Shown: positions 1 through 61,866 of the stretch, piece after piece
How the letters are laid out: every line of letters starts with the position of its first letter
Position numbering within the stretch: the first letter of the stretch is position 1
From: an uncultured Eubacteriales bacterium
GTDB lineage: Bacteria; Bacillota; Clostridia; Peptostreptococcales; Anaerovoracaceae
NCBI GenBank assembly: GCA_902795135.1
Contig: CADBJW010000013.1
Span: forward strand, 1 to 61,866
DNA: 61,866 bases
Direction of reading: 5' to 3'
Made by a program: the position numbers and the translations under genes
The notes under the pieces: generated by a model
The model's database searches: none
What the model was told of the DNA's origin: nothing
The model's input: only the letters and a program-made list of their open reading frames with translations

Positions 1-93
1 TCACACCTGTTCCCATACCGAACACAGTAGTTAAGCTCCTTTGCGCTGATGATACTTGGCGGGTGACTGCCTGGGAAAGCAAGACGTTGCCGC
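1..93 (+). rRNA. rrf: 5S ribosomal RNA, 3' part (cut by window edge)
   Basis: The window opens inside a 5S rRNA. The internal CCCATACCGAAC motif followed by GTTAAGCTC is the conserved loop region of bacterial 5S, and the 3' half with GATGATACTTGG and CTGGGAAAG follows. The 5' end lies outside the window. The 3' end is estimated from usual 5S length. A tRNA gene follows after about 8 bases, so this is the tail of an rRNA operon. Confidence 0.9.
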
Positions 94-100
94 TTATTTT

Positions 101-175
101 GGTCCTATGGTCAAGCGGTTAAGACACCGCCCTTTCACGGCGGTAACCCGGGTTCGATTCCCGGTAGGATCACCA
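101..175 (+). tRNA. tRNA-Glu (anticodon TTC)
   Basis: A complete cloverleaf can be drawn. The 7-bp acceptor stem GGTCCTA/TAGGATC has one G-T pair, the anticodon stem CCGCC/GGCGG holds loop CTTTCAC, and the T arm contains GGTTCGATTCC. CCA is encoded in the DNA at the 3' end. Anticodon TTC reads GAA/GAG. It sits immediately after the 5S gene and is probably co-transcribed with the rRNA operon. Confidence 0.97.
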
Positions 176-179
176 ACAG

Positions 180-214
180 AAATACGAGTCACGATGTGGC
201 TCGTATTTTGTTTA
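180..214 (+). terminator. Intrinsic terminator of the rRNA/tRNA-Glu operon
   Basis: An AATACGAGTCAC/GTGGCTCGTATT stem (one G-T wobble) with a 4-base loop is followed by TTGTTT. It starts five bases after the tRNA CCA end. Confidence 0.85.
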
Positions 215-238
215 CATCTAAATAGGATACCCGAAACA

Positions 239-279
239 GGACGACAGATCAGTGGTGATTTGTCGCTTTTTTGTTTTTG
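239..279 (+). terminator. Second, tandem terminator-like hairpin
   Basis: Stem CGACA-g-ATC pairs with GAT-t-TGTCG around a 6-base loop and is followed by CTTTTTTGTTTTTG. Together with the preceding hairpin it would form a double terminator insulating the merR-type gene from rRNA transcription. Confidence 0.65.
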
Positions 280-325
280 TAGACGAACAAAAATATATGT
301 AGTAAAATCAATCCGAGGTAGGAAT

Positions 326-1201
326 ATGAAAATCATCAATTCAAAAAAATATTATTCCATTGGTGAAATATCCGATATCACGAAGATATCCATCACAACC
401 CTTCGATTTTACGATCGGGAGGGGATACTTGTTCCTGCCTTGCGCAATGAAAACAGCGGTTATCGATATTACGCGGAATCGCAGATGGATATTCTGCATG
501 ACATCAAGTATTTGCAAGCCTTTGGATTTTCTTTAGAAGAAATCAAAGCGTTCCTGCAGGATCCGACCTCAACCTGGATGGAGACCCGGGTTTCCGAAAA
601 CATAAAGAGGGTAAAAGGTGAGATCGAAACCCTCGAGTATAGGCTGAATTCGATGGAGTTTCTCTTAAACCGGATCCAGCAGAGCAGAACCATTCGAAGT
701 GATGATAGTCAGAATACAGAGTCTTTTAGTGTGGAAGTAACTACACTAAAGAAATCATGGGTGATTTCCATTCGCCATGTCAGCAAGCTCGACGCGGACC
801 GATTGTTCTCCGATCGTTGTTTGGAACTGCAGGCTTTGTTGAGCAGGGATAATCTGTTCCCGGCTGGTCCATACATTGGCGTTTTTCATGGCGGATACGA
901 GAAACAGTTCACGAAAGAGGAAGCTGACCTGGAGCTTTGTATTCCAATCATCCTGCCAAAAGGCTACCAGTCAAAAAATCTGAGACAATTCGGCGGCGAA
1001 ACAGTCGTAGGCAGCATGCATTATGGCCATTACAGGGACATAAAGAAAACCTATGACGCTCTTTTACAATGGATTGACCGACATGAATATGAGATCGTTG
1101 GACCGGCTTACGAATATTACTTCTGTGATTTGGGGACGACATTTGACGAAAGCGAATATTTAACCAAAATTTATTTTCCGGTACAGGAAAAACGTAGATA
1201 A
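326..1201 (+). CDS. MerR family transcriptional regulator with GyrI-like effector domain
   Basis: A 291-residue regulator. Residues about 9-75 form a MerR winged helix-turn-helix (YYSIGEISDITKISITTLRFYDREG, then the RNENSGYRYY wing, here split to show its two parts). A short coiled linker follows, and the C-terminal ~150 residues look like a GyrI-like/AraC effector-binding fold that usually binds a small molecule. The ATG at 326 is chosen because GAGGTAGG lies just upstream; the frame stays open further 5' through the tRNA, which cannot be coding. It is followed by a terminator and then, in the same direction, by the GcvP-like operon. That operon's promoter has the long 20-bp spacer typical of MerR-activated promoters, so this protein is probably its activator (inference). 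The ligand is unknown. Confidence 0.85.
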   Translation: MKIINSKKYYSIGEISDITKISITTLRFYDREGILVPALRNENSGYRYYAESQMDILHDIKYLQAFGFSLEEIKAFLQDPTSTWMETRVSENIKRVKGEIETLEYRLNSMEFLLNRIQQSRTIRSDDSQNTESFSVEVTTLKKSWVISIRHVSKLDADRLFSDRCLELQALLSRDNLFPAGPYIGVFHGGYEKQFTKEEADLELCIPIILPKGYQSKNLRQFGGETVVGSMHYGHYRDIKKTYDALLQWIDRHEYEIVGPAYEYYFCDLGTTFDESEYLTKIYFPVQEKRR

Positions 1202-1260
1202 AGGTCCCGACAACTCTACACATAAGAAGAGAGTTTTTATTGACAAAATATGAGAATGAC

Positions 1261-1297
1261 CAAACTCCCTGATATTCATTTATCAGGGAGTTTTCTT
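1261..1297 (+). terminator. Intrinsic terminator after the MerR gene
   Basis: A perfect 12-bp stem AACTCCCTGATA/TATCAGGGAGTT with a 6-base loop is followed by TTCTTGT. A weaker AACTCT/AGAGTT hairpin with a T run lies just upstream at about 1209-1237. Confidence 0.85.
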
Positions 1298-1366
1298 GTA
1301 TTTTCAAGGTTTCGCAGAATAACGAGATACAACAATAATGCTTTAATCCAATAAATCACTTTTCTC

Positions 1367-1398
1367 TTGACTGTGAAGCATAGGGAAGATTCTACAAT
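1367..1398 (+). promoter_or_regulatory. Promoter of the GcvP-like operon with 20-bp spacer
   Basis: TTGACT (1367-1372) and TACAAT (1393-1398) are separated by 20 bases. This is too long for efficient unassisted sigma-A recognition and typical of promoters that MerR proteins untwist. The expected transcript starts near 1405, giving a leader of about 54 bases before the ATG at 1459. Confidence 0.6.
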
Positions 1399-1458
1399 AT
1401 TAAATAGAAGAAAAGTATACATCACGACAATAAATGACTTCGAGTAAGGAGGGTGAAG

Positions 1459-2868
1459 ATGGATCAATCAAAGAAGATTGTATACCCATACATCCCAAAC
1501 TCCGCTCCGCAGGTTCAAAAGGAAATGATGGACGCAGTCGGGGTAAAGGATCTGTGGGACCTGTATGAAGAAGTGCCGGAAGAACTGAAATTCAGAGAGG
1601 ACCTGGATATTCCACCTGCAATTCTGGATGAGTACAGCATGAAACGGCACATCGACGGTGTGCTCGGCAAGAACACATCGACAGCCGATTACATCAGTTT
1701 CCTGGGTGGAGGCTGTGCATGCCATTATGTCCCGGCGGTAGTTGATGAAATCAGCACACGAGGAGAATTTCTCACTTGTTATGGTGCAGAGAGCTGGGCC
1801 GACCATGGCAAATACCAGACTTACGTAGAATACAACAGTATGCTGGCGGAGCTTTTGGAAACAGAAGCCATGAGTGTTCCGCAGTATGATGGCGGACAGG
1901 CCTTGGCCACATCGATCTGTATGGCGAACCGTATCAACGGGAAAACGAAGACCCTGCTGCCGGCATCCATGAATCCGCAGAACAAACGCATTCTGATCAA
2001 CTATCTGGACAGTGTTCAGGCGGATCTCGCTATCAGCTATGACTTCGTTGCGTATGACAAGGAGACCGGACTGATCGATCTGGATGATTTCAGAAGCAAA
2101 CTGGACGATAACGTTTCATCCGTGGTTATTGAACCGGTTGGTTATCTGGGTGTCATAGAAGAAAACGCGAGAGAAATCGGAGAACTTGCAAAGGCTGCGG
2201 GAGCAGAATTTATCACTTATGTGGATCCGATCACACTGGGCCTTATGGAGGCACCGACGAAGTACGGCGCGGACATTGTCTGCGGCGACCTGCACAGCTT
2301 AGGACTGCATCAGTCCTGCGGCAACGGCCAGGCAGGGTTCATTTCCACAATGGCGGATGCGAAATATCTGAGTGAGTACAAAGACTTTATTTATGGCTTT
2401 TGCGAACCGGAAGTCGAAGGCGAATACGTATTCGGAAATCTTCTCATCAGCCGAACCCACTACGCACAAAGAGCCAAGGGCAAGGAATATTCCGGAACAG
2501 GCGTAAACCTCTGGATGGTTTCGGCGGCCGTGTATATGGCGCTGATGGGACCAAAAGGATTTGAAGAAATTGATGAAACGATATTATACAACGGCGCATA
2601 CGCTTTGCAAAAGCTCAGCGAAATCAAAGGCGTCAAACCGGTTTTCAGCGGAAAATCCTTCGGAGAATTCGCAATTGATTTTAATGAAACCGGAAAAAGC
2701 GTAGCAGAAATCAACAAATATCTCTTAACAAAAGGCATCTTCGGCGGACTCGACCTGAGTAAGGATTTCTCGGAACTGGGTGCAAGCGCACTGTTCTGCT
2801 TCACGGAAACAACCGGGAAGTGCGAAATCGATGCTTTGGTAGAAGCACTGAAAGAGCTGTTGCAGTAG
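1459..2868 (+). CDS. gcvPA: Glycine dehydrogenase (decarboxylating) subunit 1-like protein, divergent
   Basis: A 469-residue member of the GcvP N-terminal (GcvPA) family, the alpha partner of a PLP-dependent glycine decarboxylase. Recognisable blocks are YIPNSAPQVQKEMMDAVGV at the N-terminus, FLGGGCACHYVPAVV near residue 90, and QYDGGQALA near residue 140, where canonical proteins carry a YDGATALAE-type block. The TPYQPE.SQG-type segment of canonical subunits is replaced by an unrelated stretch, so this is a divergent subfamily. ATG 1459 is chosen over the upstream in-frame GTG at 1453 because AAGGAGG ends six bases before it. It lies 15 bases from the partner subunit gene. No gcvT, gcvH or lpd is present in the window, so action on glycine with lipoyl-H protein is not assured. 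Confidence 0.75.
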   Translation: MDQSKKIVYPYIPNSAPQVQKEMMDAVGVKDLWDLYEEVPEELKFREDLDIPPAILDEYSMKRHIDGVLGKNTSTADYISFLGGGCACHYVPAVVDEISTRGEFLTCYGAESWADHGKYQTYVEYNSMLAELLETEAMSVPQYDGGQALATSICMANRINGKTKTLLPASMNPQNKRILINYLDSVQADLAISYDFVAYDKETGLIDLDDFRSKLDDNVSSVVIEPVGYLGVIEENAREIGELAKAAGAEFITYVDPITLGLMEAPTKYGADIVCGDLHSLGLHQSCGNGQAGFISTMADAKYLSEYKDFIYGFCEPEVEGEYVFGNLLISRTHYAQRAKGKEYSGTGVNLWMVSAAVYMALMGPKGFEEIDETILYNGAYALQKLSEIKGVKPVFSGKSFGEFAIDFNETGKSVAEINKYLLTKGIFGGLDLSKDFSELGASALFCFTETTGKCEIDALVEALKELLQ

Positions 2869-2883
2869 GAAGGAGGAACGATC

Positions 2884-4452
2884 ATGGCAAGAAACAGAGA
2901 AACATTGCTTCGGGAATTTCATGAAGCCAAATGGGACGAACCCATCATCTACGAAATGTCAACACCCGGTGAACGCGGCATCCTTCCACCAAAGGCAGAT
3001 CCATCCATCATCGATGAGTTTGGCGACGCCAAAGATCTGATTCCACAGAGCATGCGAAGAGAAACATCACCGAATCTTCCGGAAGTCGGACAGATGCGAG
3101 TAAACCGTCACTATATGAGACTTTCTCAGGAAACCATGGGAGACGACGTGGCCGTAGACATCGGCGAAGGAACCTGCACGATGAAATACAGCCCGAAAAT
3201 CCAGGAACATACGGTGGCGTACAACGCGAAAATTACTGAAATCCATCCAATGCAGGATCCAAGCACCATGCAGGGAATATTGGAAGTGTATTACGAAGTC
3301 GAACGCTACATGAAATCGATTTCGGGAATGGATCACTTCTGCTTCCAGCCTGGCGGAGGCGCTCATGCGGTCTTTACCAATGCTTCGATCATCCGCAAGT
3401 ATTTCAGAGATCGCGGTGAAGATCGAGACGAAATCGTGACCACCATTTTCTCACATCCGTGTGATGCGGGAAGCCCTGCAACCGTTGGGTTCAAAGTCGT
3501 GGATCTGATGAACGATCCTGTTCAGGGATATCCGACACTAGAGGCCTTCAAGGCAGCCCTGTCCGAAAAGACAGCCGCGATATTCGTTACTAATCCAGAA
3601 GATACCGGATTGTTTAATCCGAAAATCAAAGAATACGTAGACGCCGCCCATGCCGTAGGCGCGCTGGCAGTATATGACCAGGCAAACGTCAATGGAATCA
3701 TGGGCATTACGAGAGCACGTGAATGCGGATTCGACCTGATTCATTACAATCTGCATAAAACGTTCTCATCACCGCACGGCGGTATGGGACCAGGCTGCGG
3801 TGCGGTTGGTGCCAGAGACTTCCTCAAAGATTACCTGCCGGTTCCGCGGATCACGAAAGACGAAAATGGAACCTTCGATCTTGACTGGAACGGCGAGGGC
3901 GCCACGATCGGTCAGGTACGATCCTATTTCGGCAATGCGCAGGTCGTACTGCGGGCCTACATGTGGCTCAGATCTCTCGGGTCTGATGGCGTGCGCGAGG
4001 CTGCCATGTGTGCCGTTTTGAATAATCAGTATATGGTAAAACAAATCGAACAGATCAAAGGCGTCACCATGTACTACGGAGAAGGAAAGCGGAGGATCGA
4101 ACAGTGCCGGTACAGCTGGGAACAGCTTGAGAAAGATACCGGACTTGGAACCGAAGACGTTTTGCGCAGGATGGTCGATTATGGTTGCGAACACTATTGG
4201 GAAAGCCATCATCCGCACATCGTTCCGGAACCATTCACGTTGGAGCCGACGGACAGCTTCTCCAAGGAAGACATCGACGAGTTCGTGGCAGTAATGCGTA
4301 AAATCGCACAGGAATGTTACGAAACGCCTGAAGTCGTTCGGACGGCACCGCATAACGCGCCATGTCATGGCATCAAAAATTACTACGAAGAAGATCCCGA
4401 AAAAGTTATTTGCACCTGGAAGAAATACAAGGAAGTATACGGCATAGAGTAA
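2884..4452 (+). CDS. gcvPB: Glycine dehydrogenase (decarboxylating) subunit 2-like protein, PLP-binding
   Basis: A 522-residue GcvPB-type subunit of a fold-type I PLP enzyme. The PLP-lysine block NLHKTFSSPHGGMGPG is clear, with Lys about residue 292. The cofactor-supporting YDQANVNGIMG stretch lies near residue 264, and QPGGGAHAV near 156 corresponds to the canonical QPNSGAQGE-type phosphate loop. Start ATG 2884 has AGGAGG seven bases upstream. The pair with the preceding gene should form the heterotetrameric decarboxylase (family knowledge). The length is close to normal for split GcvPB. Substrate is uncertain: loop residues differ from textbook GcvPB and no H- or T-protein gene is nearby. 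Confidence 0.8.
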   Translation: MARNRETLLREFHEAKWDEPIIYEMSTPGERGILPPKADPSIIDEFGDAKDLIPQSMRRETSPNLPEVGQMRVNRHYMRLSQETMGDDVAVDIGEGTCTMKYSPKIQEHTVAYNAKITEIHPMQDPSTMQGILEVYYEVERYMKSISGMDHFCFQPGGGAHAVFTNASIIRKYFRDRGEDRDEIVTTIFSHPCDAGSPATVGFKVVDLMNDPVQGYPTLEAFKAALSEKTAAIFVTNPEDTGLFNPKIKEYVDAAHAVGALAVYDQANVNGIMGITRARECGFDLIHYNLHKTFSSPHGGMGPGCGAVGARDFLKDYLPVPRITKDENGTFDLDWNGEGATIGQVRSYFGNAQVVLRAYMWLRSLGSDGVREAAMCAVLNNQYMVKQIEQIKGVTMYYGEGKRRIEQCRYSWEQLEKDTGLGTEDVLRRMVDYGCEHYWESHHPHIVPEPFTLEPTDSFSKEDIDEFVAVMRKIAQECYETPEVVRTAPHNAPCHGIKNYYEEDPEKVICTWKKYKEVYGIE

Positions 4453-4457
4453 TCGAG

Positions 4458-5573
4458 ATGAAAAAAATCGGGTTAATCGTAAACCCCATTGCAGGAATCG
4501 GCGGTCCCGTGGGACTCAAAGGCAGTGATGGGGAGGACATACAAAAGCTTGCACTTTCAAAAGGCGCTGTCAAGGAATCCGGCAAAAGAGCGGAAGCGGC
4601 TTTTGCACTGGTAGGGACGTGTAAAGACGACATCCTGCTTTACTGCGGGCCCGGTGAAATGGGCGAGACGATCGCGAAAAACCTGGAACTGGAGCATCAG
4701 GTCGTGCCGGCCATTCATTCAAACACCACGGCAGCAGATACCGAGTTTGTCGCAGCGCAGATGAAAGACCTCGGCGTCGATCTGATCGCTTTTGCAGGAG
4801 GAGACGGCACGGCTAGAAATGTATTGAACGCCGTCGGAGATGAGGTTCCGGTTATTGGGATTCCTGCAGGAGTCAAGATCCATTCCGGAGTTTTTGCAAC
4901 CAGCCCGGCCGCAGCCGGAAGGCTGATTGAGGCTTTTGTGAAAACAAAAGCTGTAAAGTTCCAACCTGCGGAAGTCATCGATCTTAACGAAGAGGACTAC
5001 CGGCAGGGAAGAATCGGCGATACGTTTTACGGGTATATGAGCGTTCCGGTCATTGGGAGCGGAATGCAGAATCCAAAAGCCGCGTCTCACAACAGTGAGA
5101 ATGATGTTGGCGGAATCTGCCAGGAAATCCGTGAAAAAATGCAGAGAGAGGACCCGGATACGGTGTACATTCTGTGCGCCGGGAGCACCGTGTACAGCTT
5201 GAAACAGGACCTGGGCATTGACGGGACACTTTTAGGAATCGATGTCATTCAGGGAAACAAGCTGATTGGCAGGGATGTTTCCGCCGATGAGCTTCGAGAA
5301 ATTATTCATACTAATCAATGCCGACTGATTTTGACTGCAATTGGAGGACAAGGGCACATTTTTGGTCGGGGGAATCAACAACTTGCACCGGATATCATTC
5401 GGCATATCGGCACAGATCATATATGGATCATAGCAACCGCGTCAAAGATTTACGGGCTGCCGCAACAGACACTGTTTGTTGATACGGGCGACGCGTCTTT
5501 GGATGAAGAGCTTCGCGGATACAGACGCGTCATTGTTGGGTGGCAGGAAACTCTGATTTGTCGTGTGATGTGA
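4458..5573 (+). CDS. ATP-NAD kinase family protein (AcoX/COG3199-like)
   Basis: A 371-residue protein starting MKKIGLIVNPIAGIGGPVGLKG, typical of the AcoX-like branch of NAD kinases. The kinase signature AFAGGDGTARNV is near residue 110 (GGDGT motif), followed by PAGVKIHSGVFA, which binds nucleotide in this family. The predicted role is phosphorylation of NAD(H) or a related compound. AcoX-like proteins are known next to acetoin dehydrogenase and glycine-cleavage genes, with unclear function. ATG 4458 lies five bases after the gcvPB-like stop, suggesting translational coupling; there is no strong ribosome site. The location inside the operon argues for a role tied to the pathway's redox cofactor. 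Confidence 0.8.
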   Translation: MKKIGLIVNPIAGIGGPVGLKGSDGEDIQKLALSKGAVKESGKRAEAAFALVGTCKDDILLYCGPGEMGETIAKNLELEHQVVPAIHSNTTAADTEFVAAQMKDLGVDLIAFAGGDGTARNVLNAVGDEVPVIGIPAGVKIHSGVFATSPAAAGRLIEAFVKTKAVKFQPAEVIDLNEEDYRQGRIGDTFYGYMSVPVIGSGMQNPKAASHNSENDVGGICQEIREKMQREDPDTVYILCAGSTVYSLKQDLGIDGTLLGIDVIQGNKLIGRDVSADELREIIHTNQCRLILTAIGGQGHIFGRGNQQLAPDIIRHIGTDHIWIIATASKIYGLPQQTLFVDTGDASLDEELRGYRRVIVGWQETLICRVM

Positions 5574-5591
5574 GAAAGAAAGGAGAAAAAG

Positions 5592-6965
5592 ATGGTCGAT
5601 AAAATTAAGGCCAACAGGAGAAAAATCGGTCTGTTTTCATGTATCCTGTTCGGATTGGGCGTCATGTTCCCAATTGCACCGGCAGGCGTGTGGGGAGCGA
5701 TCATGCCTCTGTCTCAGGGCCACATGGGACTATGTTATTTGCTGGCAGTTATACCAATGACGTTTACTGCATGGAGTTTTGGCTGCATGGGTGCAGCCTT
5801 TCCGAGAGCCGGCTCCTCCTATACATTTGTAGGGAGCGGCATTCATCCATACGCGGGATTTATTACAGGATGGGGAATCCTGCTGGATTACATTCTCTTC
5901 CCGTTAATGAACTATATTATGCTGGCTATTTACACACAGCAGCTGTTCCCAAGCTGGAATTACAACGTCATCATTGTCGTTTCGATCCTGTTTGTATGTG
6001 GAATCAACCTGCTTGGCGTCAAGAGTATCGCCAGTGTTAACAACATCATTACACTGTTTGGATTCGTTGCAATGCTGTGGTTCATTTTCTCAGCCTTTGG
6101 AGCAGCCGGAAGCGGCGTAGGAATGGGAATCACCAGTAAGGGACTTGTGAATCCGGAAACCTTTGACTTCGGACTGATCCTGGCGGGAACATCCATCGCA
6201 TGCTTCTCCTTCCTGGGATTTGATACGATTACAACACTGGCAGAGGATGTCAAGATTCCGGAAAAGAATCTGCCTCGTTCCACGATTCTTTCCTGCCTGA
6301 TCATGGCAGCGATATTCGTATCCTCCTCCTTCATCGGACAGTGCGTATATCCGGATTACAACTCCTATGCGGATCCGGATTCCGCTTTCGTAGATGTTGC
6401 ATTCGCAGCAGGTGGAAATTCACTGGTTACCTTCGTAAGTATCGCACTGGTTGCCTGCACCTTCGCATTCTCCCTGGATATGATCGCAGGCGCAACACGT
6501 GTTCTGTATGGTATGGGACGTGACGGCGTTCTGCCAAAGAAGATCTTTGGTTACGCAAACGCAAAGGGCGTTCCGGTTTGGAATGTACTTCTGGTAACAG
6601 CCGTTTGCCTGATTTTCTCCAATATGTCACTGGGAGATCTGATTCCGATCATCAACTTCGGCGGCCTGTTTGCATTCATTCTGGTCAACCTGAGTGTAAT
6701 CGTTTACTTCTTCTACAAGAAGGGCAGACGTTCGGGAATCGGCAACATTTTGAAGTATCTGCTCATGCCGGCATGTGGTTTCGTTATCGTCACATTGCTG
6801 TGGTTCAACCTGAGCGGACTTGCCAAGGTCGTTGGATTCTGCTGGCTGGCACTGGGAGTCATTTATCTGGCCGTTTGGAGCAAAGGCTTCAAGAAGCCGA
6901 TCATTGGATTCACTTCCGAGTCTGCAGAAGAAATCGAAACAGAAGATGCAGAAGCAGCTGAATAG
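5592..6965 (+). CDS. APC-superfamily amino acid permease
   Basis: A 457-residue integral membrane protein with about 12 hydrophobic segments. The N-terminal block GVMFPIAPAGVWG and the later SFLGFDTITTLAEDVKIPEKNLPR match the amino acid/polyamine/organocation family, whose members import amino acids or amines by cation symport. A charged cytoplasmic tail rich in Glu ends the protein. ATG 5592 follows AAAGGAGA. It is the only transporter in the operon and probably imports the substrate acted on by the downstream amidase or the PLP subunits (inference). Confidence 0.85.
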   Translation: MVDKIKANRRKIGLFSCILFGLGVMFPIAPAGVWGAIMPLSQGHMGLCYLLAVIPMTFTAWSFGCMGAAFPRAGSSYTFVGSGIHPYAGFITGWGILLDYILFPLMNYIMLAIYTQQLFPSWNYNVIIVVSILFVCGINLLGVKSIASVNNIITLFGFVAMLWFIFSAFGAAGSGVGMGITSKGLVNPETFDFGLILAGTSIACFSFLGFDTITTLAEDVKIPEKNLPRSTILSCLIMAAIFVSSSFIGQCVYPDYNSYADPDSAFVDVAFAAGGNSLVTFVSIALVACTFAFSLDMIAGATRVLYGMGRDGVLPKKIFGYANAKGVPVWNVLLVTAVCLIFSNMSLGDLIPIINFGGLFAFILVNLSVIVYFFYKKGRRSGIGNILKYLLMPACGFVIVTLLWFNLSGLAKVVGFCWLALGVIYLAVWSKGFKKPIIGFTSESAEEIETEDAEAAE

Positions 6966-6984
6966 ACAAGAAGGGAGAATAGGA

Positions 6985-8181
6985 ATGAAAGAGACGGATT
7001 GTGCAACAAAGGCACCAGAGAGAAAACCAATCGCTCCATACATGGCCATTGGAATCTCCTCAGTAGCCTATGGCATTAGTAAGCGGGCAGACATTCAACG
7101 CAATCTGGACAACCTGGAAAGCCTTATTCGCGGTGCCATAACCACCGTTGACATCAACATGCCGGTCAAAATCGTAGCTCTCGCAGAGGGCTCGCTGACA
7201 GGGTTTACGGATGAAGTCTTTGATCTGCCGCACAAGTTTTGCGCGGACGAACTGTTCATTGATATTCCGGGACCGGAAACAGAACGACTGGGCGAACTGG
7301 CCAAGGAGTATCAGACGCACATTATCGTGCAGTGCAAAGCGCGTTGGCCGGAGGTTATTGCGGACCGTTACTTTAACACATTGTTCATCATCGGACCGGA
7401 TGGGACGGTCGTGCATAAGGCGGCCAAGAATCATCTGTGGTGCAGAGAGCGTTCCTGCACGCCACATGATGTTTATGACCGCTGGGTAGAACTGTTTGGA
7501 GATGGCATCGATGCTTTTTATCCGGTTTACAAATCCCCGGAGATCGGCAATATCGGAACGATCTGCTGCAGTGACGGTGAATATCCGGAAGTCGTTCGAG
7601 CACTTGCCTTCAATGGAGCGGAAGTCGTTTACCGGCCGAGCGAGGCAATGCCGATGACGGGAAGCAGTTATCCGGGCGGCGGTGGCTGGATGATCCAGAA
7701 CCAGGGTCATGCGCAGTTCAATTCACTGTATATGATCTGTCCGAATGTGGGTCCGGTATACGTTACGCCGCAAATGGAGCACCCATTTGACGTCGGTGGC
7801 GGCAATTCACATATCTGTGACTATTTGGGAAATGTCATTTCCTATAACGCGTCAGGGACCAACAGCATTGTCGCTGCGACGATCGATATCGAACAGCTGC
7901 GGCAGTTCCGTACGATGAATCTGAACTCCAACTGGACGAAGGACCTTCGCACCGAACTCTTCAAGCACATGTACGATGAACCGATCCATCCAAAGAATCT
8001 CTGGTTAAACGAGGAACCAAAGCACCATTCTGAAGTGGATGAAATCTATCGTCAGAACATACAGAGACTGATCGATCGGGGCACTTATACTGAACCGTAC
8101 CTGAAATTCGAAGGCTGCCGCAATAAAGAAAAACCGACAACCATCGAAGAATGGAGAGAAATCGCGAAACTTTGGGATTAG
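6985..8181 (+). CDS. Carbon-nitrogen hydrolase (nitrilase superfamily amidase)
   Basis: A 398-residue member of the nitrilase superfamily. The catalytic triad can be located: Glu68 in VALAEGSL, Lys in HKAAKNHLW (145 or 148), and Cys195 in TICCSDGEYPE, which aligns with the CHDGMFPE-type block of aliphatic amidases and formamidase. It probably hydrolyses a small amide, releasing ammonia. ATG 6985 has AAGGGAG upstream; the longer open frame would overlap the permease gene. It is the last gene of the operon and is followed by a strong terminator. The substrate is not predictable from sequence alone. Confidence 0.82.
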   Translation: MKETDCATKAPERKPIAPYMAIGISSVAYGISKRADIQRNLDNLESLIRGAITTVDINMPVKIVALAEGSLTGFTDEVFDLPHKFCADELFIDIPGPETERLGELAKEYQTHIIVQCKARWPEVIADRYFNTLFIIGPDGTVVHKAAKNHLWCRERSCTPHDVYDRWVELFGDGIDAFYPVYKSPEIGNIGTICCSDGEYPEVVRALAFNGAEVVYRPSEAMPMTGSSYPGGGGWMIQNQGHAQFNSLYMICPNVGPVYVTPQMEHPFDVGGGNSHICDYLGNVISYNASGTNSIVAATIDIEQLRQFRTMNLNSNWTKDLRTELFKHMYDEPIHPKNLWLNEEPKHHSEVDEIYRQNIQRLIDRGTYTEPYLKFEGCRNKEKPTTIEEWREIAKLWD

Positions 8182-8221
8182 CCAAGCAATAGAAAAAATT
8201 GGATCCCCCCAATTTGCAACG

Positions 8222-8275
8222 CCGCCGGAATTCCGCATGCAGCATCGTGTGTGAATTCCGGTGGTTTGTTTTTTG
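8222..8275 (+). terminator. Intrinsic terminator of the GcvP-like/amidase operon
   Basis: A 12-bp stem CCGCCGGAATTC/GAATTCCGGTGG with one G-T wobble and an 18-base loop is followed by TTTGTTTTTT. It defines the 3' end of the five-gene operon. Confidence 0.85.
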
Positions 8276-8311
8276 ATCCTCCGTTTCAGGCTTCTTTTTT
8301 CCGGTTTGAAA

Positions 8312-8320
8312 TGTTACAAT
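8312..8320 (+). promoter_or_regulatory. Probable extended -10 promoter of the ACT/UPF0210 pair
   Basis: TGTTACAAT is an extended -10 element lying 41 bases before the ACT gene, just downstream of the preceding terminator. No good -35 is visible. Confidence 0.4.
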
Positions 8321-8360
8321 ACGAGTATCTTTTAAGCAATCGAATCGAAGGAGAACTACC

Positions 8361-8630
8361 ATGAAAGCAATCATTACCGTCCTGGGCAAGGACACCGTTG
8401 GCATTATGTATAAAGTTTCAAAGATCCTAACCGAATTGGAAGTCAACATTGAAGATGTGACCCAGACGATTCTGCAGGATTATTTTACGATGCTGATGCT
8501 TGTAAAAATCGACGAGTCGAAGTCTAACATCAGCGAACTCAAGGCGGCGCTCAACGAAATGGCCGCTGAGGAGAACTTATCGATCAACGTCCAAAAGGAA
8601 GATATATTTGTTGCGATGCATAGGGTATAA
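8361..8630 (+). CDS. ACT domain-containing protein (UPF0237 family)
   Basis: An 89-residue stand-alone ACT domain starting MKAIITVLGKDTVGIMYKVS, the form seen in UPF0237 and related to the regulatory half of GcvR. ACT domains bind amino acids and regulate partner proteins; no target is proved for this family. AAGGAGA sits seven bases before ATG 8361. The UPF0210 gene begins 11 bases downstream. The two families are commonly adjacent in Firmicutes, so they probably act together. Confidence 0.88.
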   Translation: MKAIITVLGKDTVGIMYKVSKILTELEVNIEDVTQTILQDYFTMLMLVKIDESKSNISELKAALNEMAAEENLSINVQKEDIFVAMHRV

Positions 8631-8641
8631 GAGGTGAGACA

Positions 8642-10029
8642 ATGGCAATATACAATGACGTAATGGAAACGATTGAAATGCTCGAAAGGGAGCATCTGGA
8701 CATCCGGACCACGACCATGGGCATTTCACTTCTTGACTGTTTTGAAGAAGACGGCAAAAAGACAGCGCAGCTGATTTATGATAAAGTCACCAAACTGGCG
8801 AAGAATCTCGTTTCGACGGCCGATGCGGTCGGCAACGAATACGGTATCGAAATCGTAAATAAGCGAATCTCCGTCACACCGATCGCCCTGGCTTGTGCTT
8901 CCAACACAGAGGACTGGGTTCTTTATGCAAAAGCTTTGGATCGCGCTGCGAAGGAAGTCGGCGTGGATTTGATAGGCGGATTCTCCGCCCTGGTTCAAAA
9001 GGGCATGACGAAAACCGATGAGAGCTTCATCGAGGCAGTTCCCTATGCGCTGACAGAAACGGAGAGAATGTGTTCCAGCATCAATTTAGGGTCTTCCAAG
9101 GCAGGTATCAATCTGGAAGCTGTGAAGCGAATGGGCCCACTCGTCAAGAAAACGGCCTACCTTTCCAGAGAAGACAAGTCCTTTCGGCCTACCTTTCCAG
9201 AGAAGACAAGTCCTTTGGCTGCGCCAAATTCGTGGCTTTTGCAAATGCTGTGGAGGACAATCCGTTTATGGCGGGAGCATTTCACGGAATCGGTGAATCG
9301 GAGAACATCATCAACGTAGGCGTCAGCGGACCGGGCGTCGTCAAGACGGCCCTGGAAGAGATGAAGGACGCTACGGCCGATGAACTGGCAGAAAAAATCA
9401 AAGTCACAGCCTTTAAGATCACCAGAGCCGGACAGATCGTCGGCAAGGAAGTAAGCAAGCGGCTCGGCGTACCTTTTGGCATTTTGGATCTTTCTCTGGC
9501 TCCGACTCCGGCAGTGGGAGACAGCGTTGCAGAGATTCTGGAAGTTATGGGTCTGGAACGGTGCGGGACGCACGGGAGCACAGCGGCTCTGGCCATGCTC
9601 ACCGACGCCGTCAAGAAGGGAGGCATCATGGCATCCAGCAGTGTAGGCGGCCTTTCGGGAGCATTTATTCCGGTCAGTGAAGACAACCGGATGATCGCTT
9701 CTGTGGAAGACGGCTGTCTGACCTTCGATAAACTGGAAGCTATGACCAGCGTATGCTCCGTAGGTCTGGACATGATCGCGATCCCAGGAGATACGCCGGA
9801 CGACACGATTTCCGCCATGATTGCAGACGAAGCCGCAATTGGCGTCATCAATAACAAAACGACCGCCGTCCGAGTCGTACCGGTATACGGAATGAAGGCT
9901 GGCGACAAGGTTGACTGGGGCGGTCTGTTTGGTGCGGCACCGATCATGGAAGTCAATGCCTTCAGTAGCAGCGATTTCATTCAGCGGGGCGGACTGATTC
10001 CTGCGCCGGTGCATTCATTCAGAAACTAA
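8642..10029 (+). pseudogene. PFL family protein (UPF0210/DUF711), frameshifted by a 32-bp tandem duplication
   Basis: Reading from ATG 8642 gives the UPF0210 N-terminus (EREHLDIRTTTMGISLLDC) to about residue 180. There an exact 32-bp tandem repeat shifts the frame and translation stops at 9319 after an unrelated tail. The remainder continues in the other frame to 10029 ([20 protein letters not shown], then the C-terminal half). Removing one repeat copy restores a single 451-residue protein, the usual family length. The biochemical function is unknown; the name reflects a distant pyruvate formate-lyase-like classification. The gene is either inactivated, reversibly switched by slippage, or affected by a sequencing or assembly error. 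The upstream ACT gene is intact. Confidence 0.85.
9153..9216 (+). repeat. Exact 32-bp tandem duplication inside UPF0210 gene
   Basis: The 32-base unit beginning CGGCCTACC and ending GTCCTTT occurs twice in direct succession (9153-9184 and 9185-9216) without a mismatch. Because 32 is not a multiple of three it causes a +2 frameshift. The encoded peptide is [10 protein letters not shown] in both copies but in different frames relative to the start. Confidence 0.97.
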
Positions 10030-10072
10030 AAAGCCGGAATTCGGGCGAATTAATTAGAGGAATAAGGTGCAA

Positions 10073-10113
10073 AAAAGCGCTTGCATGTGATATAATACCA
10101 TGCGAGCGCTTTT
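10073..10113 (+). terminator. Terminator hairpin with a promoter -10 element in its loop
   Basis: A 15-bp inverted repeat (10073-10087 and 10099-10113, one G-T wobble) ends in TTTT and could terminate the UPF0210 transcript; it reads similarly on the other strand. Its 11-base loop contains TGATATAAT (10088-10096), an extended -10 placed about 50 bases before tRNA-Leu. The same DNA therefore seems to serve as terminator and tRNA promoter. Confidence 0.65.
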
Positions 10114-10144
10114 GACCGAAGACAGGCAAAAGCAACGGAATCAT

Positions 10145-10227
10145 GCGCCTGTGGTGGAATTGGCAGACACGCTAGATTTAGGTTCTAGTGCGAGAGCGTG
10201 GGGGTTCAAGTCCCTCCAGGCGCACCA
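10145..10227 (+). tRNA. tRNA-Leu (anticodon TAG)
   Basis: The acceptor stem GCGCCTG/CAGGCGC, the anticodon stem CTAGA/TCTAG with loop TTTAGGT, a class II variable arm (TGCGAGAGCGTG) and the T arm GGTTCAAGTCC form a full leucine tRNA. CCA is encoded. Anticodon TAG reads CTA and other CTN codons. Confidence 0.97.
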
Positions 10228-10232
10228 AAGAA

Positions 10233-10259
10233 AGCGACGCCAACAAGGCGTCGTTTTTA
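10233..10259 (+). terminator. Intrinsic terminator of tRNA-Leu
   Basis: GCGACGCC pairs with GGCGTCGT around a 5-base loop and is followed by TTTT, six bases after the tRNA end. Confidence 0.88.
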
Positions 10260-10337
10260 TGTGCTCAGGGGGCCTCCACGACTACTCTGTAAGTGACCTG
10301 CTCTCACGGACAGACTCTCTAAGTACCCTTCAAAGTA

Positions 10338-10381
10338 GAGATTCTAAAAAATGATGAGCGCGAGTTTTTTTTGAGAATCTC
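10338..10381 (+). other. AT-rich hairpin upstream of proB
   Basis: GAGATTCT-AAAAAA pairs with TTTTTT-AGAATCTC across a short GC-containing loop. It lies between the tRNA-Leu terminator and the proB promoter. The rest of 10260-10418 shows no gene or recognisable riboswitch. The hairpin could be a transcriptional roadblock or a degenerate element; function is unknown. Confidence 0.45.
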
Positions 10382-10418
10382 AATGCTTTGTTTAGGACAG
10401 GCAACTTCTTTACCATTG

Positions 10419-10427
10419 TGCTATAAT
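10419..10427 (+). promoter_or_regulatory. proBA promoter, extended -10
   Basis: TGCTATAAT is a consensus extended -10 element. No convincing -35 hexamer is found 16-18 bases upstream. The transcript would start near 10434, about 50 bases before proB. Confidence 0.6.
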
Positions 10428-10485
10428 AAAGCAGGAAACGTGCAACCAGAGCACATAAATGAAAAATCATTCAGGAGAAACAATC

Positions 10486-11259
10486 ATGAGAATCGTTGTC
10501 AAAGTCGGAACCTCTACACTGGCACATCCGGGCGGGAGACTGAACATCCGGAATGTTGAAGAATTGGTAAAAATCCTGGCGGATTTGAAGAACGCAGGGC
10601 ATGAAATCATTCTCGTATCTTCAGGAGCTATTGGAATGGGAATCGGCAAGCTCAATATGGACCGGGCCCATATGGACATGCCGGCCAAGCAGGCGGCCGC
10701 TGCCGTAGGTCAGTGCGAACTTATGCATACCTATGACACCCTGTTTCTGAAATACAGCCACACTGTCGGACAAATCCTGATTACCAGTGAAGACATCGAG
10801 GATCCGGAACGCAAGCACAATTTTGAAAACACAATGAAAACTCTTTTGGATTTTGGAGCGCTGCCGGTCGTCAACGAGAACGATACCGTCGCAACGACGG
10901 AAATCAACAGCGTTGGAGACAATGACACGCTGGGGGCTATCGTTGCAAAAGCCATCGACGCAGATATTCTGGTTCTCATGTCGGACATCGACGGACTTTA
11001 CACATCAGATCCATACAAAGATCCTTCGGCGCGGCTGATAGAAACCGTGGAAGAAATCACAAAAGAAATCGAAGCCTTTGCAGGGGGACCGGAATCCGGG
11101 CTGGGAACCGGCGGCATGACGACAAAGATCGGCGCTGCGCAGATGGTTACCGAAACCGGTTGTGATATGGTGATTATAAATGGAAATAAACCGGAACAAT
11201 TATATGATATTGTAGAAGGCAAAGCAGCCGGAACGTTATTCAAAGGAAAAAGAAAATGA
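10486..11259 (+). CDS. proB: Glutamate 5-kinase
   Basis: A 257-residue amino acid kinase that phosphorylates glutamate to gamma-glutamyl phosphate, the first step of proline synthesis. Diagnostic stretches are [13 protein letters not shown] at the N-terminus, [32 protein letters not shown], and [13 protein letters not shown] near the end. It ends after the kinase domain and lacks the C-terminal PUA domain of longer ProB proteins, as in many Firmicutes. Start ATG 10486 has CAGGAGAAA upstream; an earlier in-frame ATG at 10459 has no ribosome site. It overlaps proA by four bases (ATGA), so the two are translationally coupled. Feedback inhibition by proline is usual for the family. Confidence 0.95.
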
Positions 11260-12512
11260 ACACACAGGAACTTATAAAAAGCGCACGGAGCGCACGTACC
11301 GCACTGGCGGCGGCAACAACCGAAACCAAGAATGAAGCGCTGTCCTTTATGGCAGAGGCTTTGGAGACGCATGCAGAGGAAATCCTCAAAGCGAACGCTG
11401 CAGATATGGAATCCCAGAAGGGTATCATCTCAGACGTCATGCTTGACCGTCTGGCCCTTTCTAAAGACCGCATCAAAGGCATGGCGGATGGCATCCGTCA
11501 GGTCGCGCAGCTGCCTGACCCGGTGGGCAAGGTGCTGGCCTCCCATGAACGTCCTAATGGCATTCAAATCAGCAAAGTACTCGTCCCAATGGGTGTGATC
11601 GCAATCATCTACGAAAGCCGGCCGAATGTGACGTCGGATGCTGCGGCACTGGCCATTAAGGCCGGATCGTCCTGCATACTCCGTTGCGGCAAAGAGGCCC
11701 ATGGCTCTGCGAAGGAAATCGTTAAAGCACTGAAGGCAGGATTGTCAAAGGCCGGGCTCCCGGAAAACGCAGTGGAGCTGATTGAAGATACGACGCGACA
11801 GTCTGCGACAGAAATCATGCAGGCGCGCGGGTTGATCGATCTGCTGATTCCACGTGGCGGGAAAGGGCTGATCAGCTCCTGCGTGGACAACGCGAAGATT
11901 CCTGTTTTGGAAACGGGCACCGGAATCTGTCACATTTATGTGGACAAGGACGCCAATCAGGAAATGGCGCTGGATATTCTGGAAAACGCCAAGACAAGCC
12001 GTCCATCGGTCTGCAACGCAGCAGAAGTGTGTCTGGTGCACCGGGATATCATAAAAGAATTTTTGCCGAAATACTATGACCGGCTCGTTGCCGGACGTAA
12101 AGAGGCAGGACAGACGCCTGTGGAACTTCGCCTGGATGAAGCGGCGGCAGACGTGATCGAAGGAACGCCGGCCGGTCCGGAAGATTTTGATACGGAATTC
12201 CTGAATTACATCATGGGTGTCAAGGTCGTTGACTCTGTGGAAGAAGCCATTGCCCACATCGACGCTCACTCCACGGGCCATTCCGACTGCATCGTTACGG
12301 AGAATGAGCAAGCAGCCCAGCTCTTTACATCCCTGGTCGATTCGGCGGCAGTTTACGTAAATGCTTCCACCCGATTCACCGATGGCGGTGAGTTTGGACA
12401 GGGTTGTGAGATGGGGATCTCCACGCAAAAGCTTCACGCTCGGGGTCCTTTGGGGCTGGAAGAAATCTGTACTTTCAAATACATCATCCGTGGAAACGGA
12501 CAAATTCGCTAA
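11256..12512 (+). CDS. proA: Glutamate-5-semialdehyde dehydrogenase (gamma-glutamyl phosphate reductase)
   Basis: A 418-residue NADPH-dependent reductase of the aldehyde dehydrogenase superfamily converting gamma-glutamyl phosphate to glutamate semialdehyde. Recognisable blocks are [28 protein letters not shown] (quoted in part), [10 protein letters not shown], and [13 protein letters not shown], which holds the catalytic Cys. The C-terminal [18 protein letters not shown] is highly conserved in ProA. Length is normal. It starts inside the proB stop codon. No proC is present in the window, so pyrroline-5-carboxylate reductase must lie elsewhere. Confidence 0.97.
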
Positions 12513-12537
12513 AACAGACAAAACCATTGCAATGCGT

Positions 12538-12567
12538 GTGCAAAAGATTTTTGTAATGTGGTATAAT
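12538..12567 (+). promoter_or_regulatory. Promoter upstream of the isochorismatase-like gene
   Basis: TATAAT at 12562-12567 is preceded by TGG, giving an extended -10. A weak -35-like GTGCAA lies 18 bases upstream, the same weak arrangement as at tRNA-Leu. Transcription would begin near 12574. Confidence 0.6.
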
Positions 12568-12615
12568 ATCGACGGAAAATTCACTTGAGACTAATTAAAG
12601 AAAAGAGGAATGAAA

Positions 12616-13161
12616 ATGAAAAAGTATGCTGTTATCGTTGTTGATATGCTGGAAGATTTCGTCAATGGAGCACTTGCTTGTGACAGAGGCAAAGCAATCG
12701 TTCCAGCAGTAGCAAAACTCTGTGACGCAGCCAGAGAAAAGGGTGTTCCGGTTGTTTTCTCAAACGACTGTCATATTAAGGGCGTTGACAAAGAACTGGA
12801 ATTCTGGGGAGACCACGCAATTGCAGGGACTCCTGGCGCAGAAGTCATTCCTGAATTAAAAGCGGACCCAGAAAAAGACTTCATCGTACCAAAGAGACAC
12901 TACAGCGGATTCTTTGGAACCGACCTGAACATTCTCCTTAAGGACCTTGGTGTCGATACCTGTGTTATCTGTGGACTGCATGCGCATATGTGCTGCAGAC
13001 ATACAGGCGCCGATGCGTATCAGTATGGATACGATCTGGTTATTCCGAGAGAAACCACAGACTCCTTCACAGAAGAAGACTACTTAGCAGGATTGAAATA
13101 TTTCGAAGCAACTTATGGCGGCAAGGTTTGCGACCTTGACGAACTGCTTGCTGATTTTTAA
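12616..13161 (+). CDS. Isochorismatase-fold cysteine hydrolase (nicotinamidase-like)
   Basis: A 181-residue cysteine hydrolase. The family triad is visible as Asp10 (VVDMLEDF), Lys93 (VPKRHYSGFFGT) and Cys126 (GLHAHMCCRHTGADA). An Asp51-x-His53 pair and His67 resemble the metal-binding residues of nicotinamidase/pyrazinamidase, and GTPGAEV is typical of that branch. Hydrolysis of nicotinamide or another small amide is therefore plausible but unproved. Two ATGs are possible: 12610 and 12616. The second is favoured because AGAGG lies seven bases ahead. The permease gene follows after six bases and is probably co-transcribed. Confidence 0.82.
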   Translation: MKKYAVIVVDMLEDFVNGALACDRGKAIVPAVAKLCDAAREKGVPVVFSNDCHIKGVDKELEFWGDHAIAGTPGAEVIPELKADPEKDFIVPKRHYSGFFGTDLNILLKDLGVDTCVICGLHAHMCCRHTGADAYQYGYDLVIPRETTDSFTEEDYLAGLKYFEATYGGKVCDLDELLADF

Positions 13162-13167
13162 GACTAG

Positions 13168-14013
13168 ATGTTAGAAGCTTTACTGGAAGCGGTGACAGAC
13201 AGTTTGAAACTGATACCGTTTCTGTTTGTTACATACTTATTGATGGGCATCCTGGAGCGGGCGGCAAGCGACCGTTCCAGGGATTTGATTGCAAAAGCCG
13301 GGAAAGTTGGTCCGCTTTGGGGAAGTCTGATTGGCGTCATTCCCCAATGCGGCCTTTCTGTTGCGGCCTCGTATTTTTATGTGGGAAAGGTCATTACGCT
13401 TGGCACTTTGATTGCAATTTATATGTCCACGTCGGATGAAATGCTTCCTATTTTTCTGGCGGAGCATGTAGCCCCGGCGACGATCGCTAAAATCATGGCC
13501 GCGAAAGTTGCCATAGGCATCGTATCCGGGTTTACCATAGAGTTGCTGTTTGGATGGATCGCCAAACGCAGGCACATTCCGGACAGTTACACAGGGGAAA
13601 TCGGCACAGGATGCAATTGCGCTGCAGACCTGTTGATCGATTCCATCCGAAGGACATTGAAGGTATTCCTTCTGATTTTGCTCATATCGGTTGTAATCGA
13701 GCTTTCTGTCCACAGTATCGGTATCGGCAGAATATCGGAACTGTTCCTCGGGATGCCGATTCTCGGAGAATTGGTCGCGGGACTGATTGGACTGATACCG
13801 AATTGCGCGGCATCAGTCGTGATCAGTGAGCTCTATTTGGAAGGCGCCATTGGAGTAGGACCCATGATGAGCGGCCTGCTTGTCAGCGCTGGCGTCGGAC
13901 TATTGGTACTCTGCAAGGAGAACCATCATTGGAAACAAAATGTTATGGTTATTGGAATTCTGTACGGGACATCCGTCCTTTGGGGAATTCTGATCGAGAC
14001 GTTTATCGTTTAA
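13168..14013 (+). CDS. Putative heavy-metal/arsenic-efflux-type permease (ArsP_2-like)
   Basis: A 281-residue polytopic membrane protein with about eight to ten hydrophobic segments. Two internally related motifs, GVIPQCGLSVAAS (about residue 55) and GLIPNCAASVVIS (about 210), place it in the two-repeat permease group annotated as ArsP_2 or putative manganese transporter. Between the halves lies a cytosolic GTGCNCAADLL segment with two cysteines that could bind a soft metal. ATG 13168 lies seven bases after the preceding stop without a strong ribosome site, so coupling is likely. Two COG0523 metallochaperone-type GTPases follow on the opposite strand. The ion carried cannot be told from sequence. 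Confidence 0.72.
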   Translation: MLEALLEAVTDSLKLIPFLFVTYLLMGILERAASDRSRDLIAKAGKVGPLWGSLIGVIPQCGLSVAASYFYVGKVITLGTLIAIYMSTSDEMLPIFLAEHVAPATIAKIMAAKVAIGIVSGFTIELLFGWIAKRRHIPDSYTGEIGTGCNCAADLLIDSIRRTLKVFLLILLISVVIELSVHSIGIGRISELFLGMPILGELVAGLIGLIPNCAASVVISELYLEGAIGVGPMMSGLLVSAGVGLLVLCKENHHWKQNVMVIGILYGTSVLWGILIETFIV

Positions 14014-14053
14014 AATATTGATATATGAGGTTATTGAAAAGGAGGAAATAAAA

Positions 14054-14482
14054 ATGGCACAAGACATCAAAAAAATGACAGAGACATTTGAAAATCTAAA
14101 TCCGGAAGCAAAAGCATCGATGGGGAAGCTTAGAGAACTGATCGACAAGTGCGCGATGGATCCTGAAAAAGTTCAGGACATGATCGATAACAGTCCGCTG
14201 GCTGATAAGATTCATCCGGATCTTAAAAATGTTGAAGGTATGACGAGCAAGGATTTTGCCGCAATTTATAAAAAGATGGCGGAAGAAATCAAAGCAAATC
14301 CCGACGAATTTGAACCGCACACCAGAGCAGCAGGAATGTCAGCAGGAGATTTGGAAATCCTCTTTACGGAGATTCACGGTGTTGTTGACCAGCACCCGGA
14401 AGTTTGGGAAAGTCAGGAAGCTGCACAGATGCTGAGTCCGAAAAATCTTTCGATTCTGGTACATGCCGTCAAAGGGAAATAA
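14054..14482 (+). CDS. Hypothetical small acidic helical protein
   Basis: I do not recognise this 142-residue protein. It has no signal peptide or membrane segment, is rich in Lys, Glu and Met, and looks almost wholly helical. The start is firm: AAAAGGAGG lies eight bases before ATG 14054, and the next upstream in-frame ATG at 14018 has none. It follows the permease gene by 40 bases and ends ten bases before the convergent COG0523 gene. Its place in a metal-related cluster is the only functional hint. Confidence 0.75.
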   Translation: MAQDIKKMTETFENLNPEAKASMGKLRELIDKCAMDPEKVQDMIDNSPLADKIHPDLKNVEGMTSKDFAAIYKKMAEEIKANPDEFEPHTRAAGMSAGDLEILFTEIHGVVDQHPEVWESQEAAQMLSPKNLSILVHAVKGK

Positions 14483-14512
14483 AAAAGGCCGCTAGAATGT
14501 AGCGACCTCTGG
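14478..14512 (-). terminator. Terminator for the COG0523 genes, overlapping the stop codon
   Basis: On the minus strand AGGTCGCTA pairs with TAGCGGCCT around a 5-base loop, followed by TTTTTTATT. The gene's TAG stop lies inside the right arm of the stem. Confidence 0.75.
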
Positions 14513-15436
14513 AGAACACGGATCAATTTTCGTAATCTGACTGCAATGCAGGACTGGACCGACTTCACCGTAAATAGGCGTAAATTCATTATGAATTTTC
14601 GCGCGGATCTCGATCCAGTCTCCGTTTTTTATTTTTGAGACTTTCTTTGGAGAACTCTTGCCGAGAAGACCGGCGAAGGTGATATCCGCCTCACAGCATG
14701 TCATGACGTGCCGGCCAAATACAAACTCATCGTCTGCCAGATCGTCGCCAATGGCAGCCCGGCCTTTGACGATGATTTCTTTGGATTCATAATCGTCCTG
14801 ATTCTCATTGATATCCCGGTACCATTCCGCAAAGTATTCTTCCTTGATGTCGAGAAGTTTGCGCGTCATATCGTAAGGCAGGGGATCCTGAATGTCATCC
14901 ACCATGACATCCTCCGGCCCGAATTCGTAAACGATCTGGCTTTTGCGGTTCGCAACGCGGCAGATCTTATGCACTTCCAGCTGCCAGTCGCGGAAAGCAT
15001 CATTTTTCGTGCAGCGGTTAAACACGACGAGTTCCGCACCCTTGAGCTGCTCAAAGGTCTGCTGCCGGATGTTATTGTTGTATATAAGAAAGGTTCCGGC
15101 ATCGGCAAACATGGACTGCTGGTAGATTGTCCACTCCGGCGGCATGTTCTCGTAGAGGGTGTTCAGATCCCACATCCCGTTCCATTCGATGACAGCCCGC
15201 GTCGCCTTGTGATGCAAAAGCGCTGCTTCCAGTCCCTGCTCGGTCAGAGCAGCTTCTTCTTCCAAACGCTCGATAAAAACATCTTCGCTGTTATAAAACC
15301 GAGAAGGATCGTATTCGACCTCTCCCTCTTCGCAGAGGAGCAGAAGCGTCCGCTCACCTTCATTGAATTGGATAAACGTTGTTTTCCCCGAATCCAGGAA
15401 TCCAGTAAATAGATATACCGGTACTTCTGTAATCAT
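14492..15436 (-). CDS. COG0523-related P-loop GTPase with TIGR03943-like C-terminal part
   Basis: A 314-residue protein. The N-terminus VPVYLFTGFLDSGKTTF is a G3E/COG0523-type Walker A, but the CxCC metal site of true COG0523 chaperones is absent. The C-terminal third contains FGRHVMTCCEADITFAGLLG, which resembles the MTCCAAD-type block of the YcgQ/TIGR03943 family. The protein may thus be a fusion of a chaperone-like NTPase and a domain normally paired with a permease subunit. It lies 25 bases downstream of a canonical COG0523 gene on the same strand and is probably co-transcribed. The role is presumably metal delivery or sensing; substrate unknown. Confidence 0.72.
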   Translation of the reverse strand: MITEVPVYLFTGFLDSGKTTFIQFNEGERTLLLLCEEGEVEYDPSRFYNSEDVFIERLEEEAALTEQGLEAALLHHKATRAVIEWNGMWDLNTLYENMPPEWTIYQQSMFADAGTFLIYNNNIRQQTFEQLKGAELVVFNRCTKNDAFRDWQLEVHKICRVANRKSQIVYEFGPEDVMVDDIQDPLPYDMTRKLLDIKEEYFAEWYRDINENQDDYESKEIIVKGRAAIGDDLADDEFVFGRHVMTCCEADITFAGLLGKSSPKKVSKIKNGDWIEIRAKIHNEFTPIYGEVGPVLHCSQITKIDPCSPEVATF

Positions 15437-15461
15437 GTCTATTGCCTCATATCATTCCATG

Positions 15462-16499
15462 TTATAGTCCAAATAATTCGCTGATTGCATCCTGATCCAG
15501 GCCGACCCCGATGACGCAGATCATGCCGCTGGTCTCAGGCGTACCCTCTCTGACTTCCGGCTCTCCCGGAACGTAATCGAAGTGCAGCCACTGTCCGCCT
15601 TCACCGGCAACGATTCCTTTGGCCCGGAGGACCTGTCCGTATTCCGCGAAATTACTCAGCTTGCCCAGAATGTCGGTCAGCTGCTCAGCGGTAAATGTAT
15701 GGGTCGTATAGATGCCGAACTCATCGAACACTTCGTCGGCGTGATGATGATCATGGTGGTGCTCGTGGTCGTGATGGTGCTCGTGGTCATGGTCGTGATG
15801 GTGCTCGTGGTCGTGTTCATGATGATGCTCGTGCTCGTGGTGATGGTGCTCCGCTTCGTGGGCCAGGGCTTCTTCCCGGAGTTTATCCAGCTCTGCAGAG
15901 AGCGTTTTTTTCTGTTCCATGGTTTCCAGAATGCTCGCGCCAGTGAGCTGATCCCAAGGGGTTGTCACGATCGAGGCGTGATCGTTGTGTTCACGGATCA
16001 TCGCAATGCACTGATCCAGTTTTTTCTGGGAGAGACCGTCTGTATGGCTCAAAATGATGGAGCTAGCGTGCTCGATTTGATTCTGATAAAACTCGCCGAA
16101 GTTGGCCATGTACATTTTGCATTTTTTCGCATCGACGATGGTTGTAAATCCATTTAATTGAATTTTTTCGTTCTTAAGATTCTGGACGGCGATGATGACA
16201 TCGCTGAGTTTGCCAACACCGGATGGCTCAATGAGAATCCGTTCCGGATCATAGGTTTCAATGACTTCGTTCAAAGCCCGACCAAAATCGCCGACCAGTG
16301 TGCAGCAGATGCAGCCGGAATTCATTTCGTTGATCTGCACGCCGGTATCCTTTAAGAACCCGCTGTCCACGCCGATCTCGCCGAATTCGTTCTCAATGAG
16401 GACGATCTTTTCGCCCTGGTAGGCTTCTGCAATGAGTTTCTTGATCAGCGTCGTTTTCCCTGCGCCTAAAAATCCTGAAAATATATCAACTTTTGTCAT
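15462..16499 (-). CDS. COG0523 (CobW/ZNG1-type) metallochaperone GTPase with histidine-rich tract
   Basis: A 345-residue G3E GTPase. Walker A is SGFLGAGKTTLIKK (residues 8-21). The metal motif CICC is at residues 63-66 within NSGCICCTLVGDF. The C-terminal CobW_C domain follows a tract at residues 214-253 in which 26 of 40 positions are His and the rest almost all Asp, Glu or Ala. Family members use GTP hydrolysis to hand zinc, cobalt or nickel to client proteins, often under metal starvation. Start ATG at 16499 is preceded by AAAGAGGG and a good promoter. It heads a two-gene operon with the second COG0523-like protein. Confidence 0.92.
   Translation of the reverse strand: MTKVDIFSGFLGAGKTTLIKKLIAEAYQGEKIVLIENEFGEIGVDSGFLKDTGVQINEMNSGCICCTLVGDFGRALNEVIETYDPERILIEPSGVGKLSDVIIAVQNLKNEKIQLNGFTTIVDAKKCKMYMANFGEFYQNQIEHASSIILSHTDGLSQKKLDQCIAMIREHNDHASIVTTPWDQLTGASILETMEQKKTLSAELDKLREEALAHEAEHHHHEHEHHHEHDHEHHHDHDHEHHHDHEHHHDHHHADEVFDEFGIYTTHTFTAEQLTDILGKLSNFAEYGQVLRAKGIVAGEGGQWLHFDYVPGEPEVREGTPETSGMICVIGVGLDQDAISELFGL
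15741..15860 (-). repeat. Imperfect 18-24 bp tandem repeats encoding the His/Asp/Glu tract
   Basis: The DNA for residues 214-253 consists of drifting copies of an 18-base unit (TGGTGCTCGTGGTCGTGA as read on the plus strand), some extended to 24 bases. All insertions are multiples of three, so the reading frame survives length change. Strand slippage could alter histidine number between strains. Confidence 0.8.
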
Positions 16500-16538
16500 T
16501 TGTAATACCCTCTTTCCTAATAATGTCTTTACGGAAAC

Positions 16539-16566
16539 ATTATACCATCATTCATGGTTTTGTCAT
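16539..16566 (-). promoter_or_regulatory. Promoter of the COG0523 operon
   Basis: On the minus strand ATGACA and TATAAT are separated by 16 bases, and TGG precedes the -10, making it extended. No obvious Zur, Fur or NikR palindrome overlaps it, although AT-rich sequence between here and the divergent ABC promoter could hide one. Confidence 0.7.
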
Positions 16567-16645
16567 CCGCTTGAAGAATAAAAAACATATAGTTAGCATA
16601 AGCTGATAGCAAAACAATATAATATTTCAATATTTCATGATATAG

Positions 16646-16674
16646 TTGACGTTTTTAGTTAGCAGTAGTAAACT
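16646..16674 (+). promoter_or_regulatory. Promoter of the ABC exporter operon
   Basis: TTGACG and TAAACT are separated by exactly 17 bases. The predicted transcript starts near 16681, 27 bases before the ATPase gene. Confidence 0.55.
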
Positions 16675-16707
16675 CAAAGCAAGAAGGGCATTTAAAGGTG
16701 AAGCGAC

Positions 16708-17409
16708 ATGTTTATTGAAATCCATGGGTTATACAAAAGCTACGGCTCCGGAGAAAGTTTTACGCAGGTGTTGAATGGCATTGACCTTGCCATCGAGGAA
16801 GGGAAAATGTGCGTCATCCAAGGTTCCTCCGGATCGGGCAAGTCCACACTGTTAAACTGTCTGGGCGGATTGGAAGAATTCGAAAAGGGTTCCGTAATGA
16901 TCGATGGCAACGAACTTGCCGGCATGGACCAGGATGGGCTTTCGGATTTCCGCAGGGAATATTTGGGCTTTATTTTTCAGTTCTACAACCTGGTGCCCAA
17001 CCTTACCGTGGAAGAAAACATAGAAGTATGTGAGAACCTGACCGATGAGCCGTTGGATCTGGACGATTTGCTTTTGACCTTGGGTCTGGAAGAGCACCGC
17101 CACAAGTTCCCGACCCAGCTTTCAGGAGGACAGCAGCAGCGATGCGCCATTGCCAGAGCGTTGATCAAGAATCCGAAGCTGCTTCTTTGTGATGAACCGA
17201 CAGGCGCTTTGGACTCCAAAACATCAAAAGAAATACTGATTCTGCTTGAAGAAGTTAATCGCAAATACAATACGACCATGCTCATCGTCACCCACAACAA
17301 TGCGATTTGCAAAATGGTCGACCAGGTGATCCACATAAAAGATGGAACGGTAGGAGATTCCTACGAAAACGAAAACCCTGTTCCGGCATCAACACTCGAG
17401 GACTTGTAA
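16708..17409 (+). CDS. ABC transporter ATP-binding protein (MacB/LolD type)
   Basis: A 233-residue ATPase with Walker A GSSGSGKSTLL (about residue 36), signature LSGGQQQR (about 138), Walker B LLLCDEPTGALD (about 157) and a switch His in VTHN. These features, and the FtsX-type partner immediately downstream, place it in the MacB/LolD/FtsE group that drives mechanotransmission rather than ordinary import. ATG 16708 follows AAAGGTGAAGCG. The permease starts three bases after the stop. Likely roles are export of a peptide, lipid or antimicrobial. Confidence 0.93.
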   Translation: MFIEIHGLYKSYGSGESFTQVLNGIDLAIEEGKMCVIQGSSGSGKSTLLNCLGGLEEFEKGSVMIDGNELAGMDQDGLSDFRREYLGFIFQFYNLVPNLTVEENIEVCENLTDEPLDLDDLLLTLGLEEHRHKFPTQLSGGQQQRCAIARALIKNPKLLLCDEPTGALDSKTSKEILILLEEVNRKYNTTMLIVTHNNAICKMVDQVIHIKDGTVGDSYENENPVPASTLEDL

Positions 17410-17412
17410 TAT

Positions 17413-19839
17413 ATGGGACAGAACATACTGAAAAAAAGAATACTGCGTGATTTGCGGTCCGACCTGGTGCGCTACATTGCACTGGCGTTCATGATCGTTC
17501 TTTGCATGTACATTATTTTGTCTGTGGTTGGCGCTGCCTACACCATCAAAGAAGGCTCGAAGCAGCATGCCATGCAGATGCACCTGGAGGACGGGCAGTT
17601 CACTACATTCGTGCCACTCAAGTCCGGGGAGCTGGATGACCTGCAGGCGGATGGGCTGCAGATTGAGGAACATTTTTATCTGGATTATGAAACGGAAGGG
17701 AGCACCCTGCGTGTATTCAAGAACCGGGAGCACATCGACCGCATCGACGTGCAGACCGGACGTATAGCAAAGGCATCGGATGAAATCCTGCTGGAACGCA
17801 GGTACTGTGAAGAACAGGGCATTCAAACAGGCGATGCCATTGACATCGGAGGACATTCCTTTACGGTAACCGGTATCGGAACGGTTCCGGACTACGATGC
17901 TCCGTATAAATCTTTATCCGATGCAGCGGTGGACAGTGTGACCTTCGGCCCTGCTTTTGTAACCGCGGATACGTATGAAATGCTTTTGCGCGAGGGAAAG
18001 AGTGCGAAGGCGGAAGAATACGTCTATTCCTATCGGTTTACGAATCCGGTCACAGACATTGTCAAGGAAGGAAGGCATGTAGCCGATGCGAGGGATGACA
18101 AAATCAAAGAGAAATTGCAGGATCTTTCCTTTGACCCAAACAACGTGAACGATCCGGAATTCAAGAAGTACTGGTTCCGGCAGACGGGCATGATGGGATT
18201 TCTGTTCAAGCCGGGAGACACCTTCATGGGCGATGACGTGTTTGGCGATGATTTCGGAAATCTGACCCAGTTCCTGCCGGCCAGTGACAACATGCGAATC
18301 CTTGCTGCGGCTTCCGACGTGGAAATCAGTTTTTCGACCTGTCTCTTTGCAGGCGTAATCTTGCTTGTTCTGTTCACCTATATCATTTCTGTGTTCGTCG
18401 TTCACAACATCGACCGGGAAAGTGCGGTAATCGGAACGCTCTATGCCATGGGCGTCAAAAAGAACGAGTTGATTTTTCACTATCTCACCCTGCCGGTTTT
18501 GGTGACCGGGGTTTCCGGAGTCATCGGAACGCTGGTCGGATTCAGCCCCATTGGCATTCCGTGGCAGATGGCCGATTCCTACGCCTATTATTCGGTGCCG
18601 GATCTTGACATCATGATCCCGGCCTATCTTTGGGTTTATGGACTTATCATGCCGCCGCTTTGCGCCTTTGTCGTCAATTGGTTTGTGATCCATAAGAAGT
18701 GCAGCCAGCCGGTTTTACGGCTTTTGCAGCACGAACGGACCGTTGCCGTAAAGTCGGTCGGTGGTACGCGAAAGCACAAAAGCCGCAGTACGAAAAAGAA
18801 CTTTGCAAGGCGGTTCTCCATGCAGCAGATCATCCGGGGCAGGCGCGCTGTTGTCGGGCTGGTAGCAGGCCTGTTCATATCGCTTTTGCTTGTCATGCTC
18901 AGTGTGGATACTGCAATGCTCTGTTCCCATATCAAGGAAGATTATAAGAACGATACGAAGTATCAGTATATGTATATGATCAAATACCCGGACGAGAAGC
19001 CGCCGGCAGAGGGCGTTGCCTGCTACATGAAAGGCCTGAAAAAGGAACGTCTGGGATACAATCTGGACGTGACGGTTCTGGGCACGACGGAAGACAATCC
19101 GTATTTCCATGCAAAGGCACCGAAGGGCGGCCGTGACGTTGCGATCTCTACGGCCATGGCGCAGAAATACAAGCTGGATGTGGGGGATGATTTCGTCCTG
19201 AACGATACAGAGAAAGACCGGTCCTATGTGTTCCGGGTCGTCGGAACGACGAAATATGCCACCTCTTTTTACGTATTTATGGACATTGATGATGCCAGAG
19301 AACTGTTCGGGGAAGAGGAGGATTACTACAATGTAGTCTTTTCCGATCAAAAGCTGGACATTCCGTCCGGGAAAGTGTACGGCGTCACGACAAAGGCAGA
19401 TATCGTTAAAGCCGGAGGGGTGTTTGTGGAAATCATGAAATCCATGATCACTTTGCTGATCGTCATTTCGGCGCTGATCTTTGCCATCGAAATGTATCTG
19501 ATGTTAAGGGTCATGATCGATCGGGAAGCCTTTGGAATATCCCTGATGAAAATCTTTGGCTGGAGGATGAAGGAAATCCGGAAACTCTATCTCAATGGCA
19601 GCTTTGTGGCGGTTGCTGCAGCAGCGGCTGTACTACTTCCGGTTTCAAAATTCCTGGTGAACCAGTTGTTTCCGTATTTCGTCGCCAATGTCGGGTGCGG
19701 CATCGACCTGTCTATACCCCTTTGGATGTATCCGTTGTTCTACTGTATCATTATTGGCCTGTACTGGCTGATCAGCCGGCTTTTGGTTCGTCATCTGAAA
19801 GGGATCTCACCGGTGATCGTTTTGAAAAACCGAGAATAG
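17413..19839 (+). CDS. FtsX-like ABC transporter permease
   Basis: An 808-residue permease. One transmembrane helix near residues 20-43 is followed by a large extracytoplasmic domain of about 250 residues. Then come three helices (about 310-415), a cytosolic linker rich in Lys/Arg, and a second copy of the helix-ectodomain-three-helix pattern (from about residue 475). This duplicated FtsX/MacB_PCD layout is typical of large Firmicutes exporters encoded after a MacB-type ATPase, as here. Substrate unknown. No sensor kinase or regulator gene is adjacent, unlike classic bacitracin-type modules. Confidence 0.9.
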   Translation: MGQNILKKRILRDLRSDLVRYIALAFMIVLCMYIILSVVGAAYTIKEGSKQHAMQMHLEDGQFTTFVPLKSGELDDLQADGLQIEEHFYLDYETEGSTLRVFKNREHIDRIDVQTGRIAKASDEILLERRYCEEQGIQTGDAIDIGGHSFTVTGIGTVPDYDAPYKSLSDAAVDSVTFGPAFVTADTYEMLLREGKSAKAEEYVYSYRFTNPVTDIVKEGRHVADARDDKIKEKLQDLSFDPNNVNDPEFKKYWFRQTGMMGFLFKPGDTFMGDDVFGDDFGNLTQFLPASDNMRILAAASDVEISFSTCLFAGVILLVLFTYIISVFVVHNIDRESAVIGTLYAMGVKKNELIFHYLTLPVLVTGVSGVIGTLVGFSPIGIPWQMADSYAYYSVPDLDIMIPAYLWVYGLIMPPLCAFVVNWFVIHKKCSQPVLRLLQHERTVAVKSVGGTRKHKSRSTKKNFARRFSMQQIIRGRRAVVGLVAGLFISLLLVMLSVDTAMLCSHIKEDYKNDTKYQYMYMIKYPDEKPPAEGVACYMKGLKKERLGYNLDVTVLGTTEDNPYFHAKAPKGGRDVAISTAMAQKYKLDVGDDFVLNDTEKDRSYVFRVVGTTKYATSFYVFMDIDDARELFGEEEDYYNVVFSDQKLDIPSGKVYGVTTKADIVKAGGVFVEIMKSMITLLIVISALIFAIEMYLMLRVMIDREAFGISLMKIFGWRMKEIRKLYLNGSFVAVAAAAAVLLPVSKFLVNQLFPYFVANVGCGIDLSIPLWMYPLFYCIIIGLYWLISRLLVRHLKGISPVIVLKNRE

Positions 19840-19889
19840 AGTTAGGAAAAAACGGGAAGAGAGTTTAGGAAAATCGGAAACAGAATTCC

Positions 19890-19919
19890 TTGCAGTTTGT
19901 GCTCGGACAGGAATATAAT
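19890..19919 (+). promoter_or_regulatory. Promoter ending six bases before a start codon
   Basis: TTGCAG and TATAAT are separated by 18 bases. The -10 ends at 19919 and the ATG of the next gene is at 19926, about where RNA synthesis should begin. Confidence 0.5.
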
Positions 19920-19925
19920 GAGTGC

Positions 19926-20777
19926 ATGGATGAGAGCAGGCAAGGAACGGGGAAAAGCAATAAAATTTTTGCGATTTATATGGTGAGACTGGTTTGTCGC
20001 ATCGCTATTTTGCTTGCGGTCATTGCCTGCTATTTTACCCACAAGGAGTTGCTCCACGACATTATGACGGATGAGTTCTTTCACGGATTTTCGCCCCTGC
20101 ATATCTTATGGGCGATTTTAATGACCGGCATGATCATCCATCTCATCCCAAAGGTCCGAATCACCATGAGCGGGTTTAAGAGCCGGCCGGTCAATTATCG
20201 GGAACCAAAAGAAGGGTACGACAGGCTGCAGCTTTTGGAGTATGTCCAGAACATGAACGTCAGAGCCTGGAGAGTGCTGCTCTTGTGGCTGAGTTTCAAT
20301 GCGGTTTTCGCGGTTCTGTATCTATGCAATGTGATCGGGGTCGAAGAGCTTTTGCTTCTGACCTTATTCTACTTTACGTCGGATCTGATTTGTATGATGC
20401 TGTTTTGCCCTTTCCAAAAGTATATGATGGGGAACCGATGCTGCGTCAACTGCAGGATTTTTGACTGGGGTCATATGATGATGTACACGCCAATGATCCT
20501 GATTCGCAGTTTCTTTAGCTGGAGTCTGGTTTTTATGGCCATTATTGTGATGATTCGATGGGAACTTGTTTTCGCCCGGCACCCGGAGCGGTTCTGGAGA
20601 GGCTCCAACGCGTCCATCCGGTGTGAAAACTGCAGGGACAAAATGTGCCGCATCAAAAAGCCGATTGTATCCGGTGTGGATAAGGTGGCATCTGTCATGC
20701 CTGCTCCGGCCAGTATGATCGGAGCGTCAGCCAAAGAACTGGAAGAAGAATTTGAAGATACAGGGAAGGAATCATGA
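19926..20777 (+). CDS. Conserved cysteine-rich membrane protein, function unknown
   Basis: A 283-residue protein (from ATG 19926) with four to five hydrophobic segments: about residues 18-40, 58-76, 118-140, 142-162 and 196-216. After the third segment comes NRCCVNCRIFDWGH, and after the last comes IRCENCRDKMCRIKK. The CxxC-type cysteines look suited to binding a metal or iron-sulfur centre on the cytosolic side. I recognise this only as a conserved hypothetical. The start is uncertain: a TTG at 19890 would overlap the promoter, ATG 19926 implies a leaderless transcript, and ATG 19980 would remove the N-terminal tail. The thioesterase gene starts two bases after its stop. Confidence 0.7.
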   Translation: MDESRQGTGKSNKIFAIYMVRLVCRIAILLAVIACYFTHKELLHDIMTDEFFHGFSPLHILWAILMTGMIIHLIPKVRITMSGFKSRPVNYREPKEGYDRLQLLEYVQNMNVRAWRVLLLWLSFNAVFAVLYLCNVIGVEELLLLTLFYFTSDLICMMLFCPFQKYMMGNRCCVNCRIFDWGHMMMYTPMILIRSFFSWSLVFMAIIVMIRWELVFARHPERFWRGSNASIRCENCRDKMCRIKKPIVSGVDKVASVMPAPASMIGASAKELEEEFEDTGKES

Positions 20778-20778
20778 T

Positions 20779-21204
20779 ATGGATCACAATCAGGAACTCG
20801 AACGAATCCGGGCATACTTCAACAACGACAAGTATGCGACGGAAGTAACAGGAATCAAAATCACAGACGCGAGAGAACGGTATGCCAAGGTGGAACTGGA
20901 TTTGGACGAACGCCACTACAACGCCCTGCATGCTGTTATGGGCGGCGTGTATTTTACCATGTGCGATTTTGCCTTTGCGATTGCATCCAATTACAACTCG
21001 GTTCCGTGCGTAACACTGGGAACCCATTCGTTTTTTATGAATCGCAACCGCGGAACACACCTGATTTGCGAAGCGAAGTGCATCAAAGATGGAAGAACCA
21101 CTTGTTTTTATGACCTGATGGTAACCGATGATCAGGGCACCGAAATTGCGAAGATGACCTTTGAGGGATATAAGATTCTAAAAGCAGAGAAAGTACAGCC
21201 CTGA
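20779..21204 (+). CDS. PaaI-type hotdog thioesterase
   Basis: A 141-residue hotdog-fold protein. The segment HYNALHAVMGGVYFTMCDFAFA is the PaaI-family active-site helix, in which G-G-x-x-x-x-x-x-D supplies the catalytic Asp. Such enzymes hydrolyse acyl-CoA thioesters, often aromatic or stalled intermediates. ATG 20779 has GGAAGGA eight bases upstream. It follows the membrane protein gene with a one-base gap and probably shares its mRNA. Its stop lies one base from the stop of the convergent asparaginase gene, with no terminator between them. Confidence 0.85.
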   Translation: MDHNQELERIRAYFNNDKYATEVTGIKITDARERYAKVELDLDERHYNALHAVMGGVYFTMCDFAFAIASNYNSVPCVTLGTHSFFMNRNRGTHLICEAKCIKDGRTTCFYDLMVTDDQGTEIAKMTFEGYKILKAEKVQP

Positions 21205-21205
21205 T

Positions 21206-22273
21206 TTACAGAGCTGCAAGGGTGTCCATGGAAACAGGATCGTAAAAGAGCTTTTGAATGTCCGCCCACGAGAGTGCTGGGCGGTCTTTTTCATTTCTCG
21301 CCAGAATCCACATCAGTTTTGCCATGGTGGCTTCCAAAGTCATGTCGCGGGCCTCGAGTACCGGGAAGGAGTCTGCGATTCGCCGGCCCACTTCGTAGGT
21401 CTCCAAATGACTTCCTTCGTAGGTGACCTGTGTCGTCATGGCCAGGATCTTTTCTTCCGGGCGGTATTTTGAGAGCTCCTCTAACAATGTTTTTTCGATG
21501 GATGCGGGGATGCCGCCTGCACCGAAACTTTCGATGACAAGGGCATCGTAGATCCTAAAGATTTCCGGAATCAAGTCGGGCGCAATGCTCGGTGTCAGTT
21601 TCAGCAGAAATACATTCGGGTTGATTTTGTCATAGAACCGAACGTTGGAACGGGTCTTCGCAAGGCGAGTATCCGGCGCATCATCGCATGGAGCCTTTGC
21701 AAAAGCCGGATCCGTCAGATACCGCGTGATGCGGCCGTTGTTGATCTCTGCAATTTCCGGCAGGTTGATGCTTTCAAAAGCTAGAAAGCTCATGGACCGG
21801 ACTTTGCGGGCGTGTGTGCCGGCGATGACTTTACCGGCGAAAACGATCTGAATGCCCCGTGAACGCGAATCGGCGGCATAGATAATGCTGTCCTGCAGAT
21901 TGGATTTGGCATCTGTGATTTCGAAGCCAATCGGCTTTTGCGCACCGGTAAGTACGATCGGTTTGTCGGAATTCTGTATCATGTACGACAGAACGGCAGC
22001 CGTGTAGGCCATGGTGTCAGTACCGTGACAGATGACAAAACCATCGTAGGCATCGTAATGGTCACGGATCGCATGGATGATTTGGATCCAGTGGTCCGCG
22101 GTCATATCGGTGCTGTCGATGTGGAACAGTTCTTCGATGTCGATTGCGATGTCCGCGCTGATCTGCGGCAATTGTTCCCGCAGCTGGCTGCTGCTCATGC
22201 CTGGCACGAGTCCGTCAGGGGACTGAATGGATGCAATGGTTCCGCCGGTTGTCAAAATCAGGATGTTTCTCAT
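21206..22273 (-). CDS. ansA: L-asparaginase, type I
   Basis: A 355-residue asparaginase hydrolysing asparagine to aspartate and ammonia. The first catalytic motif is LTTGGTIAS with Thr12. The second is VICHGTDTMAYTAA with Thr85-Asp86. There is no signal peptide, so it is cytosolic and of the AnsA type. The start is set at the ATG at 22271-22273, which follows GGAG on the minus strand; the longer open frame upstream lacks family sequence. The C-terminal tail runs about 20 residues past the usual end. Confidence 0.93.
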   Translation of the reverse strand: MRNILILTTGGTIASIQSPDGLVPGMSSSQLREQLPQISADIAIDIEELFHIDSTDMTADHWIQIIHAIRDHYDAYDGFVICHGTDTMAYTAAVLSYMIQNSDKPIVLTGAQKPIGFEITDAKSNLQDSIIYAADSRSRGIQIVFAGKVIAGTHARKVRSMSFLAFESINLPEIAEINNGRITRYLTDPAFAKAPCDDAPDTRLAKTRSNVRFYDKINPNVFLLKLTPSIAPDLIPEIFRIYDALVIESFGAGGIPASIEKTLLEELSKYRPEEKILAMTTQVTYEGSHLETYEVGRRIADSFPVLEARDMTLEATMAKLMWILARNEKDRPALSWADIQKLFYDPVSMDTLAAL

Positions 22274-22369
22274 TTTCGTTTCTCCAGAATGGGTATTCCG
22301 GCAATGTTGCCGTCGCCGGTTGATTTCTTTTCTGATTGTAGCGCATGCACTGGAAGTTTGCAATGATTG

Positions 22370-22378
22370 TGATATAAT
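22370..22378 (+). promoter_or_regulatory. Extended -10 promoter of the cupin gene
   Basis: TGATATAAT ends 35 bases before the cupin start codon. The -35 region (CTGGAA) is poor. Confidence 0.55.
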
Positions 22379-22413
22379 GAGCAAAAGCCAAATAGAAGTA
22401 AAGGAATAGAGTG

Positions 22414-22758
22414 ATGAAGAAACCAGAAAAAGGACAAATATGGGTGGAACACAAGGACACCTTACCAGAAAAAATGCCAACCTGGCAGGAACGAAGAATT
22501 CTAGCTTTTGGTGAACCGATGATGTGCGTGGAGAACACCTTTGAGGTTGGTGACAAAGCTCCGTGGCATGAACACGTGCACGCCCAGATCACCTATGTGA
22601 TGGAAGGGGAGTTCGATTTCAATGTGGATGGGGAGCACAAGCTTGTAGGAAAAGGCGATTCGGTTTATATGGCGCCCCATGCTTACCATGAAGTGATTTG
22701 TACGAAACCAGGCAAAGTTCTGGACATGTTCGCACCATACCGAGAAGATTTTGTTTGA
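22414..22758 (+). CDS. Small cupin-domain protein
   Basis: A 114-residue single-domain cupin. The first cupin motif is APWHEHVHAQITYVMEGE (His-x-His-x3-4-Glu metal ligands visible). The second is GKGDSVYMAPHAYHEV with its His. Such small cupins bind a divalent metal and serve as isomerases, dioxygenases or sensors; none can be chosen here. ATG 22414 has AAGGA eight bases upstream; the GTG at 22411 is less well placed. The FTR-like gene lies 22 bases downstream and is probably co-transcribed. Confidence 0.85.
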   Translation: MKKPEKGQIWVEHKDTLPEKMPTWQERRILAFGEPMMCVENTFEVGDKAPWHEHVHAQITYVMEGEFDFNVDGEHKLVGKGDSVYMAPHAYHEVICTKPGKVLDMFAPYREDFV

Positions 22759-22780
22759 TGGATGAGAAAGAGAGGATGCT

Positions 22781-22978
22781 ATGAGGATTATTTATAACGA
22801 AAACCGAGACATTGTTGATGCGATCCGTGCAGGGTTGAAAAAGAAAGACGGATATTGTCCATGCCGGTTTGAAAAAACCGAAGATAACATTTGCATGTGC
22901 AAAGAATTCCGTGATCAGATTGCAGATCCGAATTTTGAGGGATACTGCCACTGCATGCTGTATTACAAAGAAAAGTAG
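22781..22978 (+). CDS. Minimal ferredoxin-thioredoxin reductase catalytic-chain-like protein
   Basis: Only 65 residues, yet all six cysteines of the FTR catalytic chain are present and in order. They are CPC (26, 28), CMC (38, 40) and CHC (56, 58), followed by the conserved MLY. By analogy with plant-type FTR, Cys26, 38, 40 and 56 would hold a 4Fe-4S cluster, and Cys28 with Cys58 would form the redox disulfide. No FTR variable chain is in the window. It probably passes electrons from ferredoxin to a disulfide partner, which could be thioredoxin or another protein. GAGAGG precedes ATG 22781. Confidence 0.82.
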   Translation: MRIIYNENRDIVDAIRAGLKKKDGYCPCRFEKTEDNICMCKEFRDQIADPNFEGYCHCMLYYKEK

Positions 22979-23060
22979 ATCTTTTATTCTTATACATGAT
23001 TTTTATCAAGCCGTTACTACGCGGGTGTGTTTTAAGACATTTAGTGAACGGTTTTCTGCG

Positions 23061-23250
23061 TAATGCGGATGGAAGTGTCAAAGCGTTTTCCGCAGGAGCA
23101 GCTGTGATTAGAAGTGAAATGAAAAAGGCGAATCGATAAAACCCGAACACTGCTCGAGCATAGCGAGTTGGTTCGGGTTTCGATTTGCCTTGAATGAACG
23201 ATCTAATCACCTGCGACGAGGACGAAGCGGTGACACTTCCATCCGCATTA
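23061..23250. repeat. 190-bp TA-bounded long palindrome, possible MITE or structured RNA
   Basis: The ends are a perfect 20-bp inverted repeat (23061-23080 and 23231-23250) beginning and ending in TA. Inside are further nested inverted repeats: GTGATTAGA/TCTAATCAC, a roughly 20-bp imperfect pair AAGGCGAATCGA...CCCGAAC with GTTCGGG...TTGCCTT, and CTCG/CGAG at the centre. The whole segment can fold into one long hairpin. It lies in the 337-base gene-free gap between the FTR-like gene and the lipoprotein gene. TA-flanked terminal repeats fit a mariner/IS630-type miniature element. No second copy is seen in the window. Confidence 0.7.
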
Positions 23251-23255
23251 TTACA

Positions 23256-23296
23256 TGAAAAAAAGCTGTTGCACTAAAACTTAAAGTGCAACAGCC
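23256..23296 (-). terminator. Intrinsic terminator of the lipoprotein gene
   Basis: On the minus strand GGCTGTTGCACT pairs with AGTGCAACAGCT around an 8-9 base loop and is followed by TTTTTTT. It lies 20 bases beyond the stop codon. Confidence 0.9.
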
Positions 23297-23315
23297 GCAA
23301 TGTAATGATCAAGGG

Positions 23316-23921
23316 TTATTCGTCTACATGGAATGGACTGGATGGGCTGGACGCGTCGATTGTGTGTACGTAGTCCGAAAGGAATTTATATTCGTTTGCC
23401 TGTGTTGCGTCCTCCGGATCAAACCGGACATCCGTTGCAAACATCGCAATGAAGCGCTTGCCAAGTTTGGCGTTTTCACCGGCGATGGTGTAGGCTGGGA
23501 AATCCTCGTAGGACGTGTCGTCCAAATCCATAGCCATGATGGTAAGGAAGCCCCCGTCATATCCTGTTTCGTCCGCAGTCAGATAGTATAAATCCAATGA
23601 CTGGTGCGTATTCTCGTTTTCTCGATAAGACCATGTTCCAGTGTTTGGCATAGTAAGCGTGAAACCGTTTCCTTTTAGTTCGAGGGTATCCTCATCGATT
23701 TCGTTGATCTCTAAACCTTCTGCGATATCATAGTCATCCGAAGATGCTGGCTGCGTCGCTTCTGTCGTTTCTTCGGCCTCGGTTTCTTCCGATACAGCTG
23801 TTGTTTCCTGGTCGTCGCTGCCGGTGGAAGACGTCTGGTCGCCGCATCCGGCAAAAGCAATTAACATGCAGCAGGAAAGGGAAGCAGTCAGTATCAGTTT
23901 CAATACTCTGTTACTCAACAT
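23316..23921 (-). CDS. Putative lipoprotein, function unknown
   Basis: A 201-residue secreted protein. The N-terminus has Lys/Arg, a hydrophobic run and the lipobox FAGC with Cys26 as the lipidation site. Residues 27-65 are a low-complexity Ser/Thr/Glu/Asp linker that would span the cell wall. The C-terminal domain of about 135 residues (LELKGNGFTLTMPNTGTW onward) looks beta-rich and is reminiscent of small ligand-binding domains, but I cannot name its family. AAGGAGG lies nine bases before the start. It has its own promoter and terminator. Confidence 0.85.
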   Translation of the reverse strand: MLSNRVLKLILTASLSCCMLIAFAGCGDQTSSTGSDDQETTAVSEETEAEETTEATQPASSDDYDIAEGLEINEIDEDTLELKGNGFTLTMPNTGTWSYRENENTHQSLDLYYLTADETGYDGGFLTIMAMDLDDTSYEDFPAYTIAGENAKLGKRFIAMFATDVRFDPEDATQANEYKFLSDYVHTIDASSPSSPFHVDE

Positions 23922-23954
23922 ACATTCAATACCTCCTTATCATTATTCGCGATT

Positions 23955-23963
23955 ATTATATCA
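23955..23963 (-). promoter_or_regulatory. Extended -10 promoter of the lipoprotein gene
   Basis: On the minus strand TGATATAAT lies about 35 bases before the start codon and upstream of AAGGAGG. Confidence 0.5.
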
Positions 23964-23999
23964 CCAACGATTCCATAATGGAGGTTTCTTAATAAAACG

Positions 24000-24053
24000 T
24001 AACAAAAACGAAATGACAGCCGATTCCTACTTCTCGCACGGAACGGCTGTCAT
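24000..24053 (-). terminator. Terminator at the 3' end of the candidate RNA
   Basis: On the minus strand ATGACAGCCGTTCC pairs with GGAATCGGCTGTCAT (one bulge) around a 12-base loop, followed by TTCGTTTTTGTT. Confidence 0.78.
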
Positions 24054-24252
24054 CCGATTACTTGTACTTCTGGCGGACTCACCTCTTTCTTCCGGTTCCT
24101 CCCGGGACACTTTCCCGGTTTCATCTTTCGGGGCCTCTCCCCGTCGCGTTCCCTGACTCTACTTCCGTCTAGGGCTCTCTTCCATTCATGTACCACGGAA
24201 CCTTTATTTTGAATGTTCTTTGCCAGATCTCTGACTCCCGTCTCATCTGACT
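24000..24252 (-). ncRNA. Candidate structured non-coding RNA, about 250 nt
   Basis: The 499-base gap between the lipoprotein and clpB genes holds a minus-strand transcript unit with a promoter (24259-24286) and an intrinsic terminator (24000-24053) but no open frame with a ribosome site. Read 5' to 3' it folds as nested stems CTGGC/GCCAG (24226-24222 with 24074-24070) and GGTTCC/GGAACC (24202-24197 with 24099-24094). These enclose three consecutive hairpins: CCCT-a-GAC/GTCAGGG, CGGGG/CCCCG and CCGGGA/TCCCGG. The multi-branch layout does not match 6S, SRP, tmRNA or RNase P signatures I know. Unassigned clostridial RNA families such as raiA remain possible. Confidence 0.6.
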
Positions 24253-24258
24253 ATCATT

Positions 24259-24286
24259 ATTATAACATGTATTGTCAAAATTGCAA
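24259..24286 (-). promoter_or_regulatory. Promoter of the candidate RNA
   Basis: On the minus strand TTGCAA and TATAAT are 16 bases apart, and TGT precedes the -10 (extended). A TTGACA also occurs at 24278-24273, 17 bases from the weaker GATAGT. Either gives an RNA start near 24245-24252. Confidence 0.6.
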
Positions 24287-24307
24287 GAGTTTTTTGACAA
24301 TTAATTA

Positions 24308-24334
24308 TTAGCACTCTATCGAAGTGAGTGCCAA
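24308..24334 (+). promoter_or_regulatory. CIRCE operator (HrcA site) of clpB
   Basis: TTAGCACTC, nine bases, then GAGTGCCAA matches the CIRCE consensus (TTAGCACTC-N9-GAGTGCTAA) with a single mismatch. It lies just upstream of the clpB -35, so clpB should be heat-induced through relief of HrcA repression. hrcA itself is not in the window. Confidence 0.93.
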
Positions 24335-24341
24335 AAAGTTG

Positions 24342-24371
24342 TTGACTTTCTATGCCAAGCGGTATTACAAT
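24342..24371 (+). promoter_or_regulatory. clpB promoter
   Basis: TTGACT and TACAAT are separated by 18 bases, immediately downstream of CIRCE. The leader is about 43 bases. Confidence 0.65.
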
Positions 24372-24420
24372 AGATTCAGAAGGGGGATTCACTCATAAAT
24401 CAGAAAAGGGGGACACAATT

Positions 24421-27036
24421 ATGAATATAGAAAAATACACACAAAAAGCACAGGAGGCAATCATTGATTGTCAAAACATAGCGGTCGAAGAGGGACATCA
24501 GCAAGTTGATGGTGAACACCTCCACATGGCGCTTTTAATGCAAAAAGACGGGCTGATTCCGAAGCTTTTGAAATATGCCGAAATCAATCCTGGCGAACTG
24601 ATTGGCGCGGTTCAGACAGAACTGGACAAACTGCCAAAAGTGAGCGGCGGAGCCGATCAGATGTATTCCACCAGAAGGCTGCAACAGATTTTTTCATCTG
24701 CCGAGAAGAAGGCGGAACAGCTAAAGGATGAATACGTCAGCGTGGAACATCTCTATCTGGCACTTCTCGATGAGAGAAACACGCCATCGGCAGCAATTTT
24801 TAAGCGTTATGGCATGAGTAAAGACTGTTTCCTGAACGCGCTGAACAAGGTGCGGGGAAATCAGAGGGTAACCAGCCAGAATCCAGAAGAAAACTACGAC
24901 GCGCTCAACAAATACGGTCGTGACCTTGTGGAAATGGCGCGGGATGGGAAACTGGATCCTGTCATCGGCAGAGATGCAGAAATCAGACACACGATTCAGA
25001 TCCTTTCCAGAAGAACAAAGAACAATCCGGTTCTGATCGGGGAACCTGGCGTTGGTAAAACCGCCGTCGTTGAGGGCCTTGCCCAGAGAATCCTAAATGG
25101 GGATGTTCCAGAAGGCTTAAAGGATAAAACGATATTTGCTCTGGACATGGGAGCGCTGATTGCAGGCGCCAAGTTCCGGGGCGAATTTGAGGAGCGACTG
25201 AAAGCAGTCCTGAATGAAATAGAGAAATCCGAAGGGCGAATCCTTTTGTTTATCGATGAAATCCACAACATTGTCGGTGCAGGGAAAACCGAAGGGGCCA
25301 TGGATGCAGGAAACCTGCTTAAGCCAAAACTTGCCAGAGGAGAACTCCACTGTATCGGTGCAACGACACTGGACGAATACCGCAAATACATGGAAAAAGA
25401 CGCGGCTCTCGAACGTCGTTTCCAGAAAGTCATGGTAGATCAGCCATCCGTGGAAGATACGATCTCCATTCTGAGAGGTTTAAAAGAACGCTTCGAGATT
25501 CACCACGGTGTCAGAATCACGGACAGCGCACTGATCGCATGCGCAACCCTAAGCGACCGATATATCAGCGACCGGTTCTTACCGGATAAGGCCATCGACC
25601 TTATGGATGAAGCGGCGGCCAGAATCCGTACTGAAATCGACAGCATGCCAGCGGAACTGGACGAGATCTCCAGAAAGATCATGCAGCTGGAAATCGAGAA
25701 GCAGGCACTCAGCAAGGAAACCGACAAAGGATCCAAGGTGAGACTGGAAGCCCTCGAGAAAGAACTGATGGAATTAAAGGACGAAGGCAACGCCATGCGC
25801 GCCCAGTGGGAAGGCGAGAAAAAGGCCATTGCCGAAGTGAAGGAAGTCAAACAGCAATTGGATGACGTGCGGCACGAAATTGAGGAAGCGGAGAGAAACT
25901 ACAACCTCGAAAAACTGGCCGAACTGAAATACGGAAAGCTGCCGGAACTGGAAAAGAAACTGGAAACCGAAAAAGCAAAAGCCGATAAAGCGGAGGAAGC
26001 AAGACTTCTAAAAGAAGAAGTTACCGAAGAAGAAATCGCAGAAGTCATTTCTGCCTGGACGGGAATCCCGGTCGCCAAGTTGGTAGAAACCGAGCGGGAT
26101 AAACTGCTCCGTCTTCCGGAAATCCTGCATCAGAGGGTCATCGGTCAGGATGAAGGAATTCAGGCAGTTGCGGAAGCGGTCCTCAGAGCCAGAGCAGGTC
26201 TGAAGGATGAGAAACGGCCGATTGGGTCCTTTATATTCCTGGGACCGACCGGAGTCGGTAAGACCGAACTTGCCAAGGCGTTGTCCGAAGCCTTATTCGA
26301 TTCCGAACGCAACATGGTTCGTATCGACATGTCCGAATACATGGAAAAGCATTCCGTATCCAGACTGGTTGGTGCGCCTCCAGGATACGTTGGCTACGAC
26401 GAAGGCGGACAGCTTACGGAAGCGGTACGTAGAAAACCATACAGCGTCATTCTGTTCGATGAAATCGAAAAGGCTCACCCTGACGTGTTCAATATCCTGC
26501 TGCAGCTTTTGGATGATGGCAGACTGACAGACAATCAGGGACGAACGGTAGACTTCAAAAACACCATCGTTATCATGACGTCTAATATAGGAAGCAACAT
26601 GCTGATCGATGGCATTCGTGAGGACGGTACCGTCGCAGAAGAAGTCAAGGAATCCGTAGAAAACGAAATGAAGAAATACTTCCGTCCGGAATTCCTGAAC
26701 AGAATCGATGCAACGGTTGTATTCTCACCTCTGACAGAAGACCAGATCATTAAGATCATCGACTTGTCCATGAAGGACATTGAGGCCAGACTGGCAGAAC
26801 GGGAGATCACGCTGGAGTTAACCGACGATGCAAAAGCATTCATTGCAAAAGAAAGTTACGACGCAGCTTACGGTGCAAGACCAGTGAAACGGTACCTGCA
26901 GAAGAGCGTCGAAACAGAGCTTGCTGGAGAACTGATCCGCGGCAGCATCGTAGACGGAGATCACGTCGTAATCGGAACAGATGGCGAAAAGCTTACCTTC
27001 AACGCCTCATCGGCATCCGACGGCGATAGAAGCTAA
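24421..27036 (+). CDS. clpB: ATP-dependent chaperone ClpB
   Basis: An 871-residue AAA+ disaggregase that threads aggregated proteins through its pore with DnaK/DnaJ/GrpE. Domains in order: Clp_N repeats (1-145), AAA1 with Walker [14 protein letters not shown] (about 205) and IDEIHNIVG, the long M-domain coiled coil (about 400-520), AAA2 with Walker [15 protein letters not shown] (about 607), GYVGYDEGG pore loop, and the ClpB D2-small domain. ATG 24421 has AAAAGGGGGA upstream; an earlier in-frame ATG overlaps the promoter. Expression is predicted to be HrcA-controlled through the CIRCE site. The last 38 bases overlap the convergent membrane-protein gene. Confidence 0.97.
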
Positions 27037-27511
27037 TGATAAACGTAAGAATATAGTCGTAGAGCAAAAGCATCAGCGTTCCGGCTGCAATCAAAAGGGC
27101 AGAAGGATATTCCGGAAGGTTGATGCCCTCGGCGAGAATGGATTTGAAACCGAGAATGCCAAGGCACATCAAAGCGGCGAAGAAAAGTAGTTTGAGAACT
27201 ATTTGGGCAGCGCCGCTTTTTATTTTCTCGATTCCATATTTTATAAGGCCATAATAGCCAAAGAAAAAAACGTACGGTACGATGGCAAGTTTTCCCGGAA
27301 TCAAAACAAAGCCTAAAATGCATGCACCAGCGTATACGAGTAGCCCGCCGCCCACGCCGGTCTCAATGATCATGATCACCGTGAAGACAGAACTGAGCGC
27401 AAACAATGTCAACTCCACGCCGGGAATGACGGTGGCACCAAACATAAATATAACAGCAAGGGCGAGACAAATCCCGCCCAATGCAATTTTAAAAGTCCTT
27501 TTATTTCCCAT
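26999..27511 (-). CDS. Small integral membrane protein, possibly ECF S-component-like
   Basis: A 170-residue protein with five to six hydrophobic segments starting [20 protein letters not shown], an N-terminus resembling substrate-binding S-components of energy-coupling-factor transporters. No ECF ATPase or T-component gene is nearby, so that reading is tentative. Its 3' end overlaps the clpB coding end by 38 bases on the opposite strand. It lies eight bases downstream of the DnaJ-like gene and is the last gene of that minus-strand operon. Confidence 0.7.
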
Positions 27512-27519
27512 AATTTGAA

Positions 27520-28116
27520 TTAGAATGCGTCACAGCAGCAATCTGCGCAAATGTAGCACTGGATGGCCCGACAGCAGAAGTCATCATTCATTTGATTGTT
27601 GTATCCGTGACCGGCTGCCTGATTGTGGAACATATTGCCCTGATTCAGAATCGCGTTGAGGTGTTGGTTGTATTCCGCGTTGTTCGGCTGCATGTTGACG
27701 GCTGTCTGAAGATTGCTGGCCGCCTCATCGTACCAACCTCTTCGGGAAGCAATGACGCCCTTCAGGAAGAACCATTCGGCACTTCGGTCGTTGGAGCGGG
27801 CCAGAATGTCCTCTGCTGCAGCCAAATTGCCGCCATCAATATATCTTCTCGCCTGCATGTATTGCTGACTCACGTTACCGCCGTAATTCTGGTTGCCGTA
27901 GCCCTGGTTGGTGTACCCATGAGACTGTCCCTGATGCTCTTTCATCAGAATATCATAGGCCTCGTTGATTTCCTGAAGCTTTTCTTCGGCCAAATCGGAC
28001 AATGGATTGTTCTGATACTGATCCGGGTGGTATTTCTTGACAAGCTCCCTGTAAGCCGCTCTGATTTCTTCTTCGGTCGCGTTTTCTTTTATTCCTAATA
28101 CCTCATATGGATTCAT
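27520..28116 (-). CDS. J-domain protein with C-terminal TPR-like and cysteine-rich tail
   Basis: A 198-residue protein. Residues 1-65 are a J domain with the HPD motif ([11 protein letters not shown]), which stimulates DnaK ATPase. A Gly/Asn/Gln/Tyr-rich linker follows, then a helical region (about 90-165) resembling a tetratricopeptide pair, and the end is [19 protein letters not shown] with seven cysteines. It has no zinc-finger or DnaJ_C domain and so is not general DnaJ. The start overlaps the preceding gene's end by 14 bases, with AAGGAGA inside that gene as ribosome site. It may target DnaK to a specific client. Confidence 0.85.
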
Positions 28117-29011
28117 TCGGGTTCTCCTTTTTGGTTTCTTTATGTTCCAGTATTTCTCTGGTCTTATTGTTCATGCCAAAGTAAACTACATTTTCTATTA
28201 TACCTTTATTTTTTTTGATATCAAGGCTTTCGATTTTTTCGCTTATGATGGCCAGATAATGAAACAGATTAAAGGATGCCCGGTCCCGGATCCGCGATCG
28301 GAATTCATCCGCCGTCTCATCGGCCCGTTCTGAAGAACCGGAGTTCATCCCGCGGTAATCGAAGCGGTAGAGCAGGGGATTGTAGGTTTTGTTTTCGATA
28401 TTTTCCTCGATATCATCCAGTGCATCGATCAAATAGATCCACTTTCCTAAATGATACCCGATTTCTGCAAAGGTTTCGTGAAGACAGGAGGCGCCTTCCC
28501 GAAAAATTACTTCCATTATTTTCGCAAAAGCCTCTGCGGCTGCGTCGAGACTGGCACAGTGGTTTTCTTCTAGGGCGGAAAGTTCGCTCAGATGCGTGGC
28601 GATGCCTTTGCAAAGATCCGGATATTTCTTTTCCAGCTTCCGGTAAATCGGCCGCAAAAGCAATGCAGCTGCTTTCGCAGAGGTTTTCCCTTCATCGTGG
28701 GCATCATCCAAAAGCTTAAACCAGGCAAGGATCAGCATCAGGTCTCCGGCAAAGGCAATGCTTTCGTTCCGCACGACAGTTCGCTTGTTGATGTGATGCA
28801 CAATGCAATGCTCCCGGGTCGGTCGGTCCGGATCTGCTATTACGGAATCCAGCAGCACGGCCAGAAATGCCGCATCGTAGCTTAGAGCCATGCGTGGAAG
28901 CTGACCATATTCCTTGCCGATGTATTTGCAGATTCCACAGTAATAGCCGCAGTATAGTTCGTATTCGCGGACCTTCATGTCCGGTTTGTAAATTCTGACA
29001 TATCCTAACAT
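28103..29011 (-). CDS. DUF5685 family protein
   Basis: A 302-residue, mostly helical protein beginning [20 protein letters not shown] and then [20 protein letters not shown], the cysteine-bearing N-terminal signature I associate with DUF5685. It may bind a metal through Cys and later His residues. In clostridia such proteins commonly precede a J-domain gene, as here, suggesting a shared chaperone task (inference). No Shine-Dalgarno is visible before the start ATG at 29011, unlike most genes in this window. Confidence 0.75.
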
Positions 29012-29029
29012 GGGTAAAGCGTATCACAC

Positions 29030-29060
29030 TTTACATAGATTTTACAAATTTTTGTTTCAC
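29030..29060 (+). promoter_or_regulatory. Possible PhoP/PhoB-type operator (TTTACA direct repeats)
   Basis: TTTACA occurs at 29030-29035 and 29041-29046, exactly 11 bases apart, followed by TTTCAC at 29055-29060. Direct hexamer repeats at 11-base intervals are how OmpR/PhoB-type regulators bind. It lies between the divergent DUF5685 gene and the response regulator, ahead of a TATAAT at 29085-29090, so autoregulation is plausible. Confidence 0.5.
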
Positions 29061-29118
29061 ATTTTGGGTTTTAGATAGTATCATTATAATCGGATGGTTT
29101 CGACCCAAAGGAGGATTC

Positions 29119-29811
29119 ATGATTTTTTGTGTAGAAGATGATGTTTCGATCAGGGATCTTATGATATATGCACTCAGGACATCCGATTATGAGGCGCGTG
29201 GATTTAATGACGGCCGGGAGTTGTTCGAGGCCCTGGAAACATCCATAGCAACAGGTGAAATGCCGGAAATGATTATGTTGGATATTATGCTTCCAGGGGA
29301 TGATGGCTTGGAGATTTTGCGAAAGCTCAAATCCAATACAGCGACGAAAGAGATTCCGGTGATCATGACGACAGCCAAGGGGACGGAATTTGATAAGGTC
29401 ATTGGGCTGGACACCGGTGCGGACGATTATCTGACCAAACCCTTCGGCATGATGGAAATGATTGCCCGGGTAAACGCTGTACTGCGGAGGACAGGCACTG
29501 GTTCAAAGGAACCGGACATCATTAAAGTAGGACCGCTTACGATCAACGGCAATGCTCATATCGTTACGGCGGGAGATGAAGCCGTCGAGCTGACCTTAAA
29601 GGAATACGAACTCTTGCATCTTTTTATGAAGAATCCGGAGAGAGTGTTCACGAGAGAAAACCTTCTTTCGGAAATATGGGGGATTGATTACCGGGGAGAG
29701 ACACGAACCGTGGACGTACATATCGGAACACTGCGAACGAAACTTGGCCCGTGCGGTAAGTATATTGAAACCGTTCGGGGTGTCGGGTACAAAATCCGGT
29801 CCGGGGAATAG
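29119..29811 (+). CDS. OmpR/PhoB-family response regulator
   Basis: A 230-residue two-domain regulator. The receiver has acidic residues at 7-8, phospho-acceptor Asp55 (MLDIMLPGDDG) and Lys in YLTKPFG. The C-terminal winged helix shows ETRTVDVHIGTLRTKLG and VRGVGYKI. It controls transcription upon phosphorylation by the kinase encoded 12 bases downstream. The next gene is a Na/phosphate transporter with a PhoU domain, so the pair is probably a PhoP/PhoR-type phosphate system. ATG 29119 has AAAGGAGG upstream. Confidence 0.93.
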   Translation: MIFCVEDDVSIRDLMIYALRTSDYEARGFNDGRELFEALETSIATGEMPEMIMLDIMLPGDDGLEILRKLKSNTATKEIPVIMTTAKGTEFDKVIGLDTGADDYLTKPFGMMEMIARVNAVLRRTGTGSKEPDIIKVGPLTINGNAHIVTAGDEAVELTLKEYELLHLFMKNPERVFTRENLLSEIWGIDYRGETRTVDVHIGTLRTKLGPCGKYIETVRGVGYKIRSGE

Positions 29812-29823
29812 AAAGAGGCGATC

Positions 29824-30591
29824 ATGGGGAAAAGGAATTTTATTTATGAGCGGCTTTCGAGAAAAATCGCTTCGGAGGAACGCAGTAAAGCACAGCGTGA
29901 AGCAGAGAAAATGCGCCAGGAGTTTACTGCCAATGTCTCACACGAACTGAAGACACCTCTGCAATCGATTTCCGGTTATGCAGAGCTCTTGAAGAGCGGC
30001 ATGGTCAAAGAAGAAGATGTCCAGCAATTTGCGGAGAGAATTTATGGCGAAGCGCAGAGGATGATCACTCTGGTGAACGATATTCTGGAATTGTCCCATC
30101 TGGATGAAGGGATGGGAGATATCGTCCGGGAAGATGTAGATCTTCATCAGGTGGCATCAGCGGCCGCGTCGTCTCTGAAAGAGGAGGCCGCTGCGGCAGA
30201 CGTCTCTTTGGAAATCACAGGGACGCGCAGTATAATCAATGGTTATTCACAGCTTTTAAGTCTGATCGTTTATAACTTGTGCGAGAATGGGATCAAGTAC
30301 AATAATCCTAAGGGAAGTGTCAAGGTCGATGTGACTGATTTCAAGGATCGAGCCGTTCTGACGGTAATCGATAACGGGATCGGAATCCCTCATGACCAGC
30401 AGGAGCGTGTATTTGAACGGTTTTACAGGGTGGACAAAAGTCATTCCAAGGAAGTCGGCGGAACGGGCCTTGGTCTGTCGATCGTGAAACATGCTGCCGC
30501 AATACACAGTGGCGACATCCATTTGGTCAGTGCACCGAAGTATGGAACGACCGTAACGATTACTTTTCCTAAGAAAGGAGGAAACAATTGA
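29824..30591 (+). CDS. Cytosolic histidine kinase (PhoR-like, no sensor domain)
   Basis: A 255-residue kinase: short basic N-terminal helix, H-box ANVSHELKTPLQSISGYAELL (quoted over its core) with phospho-accepting His40, N-box NLCENGIKYN, G1 DNGIGIP and G2 GGTGLGLSIVK. Family members such as PhoR usually carry membrane helices and PAS or cache domains ahead of this core; all are missing. It must therefore sense through a partner. The adjacent transporter's PhoU domain is the obvious candidate (inference). Its stop overlaps the transporter's TTG start. Confidence 0.92.
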   Translation: MGKRNFIYERLSRKIASEERSKAQREAEKMRQEFTANVSHELKTPLQSISGYAELLKSGMVKEEDVQQFAERIYGEAQRMITLVNDILELSHLDEGMGDIVREDVDLHQVASAAASSLKEEAAAADVSLEITGTRSIINGYSQLLSLIVYNLCENGIKYNNPKGSVKVDVTDFKDRAVLTVIDNGIGIPHDQQERVFERFYRVDKSHSKEVGGTGLGLSIVKHAAAIHSGDIHLVSAPKYGTTVTITFPKKGGNN

Positions 30592-32360
30592 CTTTTGAAT
30601 CAGTACTCATGATGCTGGGCGGAATAGGATTGTTCCTATACGGCATGAAATTGATGGGAAATTCTCTGGAAAGTGCTGCCGGCGCCAAGATGGAGAAGAT
30701 ACTGGAACGGCTTACAAGCAACAAGGCGAAGGGAGTCGCTTTGGGTGCAGGTGTGACGGCGGTCATACAGAGTTCCGCAGCAACAATCATCATGGTAATT
30801 GGTTTCCTGAATGCCGGGATCCTGAAACTGGCACAGGGTGTTCCTGTTATTATGGGAGCGAATATTGGTACAACGATTACAGCGCAGATACTTAGAATGG
30901 GGGACATTAGCGGTGACAATATTCTTTTGACATTGCTCAAGCCGTCATCCTTTGCTCCGATTCTCATTGTAGTCAGCGCTTTTATTTTGCTGATGTCCAG
31001 TCGTCAGTCCCTTAAGGACAAGACGGGAATCTTCATGGGACTGGGCATCCTGTTTATGGGGATGACCCTTATGGAGAGCAGCTTCGCGCCAATGGCAGAG
31101 TCGGAAGAGTTCGGACAAATCTTTACATTGTTCCAGAATCCCTTCCTGGGCGTTGCGGTCGGCATGGCGGTAACCATCCTGCTGCAGAGTTCTTCGGCGG
31201 CGGTTGGTGTGCTGCAGGCAACGGCATCGACGGGCGTCGTAACTTTTGCCATGGCTGCCCCGATTGCCATCGGCTGCAATTTAGGAAAGTGTGTTACTGT
31301 CTTGCTGGCCAGTGTCGGAGTAAACAAGGATGCAAAACGAGCGGTCACCATCGATGTCACCATGTGCGTGCTCGGCTCTGCCTTATTCCTGATTGCCATT
31401 TATATCTATCAGGCAGTGATTGGTTTCAGCTTTTGGGATGAAACCGTTAATCGTGGTGGTGTCGCAAACTTCCACACTCTGTTCAATGTGGTGGTGGCGG
31501 TCGTCTTCCTGCCATTCATCAATGTGCTGATTTCCATTTCCAAAAAAGTCGTTAAGGATAAGGGCGGCTATTCCAAGATGGATCAGGAACTGGCAATGCT
31601 GGACCCAAGATTTTACGATACACCAAATGTTGCTTTGGAACAGTGCAGAAAAGTAATCAATATTATGTGCGATACCGGTAGAGAAAGTTTCAACATCGCC
31701 TATGGTCTCGTCGAAACGTATGAGGAAGACAAACGGAAAATCATCAACGATAATGAAGCCTTTTTAGATAAAACGGAGACCGTTCTTGGGGAATATATCG
31801 TTCACATTACAGAACGAGGAATCAGTTCGAAGCAGAACCTGTTTGCAACGGAACTGTTGCATACGGTCGGGGATATGGAACGAATCGGAGATCATGTGGA
31901 CAATATCGCGGAAGAAGCTGAACTCATGCACAATGATGGAATTAAATATTCCGATGAGAGCATGGTGGAATTCGGCGCCCTAAAAGAAGTCATCAATGAG
32001 ACCCTCGAAATGACAGCAAAGGCTTACGAAACAGAGGATGCCAAATTGGTACTTAAGGTAGAAGTGCTCGAGGAAATTGTTGACGATATGGTCGACTTGA
32101 TGAAAAAGAATCATGCGATTCGTCTGAAAACAGGTAGGTGTACAGTAGAACGGGGAGTATCCTTTATCGAGATGCTGACTGACATCGAACGAATTTCAGA
32201 CCATTGCAATAACGTTTGCCAGCACCTGCTCCAGCGGATGAATGGCCTGGATTTGAGCACCCATGATAGGGTTTACGAAACGGAAGAAGAACAGGAAGCC
32301 TTCGATAAGCTATACAAAGAGTACTATCAGAAGTATCTGGAACCGATCCACGGTGCATAA
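30588..32360 (+). CDS. Na/Pi cotransporter family protein with PhoU domain
   Basis: A 590-residue protein. The first ~315 residues contain two NptA repeats with the QSSAATIIM and QSSSAAVGV motifs typical of type II Na/phosphate cotransporters. The last ~240 residues are helical PhoU repeats (ERIGDHVDNIAEEAE and ERISDHCNNVCQHLL), which in other systems link phosphate transport to PhoR signalling. Translation begins at UUG (30588): AAAGGAGG lies five bases before it, and the codon overlaps the kinase stop. It is the last gene of the three-gene operon, followed by a terminator. Confidence 0.93.
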   Translation: MTFESVLMMLGGIGLFLYGMKLMGNSLESAAGAKMEKILERLTSNKAKGVALGAGVTAVIQSSAATIIMVIGFLNAGILKLAQGVPVIMGANIGTTITAQILRMGDISGDNILLTLLKPSSFAPILIVVSAFILLMSSRQSLKDKTGIFMGLGILFMGMTLMESSFAPMAESEEFGQIFTLFQNPFLGVAVGMAVTILLQSSSAAVGVLQATASTGVVTFAMAAPIAIGCNLGKCVTVLLASVGVNKDAKRAVTIDVTMCVLGSALFLIAIYIYQAVIGFSFWDETVNRGGVANFHTLFNVVVAVVFLPFINVLISISKKVVKDKGGYSKMDQELAMLDPRFYDTPNVALEQCRKVINIMCDTGRESFNIAYGLVETYEEDKRKIINDNEAFLDKTETVLGEYIVHITERGISSKQNLFATELLHTVGDMERIGDHVDNIAEEAELMHNDGIKYSDESMVEFGALKEVINETLEMTAKAYETEDAKLVLKVEVLEEIVDDMVDLMKKNHAIRLKTGRCTVERGVSFIEMLTDIERISDHCNNVCQHLLQRMNGLDLSTHDRVYETEEEQEAFDKLYKEYYQKYLEPIHGA

Positions 32361-32376
32361 GATCTGATCAAACAAA

Positions 32377-32406
32377 ATGTCGCCCTCCGGGCGACCTTTT
32401 TGTTTC
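32377..32406 (+). terminator. Intrinsic terminator of the Pho-type operon
   Basis: GTCGCCC and GGGCGAC form a tight hairpin with a 3-base loop, followed by CTTTTTGTTT. Confidence 0.9.
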
Positions 32407-32466
32407 TGCCTTTTGTTAGTATAGAATCAGAAAACATCAGTAAAACAAACAAAAGGAGGCAGGGAC

Positions 32467-33099
32467 ATGTTAGAAGTAGTATTCATTTTAGACAGAAGCG
32501 GATCGATGAGTGGTTTGGAAGCAGATACGATTGGAGGGTTCAACTCCATGCTGGAAAAGCAAAAGGCAGAGTCAGACGATGTCGTCTGGTCCACGGTCCT
32601 GTTTGATCATGATCAGACTGTGATTCACAATCGGGTTCCGATCCAGAAGGTGGAACCATTGACCGAGAAGGATTATTATGTGCGGGGGACCACAGCCCTG
32701 CTTGACGCAGTCGGCGGAGCAATCCATCACATTGGAAATTCACACAAATATGCGAAGGAAGGTGATGTACCTGAGAAGACGATGTTCGTGATCACGACAG
32801 ATGGAATGGAAAACGCAAGCCGGGAATATTCCTATCACCACATCAAGCATATGATCGAACGGCAAAAGGAAAGATACGGATGGGAATTCATTTTCCTGGG
32901 CGCCAACATCAATGCAGAGCGTGTTGGACGTCGCATGGGCATCCGCGCAGATCGGGCGGCTACCTACACCAATGATGGTAGGGGAATCCGGCAAAACTTT
33001 GAAACGGTTTCATGTGCTATTCGCAAAATGGAAGACTTTGGAGCTCTGGACGAGGATATTCTGGAAGATATCCGGGAAGATCACAGAAGCAGAAAGTAA
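32467..33099 (+). CDS. von Willebrand factor A domain protein
   Basis: A 210-residue stand-alone VWA domain. The MIDAS metal site is DRSGSMSG (residues 9-16), with the conserved Thr in RGTTALLDAV (about residue 76) and VITTDGMEN (about 108). Such proteins bind Mg2+ and a protein partner. There is no signal peptide, so it is cytosolic. Small single-domain versions are often found near tellurite-resistance or MoxR ATPase genes, but none is adjacent here. AAAAGGAGG precedes ATG 32467. It is flanked by terminators and so is probably monocistronic. Confidence 0.88.
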   Translation: MLEVVFILDRSGSMSGLEADTIGGFNSMLEKQKAESDDVVWSTVLFDHDQTVIHNRVPIQKVEPLTEKDYYVRGTTALLDAVGGAIHHIGNSHKYAKEGDVPEKTMFVITTDGMENASREYSYHHIKHMIERQKERYGWEFIFLGANINAERVGRRMGIRADRAATYTNDGRGIRQNFETVSCAIRKMEDFGALDEDILEDIREDHRSRK

Positions 33100-33120
33100 A
33101 GAAACAATCATAACGTAAAA

Positions 33121-33170
33121 AAACGAATGGAGGAATCCCACTGCGGGACCTCCATTCGTTTGCTTTTTTG
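33121..33170. terminator. Bidirectional terminator between vWA gene and panC
   Basis: A 10-bp stem CGAATGGAGG/CCTCCATTCG with an inner TCCC/GGGA extension has a T-rich run on the right (TTTGCTTTTTT) and an A run on the left. It can therefore stop transcription from both convergent sides. Confidence 0.88.
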
Positions 33171-33181
33171 GTACCCATGTC

Positions 33182-34048
33182 CTAGACCGCGGATTCGATC
33201 AAAGGATCTCCCACTGTAAAGTTATCAATGAGACGCGTGGTGCCGATCCGTACAGCGATGGCAATCAGGTCTCCGGCGTGGATCTGATCGACCGGCTGCA
33301 TGGAAAGTCCATCGACGATTTCCACATAATCGATTTCTGCCAGCGGCTCATTCAAAAGCACGGTTTTGATCAGGGCAATGACAGAAGCAGGATTGCTCTG
33401 GCCTGCCAGAATGGTCTCCTGAGCCATACGCAAAGACCGGGACAATACGCGGGCAGCTTTTCGTTCCTCTGGATTCAAATAGCTGTTCCGTGAGCTTTTG
33501 GCCAGGCCGTCCTCTTCACGAATCGTTGGACAGCCGATGACCTCCAGGTTAAAGTTCAGGTCACGGACCATGCGCTGCACGACCGCCAGCTGCTGTGCGT
33601 CCTTTTTGCCCATGTACATACGGTTGGGATAGATGATGTTGATCAGTTTTGTGAGAACCGTGCAGACGCCCCGGAACATAACAGGGCGACTTTTGCCGCA
33701 AAGCCCTTCGGAGACGACCGTCATATCCACAAAGGTGCAAAAGTCATCGGCATACATTTCTTCCGGCTCCGGCACAAAGACCATGTCGACGCCTTCTTCC
33801 TCGAGCAGTCGCGTATCCCGTTCCAAATCCCGCGGGTATTTGGTCAGGTCTTCCTTTGGGCCGAACTGCATAGGATTGACGAAAATCGACGCTACAGTCT
33901 TATCGTTATCGGCAATGGAAGCCTTGCAGAGACTCAGATGTCCCTCATGCAGATATCCCATGGTCGGACAAAGGCCTATGGTAAGCCCTTCTGCTTTCCA
34001 CTTCCAGATCTGGTCCCGTGCTTCTTCAATGGTTTTTGCTATAATCAT
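33182..34048 (-). CDS. panC: Pantothenate synthetase (pantoate-beta-alanine ligase)
   Basis: A 288-residue ATP-dependent ligase joining pantoate to beta-alanine. Visible signatures are CPTMGYLHEGHLSL (HIGH-like nucleotide site), SIFVNPMQFGPKEDL, and YMGKKDAQQLAVVQRMVRDL (the KKDAQQ segment contacts pantoate and ATP). The ATG at 34046-34048 is chosen because AGGAG lies seven bases ahead of it; an in-frame ATG 15 bases earlier overlaps that site. It is the last gene of DUF2520-panB-panC. No panD is seen here, so beta-alanine must come from elsewhere. Confidence 0.96.
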   Translation of the reverse strand: MIIAKTIEEARDQIWKWKAEGLTIGLCPTMGYLHEGHLSLCKASIADNDKTVASIFVNPMQFGPKEDLTKYPRDLERDTRLLEEEGVDMVFVPEPEEMYADDFCTFVDMTVVSEGLCGKSRPVMFRGVCTVLTKLINIIYPNRMYMGKKDAQQLAVVQRMVRDLNFNLEVIGCPTIREEDGLAKSSRNSYLNPEERKAARVLSRSLRMAQETILAGQSNPASVIALIKTVLLNEPLAEIDYVEIVDGLSMQPVDQIHAGDLIAIAVRIGTTRLIDNFTVGDPLIESAV

Positions 34049-34083
34049 TTCGTTTCTCCTCATTGCATGAATGGTTTCGCAGA

Positions 34084-34980
34084 TTAATACAATTTGGTCA
34101 GATACTCATTGTCTGCTTCCGCCGATGCAGTTTCTTCCGTTTCAGTTTTGTTGCGGAGCTTTTCGAGAATCATTGGATACTTCATTTTGAATGAGTGGTC
34201 TGCATCCGGGAAGGCCGTTGATTTTACTTCTTCATCATAATCTTTGAAGGCCTTGGTCATGACTTCTCCTACATTCGCGTACTGCTTCACGAATTTCGGC
34301 ACGAAATCGCTGAACATGCCCAGCATATCCTGATAAACGAGAATCTGGCCATCGCATCCGTTTCCGGCACCGATTCCGATGGTCGGGATACGGATGGCTT
34401 TTGAAATTAGTTCGGCCAGTGGGGCAGGGACGCATTCCAGTACAACGGAGAAAGCTCCGGCTTCCTGTACTGCATAAGCATCTTCAAGCAGCTTTTCGGC
34501 CGCTTCTTCGGTCTTGCCCTGTACCTTGTTGCCGCCCAGAATATTGATTGACTGCGGAGTCAGTCCCAGATGTGCCATGACCGGGATGCCAATGTCCGTC
34601 ATAGCTCTGATCTGCGGACAAACGGTTGCGCCGCCTTCCAGTTTGACGGCACCGGCGCGGCCTTCTTTCATGAGCCTGCCGGCATTTATGAGAGCCTGTT
34701 CTACGTTGACCTGATAAGACATGAACGGCATGTCAATGACAACGAGTGTGTCATTGCATCCTCTGGCTACGGCTCTGCCGTAAGTCAGCATGTCTTCCAT
34801 TGTAACAGACAGTGTGTCCGGGTAACCCAGCATCGTGTTTCCAAGAGAATCACCGACAAGCACACCATTGATGCCTGCAGCTTCCATAAGCTTTGCGGTC
34901 GAATAATCATAACAAGTGAGCATAGAGATCTTTTCGCCTTTTGCTTTCATTTCCTGAAATGTTACAGCTGTGTTTTTCAT
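34084..34980 (-). CDS. panB: 3-methyl-2-oxobutanoate hydroxymethyltransferase
   Basis: A 298-residue TIM-barrel enzyme making ketopantoate from alpha-ketoisovalerate and methylene-tetrahydrofolate. Key blocks are [31 protein letters not shown] (metal-binding Asp), [13 protein letters not shown] and MAHLGLTPQ. The C-terminus carries about 20 extra acidic residues beyond the usual end. Start at 34978-34980 follows AAGGAAC. It is 35 bases upstream of panC and 55 bases downstream of the DUF2520 gene. Confidence 0.96.
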
Positions 34981-35035
34981 AGTTTTCGTTCCTTTCTTTC
35001 TTGGGTCAGCATTTGCTGTACCCTGATGCAAAGTG

Positions 35036-35884
35036 TTAATGTATCTCCAAATATTCCTCTAATGAACCATAGTCGCGGTCCGGGTTCTTGGCCTTTGCGA
35101 GAGGCAAAAGCTTCTTTGACAGCAACCGGTAAAGCTGTTGATCCTCGGCGGACAGAAGGTCCAGATGCCGCTGGATCGTTGCGATGTCACCTCGCTCTAC
35201 GGGACCGGTCAAGGCTGCAGCCGGGCCGGAGTCGACCGCGTGCTGTACATTCCCCAAAACCAGTGTGCGCAGAGCCGCGCGGGCATCGGGTTCTGTGAAT
35301 CCGCATTCCTGCAGGAGTCCGATCCCTTCGCCGATGAGGCTGAGGACCAGATTGCTGGAAAAGACGGCGGCCAAATGGTACCGGCTCTTTGCTGCGGGGT
35401 CGATGATTTGATGTTTTATGCCTGCCCTCGTAAGGTAATCGGACATATCGCTTAAATGCGATGGATTTCCTTCCAGGGTAAAAAAAGCATCCGTCAGCTC
35501 CTGGTAAGTCTCAAATCGACTACTTACCGCGAGCAGCGGATGAACGGAATATTCGTATGCACCTGTACTCCCAATGCCCGGGAATGCATCCTCGGAAGAA
35601 ATGCTTCCACTGCAATGGCAGATATATTTTCCCTCGATGGGGAATGCGCTGACTTCCTCGAATACTTCTCGAATCAGCCCATCCGGAACAGTGATAAAGA
35701 GCACGTCACTTTCGCTGAGAATGCTTTCGATACTTTCAAAAGCTTTTGTTTCCGTGAACTGTGATGCCTCTTTGGCATACTCTGTGTTGCGGTCGTAATA
35801 ACCTGTAACCTTCATGCCGCGGATGCTGAGATACTTTCCCAGAGAACATCCGACTTTGCCTGCTCCAATAAATCCTGTTTTCAA
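35036..35884 (-). CDS. Rossmann-like DUF2520 dehydrogenase, possible ketopantoate reductase
   Basis: A 282-residue protein. The N-terminal Rossmann fold begins [19 protein letters not shown] (GxGxxG dinucleotide site at about residues 7-12). The C-terminal helical half is the DUF2520 domain, with SVHPLLAV and [19 protein letters not shown]. Overall architecture matches ketopantoate reductase and 6-phosphogluconate dehydrogenase relatives. Translation probably begins at UUG (35882-35884), since AAGGAGGTG lies five bases before it; an upstream in-frame ATG lacks family sequence. Position at the head of the panBC operon suggests it supplies the missing ketopantoate reduction (inference), since no panE is seen. 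Confidence 0.82.
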
Positions 35885-36010
35885 ACGCCCACCTCCTTCA
35901 TACATCCATCGATGCAACGATGAGGTGACGTGCTGCAGATCACTTCTCCGGTCCTCCGTGCCGAGATCTGCCTTAGGGGGTACAGTTTCGATATAGAATA
36001 CCGTCCATCT
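35885..36010 (-). promoter_or_regulatory. Structured leader of the pantothenate operon
   Basis: About 125 bases separate the predicted RNA start from the first start codon. The minus-strand sequence contains GCAGATC/GATCTGC enclosing an inner TCTCGG/CC-g-GAGA stem with bulged bases, then a smaller CATCG-rich hairpin. A bulged stem-loop ahead of panB operons is reminiscent of the published 'pan' RNA motif, but I cannot confirm the consensus by eye. Confidence 0.45.
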
Positions 36011-36016
36011 GTGAGA

Positions 36017-36045
36017 AGTGTAGCATTACAGAGGGAGATTGTAAA
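36017..36045 (-). promoter_or_regulatory. Promoter of the DUF2520-panB-panC operon
   Basis: On the minus strand TTTACA and TACACT are separated by exactly 17 bases. Confidence 0.6.
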
Positions 36046-36107
36046 GGGTATTTTTTGCGGTTTTTTTGGAATTGTTTTCCGCATATTTTACGCTTTTGCA
36101 TGGAGAA

Positions 36108-36146
36108 AACGGTATAAAAAAACCCCCGTTAGAAACGGGGGTATGG
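36108..36146 (-). terminator. Intrinsic terminator of the MerR/TipA-type gene
   Basis: On the minus strand ACCCCCGTT pairs with AACGGGGGT across a 3-base loop and is followed by TTTTTT. Confidence 0.9.
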
Positions 36147-36159
36147 GGGGAGAATAAGA

Positions 36160-36957
36160 TCATTCTGACTGTGCAGAACGAAACTTATTTGCGGAAAGAT
36201 AATGTTTGACTGCCTGCTCAATATACGCCTCCAATTTTGACCAGGACGAAAGGGATTCCTCGAAATCCCGATTCTCGTAGACGTCCGTAATGCGCTGTAT
36301 ATTGGCGGGAGCCATACTCTTTAAGGAAGAATAACCGTCATTGATTGTGCGGAAATACTCATCCAGAATGGCCGCAACGGAATCATCTTCCGGTGAAACA
36401 CCCTGCTGCATCTGTTGCAGCATCATGTTCATGAGATGGTGATACTGGTTCAATTCTTTTATTTTCAATCCCGTGTAATCACCGATATTCCTGTGCTCAC
36501 TAAATGCCTGGTTGATTTCCCAGATAATAGACCATTTTTTCTCCACGAAGTTCATATAGTCTAAATAGAACTTCCAATCTATGTCGCTGTTTTTTTCTTT
36601 GAGAAACATGGAAACATTTCGCAAAGCAGCGTAACGTTTGATTTGATCCAAAAACGCATTTTCCTGTTTGAAAATCTGCTTGTCCAGTACTTCCGGGAGA
36701 GATTTCTCACTGTCCTCGGTGTCAAGCAGTTCTTTGATTTCATGAAGCGCCAGACCCATGTATTTATAACATAAGATTTGATAGAGCCTCTCCTCGTCCT
36801 CTTCCGTATAGAGGCGCTGGTTGCGCGTTCCCTTTACGGATGGCGTCAGGATTTCCTTTTGGTCGTAATATTGTAAAGTCCGAACGGTCACACCTGCCTT
36901 TTTCGCCAGCTCACCGACCGTCATGAAATTGTTACTTAGATTCTTCCTTTTTTTCAT
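36160..36957 (-). CDS. MerR family regulator (TipA-like architecture)
   Basis: A 265-residue regulator. The MerR helix-turn-helix begins at MTVGELAKKAGVTVRTLQYY and continues through the RLYTEEDEERLYQI segment to about residue 85. A coiled dimer helix and a ~150-residue all-helical C-terminal domain follow, a size and layout like TipAL-type multidrug sensors, though not clearly the same family. Two starts are possible: 36957 (chosen) and 36924, immediately before the HTH. Neither has a strong ribosome site. Its own promoter has a 19-bp spacer with a palindrome centred in it, so autoregulation is likely. malQ diverges from the same region and may be a target. Confidence 0.82.
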   Translation of the reverse strand: MKKRKNLSNNFMTVGELAKKAGVTVRTLQYYDQKEILTPSVKGTRNQRLYTEEDEERLYQILCYKYMGLALHEIKELLDTEDSEKSLPEVLDKQIFKQENAFLDQIKRYAALRNVSMFLKEKNSDIDWKFYLDYMNFVEKKWSIIWEINQAFSEHRNIGDYTGLKIKELNQYHHLMNMMLQQMQQGVSPEDDSVAAILDEYFRTINDGYSSLKSMAPANIQRITDVYENRDFEESLSSWSKLEAYIEQAVKHYLSANKFRSAQSE

Positions 36958-36988
36958 TCCATTAACCAATGTATAATTATCCACACAT

Positions 36989-37019
36989 ATAGTAAAAGAT
37001 GACGTTGGGTCATTGTCAA
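36989..37019 (-). promoter_or_regulatory. Autoregulated promoter with MerR-type operator
   Basis: On the minus strand TTGACA (37019-37014) and TACTAT (36994-36989) are 19 bases apart. ATGAC-N5-GTCAT (36999-37013) is centred within that spacer. This is the classic MerR-family arrangement, with the dimer binding between -35 and -10. Confidence 0.7.
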
Positions 37020-37081
37020 GCAAATATAGACAGAGATTTGTGAAAGTGCTAACATAAGGGGCAAAAGAAAGGACAGAACCT

Positions 37082-38644
37082 ATGAGAACCAGTGGAATTC
37101 TTTTAGCAATCATGTCTTTGCCATCTTCGACAGGCATAGGCGAAATGAATCAGGCAGCGTACGATTTTATTGACCGGCTTCACGAAGCGGGGCAGCATTA
37201 TTGGCAGGTACTCCCAATTGGCCCCGTAAATGCGGAATACTGCCCTTATCAGTCCAGCTCCAGCTTTGCGGGAGAGCCTTTGTACATTTCTCTGCAAAGG
37301 CTTGAGGAAAAGGGTTTGCTGGATTGTGAGACAATGGGGGAGATGGATAAGACTCTGGATTCCGGCCCGGAGGACCCCGCCCTTCGCAAACGAAAGGCTC
37401 TCCGTATTGCTTTTCGATCCTTTCGGGAGAAGCTTCGCAGTGATGACGATGCGAGACTGCACTACAGCGCCTTTTGCAAAATGGAAGAAAGTTGGCTGGA
37501 TGATTATGCATTATTTGAGGCTTTGTCAGAATATTTCGGAGATAAAAACTGGACCCATTGGGACGGGCCGGTTAGCCGGAGAAATCGGGAAGCCATAGCA
37601 ACGTGGTCCGTGAAATTGTCCTATGAAGTGGAGTTTTATCGATGGACGCAGTATGAGTTCTTTGACCAATGGGATCGGCTCAAGAAATACGCCCATTCGA
37701 AGAATGTGGAACTGATCGGGGACATCCCGTATTATACGGCCCATGAGAGCGCAGATTGTTGGGCAAATCCAAAGCTGTTCCAGTTAGACGAAGACGGGGC
37801 ACTTGTATTTGAAGCAGGTGCGCCGCCAGATGCCTTTACAGAAAAAGGCCAGTGCTGGGGAAATCCGGTCTATGACTGGAACGCTCATAAAAACCAGAAC
37901 TACCGTTGGTGGATCGACAGGGTGCGTCAGCAGCTGCGGTTCTTTGATGCGGTAAGGATGGATCATATGCGGGGGTTTGAGTCCTATTACGTGATTCCTG
38001 CAGGGACCGAAGATGCCAATCTGGGACACTGGGAGAAGGGCCCTGGCATGGAGCTGTTTGATGCCTTGGAGCGGGAGCTGGGGAAATGTCGTTTGATTGC
38101 AGAGGATCTTGGCTATCTGACCCAGGAAGTGCGGGACATGATGGCAAAAGCCGGGTATCCGGGAATGAAAATCCTGCAGTTTGCCTTCGATACCGGCGAA
38201 GAAAACGTTTACCTGCCCTTTAATTACGATACGGACAATGGGGTGGTTTATACGGGCACCCATGATAACGACACCACGTTAGGTTGGTATGAAAAGGCCG
38301 AAGACTGGAAACAGAAATTCGTTTCCTGGTATTTGCGTGAGAAAGCGGAAATTCCGCAGTGGAGGAAGGAAGAACTCTTTTACAGCGGCTATGAACAAAG
38401 GCCGGAGGCAGATGCAATCTTAGATGCTCCCAATGCAGTAATTGGGCTGATCGAGCTTGCCTTGAGCAGCCGCTGTGATACGTGCATCATACCGATGCAG
38501 GACTATCTGCTGTTAGGCAGCGAGGCGCGAACCAACGTGCCCGGCAGAGCGAAGGGCAATTGGCGGTGGCAGATGGAGGAACATGCCTTTACGAAAAAAC
38601 TGGCAGCCGCCATTGCAGAGGCGACCGCCAGATATAATCGGTAA
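37082..38644 (+). CDS. malQ: 4-alpha-glucanotransferase (amylomaltase)
   Basis: A 520-residue GH77 enzyme that transfers maltodextrin segments between chains. Catalytic blocks are DAVRMDHMRGFE (nucleophile Asp), LIAEDLGYLT (acid/base Glu) and YTGTHDNDTTLGWY (third Asp). The N-terminal MSLPSSTGIGEM and YWQVLPIGP are typical. AAAGGACAG precedes ATG 37082. It stands beside the glycogen operons and converts the short dextrins left by phosphorylase. A MerR-type regulator is divergently transcribed upstream. Confidence 0.97.
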   Translation: MRTSGILLAIMSLPSSTGIGEMNQAAYDFIDRLHEAGQHYWQVLPIGPVNAEYCPYQSSSSFAGEPLYISLQRLEEKGLLDCETMGEMDKTLDSGPEDPALRKRKALRIAFRSFREKLRSDDDARLHYSAFCKMEESWLDDYALFEALSEYFGDKNWTHWDGPVSRRNREAIATWSVKLSYEVEFYRWTQYEFFDQWDRLKKYAHSKNVELIGDIPYYTAHESADCWANPKLFQLDEDGALVFEAGAPPDAFTEKGQCWGNPVYDWNAHKNQNYRWWIDRVRQQLRFFDAVRMDHMRGFESYYVIPAGTEDANLGHWEKGPGMELFDALERELGKCRLIAEDLGYLTQEVRDMMAKAGYPGMKILQFAFDTGEENVYLPFNYDTDNGVVYTGTHDNDTTLGWYEKAEDWKQKFVSWYLREKAEIPQWRKEELFYSGYEQRPEADAILDAPNAVIGLIELALSSRCDTCIIPMQDYLLLGSEARTNVPGRAKGNWRWQMEEHAFTKKLAAAIAEATARYNR

Positions 38645-38665
38645 CATAGATCTTGTTTGAGTCCC

Positions 38666-40381
38666 TTATGCTTTTACAATCTGCAGCAAGGCGGCTTTGA
38701 TGGTTTCCAGTGCCAGATCGCAGCGGTCTTGGCTTTCTGCCTGCGCCATCAGATAGAGTTTGACCTTTGGTTCCGTTCCGGAAGGGCGAACGATTGCCTT
38801 GGAACCACCGGTCAGTTCATAAAACAGCATGTTGCTGGTCGGAAGACCGGTCGGCTCAGTGTTTCCCGTTTCGACATCCGTGATGATGCCAGTGTCATAA
38901 TCACGGATTTTTTTGATTGGAAAACCGATTTCCCCTGGCGGACTATTTCGGAGTTCTTTCATGACCGCGGCCATTTTATCCGATGCGTCAAAGCCTTCAA
39001 ACTGGATGGATATGACTTCTTCCTTAAAAAATCCATATTTCGCATACATTTCCTGCAGGACCTGATAGAGGGTCAGACCTTTTGCTGCATAGTAACAAGC
39101 CATTTCACAGATGAGCATGGCGGCAACGACCGCATCCTTATCTCGGGCATAGGTGCCGCTCAGATAGCCATTGCTTTCCTCAAAGCCAAACAGGAATGTG
39201 TGGGCGCCATTGGACTCCCATTCTTTGATTTTCTCACCGATAAACTTAAAGCCGGTCAGAACTTCTACCATGGTTACGCCATTTTGTTCGCAAATGGTGT
39301 TTGCCATTGGAGTGGAGACGATGCTCTTCACCGCTGCCGCATTGTCAGGAAGTGAGCCGGCTTCTTTTTTTGCCGTAATCAGATAATCCAGGAGCAAAAC
39401 ACCGAGCTGATTTCCGGTCAGCATGATAAAATCGTCGCCATTTCGGACCACAGCGCCGCACCGGTCACCATCTGGATCCGTTCCGATGATCAGATTTGCG
39501 TCATGGGCTTTTGCCAGTTCCACCGCAAGGGCAAAGGTTTTGATGTTGTCCGGATTTGGGGACGTGACCGTCGGGAAGTTCCCATCGATGACCATCTGTT
39601 CCGGCACGGTGATAATATTCCTGGCGCCAAGGCGCTTCAGGATTTCAGGCACGAGCTGGTATCCGGTTCCGTGGAGCGGTGTATAGATCAGCTTGAAATC
39701 CGGTACGTCCTGCACTGCTGGGCAAGCGGATTGTTCCAGCACGCGAGCGAGATATTTTTCGTCCATTTCCGTTCCGAGGATCGTGATGAAACCGGCTTCC
39801 TGGGCTTGCGCAAAGTCCATGGTTTTGACATCGTCAAAGATGTCACTCCGCCGCATGGAGTCGGCGACCTGCGCTGCGTGCTCCGGAGGAAGCTGTGCTC
39901 CATCTGCCCAGTAGACCTTGTAACCATTGTATTCTTTCGGATTGTGACTTGCCGTGATGTTGATTCCGGCAATGGAATCGGTTTCCCTCAGAGCGAAGGA
40001 CAACTCCGGTGTCGGCCGGAGGCTTTCGAAGAAATATACATGGATTCCGTTGGCGGCCAGAACACCTGCAGCTTCCCGGGCGAAGAGGGGACTGTTGTTT
40101 CTGGAATCGTAGGAGATGGCTACGCCATCTTTCCCCGGTTCGTGGCTGTTTTTGATCAGATCCGCCAATCCCTGTGTGGCGTAGCGAACCGTATAAACAT
40201 TCATTCCAAACAATCCGGCGCACATGATTCCGCGCAGACCAGCCGTACCAAAATCCAGAAGCCTGCTGAAGCGGCCTTCGATTTCCGCAGGGTTTTCGGA
40301 TAGGGCGCGAAGCTCGGCTTTTGTTTCTTCGTCGACCACGTCGCTTTCGAGCCAGCGCTCGTATTCTTTCTTAAAGTCCAT
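38666..40381 (-). CDS. pgcA: Phosphoglucomutase/phosphomannomutase family protein
   Basis: A 571-residue alpha-D-phosphohexomutase interconverting glucose-1-phosphate and glucose-6-phosphate. The phosphoserine loop is NITASHNPKEYNGYK (about residue 139), the Mg2+ loop DPDGDRCG (about 299), the sugar loop FEESNGYL (about 400) and the phosphate loop RPSGTEPK near the C-terminus. Length and domain order fit the PgcA group of Firmicutes. It is the last gene of glgB-glgC-glgD-GH13-pgcA and links stored glycogen to glycolysis. Confidence 0.93.
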   Translation of the reverse strand: MDFKKEYERWLESDVVDEETKAELRALSENPAEIEGRFSRLLDFGTAGLRGIMCAGLFGMNVYTVRYATQGLADLIKNSHEPGKDGVAISYDSRNNSPLFAREAAGVLAANGIHVYFFESLRPTPELSFALRETDSIAGINITASHNPKEYNGYKVYWADGAQLPPEHAAQVADSMRRSDIFDDVKTMDFAQAQEAGFITILGTEMDEKYLARVLEQSACPAVQDVPDFKLIYTPLHGTGYQLVPEILKRLGARNIITVPEQMVIDGNFPTVTSPNPDNIKTFALAVELAKAHDANLIIGTDPDGDRCGAVVRNGDDFIMLTGNQLGVLLLDYLITAKKEAGSLPDNAAAVKSIVSTPMANTICEQNGVTMVEVLTGFKFIGEKIKEWESNGAHTFLFGFEESNGYLSGTYARDKDAVVAAMLICEMACYYAAKGLTLYQVLQEMYAKYGFFKEEVISIQFEGFDASDKMAAVMKELRNSPPGEIGFPIKKIRDYDTGIITDVETGNTEPTGLPTSNMLFYELTGGSKAIVRPSGTEPKVKLYLMAQAESQDRCDLALETIKAALLQIVKA

Positions 40382-40405
40382 ATCAAAATACTCCTTTCAA
40401 AAGTA

Positions 40406-42289
40406 TTATCGTTTCTCTAATAACAGGATGTCACCGGAACAAAGGGTGACGGTTCCCTCATAAAGGTCTCCGGTGAGCAAATTGGTCCAGCATCCTTCAA
40501 GATCCAGATGGTGCTCCTGTGCTCCGCAGTTGGTGATCGTCATAATGGGAGCATATTCCAAAGATGCCTCTTGCTCCCTTTGCCCAAACCGTTCGAAGGC
40601 AAAGAGCCCCTCCCGTGCGGCTACCGTTCGGTAGCCTCCTGTTTTATAGACGCTGTGAGCCCATCGGATATCGGTAATTTTCTTATACCAGTCCAAAAGT
40701 TCCGTATGTTCCTGTCCCCAAGGAAAGCAGGTACGGTTGAAGGGGTCTTTGTATCCTTCGGTTCCTGCTTCGTCACCATAATAGATGCAGGGAACACCCG
40801 GCAAGGTCATTTGTATCAGGGAGGCGGCTTTTAATAGCCGAATGCCCCGCGCCCATTCTCCCGGACTCAAATGGGTATTCGCCTGCAGCTTCCGCGGCGG
40901 ATCCTGCCCCAGATCTTTTCCGGCAAGGGCCGTTATGATCCGGACGCTATCATGTGTCCCCAGCACATTCATCAGACAGTGGATCACTTCCGGTGGATAG
41001 TTTTCGACAATGGATTCTACGGTTTGGGAAAGTGCGTTGGAATTACCATAACGGACGTACTCAATGATGGCGTTTCGGAACGGATAATTCATGACGGAAT
41101 CCAGACCGTTCCCTTCGAAGTAGTTTTTCCGTTCTTCATAGGCAATCTTGTTGGACGCGTCTTCCCAGACTTCGCCAACGATAATGGAATCCTCTTTTTC
41201 TGCCTTTGCGGCAGCAACCAGCTTTTGAAGGAACCCATTGGGCAGCTCGTCGGCCACATCCAGACGCCAGCCGCTGGCACCGGCATGGAGCCATTTTCGG
41301 ACGATGCCGTTTTCACCAGTGATGTAGTGGATGTAACCGGGATCGTTCTTATTGAGTTTCGGAAGCGTAGGAAAATCCCACCAGCAGTCATAGGTTTCGT
41401 CGTCGTGAAAAAAATACCAGCTGCGGTACGGCGAATCCGGATTTCCATAGGCACCGGAGCCGCCGTAATGACCGTATTTGTCAAAATACCGGGAATCCGA
41501 TCCGGTGTGAGCGAACACCCCGTCGCAGATGACGCGCATGTTGTATTTGGCTGCATCGCGGCAAAGGGCTTCGAAATCCTCCTTGGTGCCAAACATGGGA
41601 TCGATGGTTTCATAATCGCCGGTATCGTATTTGTGGTTTGAATAGGCCTCAAATACGGGACTCAGGTAAAGGCAGGTAACATGGAGCTCCGACAGGTACG
41701 AAAGCTTTTGCCGGATTCCTTCCAAGTCACCGCCAAAGAAATCGTTGTTGAGGACCGTGTGGTTTTGCGGTCTCCACTCTGGCTGGCCTCCCCAGTCGTG
41801 GCGCGTGATTTTACCGGACTGTTCACAGCGTGGACGGCCCGATCTGTGGAACCGGTCTACGAATATGTGATAATAGATTCCGCCATAGATCCATGCCGGT
41901 TCTTTGTAGGCTCTCTGATAAACCGTTTGTTGCCACTGGGCAGTGCTATCTGACAGGACTGCCTGGTTATCGGCGTTCCTACTGGCTCTTTGCCAGCCAT
42001 TTTCCGTAAGGATTTCGAAATGGTACCAATAGAGACCGGTGTCATGGATGTCAAAGGAGACGGAATACTCCAGCGTATCCGCCTCCGGTCCGCCTTCCAT
42101 GTTGCCGACCATTTCGTACAGGGCTGGCTGCTCGTGCCGGTCATACTGCATAACCATCCGGACCTGCACTGGATGCAGGTCCTTCGAAACCAGTATCCGA
42201 AATCGGACGTTCGTATGTGCCTTTACGGCGCCCAACGGAGTTTTAAAAAAATCGTTTCTCGAGTCGTAAATTACATTCGCCTGAGTCAA
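40406..42289 (-). CDS. GH13 alpha-glucan hydrolase (neopullulanase/alpha-amylase type)
   Basis: A 627-residue cytosolic enzyme (no signal peptide). An N-terminal carbohydrate-binding-like beta domain (about 1-130) precedes the GH13 barrel. Catalytic residues appear in GWRLDVADELPNGF (Asp nucleophile), IIVGEVWEDASNK (Glu acid/base) and VLGTHDSVRI (Asp). The IYGGIYYHIFVDRF start of the barrel is typical of neopullulanase/cyclomaltodextrinase relatives. It probably trims alpha-1,4 or alpha-1,6 bonds of glycogen or dextrins and could replace a GlgX debranching enzyme (inference). Confidence 0.88.
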   Translation of the reverse strand: MTQANVIYDSRNDFFKTPLGAVKAHTNVRFRILVSKDLHPVQVRMVMQYDRHEQPALYEMVGNMEGGPEADTLEYSVSFDIHDTGLYWYHFEILTENGWQRASRNADNQAVLSDSTAQWQQTVYQRAYKEPAWIYGGIYYHIFVDRFHRSGRPRCEQSGKITRHDWGGQPEWRPQNHTVLNNDFFGGDLEGIRQKLSYLSELHVTCLYLSPVFEAYSNHKYDTGDYETIDPMFGTKEDFEALCRDAAKYNMRVICDGVFAHTGSDSRYFDKYGHYGGSGAYGNPDSPYRSWYFFHDDETYDCWWDFPTLPKLNKNDPGYIHYITGENGIVRKWLHAGASGWRLDVADELPNGFLQKLVAAAKAEKEDSIIVGEVWEDASNKIAYEERKNYFEGNGLDSVMNYPFRNAIIEYVRYGNSNALSQTVESIVENYPPEVIHCLMNVLGTHDSVRIITALAGKDLGQDPPRKLQANTHLSPGEWARGIRLLKAASLIQMTLPGVPCIYYGDEAGTEGYKDPFNRTCFPWGQEHTELLDWYKKITDIRWAHSVYKTGGYRTVAAREGLFAFERFGQREQEASLEYAPIMTITNCGAQEHHLDLEGCWTNLLTGDLYEGTVTLCSGDILLLEKR

Positions 42290-42366
42290 ATAGCGGGTCC
42301 TCGCTTTCTCGCCTTTTCATTTTCATTCTAGCCTTCTCGCCTGCTCATTTTCTTTTCTTCGCCTGT

Positions 42367-43485
42367 TTATATGATCGAATTCTTCTTCACATAGAACGGA
42401 TGGGTTATATATCCGGAAAGCAGACGTTTATCGTTGATGTTTACAGACTTATCCAAAACGGCATAGTTGAGAACCGCATTTTCACCAATGGTACAATCCT
42501 GATTGATGACGCAGTTTTCAACGATGGCCCCTTTCTTTATGTGGACGTTTCTGAAAATAATGGAATTCCTTACCGTTCCTTCTATGGTAGAACCGGCCGC
42601 AATGATGGAATTGGTGGAGACGGAACCTTCTCCGTAGAATGCCGGAGAACTGTTTCCTGCCCGTGTGATGATCGGACGGAGTTCCTGACCGAACAATTCC
42701 CTGCGTGTGTCTCCATCCAGAAGAGCCAGGTTGCTTTTCAGGTAGGAGGAAACCGTGTCGATGTAGAGTAGCTTTTCATCGGTCACATAAGCCATGATGA
42801 GGGACTCGTCAAGGGCCGGTTTCAAAATATCATTTCGGAGGCTCGTTTTGTTCTGATCGATGGACTGCTGCAAAATATCCAGCAGATCCTCACGGGCCAT
42901 AATGTAGGTGTTTGTTGCAACGTAAGCACCAGGCGTGACTTTGTTGTGGATCACGATGTCTTTGATCCTGCCGTCGGAATCCAGCACGTATTCGGTGGTC
43001 GTCAGATCGCTACCTTTATTGACCGGGTGCTTCGTGCAAAGGCATGTGAACCGGGCACCGGTTTTGATATGCTGCTCGAGCATGGCGGAATAATCGATGT
43101 TCCCAATGGCGTTGCAGCATGTAAAGAGGATGTACGGTTCGGTGTTTTTCTCAATATAGGAAATGTTAGCCTGCAAGGCTTCCAAAACATTTTCATAACG
43201 CATTTCACCGTTAAAAAATGAAAACGGTGGAAGAACGGTCAGACCTGATTTACTTCTATGCAAATCCCATTCACCGCCATAGCGGACATGACCCATCAGG
43301 CTTTCGTACTTCGTGGTGGCCACCACGCCGATGTTCTGGATTCCCGAATTGGTCATATTTGAGATGAAGAAATCGATGATACGGTATCTCGCTCCGAATG
43401 GAAGCGCTGCAAATGTTCGTTTCGCAGTCAGTTCGCTAATGTCAGCGTCATGTTCATCTGCGAAAACCAGTCCAAGCATTTTCAT
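42367..43485 (-). CDS. glgD: Glucose-1-phosphate adenylyltransferase subunit GlgD
   Basis: A 372-residue paralogue of GlgC with nucleotidyltransferase and left-handed beta-helix domains. The GGxGxRL-type catalytic loop of GlgC is lost (the protein starts [16 protein letters not shown]), the expected state of the regulatory, non-catalytic GlgD subunit that raises the activity of GlgC in Firmicutes. ATG overlaps the glgC stop by one base (TAATG), so the two chains are translated in coupled, near-equal amounts. Confidence 0.95.
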   Translation of the reverse strand: MKMLGLVFADEHDADISELTAKRTFAALPFGARYRIIDFFISNMTNSGIQNIGVVATTKYESLMGHVRYGGEWDLHRSKSGLTVLPPFSFFNGEMRYENVLEALQANISYIEKNTEPYILFTCCNAIGNIDYSAMLEQHIKTGARFTCLCTKHPVNKGSDLTTTEYVLDSDGRIKDIVIHNKVTPGAYVATNTYIMAREDLLDILQQSIDQNKTSLRNDILKPALDESLIMAYVTDEKLLYIDTVSSYLKSNLALLDGDTRRELFGQELRPIITRAGNSSPAFYGEGSVSTNSIIAAGSTIEGTVRNSIIFRNVHIKKGAIVENCVINQDCTIGENAVLNYAVLDKSVNINDKRLLSGYITHPFYVKKNSII

Positions 43486-44624
43486 TAGAAGACCTCCTTT
43501 CCGGCAGCGATTACAGTAAGTTCTGAGGATTCTTTGTTTCCGCCGACTTTGGCATCGGCATGAATGTGTACGTTTCGGTCAATGATTGCGTATTCCACGA
43601 CGGCGCCTTTTTCGATGGTGACGTTGTTCATGATCACGCAGTCTTTTACGAGAGCACCCTCTTCGATGATAATGTTACTGCCGAGTACCGAATCACAGAC
43701 TTCGCCGTCAATTTCATTTCCGGCGGCGCAATTGCAGTTGCTCATTTTCGCATGTTCCCCAAGATAGGTAGGCGGATGGAAGTCATGTCGGTAATAGATT
43801 CGCCAGCCATCGTCATTAAGCAAAAGCTCCGGTTCCTCTCCCAAAGTGTCCATGTTGGCACTCCAGTAAGACGAAAGGGTTCCGACGTCGCGCCAGTAGC
43901 CTTTGTAGAGATAGGCGTGCAGTTTTTCGCCTCCCGCCAGCATGGCCGGAATCACGTTTTTCCCGAAGTCGTTGTCCGATTCCGGATTCTGTTCATCCAT
44001 CTCCAGATACTTCATGAGTTTATCCGTCGTGAATACATAGACGCCCATGGAAGCGAGAGTGCTCTTTGGATGCTCCGGCTTTTCGGCAAATTCCGTGATC
44101 CTGCCGGTCTCATCGGTGCTCATAATCCCGAATCGGCTCGCTTCTTCAATCGGAACATCCATGACTGCAATGGTACAGTCCGCGCCATTGTCGATGTGCT
44201 CCTGCAGCATAATGTCATAATTCATCTTGTAGATATGGTCGCCGGAAAGAATGAGGATGTAATCGGGATCATAATTGGCAATGAACCTTTGGTTCTGATA
44301 GATTGCATTTGCGGTTCCCTTGAACCAGTCGCCGCCTTTGGACGCCTGATACGGAGGCAGTACGTGCAGCCCGCCGTAATTGAGATTCAGATCCCATGGA
44401 TCTCCGGTTCCCAGATAATCATTCAGTTCCAATGGCTGGTACTGTGTCAGTACGCCGACGGTATCGATGTTTGAATTGACGCAGTTTGAGAGAGAAAAAT
44501 CGATGATGCGATACCGTCCTCCAAAGGGAACGGCAGGCTTAGCGACGTTCTCTGTTAGGGGAGCCAGTCGCGACCCTTGTCCTCCAGCAAGAAGCATTGC
44601 AATACATTTTTTCTTTCTTGCCAT
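43485..44624 (-). CDS. glgC: Glucose-1-phosphate adenylyltransferase
   Basis: A 379-residue catalytic subunit making ADP-glucose from ATP and glucose-1-phosphate, the committed step of glycogen synthesis. The nucleotide loop [16 protein letters not shown] and the substrate motif [10 protein letters not shown] are intact, as are [10 protein letters not shown] and [18 protein letters not shown]-type sequence precedes the start. It lies 15 bases after glgB and overlaps glgD by one base. Allosteric control by glycolytic intermediates is usual for the family. Confidence 0.97.
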
Positions 44625-44639
44625 AGTGAATACCTCCTT

Positions 44640-46547
44640 TTATTTTAGAATAATCCCTGAAAGTGCCGGCAGGGAAAGGACGATGTGATGATCGTACCCA
44701 TTCCAGCCGTCTGGTTTCGCTTGGTATGATAAAGCCCTTCGTTTGCCGCTGCCGCCAAAGGAAGCAGCATCGGTATCGAGCAGTGTTTGATAGACTTTTG
44801 CAGCAGGAACGCCGACTTTGTAATGGGTTAAGTCTTTGCCGGAAAGATTCAGGCACACAACGACCGGGTTTTTTCGTTTGCCTTTTGGATCCAGCTCGTA
44901 GCGCAGGAAGGTAATGACATTGTCATCGATGTTTCCGCCGTCGATCCACTGAAAACCTTCCGGCACATCATCGCCGCTCCACAACGCCGGAGTTTGCAGA
45001 TAAATGCGGTTGAGCGCACGCACAAATTCTCTGGTCTGGTAATGTTTGTCATAATCCAAAAGCAACCAATCCAGCTGCGCGTTTTCGTTCCACTCAATGA
45101 ATTGGGCAAATTCCGTTCCCATAAAGTTCAGCTTTTTCCCCGGATGGGTAAACATATAGATCAGGAAGGTCCGGAATCCATCGAATTTCCGGTCGTATTC
45201 TCCGGGCATTTTGTCAAGTAAGGATTTTTTGCCGTGAACCACTTCGTCGTGGGAAATCGGGAGAATGAAATTCTCGCTCCAGGCATAGTCAATAGAAAAG
45301 ATCAATTTACCGTGGATTCCTTTGCGGAACAGAGGATCCGTTTCGAAATATTCCAGTTCGTCGTTCATCCAGCCCATGTTCCACTTAAAGTTGAATCCAA
45401 GCCCTCCGTCATGGGGCGGCAGGGTGATGCCCGGCCAGGCCGTGGATTCTTCGGCAATGGTCATGACGCCCGGGAAGTTGGTCAACACGTCCTTGTTCAT
45501 TTGCTGCAGGAACTGGATGGCTTCTTTGTTATGTATGCCGCCGTCTTCGTTCGGCATCCATTCGCCGTCATTTCGCCCGTAGTTCAGATAGAGCATGGCG
45601 GCAACGGCGTCGACGCGCAGCCCGTCAACGTGGAACTGCTCGCAGTAATAGAATGCATTGGATACGAGGAAACTGATGACTTCCGGACGTCCGAAATCAA
45701 AGGCCAAGGTTCCCCAGCCTTTGTGTTCGGCCTTCCACGGGGCGGTATATTCATAAAGGGGCTGGCCATCAAAGGCAACCAGACCGTATTCGTCTTTAGG
45801 GAAGTGAGCCGGAACCCAGTCGATGATCACGCCAATGTTGTTTTGGTGTGCCAGATCGATGAGATACTTCAGATCTTCCGGCGTTCCGTAGCGGGCAGTC
45901 GGACTGTAGTAGCCGGTTACCTGATAGCCCCAGGATCCGTCGAAGGGATGCTCCATAATCGGTAGGAGTTCTATGTGTGTGTATCCCATGCCTTTGACAT
46001 AGTCGACCAAGGTATCCGCCGATTCCCGGTAAGTCAGAGGACGTCCGTCTTCATGACGCCGCCAGGATCCCAGATGGACCTCATAGATATTGATGGGTTC
46101 CTTATAAAAGTTTTTCTTCTTTCGTGCATCCATCCAGGAGCGGTCATTCCAAGAGAAGGGTTTCTTGAGGTCGTAAACGATGGACGCGCGCTGGCTGCCG
46201 GGAGTCGTGCTGTTTTCCGAGAAAAAAGCAAAAGGATCCGCTTTCCAAACGGTTCGTGTGATCCCATCCAAGTGGACGCTTGTGACAGCGAATTTGTACA
46301 GATCACCGGCCTTTGCATCCGGAATACAGACTTCCCAGATCTCAGAATCGTCTTCCAGTTGCTTCATGGGATTTGCAGAAACATTCCACTCGTTAAACGT
46401 TCCGACAACGGAAATGGATTTGGCACGTGGGGCCCAGACGCGAAACACCGTTTGCCCATCCATCCGATGCGCCCCGAGAAACTCATATGACCTGTAATTC
46501 GCACCGTGGTGGAACAGGTATTTGTGTTCGGAAATACTGTTTTTCAT
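44640..46547 (-). CDS. glgB: 1,4-alpha-glucan branching enzyme
   Basis: A 635-residue GH13 branching enzyme adding alpha-1,6 branches. An N-terminal CBM48 domain (ending near the RVWAPRAKSISVVG block) precedes the barrel. Catalytic residues are in GLRVDAVAAMLYLNY (Asp), TIAEESTAWPGI (Glu) and ILPISHDEVVHGKKS (Asp). It lacks the extra N-terminal module of E. coli GlgB, as usual in Firmicutes. It is the first gene of the operon. There is no Shine-Dalgarno, and the -10 hexamer ends only nine bases before the ATG, so the mRNA may be leaderless. Confidence 0.96.
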   Translation of the reverse strand: MKNSISEHKYLFHHGANYRSYEFLGAHRMDGQTVFRVWAPRAKSISVVGTFNEWNVSANPMKQLEDDSEIWEVCIPDAKAGDLYKFAVTSVHLDGITRTVWKADPFAFFSENSTTPGSQRASIVYDLKKPFSWNDRSWMDARKKKNFYKEPINIYEVHLGSWRRHEDGRPLTYRESADTLVDYVKGMGYTHIELLPIMEHPFDGSWGYQVTGYYSPTARYGTPEDLKYLIDLAHQNNIGVIIDWVPAHFPKDEYGLVAFDGQPLYEYTAPWKAEHKGWGTLAFDFGRPEVISFLVSNAFYYCEQFHVDGLRVDAVAAMLYLNYGRNDGEWMPNEDGGIHNKEAIQFLQQMNKDVLTNFPGVMTIAEESTAWPGITLPPHDGGLGFNFKWNMGWMNDELEYFETDPLFRKGIHGKLIFSIDYAWSENFILPISHDEVVHGKKSLLDKMPGEYDRKFDGFRTFLIYMFTHPGKKLNFMGTEFAQFIEWNENAQLDWLLLDYDKHYQTREFVRALNRIYLQTPALWSGDDVPEGFQWIDGGNIDDNVITFLRYELDPKGKRKNPVVVCLNLSGKDLTHYKVGVPAAKVYQTLLDTDAASFGGSGKRRALSYQAKPDGWNGYDHHIVLSLPALSGIILK

Positions 46548-46556
46548 AATACGTTA

Positions 46557-46565
46557 ATTATAACA
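46557..46565 (-). promoter_or_regulatory. glgBCD operon promoter, extended -10
   Basis: On the minus strand TGTTATAAT is followed by nine bases and then the glgB ATG. The -35 candidate TTCTTA (46585-46580) is weak. Confidence 0.6.
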
Positions 46566-46646
46566 TATCGGACTTCTAATAAGAAGCATTACCATGACGT
46601 CAGGTGAGGCAGCAACGAGGATCGGTATCATCGATGGAGGGTGATT

Positions 46647-46703
46647 GAAAATGAAAGAAGATGACCGAAAATGATTGACTTTGACCAACATTGGTAGCAT
46701 AAT
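46647..46703 (+). promoter_or_regulatory. Promoter and repeat operator of the DeoR-type gene
   Basis: TTGACT (46675-46680) and CATAAT (46698-46703) are 17 bases apart. Just upstream GAAAATGA occurs twice (46647-46654 and 46667-46674), exactly 20 bases or two helical turns apart. This could be a binding site for the DeoR-type protein and might also affect the divergent glgB promoter. Confidence 0.55.
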
Positions 46704-46755
46704 GAATGTGATATTGGAAGAATAGGAAGCAGAAGCACTGGATGCGGGGGATAAA

Positions 46756-47529
46756 ATGCTTCAATATGAACGGTTTGAAAAAATCATAGATACATTGCGC
46801 AAGCAGCCATCAGTCAGAGTCGTGGACCTGGTGCCGATTCTTGATGCCAGCGAATCAACGATCCGCAGAGATATTGCTGAACTGGATAAAGAAGGACGAC
46901 TCAAAAAAGTCTTTGGAGGTGCGATTGCCATCGATGCCGATGAGGATCCCCAGGCACGCAAAGTCAATGTCCAGCGTAGCGATGTAAATGCAAAGGCCAA
47001 GACGCGCACGGATGAGAAAATGATCGTTGCAGCGTATGCGGCGACGCTCATTGAAAAGGGGGATCTGGTCTATATCGATGCGGGGACGACAACGGGAAGC
47101 ATGATCGAGCATATCGACTGTTACGATGCAACCTATGTTACCAATGGGGCGCGACATGCGATCGAGCTTGCGGCGCGGGGATTCCGGACCTATCTGTTAT
47201 CCGGTCAGGTGAAAGCCTCTACGGAAGCAATCATTGGTTACGATGCCGCAGACAGTCTGCGCAAGTATCACTTTAACAAGTGTTTTATTGGAACCGATGG
47301 CGTTGACCAGGAGAACGGTCTGTCTACCTCGGACATCGAAGAGTCCATGGTAAAGACAGAGGCGATCAAACGATCCGAAAAGGTGTACATTCTGGCAGAC
47401 AGCAGCAAGTTTGGACTCGTTGCCTCAGTCACCTTTGCCGGATTGGAAGCGGGAACGATCATCACGGATCGCATCCCCGATCAAAGCTATCAAGCCCATG
47501 GGAACATCATAGAACTAAAGAGACAATAA
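46756..47529 (+). CDS. DeoR/GlpR family transcriptional regulator
   Basis: A 257-residue regulator. The N-terminal helix-turn-helix includes the DeoR signature [19 protein letters not shown] (about residues 31-49). The C-terminal DeoRC sugar-phosphate-binding domain shows [15 protein letters not shown] and [16 protein letters not shown]. Members usually repress sugar-use operons and respond to a phosphorylated sugar. It lies between the divergent glgBCD-GH13-pgm operon and gap-glgA-glgP-pyk, so it is the likely local controller of glycogen and glycolytic genes (inference). Confidence 0.9.
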
Positions 47530-47538
47530 TGAGCCAAA

Positions 47539-47581
47539 ATGTGTCAATAGGGACGATTCTTTTTGACACATCGGCGCATCA
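47539..47581. repeat. REP-like palindrome forming the gap promoter
   Basis: ATGTGTCAA (47539-47547) and TTGACACAT (47573-47581) are perfect inverted repeats around a 25-base centre containing AGGGACGATTC. I recall very similar GTGTCAA-AGGGACGGTTC-TTGACAC elements repeated in clostridial genomes, often linked to REP-associated transposases. Only one copy occurs here. The right arm supplies the -35 of the next promoter. Confidence 0.55.
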
Positions 47582-47601
47582 CATATATAAGTGTAAGGGT
47601 A
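47573..47601 (+). promoter_or_regulatory. Promoter of gap-glgA-glgP-pyk
   Basis: TTGACA and TATAAG are separated by exactly 17 bases, one of the best matches to the sigma-A consensus in the window. The leader is only about eight bases, but AGGAGG (47601-47606) still lies between the -10 and ATG 47616. Either the true start point is slightly different or the ribosome site sits at the extreme 5' end. Confidence 0.6.
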
Positions 47602-47615
47602 GGAGGAACAATACT

Positions 47616-48635
47616 ATGACAAAAATTGCAATCAATGGATTTGGAAGAATTGGACGTTTGGCTTTCAGACAGGTTTTTGAGGATCCGGAATGTGAAGTCG
47701 TCGCGATCAACGACCTGACCAGTCCGGCTATGCTGGCCCATCTGCTGAAGTATGACAGCGTACAGGGAAGATATGCAGACGCCCATGAAGTTACCAACGA
47801 TGACAGCTCCATCACCGTGGATGGAAAGAAGATTCCGATCTTCAGTGAAGCGGAAGCCGCCAAGCTCCCATGGGGAGACTACGATGTGGACATCGTACTG
47901 GAATGTACCGGATTCTATACGTCCAAAGAAAAATCACAGGCTCACATTGACGCCGGAGCGAAGAAGGTTCTGATCTCTGCGCCTGCAGGCAACGACCTTC
48001 CAACGATCGTATACGGTGTAAACCATGAGACGTTGACCAAGGATGACAATATTGTATCCGGCGCGTCCTGTACGACAAATTGCCTGGCTCCGATGGCGAA
48101 GGTGCTCGCAGGATATCGGGAAGTGAGAACCGGATTTATGACTACGATTCACGCCTATACAGGGGATCAGATGCTGCTGGACGGACCGCACAGAAAAGGC
48201 GACCTCAGACGTGCCAGAGCAGGTGCGATCAACATCGTTCCGAACTCCACCGGTGCAGCAAAGGCAATCGGACTGGTTATTCCGGAACTGGATGGCAAAC
48301 TGATTGGATCTGCACAGAGAGTGCCGGTTCCATCCGGATCCATCACGATTCTGGACGCAACTCTGAAAGATGAAACCGACTCCGTTAGCGTGGAAGGAAT
48401 CAACGCAGCAATGAAGGCAGCTGCTTCAGAATCTTTTGGATACACGGAAGAAGAACTGGTTTCCAGCGACATTATCGGAATCAGCTATGGATCCCTCTTT
48501 GATGCGACACAGACACTGGCAGAAAAGTGTGGAACCCATATATTTGAAGTGCGTATTGTTGCATGGTATGATAACGAAATGAGTTACGTACATCAGCTGA
48601 TCCGTACGATGAAACATCTCGGAACACTGGTATAG
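47616..48635 (+). CDS. gap: Glyceraldehyde-3-phosphate dehydrogenase, type I
   Basis: A 339-residue glycolytic enzyme. The Rossmann NAD site is [14 protein letters not shown] (residues 6-19), the catalytic cysteine lies in [12 protein letters not shown] (about residue 153), and the C-terminal domain ends in [20 protein letters not shown] 47616 has AGGAGG nine bases upstream. It is grouped with pyk and glycogen genes, an unusual setting: gap is more often in a cggR-gap-pgk-tpi operon in Firmicutes, and neither cggR nor pgk is here. Confidence 0.97.
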
Positions 48636-48671
48636 GATATTTACAGAAATGTTTAAGTATAGGAATCAATT

Positions 48672-50102
48672 ATGGTAAGTCAAAAGAAAAAGATCAAAGT
48701 GCTCTTTGCGTCTCCGGAGGTCATGCCTTTCGGAGGCACAGGAGGACTGGGGGAAGTGGCAGGATCCCTTCCCAAAGAGGTCAATCGGTTAAAAGGATCC
48801 AAGGTTGAGTGCCGCGTGATCATGCCTTTGTACGAGTCTGTCAAAGAGGAATACCGCAGCAAGATGAAATTTCTCGGTCACACCGAAATCCCGGTTGCCT
48901 GGAGAAGCCAGTACATGGGGATTTTTGAACTGAAGCGGGACGGCGTGGTCTATTACTTTGTTGACAACGAGTATTACTTTAAGCGGGACCGTCTGTATGG
49001 GTTCTTTGATGATTGTGAGCGGTTCAGTTTTTTCAGCCGGGCGGTTTTGGAAAGCTCCCTGATCACAGGATTCGAACCGGATATTATTCACGCCAATGAC
49101 TGGCAGACCGCACTGTCGACGGTATTTGCAAAAACCGTTTACGCCAGCAAAGGCATCAAAACCGTTTTTACGGTGCACAATGTTGAGTACCAGGGAAGAT
49201 ATGGTGTGCAGGTGCTGAAAGATTGCATTGGACTTGACCCTTACGACAACCATTACCTGCGCATGGGAGAGGATGTCAACCTGATGAAGGGCGCCATCGA
49301 ACTGACGGATCGTTTTACGACCGTAAGCCCAACCTATGCCCGGGAATTGACCGAACCAATCAGTGCCTTTGGTCTGGACGGAATCATCCGCAACAATGAG
49401 CATAAACTGGTGGGCATTCTGAACGGAATCGATACGGTAACCTATGACCCTCAGACGGATCCATCCATTGAGGCAGCTTACACTGCCGAGAAACTGCAGG
49501 GAAAGAAACGCTGCAAACGCGCACTGCAAAGGTCTTTGGGACTTGCCGAGAGCGATGCACCGATGCTGACCATGATTTCCAGACTTGTTGCTCCAAAAGG
49601 CATCGACATTATTGAAGAAATGCTGGATGATCTGTTGTATAACCATGATCTGCAGTTTGTCATGCTGGGCACAGGGGATGAACGCTATGAGACCTTCTTC
49701 CGGCAGCTGCAATACCGCCATCCGGATCAGGTGCGTTCTCTGATTGAATTCAGTACGGCAGGGGCACACCGAATCTATGCAGGCGGGGATATGCTTTTGA
49801 TGCCATCGAGAAGCGAAGCCTGCGGACTGGCACAGATGATTGCCTGCCGGTATGGCAATGTACCGATCGTACGACTTACCGGAGGATTGGCAGACTCCAT
49901 CCAGGAGTGGAACGGCAAAGAAGGAAACGGCTTTACCTTCTATGATTACAATGGCACGGAGCTAGCCTATGCGGTGCAGCGCGCCATGGATCTTTACAGT
50001 CACAAAATCAAGTGGCGTACTTTGGTAAGGCACATTCTGGATGAGGATTTCACCTGGGCCAGATCGGCAAAAGAATACCATAAACTTTATACAGAACTGT
50101 AA
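48672..50102 (+). CDS. glgA: Glycogen synthase (GT5, ADP-glucose)
   Basis: A 476-residue GT-B glycosyltransferase elongating glycogen with ADP-glucose. The N-terminal FASPEVMPFGGTGGLGEVAGSLP aligns with the usual KTGGLADV loop; here the Lys of KTGG is replaced by Gly-Thr (GGTGGL), a change at a substrate-contacting site. Other blocks are IIHANDWQTAL, VFTVHNVEYQG, and MPSRSEACGLAQMIACRYGN in the C-terminal domain. TAGGA precedes ATG 48672. It sits between gap and glgP in the same transcript. Confidence 0.93.
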   Translation: MVSQKKKIKVLFASPEVMPFGGTGGLGEVAGSLPKEVNRLKGSKVECRVIMPLYESVKEEYRSKMKFLGHTEIPVAWRSQYMGIFELKRDGVVYYFVDNEYYFKRDRLYGFFDDCERFSFFSRAVLESSLITGFEPDIIHANDWQTALSTVFAKTVYASKGIKTVFTVHNVEYQGRYGVQVLKDCIGLDPYDNHYLRMGEDVNLMKGAIELTDRFTTVSPTYARELTEPISAFGLDGIIRNNEHKLVGILNGIDTVTYDPQTDPSIEAAYTAEKLQGKKRCKRALQRSLGLAESDAPMLTMISRLVAPKGIDIIEEMLDDLLYNHDLQFVMLGTGDERYETFFRQLQYRHPDQVRSLIEFSTAGAHRIYAGGDMLLMPSRSEACGLAQMIACRYGNVPIVRLTGGLADSIQEWNGKEGNGFTFYDYNGTELAYAVQRAMDLYSHKIKWRTLVRHILDEDFTWARSAKEYHKLYTEL

Positions 50103-50151
50103 GACCTGTAACAGGTTATAACCAACGAAAGTAACAAAAAGTAGTAATAGA

Positions 50152-52581
50152 ATGGAAAACAAAGAACAATTTATCAATGAAATCAACGATTACCTGGAGG
50201 ACCGGCTGTACACGACCTTTGAACAGGCAACGCCGGAGCAGATTTACAAGGCTCTGGCCCGTGTCGTCAACAACCAGCTCCAGGATCGGTATGTAGAGTT
50301 CAAAAGAAAGAAAAATAAAATTGAAAAGGGAACGTCCGGTAAGAAAAAAATCTACTATATTTGCATGGAGTTTCTGGTCGGACAATCTCTGAAAAATGCC
50401 CTTTATTGCCTGCGTGAAATGCATGTCGTCAGGGAACTGGTCGAAAGCAGAGGCCTTACCATGGATGACATTTTTGAATGTGAACCGGATGCCGGTCTGG
50501 GCAATGGAGGATTGGGAAGACTGGCGGCTTGTTTCCTGTCCGCATTGGCGACGGGAAACTACGATGCGACAGGGTTTTCCCTGCGTTATGAGTACGGACT
50601 TTTCAAACAAAAAATCGAAGACGGCTGGCAAGTGGAATTGCCGGATAACTGGATTCCGGGAGGTGGCGTCTGGCTGAACAAAAAAGACGACGATCCATTC
50701 CTGGTGAATTTTTACGGCAGCTATCATGAGTGGTGGGACGAGACAGGATTCCATTTTTCCCTGGAAGAGCCCCAGACCGTAAAAGCCATTCCATATGATA
50801 TGTACATCCCGGGCGCTGGCAACGATGCCGTGGAGAAGCTGCGGCTCTGGCGTGCCATTGACGGGGAAGGTTTTGATATGGAAAGCTTCAACAGCGGTGA
50901 TTTTACAAAGGCTGCGCAGAGAAATAACCGGGCAGAGGCGATCACGAAGGTTCTGTATCCGCCGGATAATATCGAAGAAGGGAAAGAACTGCGGCTGAAG
51001 CAGCAATACTTCATGGTTTCGGCATCCTGTCAGAATATTATCCGCGACCATATGCAGCTCTATGGGACCCTTGACAATTTCCATCTGAAAAATGTGATCC
51101 ATATCAACGACACGCATCCGGCTCTTTGCATTCCGGAACTCATGCGGATCTTTATGGATGAGTATGGTTGTTCCTGGGATTACGCATGGGAACGCGTGAC
51201 GAGAACGGTTTCGTATACGAACCATACGGTTCTCGCGGAAGCTTTGGAAAAGTGGAAAACGTCACAGATGCAGGCCATGGTGCCGAGAGTCTTTTCGATT
51301 ATTTCGGAAATCGATCGCAGATTCCGCGAATATATGTATGCAAAATTCCCGGGGGATCATGGGAAAGTCAATTACACTGCAGTGCTGGGAAACGGACAGG
51401 TCCGTATGGCCAACCTGTCGGTCATCGGATCCCATAAAGTCAATGGGGTCTCGGAGCTTCACTCACAAATCCTAAAAGATGACCTGTTCCATGATTTCTT
51501 CCTGGCTGAACCGGACAAATTCACCAATGTTACCAATGGCATCGCCTATCGACGATGGCTATGCCAATCCAATCCGAAGCTGGCTCAGCTCATCGATGAT
51601 TGCATTGGAACCGAATACCGCAGAGATGACCGCAGGCTGGAAGACTTCTTCCGCTTCCGGCAGGATCCGCTGGTTTGCGAACGGTTAGAAAAGATCAAAC
51701 GCGATAACAAAGCCCGGTTTGCAGATAAAGTCAAAAAGACTTCCGGACAGGAAATCGACCCGGATTCCATATTTATCGTGCAGGCGAAACGGCTTCACGA
51801 ATACAAACGGCAGCTGATGAACGCCCTGCGGATCATCAGCAGGTATCAGATGCTGCAGGACAATCCGGATATGGACATGAGACCGGAGACCTACTTGTTT
51901 GCAGCGAAAGCAGCGCCAAGCTATTTCCTGGCAAAGAGAATCATCCAGCTGATCTGCAAGCTCAGCGAAGAAATTGAACGGGACCCGAAGATCTCATCGA
52001 AACTTCGGGTGGTATTCCTGGAAAACTACAGCGTCTCCATGGCGGAGGCTCTGATGCCGGCAACAGAAATTTCCGAACAGATTTCTCTGGCCGGAAAAGA
52101 AGCCAGCGGAACCGGAAACATGAAGATGATGATCAACGGCGCCGTGACGATCGGAACACTGGATGGAGCAAACGTTGAAATCCGCCAGGCGGTCGGTCCG
52201 GACAGCATATTCATCTTTGGTAAGAAAGAACAGGAAGTTCGGGACGCGCTGCAGCAAGGCTACAACGCATACGAAATCTATGAACAGAATCCGGTTCTGA
52301 AGCGGGCGGTAGATGCCCTCGAAAAGGGATTTGCCGGTAAGAGCTTTGAAGGGCTGAAGGACTATTTGCTGAAGCCTTCTTACAGCATTGCAGATCCATA
52401 TATGTGTCTGCTGGACTTTGAGGATTACTGCAGAGCCCACGATGACATCCAGGCCGCGTATGAAGACCGGAACCGGTGGAACACCATGTCCATCGAAAAC
52501 ATCGCAAAGGCCGCCAGATTCGCAGCAGACCGCAGCATCCGTGATTATGCGGACCGGATCTGGAACACGACGACAATATAA
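50152..52581 (+). CDS. glgP: Glycogen/maltodextrin phosphorylase
   Basis: An 809-residue PLP enzyme that releases glucose-1-phosphate from glycogen. The PLP lysine block GTGNMKMMINGAVTIGTLDG is present, and earlier LGNGGLGRLAACFLSALA and INDTHPALCIPELMR confirm the family. Length is normal. No clear ribosome site precedes ATG 50152, although the 49-base gap after glgA has no terminator, so it is still in the operon. Together with malQ, the GH13 enzyme and pgcA it forms the breakdown branch. Confidence 0.97.
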   Translation: MENKEQFINEINDYLEDRLYTTFEQATPEQIYKALARVVNNQLQDRYVEFKRKKNKIEKGTSGKKKIYYICMEFLVGQSLKNALYCLREMHVVRELVESRGLTMDDIFECEPDAGLGNGGLGRLAACFLSALATGNYDATGFSLRYEYGLFKQKIEDGWQVELPDNWIPGGGVWLNKKDDDPFLVNFYGSYHEWWDETGFHFSLEEPQTVKAIPYDMYIPGAGNDAVEKLRLWRAIDGEGFDMESFNSGDFTKAAQRNNRAEAITKVLYPPDNIEEGKELRLKQQYFMVSASCQNIIRDHMQLYGTLDNFHLKNVIHINDTHPALCIPELMRIFMDEYGCSWDYAWERVTRTVSYTNHTVLAEALEKWKTSQMQAMVPRVFSIISEIDRRFREYMYAKFPGDHGKVNYTAVLGNGQVRMANLSVIGSHKVNGVSELHSQILKDDLFHDFFLAEPDKFTNVTNGIAYRRWLCQSNPKLAQLIDDCIGTEYRRDDRRLEDFFRFRQDPLVCERLEKIKRDNKARFADKVKKTSGQEIDPDSIFIVQAKRLHEYKRQLMNALRIISRYQMLQDNPDMDMRPETYLFAAKAAPSYFLAKRIIQLICKLSEEIERDPKISSKLRVVFLENYSVSMAEALMPATEISEQISLAGKEASGTGNMKMMINGAVTIGTLDGANVEIRQAVGPDSIFIFGKKEQEVRDALQQGYNAYEIYEQNPVLKRAVDALEKGFAGKSFEGLKDYLLKPSYSIADPYMCLLDFEDYCRAHDDIQAAYEDRNRWNTMSIENIAKAARFAADRSIRDYADRIWNTTTI

Positions 52582-52617
52582 AACCAAACCACAACCGCTG
52601 ATTGTGAGGTATTGTAT

Positions 52618-54072
52618 ATGAAAGCAACGAAAATCGTTTGTACACTGGGCCCGGCAAGCACCGAGCCCAGTATTATGAAAGAGATGCTGGCAGCCGGCAT
52701 GAATGTAGCGAGACTGAATTTCTCCCATGGCAGCCACGAAGAGCATCTGGAAAAGATCCGTCACTTCCGCCAGGCTTGTGGGGAACTGGGCCTGCCGGCA
52801 AGCGTGCTGCTTGACACGAAAGGTCCGGAAATCCGCCTCGGAGTCTTTGCAGAAGGCAGCGTGAAAATCGAAAAAAATCAGACCTTCACCCTTCGCGGCA
52901 GGGACGATGTGCCCGGAACCGCCGAAGGAGTAGGCATCTCCTATAAGGGACTGGCGGCGCTCGTTGAACCCGGTACGCGGATCCTGATTGACGATGGTAA
53001 AATCCGCATGGAAGTTCTGGAAGTCAAAGATGGGGATATCATTTGCGTCAGCAAAGATGCGGGAAGCCTCAGCACCAAAAAAGGCGTCAATGTTCCGGAC
53101 ATCCATCTGGATATGGACTATTTGTCGGAGCGGGATAAAAGCGACTTGCTGTTTGGGATCGAACAGGACGTGGATTACATCGCAGCCTCCTTCGTCCGAT
53201 CCGTGGAAGATGTCCATGATCTCCGGGAGTTTTTGAATGAAAATGGCGGAGAGAATATCGACATCATTTCGAAAATCGAAAACCCGGAAGGAATCAAAAA
53301 CTTCGACGAGATTCTGGCCGCATCGGACGGCATCATGATCGCCCGCGGAGATATGGGCGTAGAAGTGGATTACGCCACGCTTCCGGGAATCCAGAAGACC
53401 TTTATTTATAAATGCAACCGCGCCGGCAAACCGGTCATTACCGCAACCCAAATGTTGGAATCCATGATTCATGAACCGACACCGACCAGAGCAGAAATCA
53501 CCGACGTGGCAAACGCCGTATTCGATGGGACCTCGGCCGTCATGCTGTCTGGAGAAAGCGCAGCGGGAGAGTATCCGGTCAAAGCCGTGGAAGTCATGTC
53601 CAGAATTCTCGAACAGGCCGAACTGGATTTGAACCACTCAGTACGAAGAAGAAGCCTGAGCCAGATTCACGCGGATACCATTGTGTCCGGAAACGCGGAC
53701 CTTTCTACCGCCATCGGACATGCCGCCTGTCAGGCAGCCAATGATATTGGAGCAAAGGCCTTGATCGCCATTACACAATCCGGCTATACAGCCCGTATGA
53801 TGGCAAAATTCCATCCGCTCCAGCCGATTCTGGCGGCGACGCCGTCTCTGAAAGCATCTCGGAAACTGGCGCTGATCAAGAATGTATATCCGGTAGGAAC
53901 GGAGGCGGCAAGTGACTGGGACGATCTCCTGGCGGATGCCATTAAGGCAGCCTCGAAGTTGAACTTCGTGACCCAGGGAGACCGCATCGTAATTAGTGCG
54001 GGACTGCCGCTGAACGTATCTGGAAACACGAACACCATCAAGGTTGAAATCGTTGGATCACCGCTACTCTAA
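52618..54072 (+). CDS. pyk: Pyruvate kinase
   Basis: A 484-residue enzyme making pyruvate and ATP from phosphoenolpyruvate. Blocks include KATKIVCTLGPAS at the N-terminus, NFSHGSHEEH, LLDTKGPEIR, IISKIENPEGIKNFDEI (catalytic Lys/Glu) and GVEVDYATLPGIQK. It lacks the extra C-terminal PEP-utilizer-like domain found on Bacillus pyruvate kinase. ATG 52618 has GAGGT seven bases upstream, and a TTG six bases earlier is less likely. It ends the gap-glgA-glgP-pyk run, nine bases from the convergent EamA gene. Confidence 0.97.
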   Translation: MKATKIVCTLGPASTEPSIMKEMLAAGMNVARLNFSHGSHEEHLEKIRHFRQACGELGLPASVLLDTKGPEIRLGVFAEGSVKIEKNQTFTLRGRDDVPGTAEGVGISYKGLAALVEPGTRILIDDGKIRMEVLEVKDGDIICVSKDAGSLSTKKGVNVPDIHLDMDYLSERDKSDLLFGIEQDVDYIAASFVRSVEDVHDLREFLNENGGENIDIISKIENPEGIKNFDEILAASDGIMIARGDMGVEVDYATLPGIQKTFIYKCNRAGKPVITATQMLESMIHEPTPTRAEITDVANAVFDGTSAVMLSGESAAGEYPVKAVEVMSRILEQAELDLNHSVRRRSLSQIHADTIVSGNADLSTAIGHAACQAANDIGAKALIAITQSGYTARMMAKFHPLQPILAATPSLKASRKLALIKNVYPVGTEAASDWDDLLADAIKAASKLNFVTQGDRIVISAGLPLNVSGNTNTIKVEIVGSPLL

Positions 54073-54081
54073 TTCGCCAGA

Positions 54082-55005
54082 TCATCCTTGTTCCTTGGAA
54101 GACGGCTTTCTTTTGGCCGGCGGAGAGGAACGTTCGGGCAGGTTGGTGATGAGAACGGCCGTCACAACGAGGGCGGAACCGATCAGCATGACTTTTGTCA
54201 AAACATCACCAATGATAAAGTGTCCGAAGATGCATGCTAAAACCGGCTCCAGGGTATTGACGAGGGCAGCGTTGCCCGGACCGATCAAACGAACCCCGAT
54301 GGCATAAAACAGAATTGCCAGAAACACACAGACGACAGATAGCAGAACCATCATGCCGATTTGCGCAGGTTCTGTAACGAACAAAGGCTTGCCACTGAAC
54401 AAGCACCGAAAGAAATTAACAAAAGCCGCGGATAGCATCACATAGCCGGCAACGGCAAAGCTGTTCTCGGCTTTTACGACGTTTGATCCAAGACCAAAGA
54501 GGTACACCACGTATCCGATTGCCGCAATAAAGGCAAAGAGAATACCAATCAGATTTGCCTTCATATCAGGGTCCCAAACGATCAGGACCAAACCGCCAAA
54601 GGAAAGGATCACAGCCAGAATCTTCGCGAATCGAACCGGCTCCATACCGGTGATCATCTCGATGGCTACAATCATGGCAGGAAATGTAAAGGATACAATC
54701 GTAGCCAGTGACCCAGAAATATAATCAAAAGAAATGTAGAGCGCTGTGGACATGCCGATGTATCCGGCACAGGTCACAGCCATGGTAAGGATCGCCTTAG
54801 GGCTGAATCGGAAATTGATTTTTCGCAGGAGCAAAAAGGCCCACATGATGACGGAAGCGTAGAGAAACTTGTTGAACAACAGGGTCTCCGTTTCGACGCC
54901 CATCCCAAAAGACAGAAATGAGAAGGATGGGACGAGACCATAGCAGATCGAGGTGATGGTAACGCATACAGCGCCTAGTATTTTGTTGTTGCCGATAAGA
55001 TTCAT
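54082..55005 (-). CDS. EamA/DMT-superfamily transporter
   Basis: A 307-residue membrane protein with ten predicted helices in two EamA repeats of five, followed by a basic/Ser/Pro cytosolic tail. DMT members usually export metabolites such as amino acids or nucleosides. ATG at 55003-55005 is chosen; the frame extends 15 bases further to a TTG, but AGGGAG abuts that codon too closely to serve it. No substrate clue comes from the neighbours. It is divergent from the PhzF gene. Confidence 0.85.
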   Translation of the reverse strand: MNLIGNNKILGAVCVTITSICYGLVPSFSFLSFGMGVETETLLFNKFLYASVIMWAFLLLRKINFRFSPKAILTMAVTCAGYIGMSTALYISFDYISGSLATIVSFTFPAMIVAIEMITGMEPVRFAKILAVILSFGGLVLIVWDPDMKANLIGILFAFIAAIGYVVYLFGLGSNVVKAENSFAVAGYVMLSAAFVNFFRCLFSGKPLFVTEPAQIGMMVLLSVVCVFLAILFYAIGVRLIGPGNAALVNTLEPVLACIFGHFIIGDVLTKVMLIGSALVVTAVLITNLPERSSPPAKRKPSSKEQG

Positions 55006-55051
55006 AGTTGTGTCAACCAACTCCCTTCTATCAAGTTTTACGTTCCTATGA

Positions 55052-55061
55052 TATTATATCA
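55052..55061. promoter_or_regulatory. Overlapping divergent -10 elements (EamA and PhzF genes)
   Basis: GATATTATATC is palindromic. On the minus strand it gives TGATATAAT, an extended -10 for the EamA gene; on the plus strand it gives TGATATTAT ahead of the PhzF gene. The two promoters therefore appear to be back to back and mutually exclusive. Confidence 0.45.
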
Positions 55062-55090
55062 TCAAAAGAAAGAAAGGCGAGGTGATGTTC

Positions 55091-56005
55091 GTGAGATTTC
55101 AAATCGTTGATGCATTTACAGATACATTATTTGGCGGTAACCCTGCAGGTGTGGTTTTCATTCCGGAAGGCGAAACGTTCCCTGATGATGAAACCATGCG
55201 AAAAACAGCGGCAGAGCTGCGGTATTCGGAGACAGCTTTTGTCAAACGGCTTGAAGATGATCAAGAAACGGGCAGAAAAGTATTTCATACCAGATACTTT
55301 ACACCGGCAGCGGAGGTGGATCTTTGCGGTCATGCTACCATTGGATCCTCCTATGCTTTGCTGCATGACGGAATTATAGAAAGTGGCGAAAGGATTTGCT
55401 TCCACACCCTGGCAGGTCCCATCGATATCGAAGTAGGTGAAGGAGGCGTTCTCATGGGCATGGGAGATCCGGCTTCCTACGGAATGCTTTCACCGAATGA
55501 TTCTGCGAAGCTGTATGAGGTGCTGGGCCTTGCTCCGCGGCAGGCAGCAGGAAAGGCACCGGATGCACTTTTGCCGGAGATGGTATCCACCGGGCTGATC
55601 GATATTATGACGCCGGTGGAGGATGAAAAAGAGCTGGAACAGATTGAACCGGATTTCAAAGCCCTGTCCGCTCTGTCCCAACGAATGGAAGTCGTGGGAG
55701 CTCATGCCTTTACCATGAACGCAGAGGACGGAATGATTCACGCGCGTAATTTCGCACCTCTCTATGACATCGATGAAGAAGCGGCAACCGGAACCTCCAA
55801 CGGAGCCTTGGCCTTCTATCTGTACAAGAGAGGTTTGGTGGAAGCGGATAAAGTGTACACCGTCGTGCAGGGAGAGAAGATGGGACGACCATCAAAAATA
55901 TCTTTCCAGGTCAAAGTCATAGACGGAGAACCGGCAGTCCGTGTGGGAGGATCTGCCGTTACACTGGCCGAAGGGAATATTGAACTCAAAGGAAAAAGTG
56001 AGTAA
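55091..56005 (+). CDS. PhzF family phenazine biosynthesis-like isomerase
   Basis: A 304-residue PhzF-fold protein. Family blocks are FQIVDAFTDTLFGGNPAGVV at the start, LRYSETAFV with the catalytic Glu near residue 47, LCGHATIGSSYAL near 78, and EEAATGTSNGALAFYL near 235. The fold performs proton transfer or epimerisation, but most members' substrates are unknown and phenazine genes are absent here. Initiation at GTG 55091 is preferred because a full GAGGTGAT ribosome site spans 55079-55086; the ATG at 55085 lies inside that site. The last 20 bases overlap the convergent AEC gene. Confidence 0.88.
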   Translation: MRFQIVDAFTDTLFGGNPAGVVFIPEGETFPDDETMRKTAAELRYSETAFVKRLEDDQETGRKVFHTRYFTPAAEVDLCGHATIGSSYALLHDGIIESGERICFHTLAGPIDIEVGEGGVLMGMGDPASYGMLSPNDSAKLYEVLGLAPRQAAGKAPDALLPEMVSTGLIDIMTPVEDEKELEQIEPDFKALSALSQRMEVVGAHAFTMNAEDGMIHARNFAPLYDIDEEAATGTSNGALAFYLYKRGLVEADKVYTVVQGEKMGRPSKISFQVKVIDGEPAVRVGGSAVTLAEGNIELKGKSE

Positions 56006-56927
56006 GCCAGAAGGCCCACAAAGATAAGGTGCCGAGGGAAAGCAATGTGGTCATTGCAATTCCTTCGGATGCCAGTTTGGTGTTCTTATTGAACCGCTGA
56101 CTTAATATGGCAGCCAGAGCAGCCGATGGCATAGCCATGAGGAATACATGGGTAACCAGCAGTATGTTGCTGACCGGAAGCAGCAAATCCACCCCAAGGG
56201 TAAGGAACGGTACCACGATCAGTGAAAGAACACAGAGCATCAGATTCTGGAGGGTCAACAGATTCCGGAATTTGCTTTTGCTCAGATTCATGCCGACCAC
56301 AAACATAGCGACCGGCGATAAAGTGGCGGTCATCAGATCCAGCGTGTCATTGATAAATCCCGGGAAGTGAAAGCCCGTAATGAAAATGACCAGGCCCACG
56401 ATGGAAGAAACAAATGGAAGCGTCAGAATCCGGACCATCAGGTTCATGGTGAAAATCCGTTCGCCTTTCTTGTGGATCAGCATCAAAGCGCCCAGGGAAT
56501 AGACCAGTACGGTGAATACGATATTCATAATAATCGTAAGAAATAGGGCGTATCGACCAAAAAGAACGGTCGTTAAAGGATATCCCATAAAACCGGCATT
56601 GGAGAAAGCCAGCTGGAATACAAACAAACCCTTATCCTCATCACGAATGGATTTTACCGGGCGGATCAACAGCATTCCTAAACCTGCAATCAGAAGAGTT
56701 ACGATTGCAAAGGCTGCCAGCGCCCAGATCATATCGTCGAAGTGACCGGAATTCACTTCATCTCTCTGCATGCTGCTCAGAATCATGCAAGGAACCGCAA
56801 TGTTTAAAACGAAACCGTTTAAGGTTTTCGCCGCATCATAGGCCAAAAGCTTTGTTTTTGCTGCGAATAGGCCCATGGCGACCAACAGAAATATGCTTAG
56901 TATTTTCAATAGTATTTCGAGTAACAT
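55986..56927 (-). CDS. AEC family transporter (auxin efflux carrier-like)
   Basis: A 313-residue permease with ten hydrophobic helices in two halves. GLFVFQLAFSNAGFMGYPL and FVLNIAVPCMILSSM match the membrane transport (Mem_trans/AEC) family, whose bacterial members carry malate, citrate, malonate or related acids. Its 3' end overlaps the PhzF gene's 3' end by 20 bases on the opposite strand, and no terminator is visible between them. Confidence 0.88.
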   Translation of the reverse strand: MLLEILLKILSIFLLVAMGLFAAKTKLLAYDAAKTLNGFVLNIAVPCMILSSMQRDEVNSGHFDDMIWALAAFAIVTLLIAGLGMLLIRPVKSIRDEDKGLFVFQLAFSNAGFMGYPLTTVLFGRYALFLTIIMNIVFTVLVYSLGALMLIHKKGERIFTMNLMVRILTLPFVSSIVGLVIFITGFHFPGFINDTLDLMTATLSPVAMFVVGMNLSKSKFRNLLTLQNLMLCVLSLIVVPFLTLGVDLLLPVSNILLVTHVFLMAMPSAALAAILSQRFNKNTKLASEGIAMTTLLSLGTLSLWAFWLTHFFL

Positions 56928-56950
56928 GGCACCATTATAACAGAAACTTC

Positions 56951-56980
56951 TTGTCTTTGATAGGGATAGAATGATACTAT
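56951..56980 (+). promoter_or_regulatory. Promoter ending six bases before a start codon
   Basis: TTGTCT and TACTAT are 18 bases apart. The ATG of the next gene is at 56987, where the transcript should begin, and no ribosome site intervenes. Confidence 0.45.
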
Positions 56981-56986
56981 TAATAT

Positions 56987-58030
56987 ATGAAACGAGTAAG
57001 TAGAAAAATCTTCATCATTGGAATCATTGCGTGCCTGTTGCCGCTGTTCAGCGCAGGTGTTTTTGCGTATGATGAAAATGATGAATGGGTCAGTCTCCGT
57101 GATGGAGATATCAGTTTGTACGTGCCGAGAGAGACGGACATCGAAGAATACGAGGATGATGGCGGGCATATCGCAACCTTTTCCCTTAAAATGGATGATG
57201 GCAATGCGGTGCAGACAGACCTGTATTTTACAGCCGTTCAGGACGACAGCGAATATGTGTATTTCAATGGCAAAAAGGAAGAAGGCTATTCCTACTATTA
57301 CCATTGGGGAGAAGATGCGATCAAAGAAGTGTACGATGAGAGTTCTGAGGATCACGATTTTGAACTGACAAAGATTGAAAAGAAGGACTTTTATCAGGGG
57401 AATTACGTTTCATTCGTCCGTGCAGAAGCCGAGCTGGAGAATGAGAAAACGGATGAGACCCGCTATGATGCCATTTATATCACAGGCAATACGGCGGGGG
57501 GTGATTATATCGTCAGCAGGGTTTTCATTTTCCGGAATGGTTCATCGAAGGTTTCGGGCACCTACAAGGAAATAGAAGAAGCCATGCTTCAGGACTATTA
57601 CGACTTTTATGATGATAATTTTGTAGGAGCGGATACGGGTTCAGACAGCACGCAAAATGACGGAAATGACAGCTTTAATTCGGATTCCGCCCTCGATGTG
57701 TTCCTTGACATTGCTCCGGTATTGGTCATTGCGGCGGTTCTGTTTGGAATCTGGTCAAGACGCAAGAGATATGCAGGTGAGCACCAACATAAGGCCAGGG
57801 AAACCAGAATCGACGGGGGAACACTGAAACGCTTCAATCCACTGAAGAAAATCAGCTCTGAAAGCAAGACAGAGGAAAAGCTCTGCGGCGACTTCGTCCC
57901 GGCAACGGATGCCGAGGAGCGGTATTATCAGAGCCTGTTAACGTTAAGAAAGTCTGGATTGCTTACGAGAGCAGAAATGAGCGAAATGCTTCAGAAACAT
58001 GCCGAAGTAAAAGAACGGGAGCAACGCTAG
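56987..58030 (+). CDS. Membrane-anchored secreted protein with C-terminal SHOCT-like segment
   Basis: A 347-residue protein. A signal peptide ends near residue 27 (GVFA before YDEN). An acidic, beta-rich extracellular domain runs to about residue 230, one transmembrane helix follows (about 237-256), then a basic cytosolic tail. It ends in a short helical module (EERYYQSLLTLRKSGLLTRA) like the SHOCT oligomerisation motif. The overall family is unknown to me. It lies 12 bases upstream of the NfeD and SPFH genes and is probably in their operon. Start is ATG 56987; no Shine-Dalgarno is present. Confidence 0.8.
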   Translation: MKRVSRKIFIIGIIACLLPLFSAGVFAYDENDEWVSLRDGDISLYVPRETDIEEYEDDGGHIATFSLKMDDGNAVQTDLYFTAVQDDSEYVYFNGKKEEGYSYYYHWGEDAIKEVYDESSEDHDFELTKIEKKDFYQGNYVSFVRAEAELENEKTDETRYDAIYITGNTAGGDYIVSRVFIFRNGSSKVSGTYKEIEEAMLQDYYDFYDDNFVGADTGSDSTQNDGNDSFNSDSALDVFLDIAPVLVIAAVLFGIWSRRKRYAGEHQHKARETRIDGGTLKRFNPLKKISSESKTEEKLCGDFVPATDAEERYYQSLLTLRKSGLLTRAEMSEMLQKHAEVKEREQR

Positions 58031-58042
58031 AAAGGGGAAAAT

Positions 58043-58486
58043 ATGGCAGAGTTTTTTAGTAATCCAACGGTTATATGGATCGCGGTTGCGGTGGCCTTTG
58101 CAATTATAGAGGCCTTTACATTGGGACTTACGACCATATGGTTTTCGGGCGGTGCGTTGGCGGCGGCGGTTGCGTCCATGATGGGCGGCGGGCTGCTGAT
58201 TCAGGCAATCGTCTTTATCGTTGTATCAGGGCTTTTGCTGGTATTTACCAGACCAATCGTGAAAAAACATTTCAACAACAAAACCATCGATACGAACGTA
58301 GATGCCATTGTCGGAAGCGAGGGAATCGCCCAGACCGATCTCGATACTTATGAGACGGGACAGGTCAAAGCGGACGGCAAGGTCTGGTCCGCGGTCAGCA
58401 GCGGAGAAAAAATCGAAAAAGGTTCGATCGTTGTGATTAAGCAAATCAAAGGTGTAACACTAACAGTAGAAAAGAAAGAGGGGTAA
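58043..58486 (+). CDS. NfeD family membrane protein
   Basis: A 147-residue short NfeD protein. Two to three membrane helices (residues 8-70) are followed by an OB-fold beta-barrel (from about VGSEGIAQTDLDTY) that ends with VVIKQIKGVTLTVEKK. Short NfeD proteins pair with SPFH scaffolds and help order membrane microdomains; the serine-protease domain of long NfeD forms is absent. AAAGGGGA precedes ATG 58043. The SPFH gene begins three bases after its stop. Confidence 0.93.
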   Translation: MAEFFSNPTVIWIAVAVAFAIIEAFTLGLTTIWFSGGALAAAVASMMGGGLLIQAIVFIVVSGLLLVFTRPIVKKHFNNKTIDTNVDAIVGSEGIAQTDLDTYETGQVKADGKVWSAVSSGEKIEKGSIVVIKQIKGVTLTVEKKEG

Positions 58487-58488
58487 AC

Positions 58489-59457
58489 ATGTTTAGCGTC
58501 ATTATTGTTTTGATTATCATTGCTCTGGTTATCTGGGCAATCGTAACGAATATCCGAATCGTTCCTCAGGCAAATGCCTATGTCATGGAACGTTTGGGTG
58601 CCTATTATAAGACCTGGCAGGTGGGACTGCACGTCAAGATTCCATTTATCGATCGGGTGGCCAGAAAAGTATCCCTGAAGGAACACGTTATCGACTTCCC
58701 GCCACAGCCGGTTATTACGAAGGATAACGTAACCATCGAGATCGATACCGTCGTCTATTTCCAGATCACAGATCCGAAGCTCTATGCTTATGGCGTGGAG
58801 AACCCTATGGCTGCCATCGAGAATCTGACAGCAACCACATTGCGTAATATCATCGGTGAATTGGAACTGGACCAGACACTGACATCCAGAGAACACATCA
58901 ATTCAAAGATCCGCATCGTCCTCGATGAAGCAACGGATGCATGGGGCATTAAAATAAACCGTGTAGAAGTCAAGAACATCAATCCGCCAAAGGACATCCA
59001 AATGGCAATGGAAAAGCAGATGAGGGCGGAACGAGAAAGAAGAGAAGCCATCCTCAGAGCAGAAGGTGAAAAGAAATCCGCGATCCTGATTGCCGAAGGT
59101 AAAAAGGAAGCGGTTATCCTCGAGGCGGAAGCATCCAAGCAGTCCGCGATCAAAGCCGCCGAAGGTGAATCAGAAGCCATTCTCATGGTTCAAAGGGCGA
59201 CGGCCGACGGACTGAAAATGCTCAACGAGGCCGGAGCTTCCCAGCCGGTGCTCACATTGAAGAGCCTGGAAGCCCTTGAAAAGGTTGCAGACGGAAGGTC
59301 GACCAAGCTGATCATTCCATCCGAGCTGCAGGGAATCGCCGGGCTTGCCAGCTCCCTGACGGAAATCGTCAAAGAGACCCCGAAGCGGAAGCCGGCCACT
59401 TCGCAGAGTACCAATCCGCCAGCGACCGGAACGGACAACAGCGGGCAGAATGCGTAA
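58489..59457 (+). CDS. SPFH/Band 7 (stomatin-like) protein
   Basis: A 322-residue membrane-scaffold protein. One N-terminal membrane helix (3-22) precedes the SPFH domain (VPQANAYVMERLGAYYKTW through VEVKNINPPKDIQ, residues about 26-170). A long Ala/Glu/Lys coiled coil (about 175-235) and a Pro/Ser/Thr-rich tail follow. It is close to QmcA/stomatin proteins that form large oligomeric cages around membrane proteases. The partner NfeD gene is directly upstream. A terminator follows. Confidence 0.95.
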   Translation: MFSVIIVLIIIALVIWAIVTNIRIVPQANAYVMERLGAYYKTWQVGLHVKIPFIDRVARKVSLKEHVIDFPPQPVITKDNVTIEIDTVVYFQITDPKLYAYGVENPMAAIENLTATTLRNIIGELELDQTLTSREHINSKIRIVLDEATDAWGIKINRVEVKNINPPKDIQMAMEKQMRAERERREAILRAEGEKKSAILIAEGKKEAVILEAEASKQSAIKAAEGESEAILMVQRATADGLKMLNEAGASQPVLTLKSLEALEKVADGRSTKLIIPSELQGIAGLASSLTEIVKETPKRKPATSQSTNPPATGTDNSGQNA

Positions 59458-59460
59458 AAA

Positions 59461-59497
59461 GTAAGAAGCGTTGCATGAAGCGACGCTTCTTTTTAAT
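59461..59497 (+). terminator. Intrinsic terminator of the SPFH operon
   Basis: AAGAAGCG pairs with CGCTTCTT across a 13-base loop and is followed by TTTAATT. Confidence 0.85.
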
Positions 59498-59520
59498 TGC
59501 ATTTAAACGGCGGTACATGC

Positions 59521-59550
59521 TTGACAAAACATATTTTGCTATTATATAAT
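59521..59550 (+). promoter_or_regulatory. Promoter of the AMP-ligase/thioesterase operon
   Basis: A consensus TTGACA and consensus TATAAT are separated by 18 bases. The leader is about 40 bases and carries AAAGGAGG. Confidence 0.8.
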
Positions 59551-59595
59551 GCAAATAATGAATTAATAATTCATGATAAAAGGAGGAATAGGTTT

Positions 59596-61260
59596 ATGAC
59601 AACAAACAGAACATACGATGACAGAATGTTCATCGAAACATTTGAACACGAATACACATGGTTAAATGGATTTTTACGGAATGTCAGGAGATATGCAAAC
59701 AAACCTGCATTGATCGATCCGAGTACGGAACAAACCTGGACGTACCGGGAGCTGGACGAAGAGTGCAATATGCTCGCCCATGCTCTGAAAGCCGATCAGG
59801 TAGGGAAGAACGATGTGGTTATGTCGATTCTGAATAACTGCCCGGAATTTTGCTTCACATACATTGCGCCAAGAAAAGTAGGCGCAATCGTAAACCTGGC
59901 AAATTTCAAACTGTCACCTGGAGAAATCGCCAGACTGATCGAGCACAATGAGCCAAAAGTCGTTCTTTACTGCGCCGAAGTCAAGGACATCATTGCAGAG
60001 GCAGAGAAACTGTCATCCTTTAAGCCGATTCGCTACATCATGTGTGATAACCTGGACGATCTGAAAACGCCGCTGGGACACATCCATTACAGGGATTATG
60101 TAATGAATCACAGCAAAGATGCTCCGGCTATGGATTTCCCACATCACATTTACGACGAAGTGATTCGTATGTGCACAAGCGGAACTTCCGCGCTTCCAAA
60201 GAATGTGCCGCTTAACGATATCAATGAGGTATTGTCCGCTCACGATGCCATCATGCATTATCCGCTGAACTGTAATGATGTATGTATGAACATGACGCCG
60301 CTGTTCCACAGAGGCGGAAGCCACTCCGGCGGAACCTGTCCGACCTTCTTTGTCGGGGCATGTCTGGTGCTTTTGCGTGCCTTCTCACCACGGGTTACCT
60401 TGAACTATGTTGAAAAGTATAAAATCACATTCCTGACTGGTTCGCCGTCATCTCTGGAGATGCTTGCCAGAACCCAGGAACGGGAGCCTTTTGATATCTC
60501 AACCTTAAAGGGTCTGGTAACCATGGGCGCACCGCTGGAAAAGGCTGCCTGTGAACGCTTCCTGGAAGTTCTGACACCGAATATCCTCAACGGGTACGGG
60601 ACGACGGAAACCTTCTGGAATTCTTTCCTCAGACCGTATGATTTACCTGAATTTGCAGGGTCTGTTGGCGGAAGCTGTATCGATGATGAAGTCAGAGTCG
60701 TTAAGATTTACGAAGACCGCAAGGCGGAACCGGACGATCTGGTACCGATGGACAATGAGACCATCGGCGAAGTCATCCTGTACTGCCCGGGCAAGACGAC
60801 TTACAGTTACTATAACAATCCGGAAGAACAGGAAAAGAAATTCTACAAGGGATGGATGTATACCAACGACCTGGGATTCTGGGACGAAAATCTCTATGTT
60901 ACGATCAATGGCCGAAAGGACGATATGATCATCAGCGCCGGCGAAAACGTATATCCGACGCAGGTTGAGGAAGCAATCAACGAATTCGATAAGGTGGCGG
61001 ATTGCATGGTTACGGCGGTTCCGGACCAGGCGAGAGGACAGGCAATCGCTGCTTACATCATTCCAAAGGACGATTCGCTCACCATCCGAGAAGTCTTTGA
61101 TTTCTGTCTGAATACCCCAATGCTTTCGGCGTACAAACGACCTAGATGGTATAAGATCGTGGATAGTCTGCCAATGACCGCAACCGGTAAGAAAATGCAC
61201 TATGCTTTAAAGGCGCAGGCAGCCAAGGATCTGGAAGCCGGAGAACTTAAGAGAAAGTAG
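59596..61260 (+). CDS. Class I adenylate-forming enzyme (acyl-CoA synthetase-like)
   Basis: A 554-residue ANL-superfamily enzyme that activates a carboxylic acid as its adenylate, normally then passing it to CoA. Motifs: P-loop CTSGTSALPKNVP (about residue 195, deviating from the usual TSGTTGxPKG), NGYGTTETFWNS (A5), YTNDLGFWDENLYVTINGRKDD (A7/A8, shown as DLGFWDE and GRKDD) and the C-terminal catalytic Lys in TATGKKMHY. The altered P-loop suggests a specialised subgroup. ATG 59596 follows AGGAGG. A hotdog thioesterase gene lies 31 bases downstream. The acid used is unknown. Confidence 0.9.
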   Translation: MTTNRTYDDRMFIETFEHEYTWLNGFLRNVRRYANKPALIDPSTEQTWTYRELDEECNMLAHALKADQVGKNDVVMSILNNCPEFCFTYIAPRKVGAIVNLANFKLSPGEIARLIEHNEPKVVLYCAEVKDIIAEAEKLSSFKPIRYIMCDNLDDLKTPLGHIHYRDYVMNHSKDAPAMDFPHHIYDEVIRMCTSGTSALPKNVPLNDINEVLSAHDAIMHYPLNCNDVCMNMTPLFHRGGSHSGGTCPTFFVGACLVLLRAFSPRVTLNYVEKYKITFLTGSPSSLEMLARTQEREPFDISTLKGLVTMGAPLEKAACERFLEVLTPNILNGYGTTETFWNSFLRPYDLPEFAGSVGGSCIDDEVRVVKIYEDRKAEPDDLVPMDNETIGEVILYCPGKTTYSYYNNPEEQEKKFYKGWMYTNDLGFWDENLYVTINGRKDDMIISAGENVYPTQVEEAINEFDKVADCMVTAVPDQARGQAIAAYIIPKDDSLTIREVFDFCLNTPMLSAYKRPRWYKIVDSLPMTATGKKMHYALKAQAAKDLEAGELKRK

Positions 61261-61291
61261 CGGAAATCGTAAGGAGGAAAGAGGTAATAGA

Positions 61292-61723
61292 ATGTGGAGC
61301 TTCGAAAGACAAGTCAATTATTATGAAACGGATCGGATGGGAGTTGTTCACCACTCCAATTATCTGAGATATCTAGAAGAGGCCAGATACATCTGGATGG
61401 AAGAGATGGGTCTGCCCTATCCGGAATTTGAGAGACAGGGCGTAATCATTCCATGTACGACAGCCGAAGAATCATTTCTTGGATTTTTGCGATACGGAGA
61501 TGTGTTCTCCGTGCATATGGAACTGTATCGATTTACAGGGCTGAGAATGTATTTCCGATACCAAGTATATAATGAAATGACTGGAGAATTATGTCTGGAG
61601 GCCGAGACGGTACATTACACCACCACGCGGGAAGATTACAAACCAACCAGCATTAAGAGAAGCCATCCGCAGCTCTTTGAGAAAATCAGCGAACTAGTTT
61701 CAGATACCAGAGAACAGAAATAA
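61292..61723 (+). CDS. Acyl-CoA thioesterase (YbgC/FadM type)
   Basis: A 143-residue hotdog enzyme. The active-site segment YYETDRMGVVHHSNYLRYLE matches the YbgC-type YxDTDxxGVVYHxxYL block, with the nucleophile/base Asp retained and the preceding Asp replaced by Glu. It hydrolyses acyl-CoA esters. AAGGAGG lies upstream of ATG 61292, at somewhat long spacing. It shares the operon with the adenylate-forming enzyme: one activates acids and the other releases them, pointing to a CoA salvage or proofreading pair (inference). Confidence 0.92.
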   Translation: MWSFERQVNYYETDRMGVVHHSNYLRYLEEARYIWMEEMGLPYPEFERQGVIIPCTTAEESFLGFLRYGDVFSVHMELYRFTGLRMYFRYQVYNEMTGELCLEAETVHYTTTREDYKPTSIKRSHPQLFEKISELVSDTREQK

Positions 61724-61755
61724 GAAAAACGAAAATAAGAAAGACGAAAGAGGCT

Positions 61756-61800
61756 GTCAAAGAGGCTGTGAACTGCTCCCCGTCAAGCGGACAGTGAAAC
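61756..61800. other. Possible insertion-sequence end remnant
   Basis: The stretch containing AACTGCTCCCCGTCAAGCGG and then ACAGTGAAAC resembles, from memory, sequence left next to IS3-family element ends in clostridia. No transposase fragment is visible before the window edge. Confidence 0.25.
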
Positions 61801-61815
61801 AAAATAAGATTTTTG

Positions 61816-61851
61816 TACGATCAGTATCATGACGATGCTGATCGTTTTTTA
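61816..61851 (+). terminator. Intrinsic terminator at the right edge
   Basis: CGATCAGTATC pairs with GATGCTGATCG (one T-G wobble) around a 5-base loop and is followed by TTTTTT. It probably ends the AMP-ligase/thioesterase transcript. Confidence 0.85.
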
Positions 61852-61866
61852 GGTTTTAACGTTTTC

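Follow-up and report, generated by a model that had tools for sequence, protein, structure and literature searches.

The established chemistry of the P-protein of the glycine cleavage system is decarboxylation. Its split form, GcvPA/GcvPB, represented by the Thermus enzyme (1WYT), has the alpha-beta architecture and the fold family that are also found in the first two genes of the locus described here. In one report (PMC7259800), Y161, Y164, T894 and W897 are named as active-site residues of the human protein, and a docking model places the arginine R373 at the H-protein interface. The third gene of the locus has PF01513 and PF20143 domains with a GGDGT motif in common with the AcoX / ATP-NAD kinase family; according to PMC3543383, acoX itself is typically found in acetoin dehydrogenase clusters and has no known function. 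The pairing of a kinase with a PLP enzyme is an idea shared with threonine kinase and the threonine-phosphate decarboxylase CobD, and the last gene resembles nitrilase-superfamily amidases such as formamidase and N-carbamoylputrescine amidase in its CN_hydrolase domain and conserved Glu, Lys and Cys.

The locus lies on a contig of 61,866 nt, analysed over its whole length (the window). Five tightly spaced genes run in one direction, encoding GcvPA-like, GcvPB-like, NAD-kinase-like, APC permease and CN_hydrolase proteins in that order. With PA' and PB' denoting the divergent P-protein subunits, the features are as follows:

326..1201, + strand: MerR-family regulator with a GyrI-like ligand-binding domain (PF13411, PF06445)
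1262..1293, + strand: hairpin 3' of the MerR gene, ending its transcript
1367..1398, + strand: promoter TTGACT-20 bp-TACAAT, with MerR-type spacing
1459..2868, + strand: PA', divergent GcvPA-like alpha subunit (PF02347, NF001696, tree)
2884..4452, + strand: PB', divergent GcvPB-like PLP subunit with the PLP lysine K292 (PF21478, NF003346)
4458..5573, + strand: NAD-kinase/diacylglycerol-kinase superfamily protein, 'AcoX-like' (PF01513, PF20143)
5592..6965, + strand: APC-family amino acid permease (PF00324/PF13520)
6985..8181, + strand: nitrilase-superfamily amidase, CN_hydrolase (PF00795)
8220..8275, + strand: intrinsic terminator (folding energy against shuffles)

The initial annotation had proposed a five-gene operon bounded by a long-spacer promoter of MerR type and a strong terminator, and this organisation is real. 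At about 8220-8275 the terminator has a folding energy of -34.4 kcal/mol (z -6.1), which none of 200 shuffles reaches. In a single comparison, with the related locus L007, the 20-base spacing of the promoter is unchanged and much of the spacer sequence is shared, in contrast to the diverged flanks. A pattern scan listed neither signal, because its rules allowed only shorter loops and spacers of 16-18 bp. L007 also carries an orthologue of the MerR regulator (70% identical) upstream of its GcvPA-like gene, and the MerR-family protein is likely the activator of the operon. Its best NCBIfam model, the choline utilization activator NF053782, reaches 100 bits where the cut-off is 450, which leaves the protein unassigned. 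At the Rfam gathering score, a 5S rRNA and two tRNAs are the only matches in the whole window, and a glycine riboswitch is absent.

PA' and PB' belong to the P-protein fold family. PA' matches PF02347 with 144.8 bits and exceeds the NF001696 cut-off (383.7 versus 364 bits), while PB' matches PF21478 and exceeds that of NF003346 (510.8 versus 441 bits); the PLP lysine K292, D265 and H191, shared with the split P-protein, are kept in 81/81 PB' rows. They differ from the split P-protein in falling into a separate branch in both trees, in the missing tyrosine of the TPYQPE motif and in a changed pocket. In the subunit trees, which are unrooted and were made by a quick method, one branch with SH-aLRT 100 splits divergent from canonical sequences (74 versus 30 rows for PA, 81 versus 30 for PB), and neither subunit groups with canonical GcvPA/GcvPB, whose mean identity is 32% to the PA branch and 36% to the PB branch. 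Long branches were flagged by the program, including that of the canonical Halobellus sequence adjoining the divergent group; the split in the PA tree is the same when the five added outgroups are left out. PA' profile scores across 198 genomes are bimodal, with 38 matches of at least 521 bits and the next at 302. By these sequence comparisons, PA'/PB' form a separate branch outside the sampled canonical GcvPA/GcvPB.

The lack of the canonical TPYQPExSQG segment in the alpha subunit, remarked on at the outset, is likewise real and common to the whole branch: in the alignment, the tyrosine equivalent to human Y164 is missing from 74/74 PA' and present in 30/30 canonical sequences. In the PB' pocket, a threonine is replaced by D240 and the residue preceding the human W897 position is His, both in 81/81 rows, and the W897 position itself holds His (70 rows), Glu (9) or Tyr (2). 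PB' gains His442, mostly His443, and Arg409, as well as Asp240 and Glu406, although the alignment is unstable around residues 404-410, where two alignments disagree. At the R373 position, Arg stands in 29/30 canonical sequences and in 0/74 of the divergent branch; judged from the residues alone, the H-protein contact predicted by the docking model is lost in the whole branch.

The initial annotation was also correct in that the 62 kb hold no gcvT, gcvH or lipoamide dehydrogenase gene: with the genome's own gcvT, gcvH and lpd as tblastn queries, the window gave nothing significant (best E 0.09). A complete gcvT-gcvH-gcvPA-gcvPB-lpd operon lies on contig C9 of the same genome, and another contig carries a second gcvPA'-gcvPB'-kinase operon. 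The finding of gcvT and gcvH elsewhere in the genome had been named beforehand as speaking against a departure from glycine cleavage, whereas the tree placement and the neighbourhood point the other way. In 34 genomes of the same order that carry the divergent pair, GcvT, GcvH and canonical GcvPA were checked. GcvT is present in 23/34 and absent from 11/34; true GcvH is missing from 10 of these 11, and canonical GcvPA occurs in none of them. Co-occurrence with GcvT and GcvH, both present in the window's own genome, thus does not hold across carriers, and because 10/34 carriers (seven of them at least 90% complete) show neither GcvT nor true GcvH nor canonical GcvPA, the pair is not an ordinary glycine cleavage P-protein. 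The earlier claim to this effect is borne out by both trees and by these ten genomes, and ordinary glycine cleavage is ruled out by the trees, the active-site changes and the genomes without GcvT/GcvH.

The NAD-kinase-like protein has both N- and C-terminal NAD_kinase domains (PF01513 71.1 bits, PF20143 55.6 bits, both over cut-off). No AcoX-specific model matched, the one NCBIfam match being to a lipid-kinase model at a score far short of the threshold, and, unlike AcoX of acetoin operons, the protein has no acetoin dehydrogenase genes identified around the loci read. A fold search with the predicted structure (pLDDT 90.8), covering its first ~205 residues, finds a likeness to lipid, sphingosine and NAD kinases; as unrelated binding proteins stand among the best rows at the same Z as lipid kinases (2qvl and 6hni, both 11.5), no substrate can be drawn from it. 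Among PDB sequences the protein has no relative at E 0.01 or better. The genome holds three further or paralogous PF01513 matches, one of which, in a 267-aa frame, could by its domain be the housekeeping NAD kinase, making it unlikely that the operon's kinase is the only NAD kinase of the genome.

The kinase is the usual partner of the pair, accompanying it in 52/69 loci and in 43/51 loci with full context. The initial annotation had proposed looking for a conserved neighbourhood of kinase, permease and amidase; the kinase belongs to one, the amidase does not, and for the permease a close homologue with the pair and kinase is found in one other genome, where it lies between PB' and the kinase (L111_03 in L111, 58.6% identical). 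An SDR dehydrogenase stands near the pair in 32/51 full-context loci, and its absence from the three-gene neighbourhood in 19/51, like that of the kinase in 8/51, counts against reading the pair as a decarboxylase. The window's genome has no close match to the SDR (best 35% identity). Transporters and hydrolases vary among loci, the hydrolases including Amidohydro_3, M19, S12 and ArgE/DapE families; the transporters of L006 and L010 have no Pfam match, their DUF819 label having been given by eye. Amine-using enzymes near the pair, which would support an amine product, are anecdotal, in two loci only, that of Gemmobacter with a copper amine oxidase and L121 with a dimethylamine methyltransferase. 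The substrate of the PLP pair could not be read from its neighbours, whose contexts (dimethylamine, amine oxidase, hydantoin, peptide) conflict with one another.

The amidase has the CN_hydrolase domain (PF00795, 113.9 bits; best PDB match at E 3e-11) and the Glu-Lys-Cys residues of the nitrilase superfamily, E68, K148 and C195, which we take to be the catalytic triad and which are invariant in 4/4 aligned homologues. Against formamidase and N-carbamoylputrescine amidase it scores ~57 bits where NCBIfam requires 406-410, and it is therefore left without a subfamily. A good match to it occurs in 4/398 genomes drawn from the phylum, the window's genome included, and divergent GcvPA was not detected in the other three. 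In none of the other genomes seen is the amidase linked to the pair, which counts against the decarboxylase reading; it was rejected as part of the conserved module and is a local addition.

Because PA'/PB' form a separate and widespread branch, sometimes present where the other glycine cleavage components are missing, the operon's PLP pair probably breaks down an amino acid other than glycine. The reading we favour, at a probability of about 0.38, is that PA', PB' and the kinase make up a catabolic module around an H-protein-independent PLP decarboxylase of a non-glycine amino acid, fed here by the permease and amidase. The core module would be built on a P-protein branch working without lipoyl H-protein. 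PB' together with PA' would form an external aldimine with a non-glycine amino acid, which may be hydroxylated, as suggested by the frequency of SDR or alcohol dehydrogenases near the pair, and would decarboxylate it to an amine; the kinase might then phosphorylate a hydroxyl group on either product or substrate. In this operon, the compound would be sensed by the MerR protein and would enter through the APC permease as an amide or carbamoyl derivative, from which the nitrilase-type amidase would release the amino acid.

C-C cleavage of a beta-keto amino acid would account for the same dehydrogenases just as well. A dehydrogenase would make the beta-keto amino acid and PA'/PB' would cleave it to glycine or an aminoketone, a route for which the SDR neighbours speak, along with a threonine-dehydrogenase-like zinc enzyme adjoining the pair in L077, neighbours of the zinc-dehydrogenase family in L124 and L126 and, ahead of the pair in L009, an iron alcohol dehydrogenase. 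Canonical glycine cleavage operons beside the module in L104, L106 and L107 would fit glycine as the product. Yet the window operon has no dehydrogenase and the reaction departs from the decarboxylation established for P-proteins, which leaves the route doubtful. Quite doubtful, too, is an order modelled on threonine kinase and CobD, in which the kinase would phosphorylate a hydroxy-amino acid before PA'/PB' acts on the phosphorylated form. In L041, L043, L044 and Peptoclostridium, the gene immediately after a kinase belonging to the same cluster encodes a HisC/CobD-like PLP enzyme, and the gained His442, His443 and Arg409 would suit this order; however, Asp240 and Glu406 are gained as well, the alignment near 404-410 is the unstable one, and the HisC/CobD-like proteins of these four loci, which represent a PLP family different from PA'/PB', fall short of both model thresholds. 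A CobD identity for the kinase-linked enzyme of L041, L043 and L135 was rejected on such scores, HisC scoring higher but also below cut-off.

The permease and amidase may instead be a separate uptake unit recruited into the operon, with a substrate that may differ from that of the PLP pair. Consistent with this, genome G429 (L149) has an amidase orthologue (76% identical) beside an APC permease while its GcvPA hit is in the canonical range only, and other loci carry other hydrolases; the single promoter, single terminator and short gaps of the window, together with the L111 permease, make such a recruitment unlikely. Very improbable is a second glycine decarboxylase that would borrow the H-, T- and L-proteins of the genome. 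The operon on C9, GcvT in 23/34 carriers and the NCBIfam scores of both subunits are in its favour, but it has to contend with the ten carriers that have none of the partner proteins, with the missing active-site tyrosine and with the branch-wide loss of the predicted H-protein contact.

Beyond this operon and the favoured decarboxylase reading, we give somewhat better than an even chance to the P-protein family holding a second widespread class, an H-protein-free PLP decarboxylase/lyase pair with a dedicated NAD-kinase-fold small-molecule kinase, serving an undescribed route of amino acid catabolism whose uptake and hydrolysis modules are interchangeable and which extends over several bacterial phyla and one haloarchaeon. 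No open-licence title or abstract describing the family came up in searches on P-protein without H-protein, on GcvP-like enzymes and paralogues, or on GcvPA/GcvPB together with AcoX, an absence that proves little. If the class exists, many genes annotated gcvPA/gcvPB would be wrongly read as glycine cleavage, and should the pair decarboxylate or cleave another amino acid without H-protein, the chemistry of the P-protein fold would be extended and the orphan kinase family would gain a testable role. The NCBI models name the branch GcvPA/GcvPB, and since such automatic naming makes its members glycine dehydrogenase subunits, metabolic reconstructions may credit a glycine cleavage that is absent. 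The widely used laboratory strain Rhodococcus jostii RHA1 carries the module on its plasmid pRHL1, which brings the substrate within experimental reach, and plasmid records give the genes that same name.

As the initial annotation had held, the GcvPA-like and GcvPB-like subunits of the window operon (hereafter PA' and PB', the latter being the PLP subunit) do not correspond to ordinary glycine cleavage: as judged by sequence comparison, they form a separate branch in both subunit trees that keeps the PLP site, has a changed pocket and occurs in some carriers lacking GcvT and GcvH. A PA' search profile built from two rows was run on 198 genomes of the order and gave 38 matches of at least 521 bits, from 34 genomes, the next best scoring 302 bits. 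In a draw across the phylum, 27 of 398 genomes, the window genome included, match PA' at an E value of 1e-110 or better. PA' is also present, at 35-43% identity, on named plasmid records of Rhodococcus, Paracoccus, Gemmobacter, Roseicitreum, Antarctobacter and Sphingomonas, as well as on one of the archaeon Natronosalvus, and Candidatus Abyssobacteria was added to the branch through locus L009. In quick, unrooted trees, a branch with SH-aLRT support of 100 sets all of these apart, dividing 74 divergent from 30 canonical PA rows and, for PB, 81 divergent from 30 canonical rows; the tree program warned of long branches, among them a canonical Halobellus sequence adjoining the divergent rows. The PA split is unchanged without the five added outgroups (74 versus 25). 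Identity between divergent and canonical sequences averages 32% for PA (maximum 39%) and 36% for PB (maximum 43%). An extra GcvPA-like gene paired with a shortened GcvPB-like one (340 aa) lies at about 4775-7120 of locus L086, directly 5' of the canonical gcvT-gcvH-gcvPA-gcvPB operon of genome G231, and its alpha subunit falls among the canonical sequences.

The PLP lysine, Asp265 and His191 are retained in all 81 PB' sequences. The second tyrosine of TPYQPE, present in 30/30 canonical sequences, is missing from 74/74 PA'; by alignment it is human Y164, which, like human W897, is named as an active-site residue in PMC7259800. At the W897 position, where canonical sequences carry Phe or Trp, PB' has His (70/81), Glu (9/81) or Tyr (2/81), and the preceding residue, almost always Tyr in canonical sequences, is His in 81/81. 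In addition, Asp240 replaces Thr in all 81, and an R-x-EQ-x-R motif replaces the canonical HEF motif, the exact columns being matched differently in two comparisons. R373, placed at the H-protein contact by a docking model rather than a structure in the same paper (PMC7259800), is conserved in 29 of 30 canonical sequences and in none of the 74 PA'.

GcvT was found in 23 of the 34 PA'-carrying genomes of the order, and these, the window genome among them, have both systems. In the other 11, canonical GcvPA was not found either, and true GcvH was not found in ten, the exception being G304, which has GcvH without GcvT. Seven of these ten carriers are at least 90% complete (G167, G169, G174, G179, G202, G216 and G240); the G179 assembly consists of one contig. 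A GcvT-like gene of 894 codons at 5867-8551 of L097, far beyond the usual length, suggests a fusion. The window genome (2.08 Mb, estimated 91% complete, the window being its contig C13) encodes a full canonical gcvT-gcvH-gcvPA-gcvPB-lpd operon on contig C9. Another operon of the divergent type, gcvPA'-gcvPB'-kinase, lies on C3, next to a beta-lactamase-family serine hydrolase, a membrane protein without Pfam match and an AraC-type regulator. Window PA' shares 45% identity with its C3 counterpart and 30% with the canonical protein of this genome; for PB' the figures are 49% and 34%, and the two kinases share 46% identity.

The genes of the five-gene operon agree in identity, order and coordinates with the first description, and the terminator, already called strong, is strong here too. 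The features at the 5' side are as follows.

Features of the operon region
326-1201: MerR gene, which stops ahead of a hairpin
1367-1398: operon promoter TTGACT-20-TACAAT, start of the operon

Probable control of the operon by MerR is supported by one comparison, since L007 shares the promoter element, at equal spacing 5' of its GcvPA-like gene, and a MerR 70% identical to that of the window. The start of the contig truncates a 5S rRNA gene, after which comes a tRNA gene (1-172), so that the window possibly opens with the tail of an rRNA operon. The terminator of the five-gene operon is immediately followed by genes for an ACT-domain protein and a DUF711 protein (8361-10029). An exact 32-bp tandem duplication at 9153-9216 shifts the reading frame of the DUF711-family gene, whose halves match PF05167 positions 1-170 and 169-412; it may be a real variant or an assembly error.

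Neighbourhoods were counted in 69 loci found via PA' or the window genome (the window, L006, L007-L010, L045-L080 and L101-L127), excluding L029-L044, which were retrieved via the kinase; 51 have full context, defined as two or more genes on the upstream side and three or more on the downstream side. The kinase lies within three genes in 52/69 loci and 43/51 full-context loci, the exceptions among the latter being L067, L078, L079, L114, L116, L117, L118 and L122. The kinase neighbourhood proposed earlier is thus conserved and, on this gene-context evidence, the kinase is the usual partner of PA'/PB'. A sigma-54 activator, PrdR-like with a score under the model cut-off, occurs within three genes in 23/51. 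Transporters differ by locus (NhaC-type, APC, DUF819, peptide ABC, tricarboxylate, TRAP-like), as do hydrolases (Amidohydro_3, M19, S12, ArgE/DapE, and the nitrilase type in the window).

A PDB sequence search with the kinase gave no match at E 0.01 or better, and a 49-row kinase profile found diacylglycerol kinase as its best match (E 0.033). AlphaFold models the kinase with high confidence (pLDDT 90.8); over the first ~205 residues the model is similar to lipid, sphingosine and NAD kinases, with unrelated binding proteins scoring equally high. In L041, L043, L044 and Peptoclostridium, kinase relatives have a HisC/CobD-like PLP enzyme as partner. This second kinase/PLP-enzyme pair, in which the enzyme directly follows the kinase relative, is seen in L041, L043, L044 and L135, the PLP enzyme scoring under the cut-offs of both the HisC and the CobD model. 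In L143, on a Pseudoalteromonas replicon, EpmC is adjoined by a kinase relative that shares 54% identity with the L009 kinase, EpmC being the elongation factor P hydroxylase (7421-9113).

The amidase is not a conserved partner, with good matches in 4/398 genomes of the phylum, the window genome included. G429 carries it at 76% identity adjoining an APC permease, and G656 and G696 at 45% identity in a region with dihydropyrimidinase and Asp/Glu/hydantoin racemase-family proteins; GcvPA matches in all three are only canonical-range (250-259 bits). In L111, a permease sharing 58.6% identity with that of the window lies between PB' and the kinase. Given these occurrences, permease and amidase look like an add-on to the core.

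In the pathway proposed, the permease would import a compound, the amidase would release an amino acid, PA'/PB' would decarboxylate it and the kinase would perform a phosphorylation. Decarboxylation is the chemistry of the P-protein family, and is favoured because of this and of amine-using enzymes in two loci: a copper amine oxidase gene in that of Gemmobacter and, in L121, a dimethylamine methyltransferase gene (13198-14589) three genes downstream of the divergent pair. Alternatively, the PLP pair may cleave a C-C bond following oxidation by a dehydrogenase. An SDR lies within three genes in 32/51 full-context loci, and of 232 genes lying over five positions away from a P-like gene, counted across every locus that has a P-like gene, none belongs to the SDR cluster; a threonine-dehydrogenase-like zinc enzyme adjoins the pair in L077, zinc-dehydrogenase-family proteins occur in L124 and L126, and an iron alcohol dehydrogenase in L009. 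The pair may also act on a phosphorylated substrate. As for the L121 methyltransferase gene, its reading frame contains a single TAG codon, which matches the expectation for pyrrolysine, and the genes that come next encode an MttB-like protein and, before it, a corrinoid protein.
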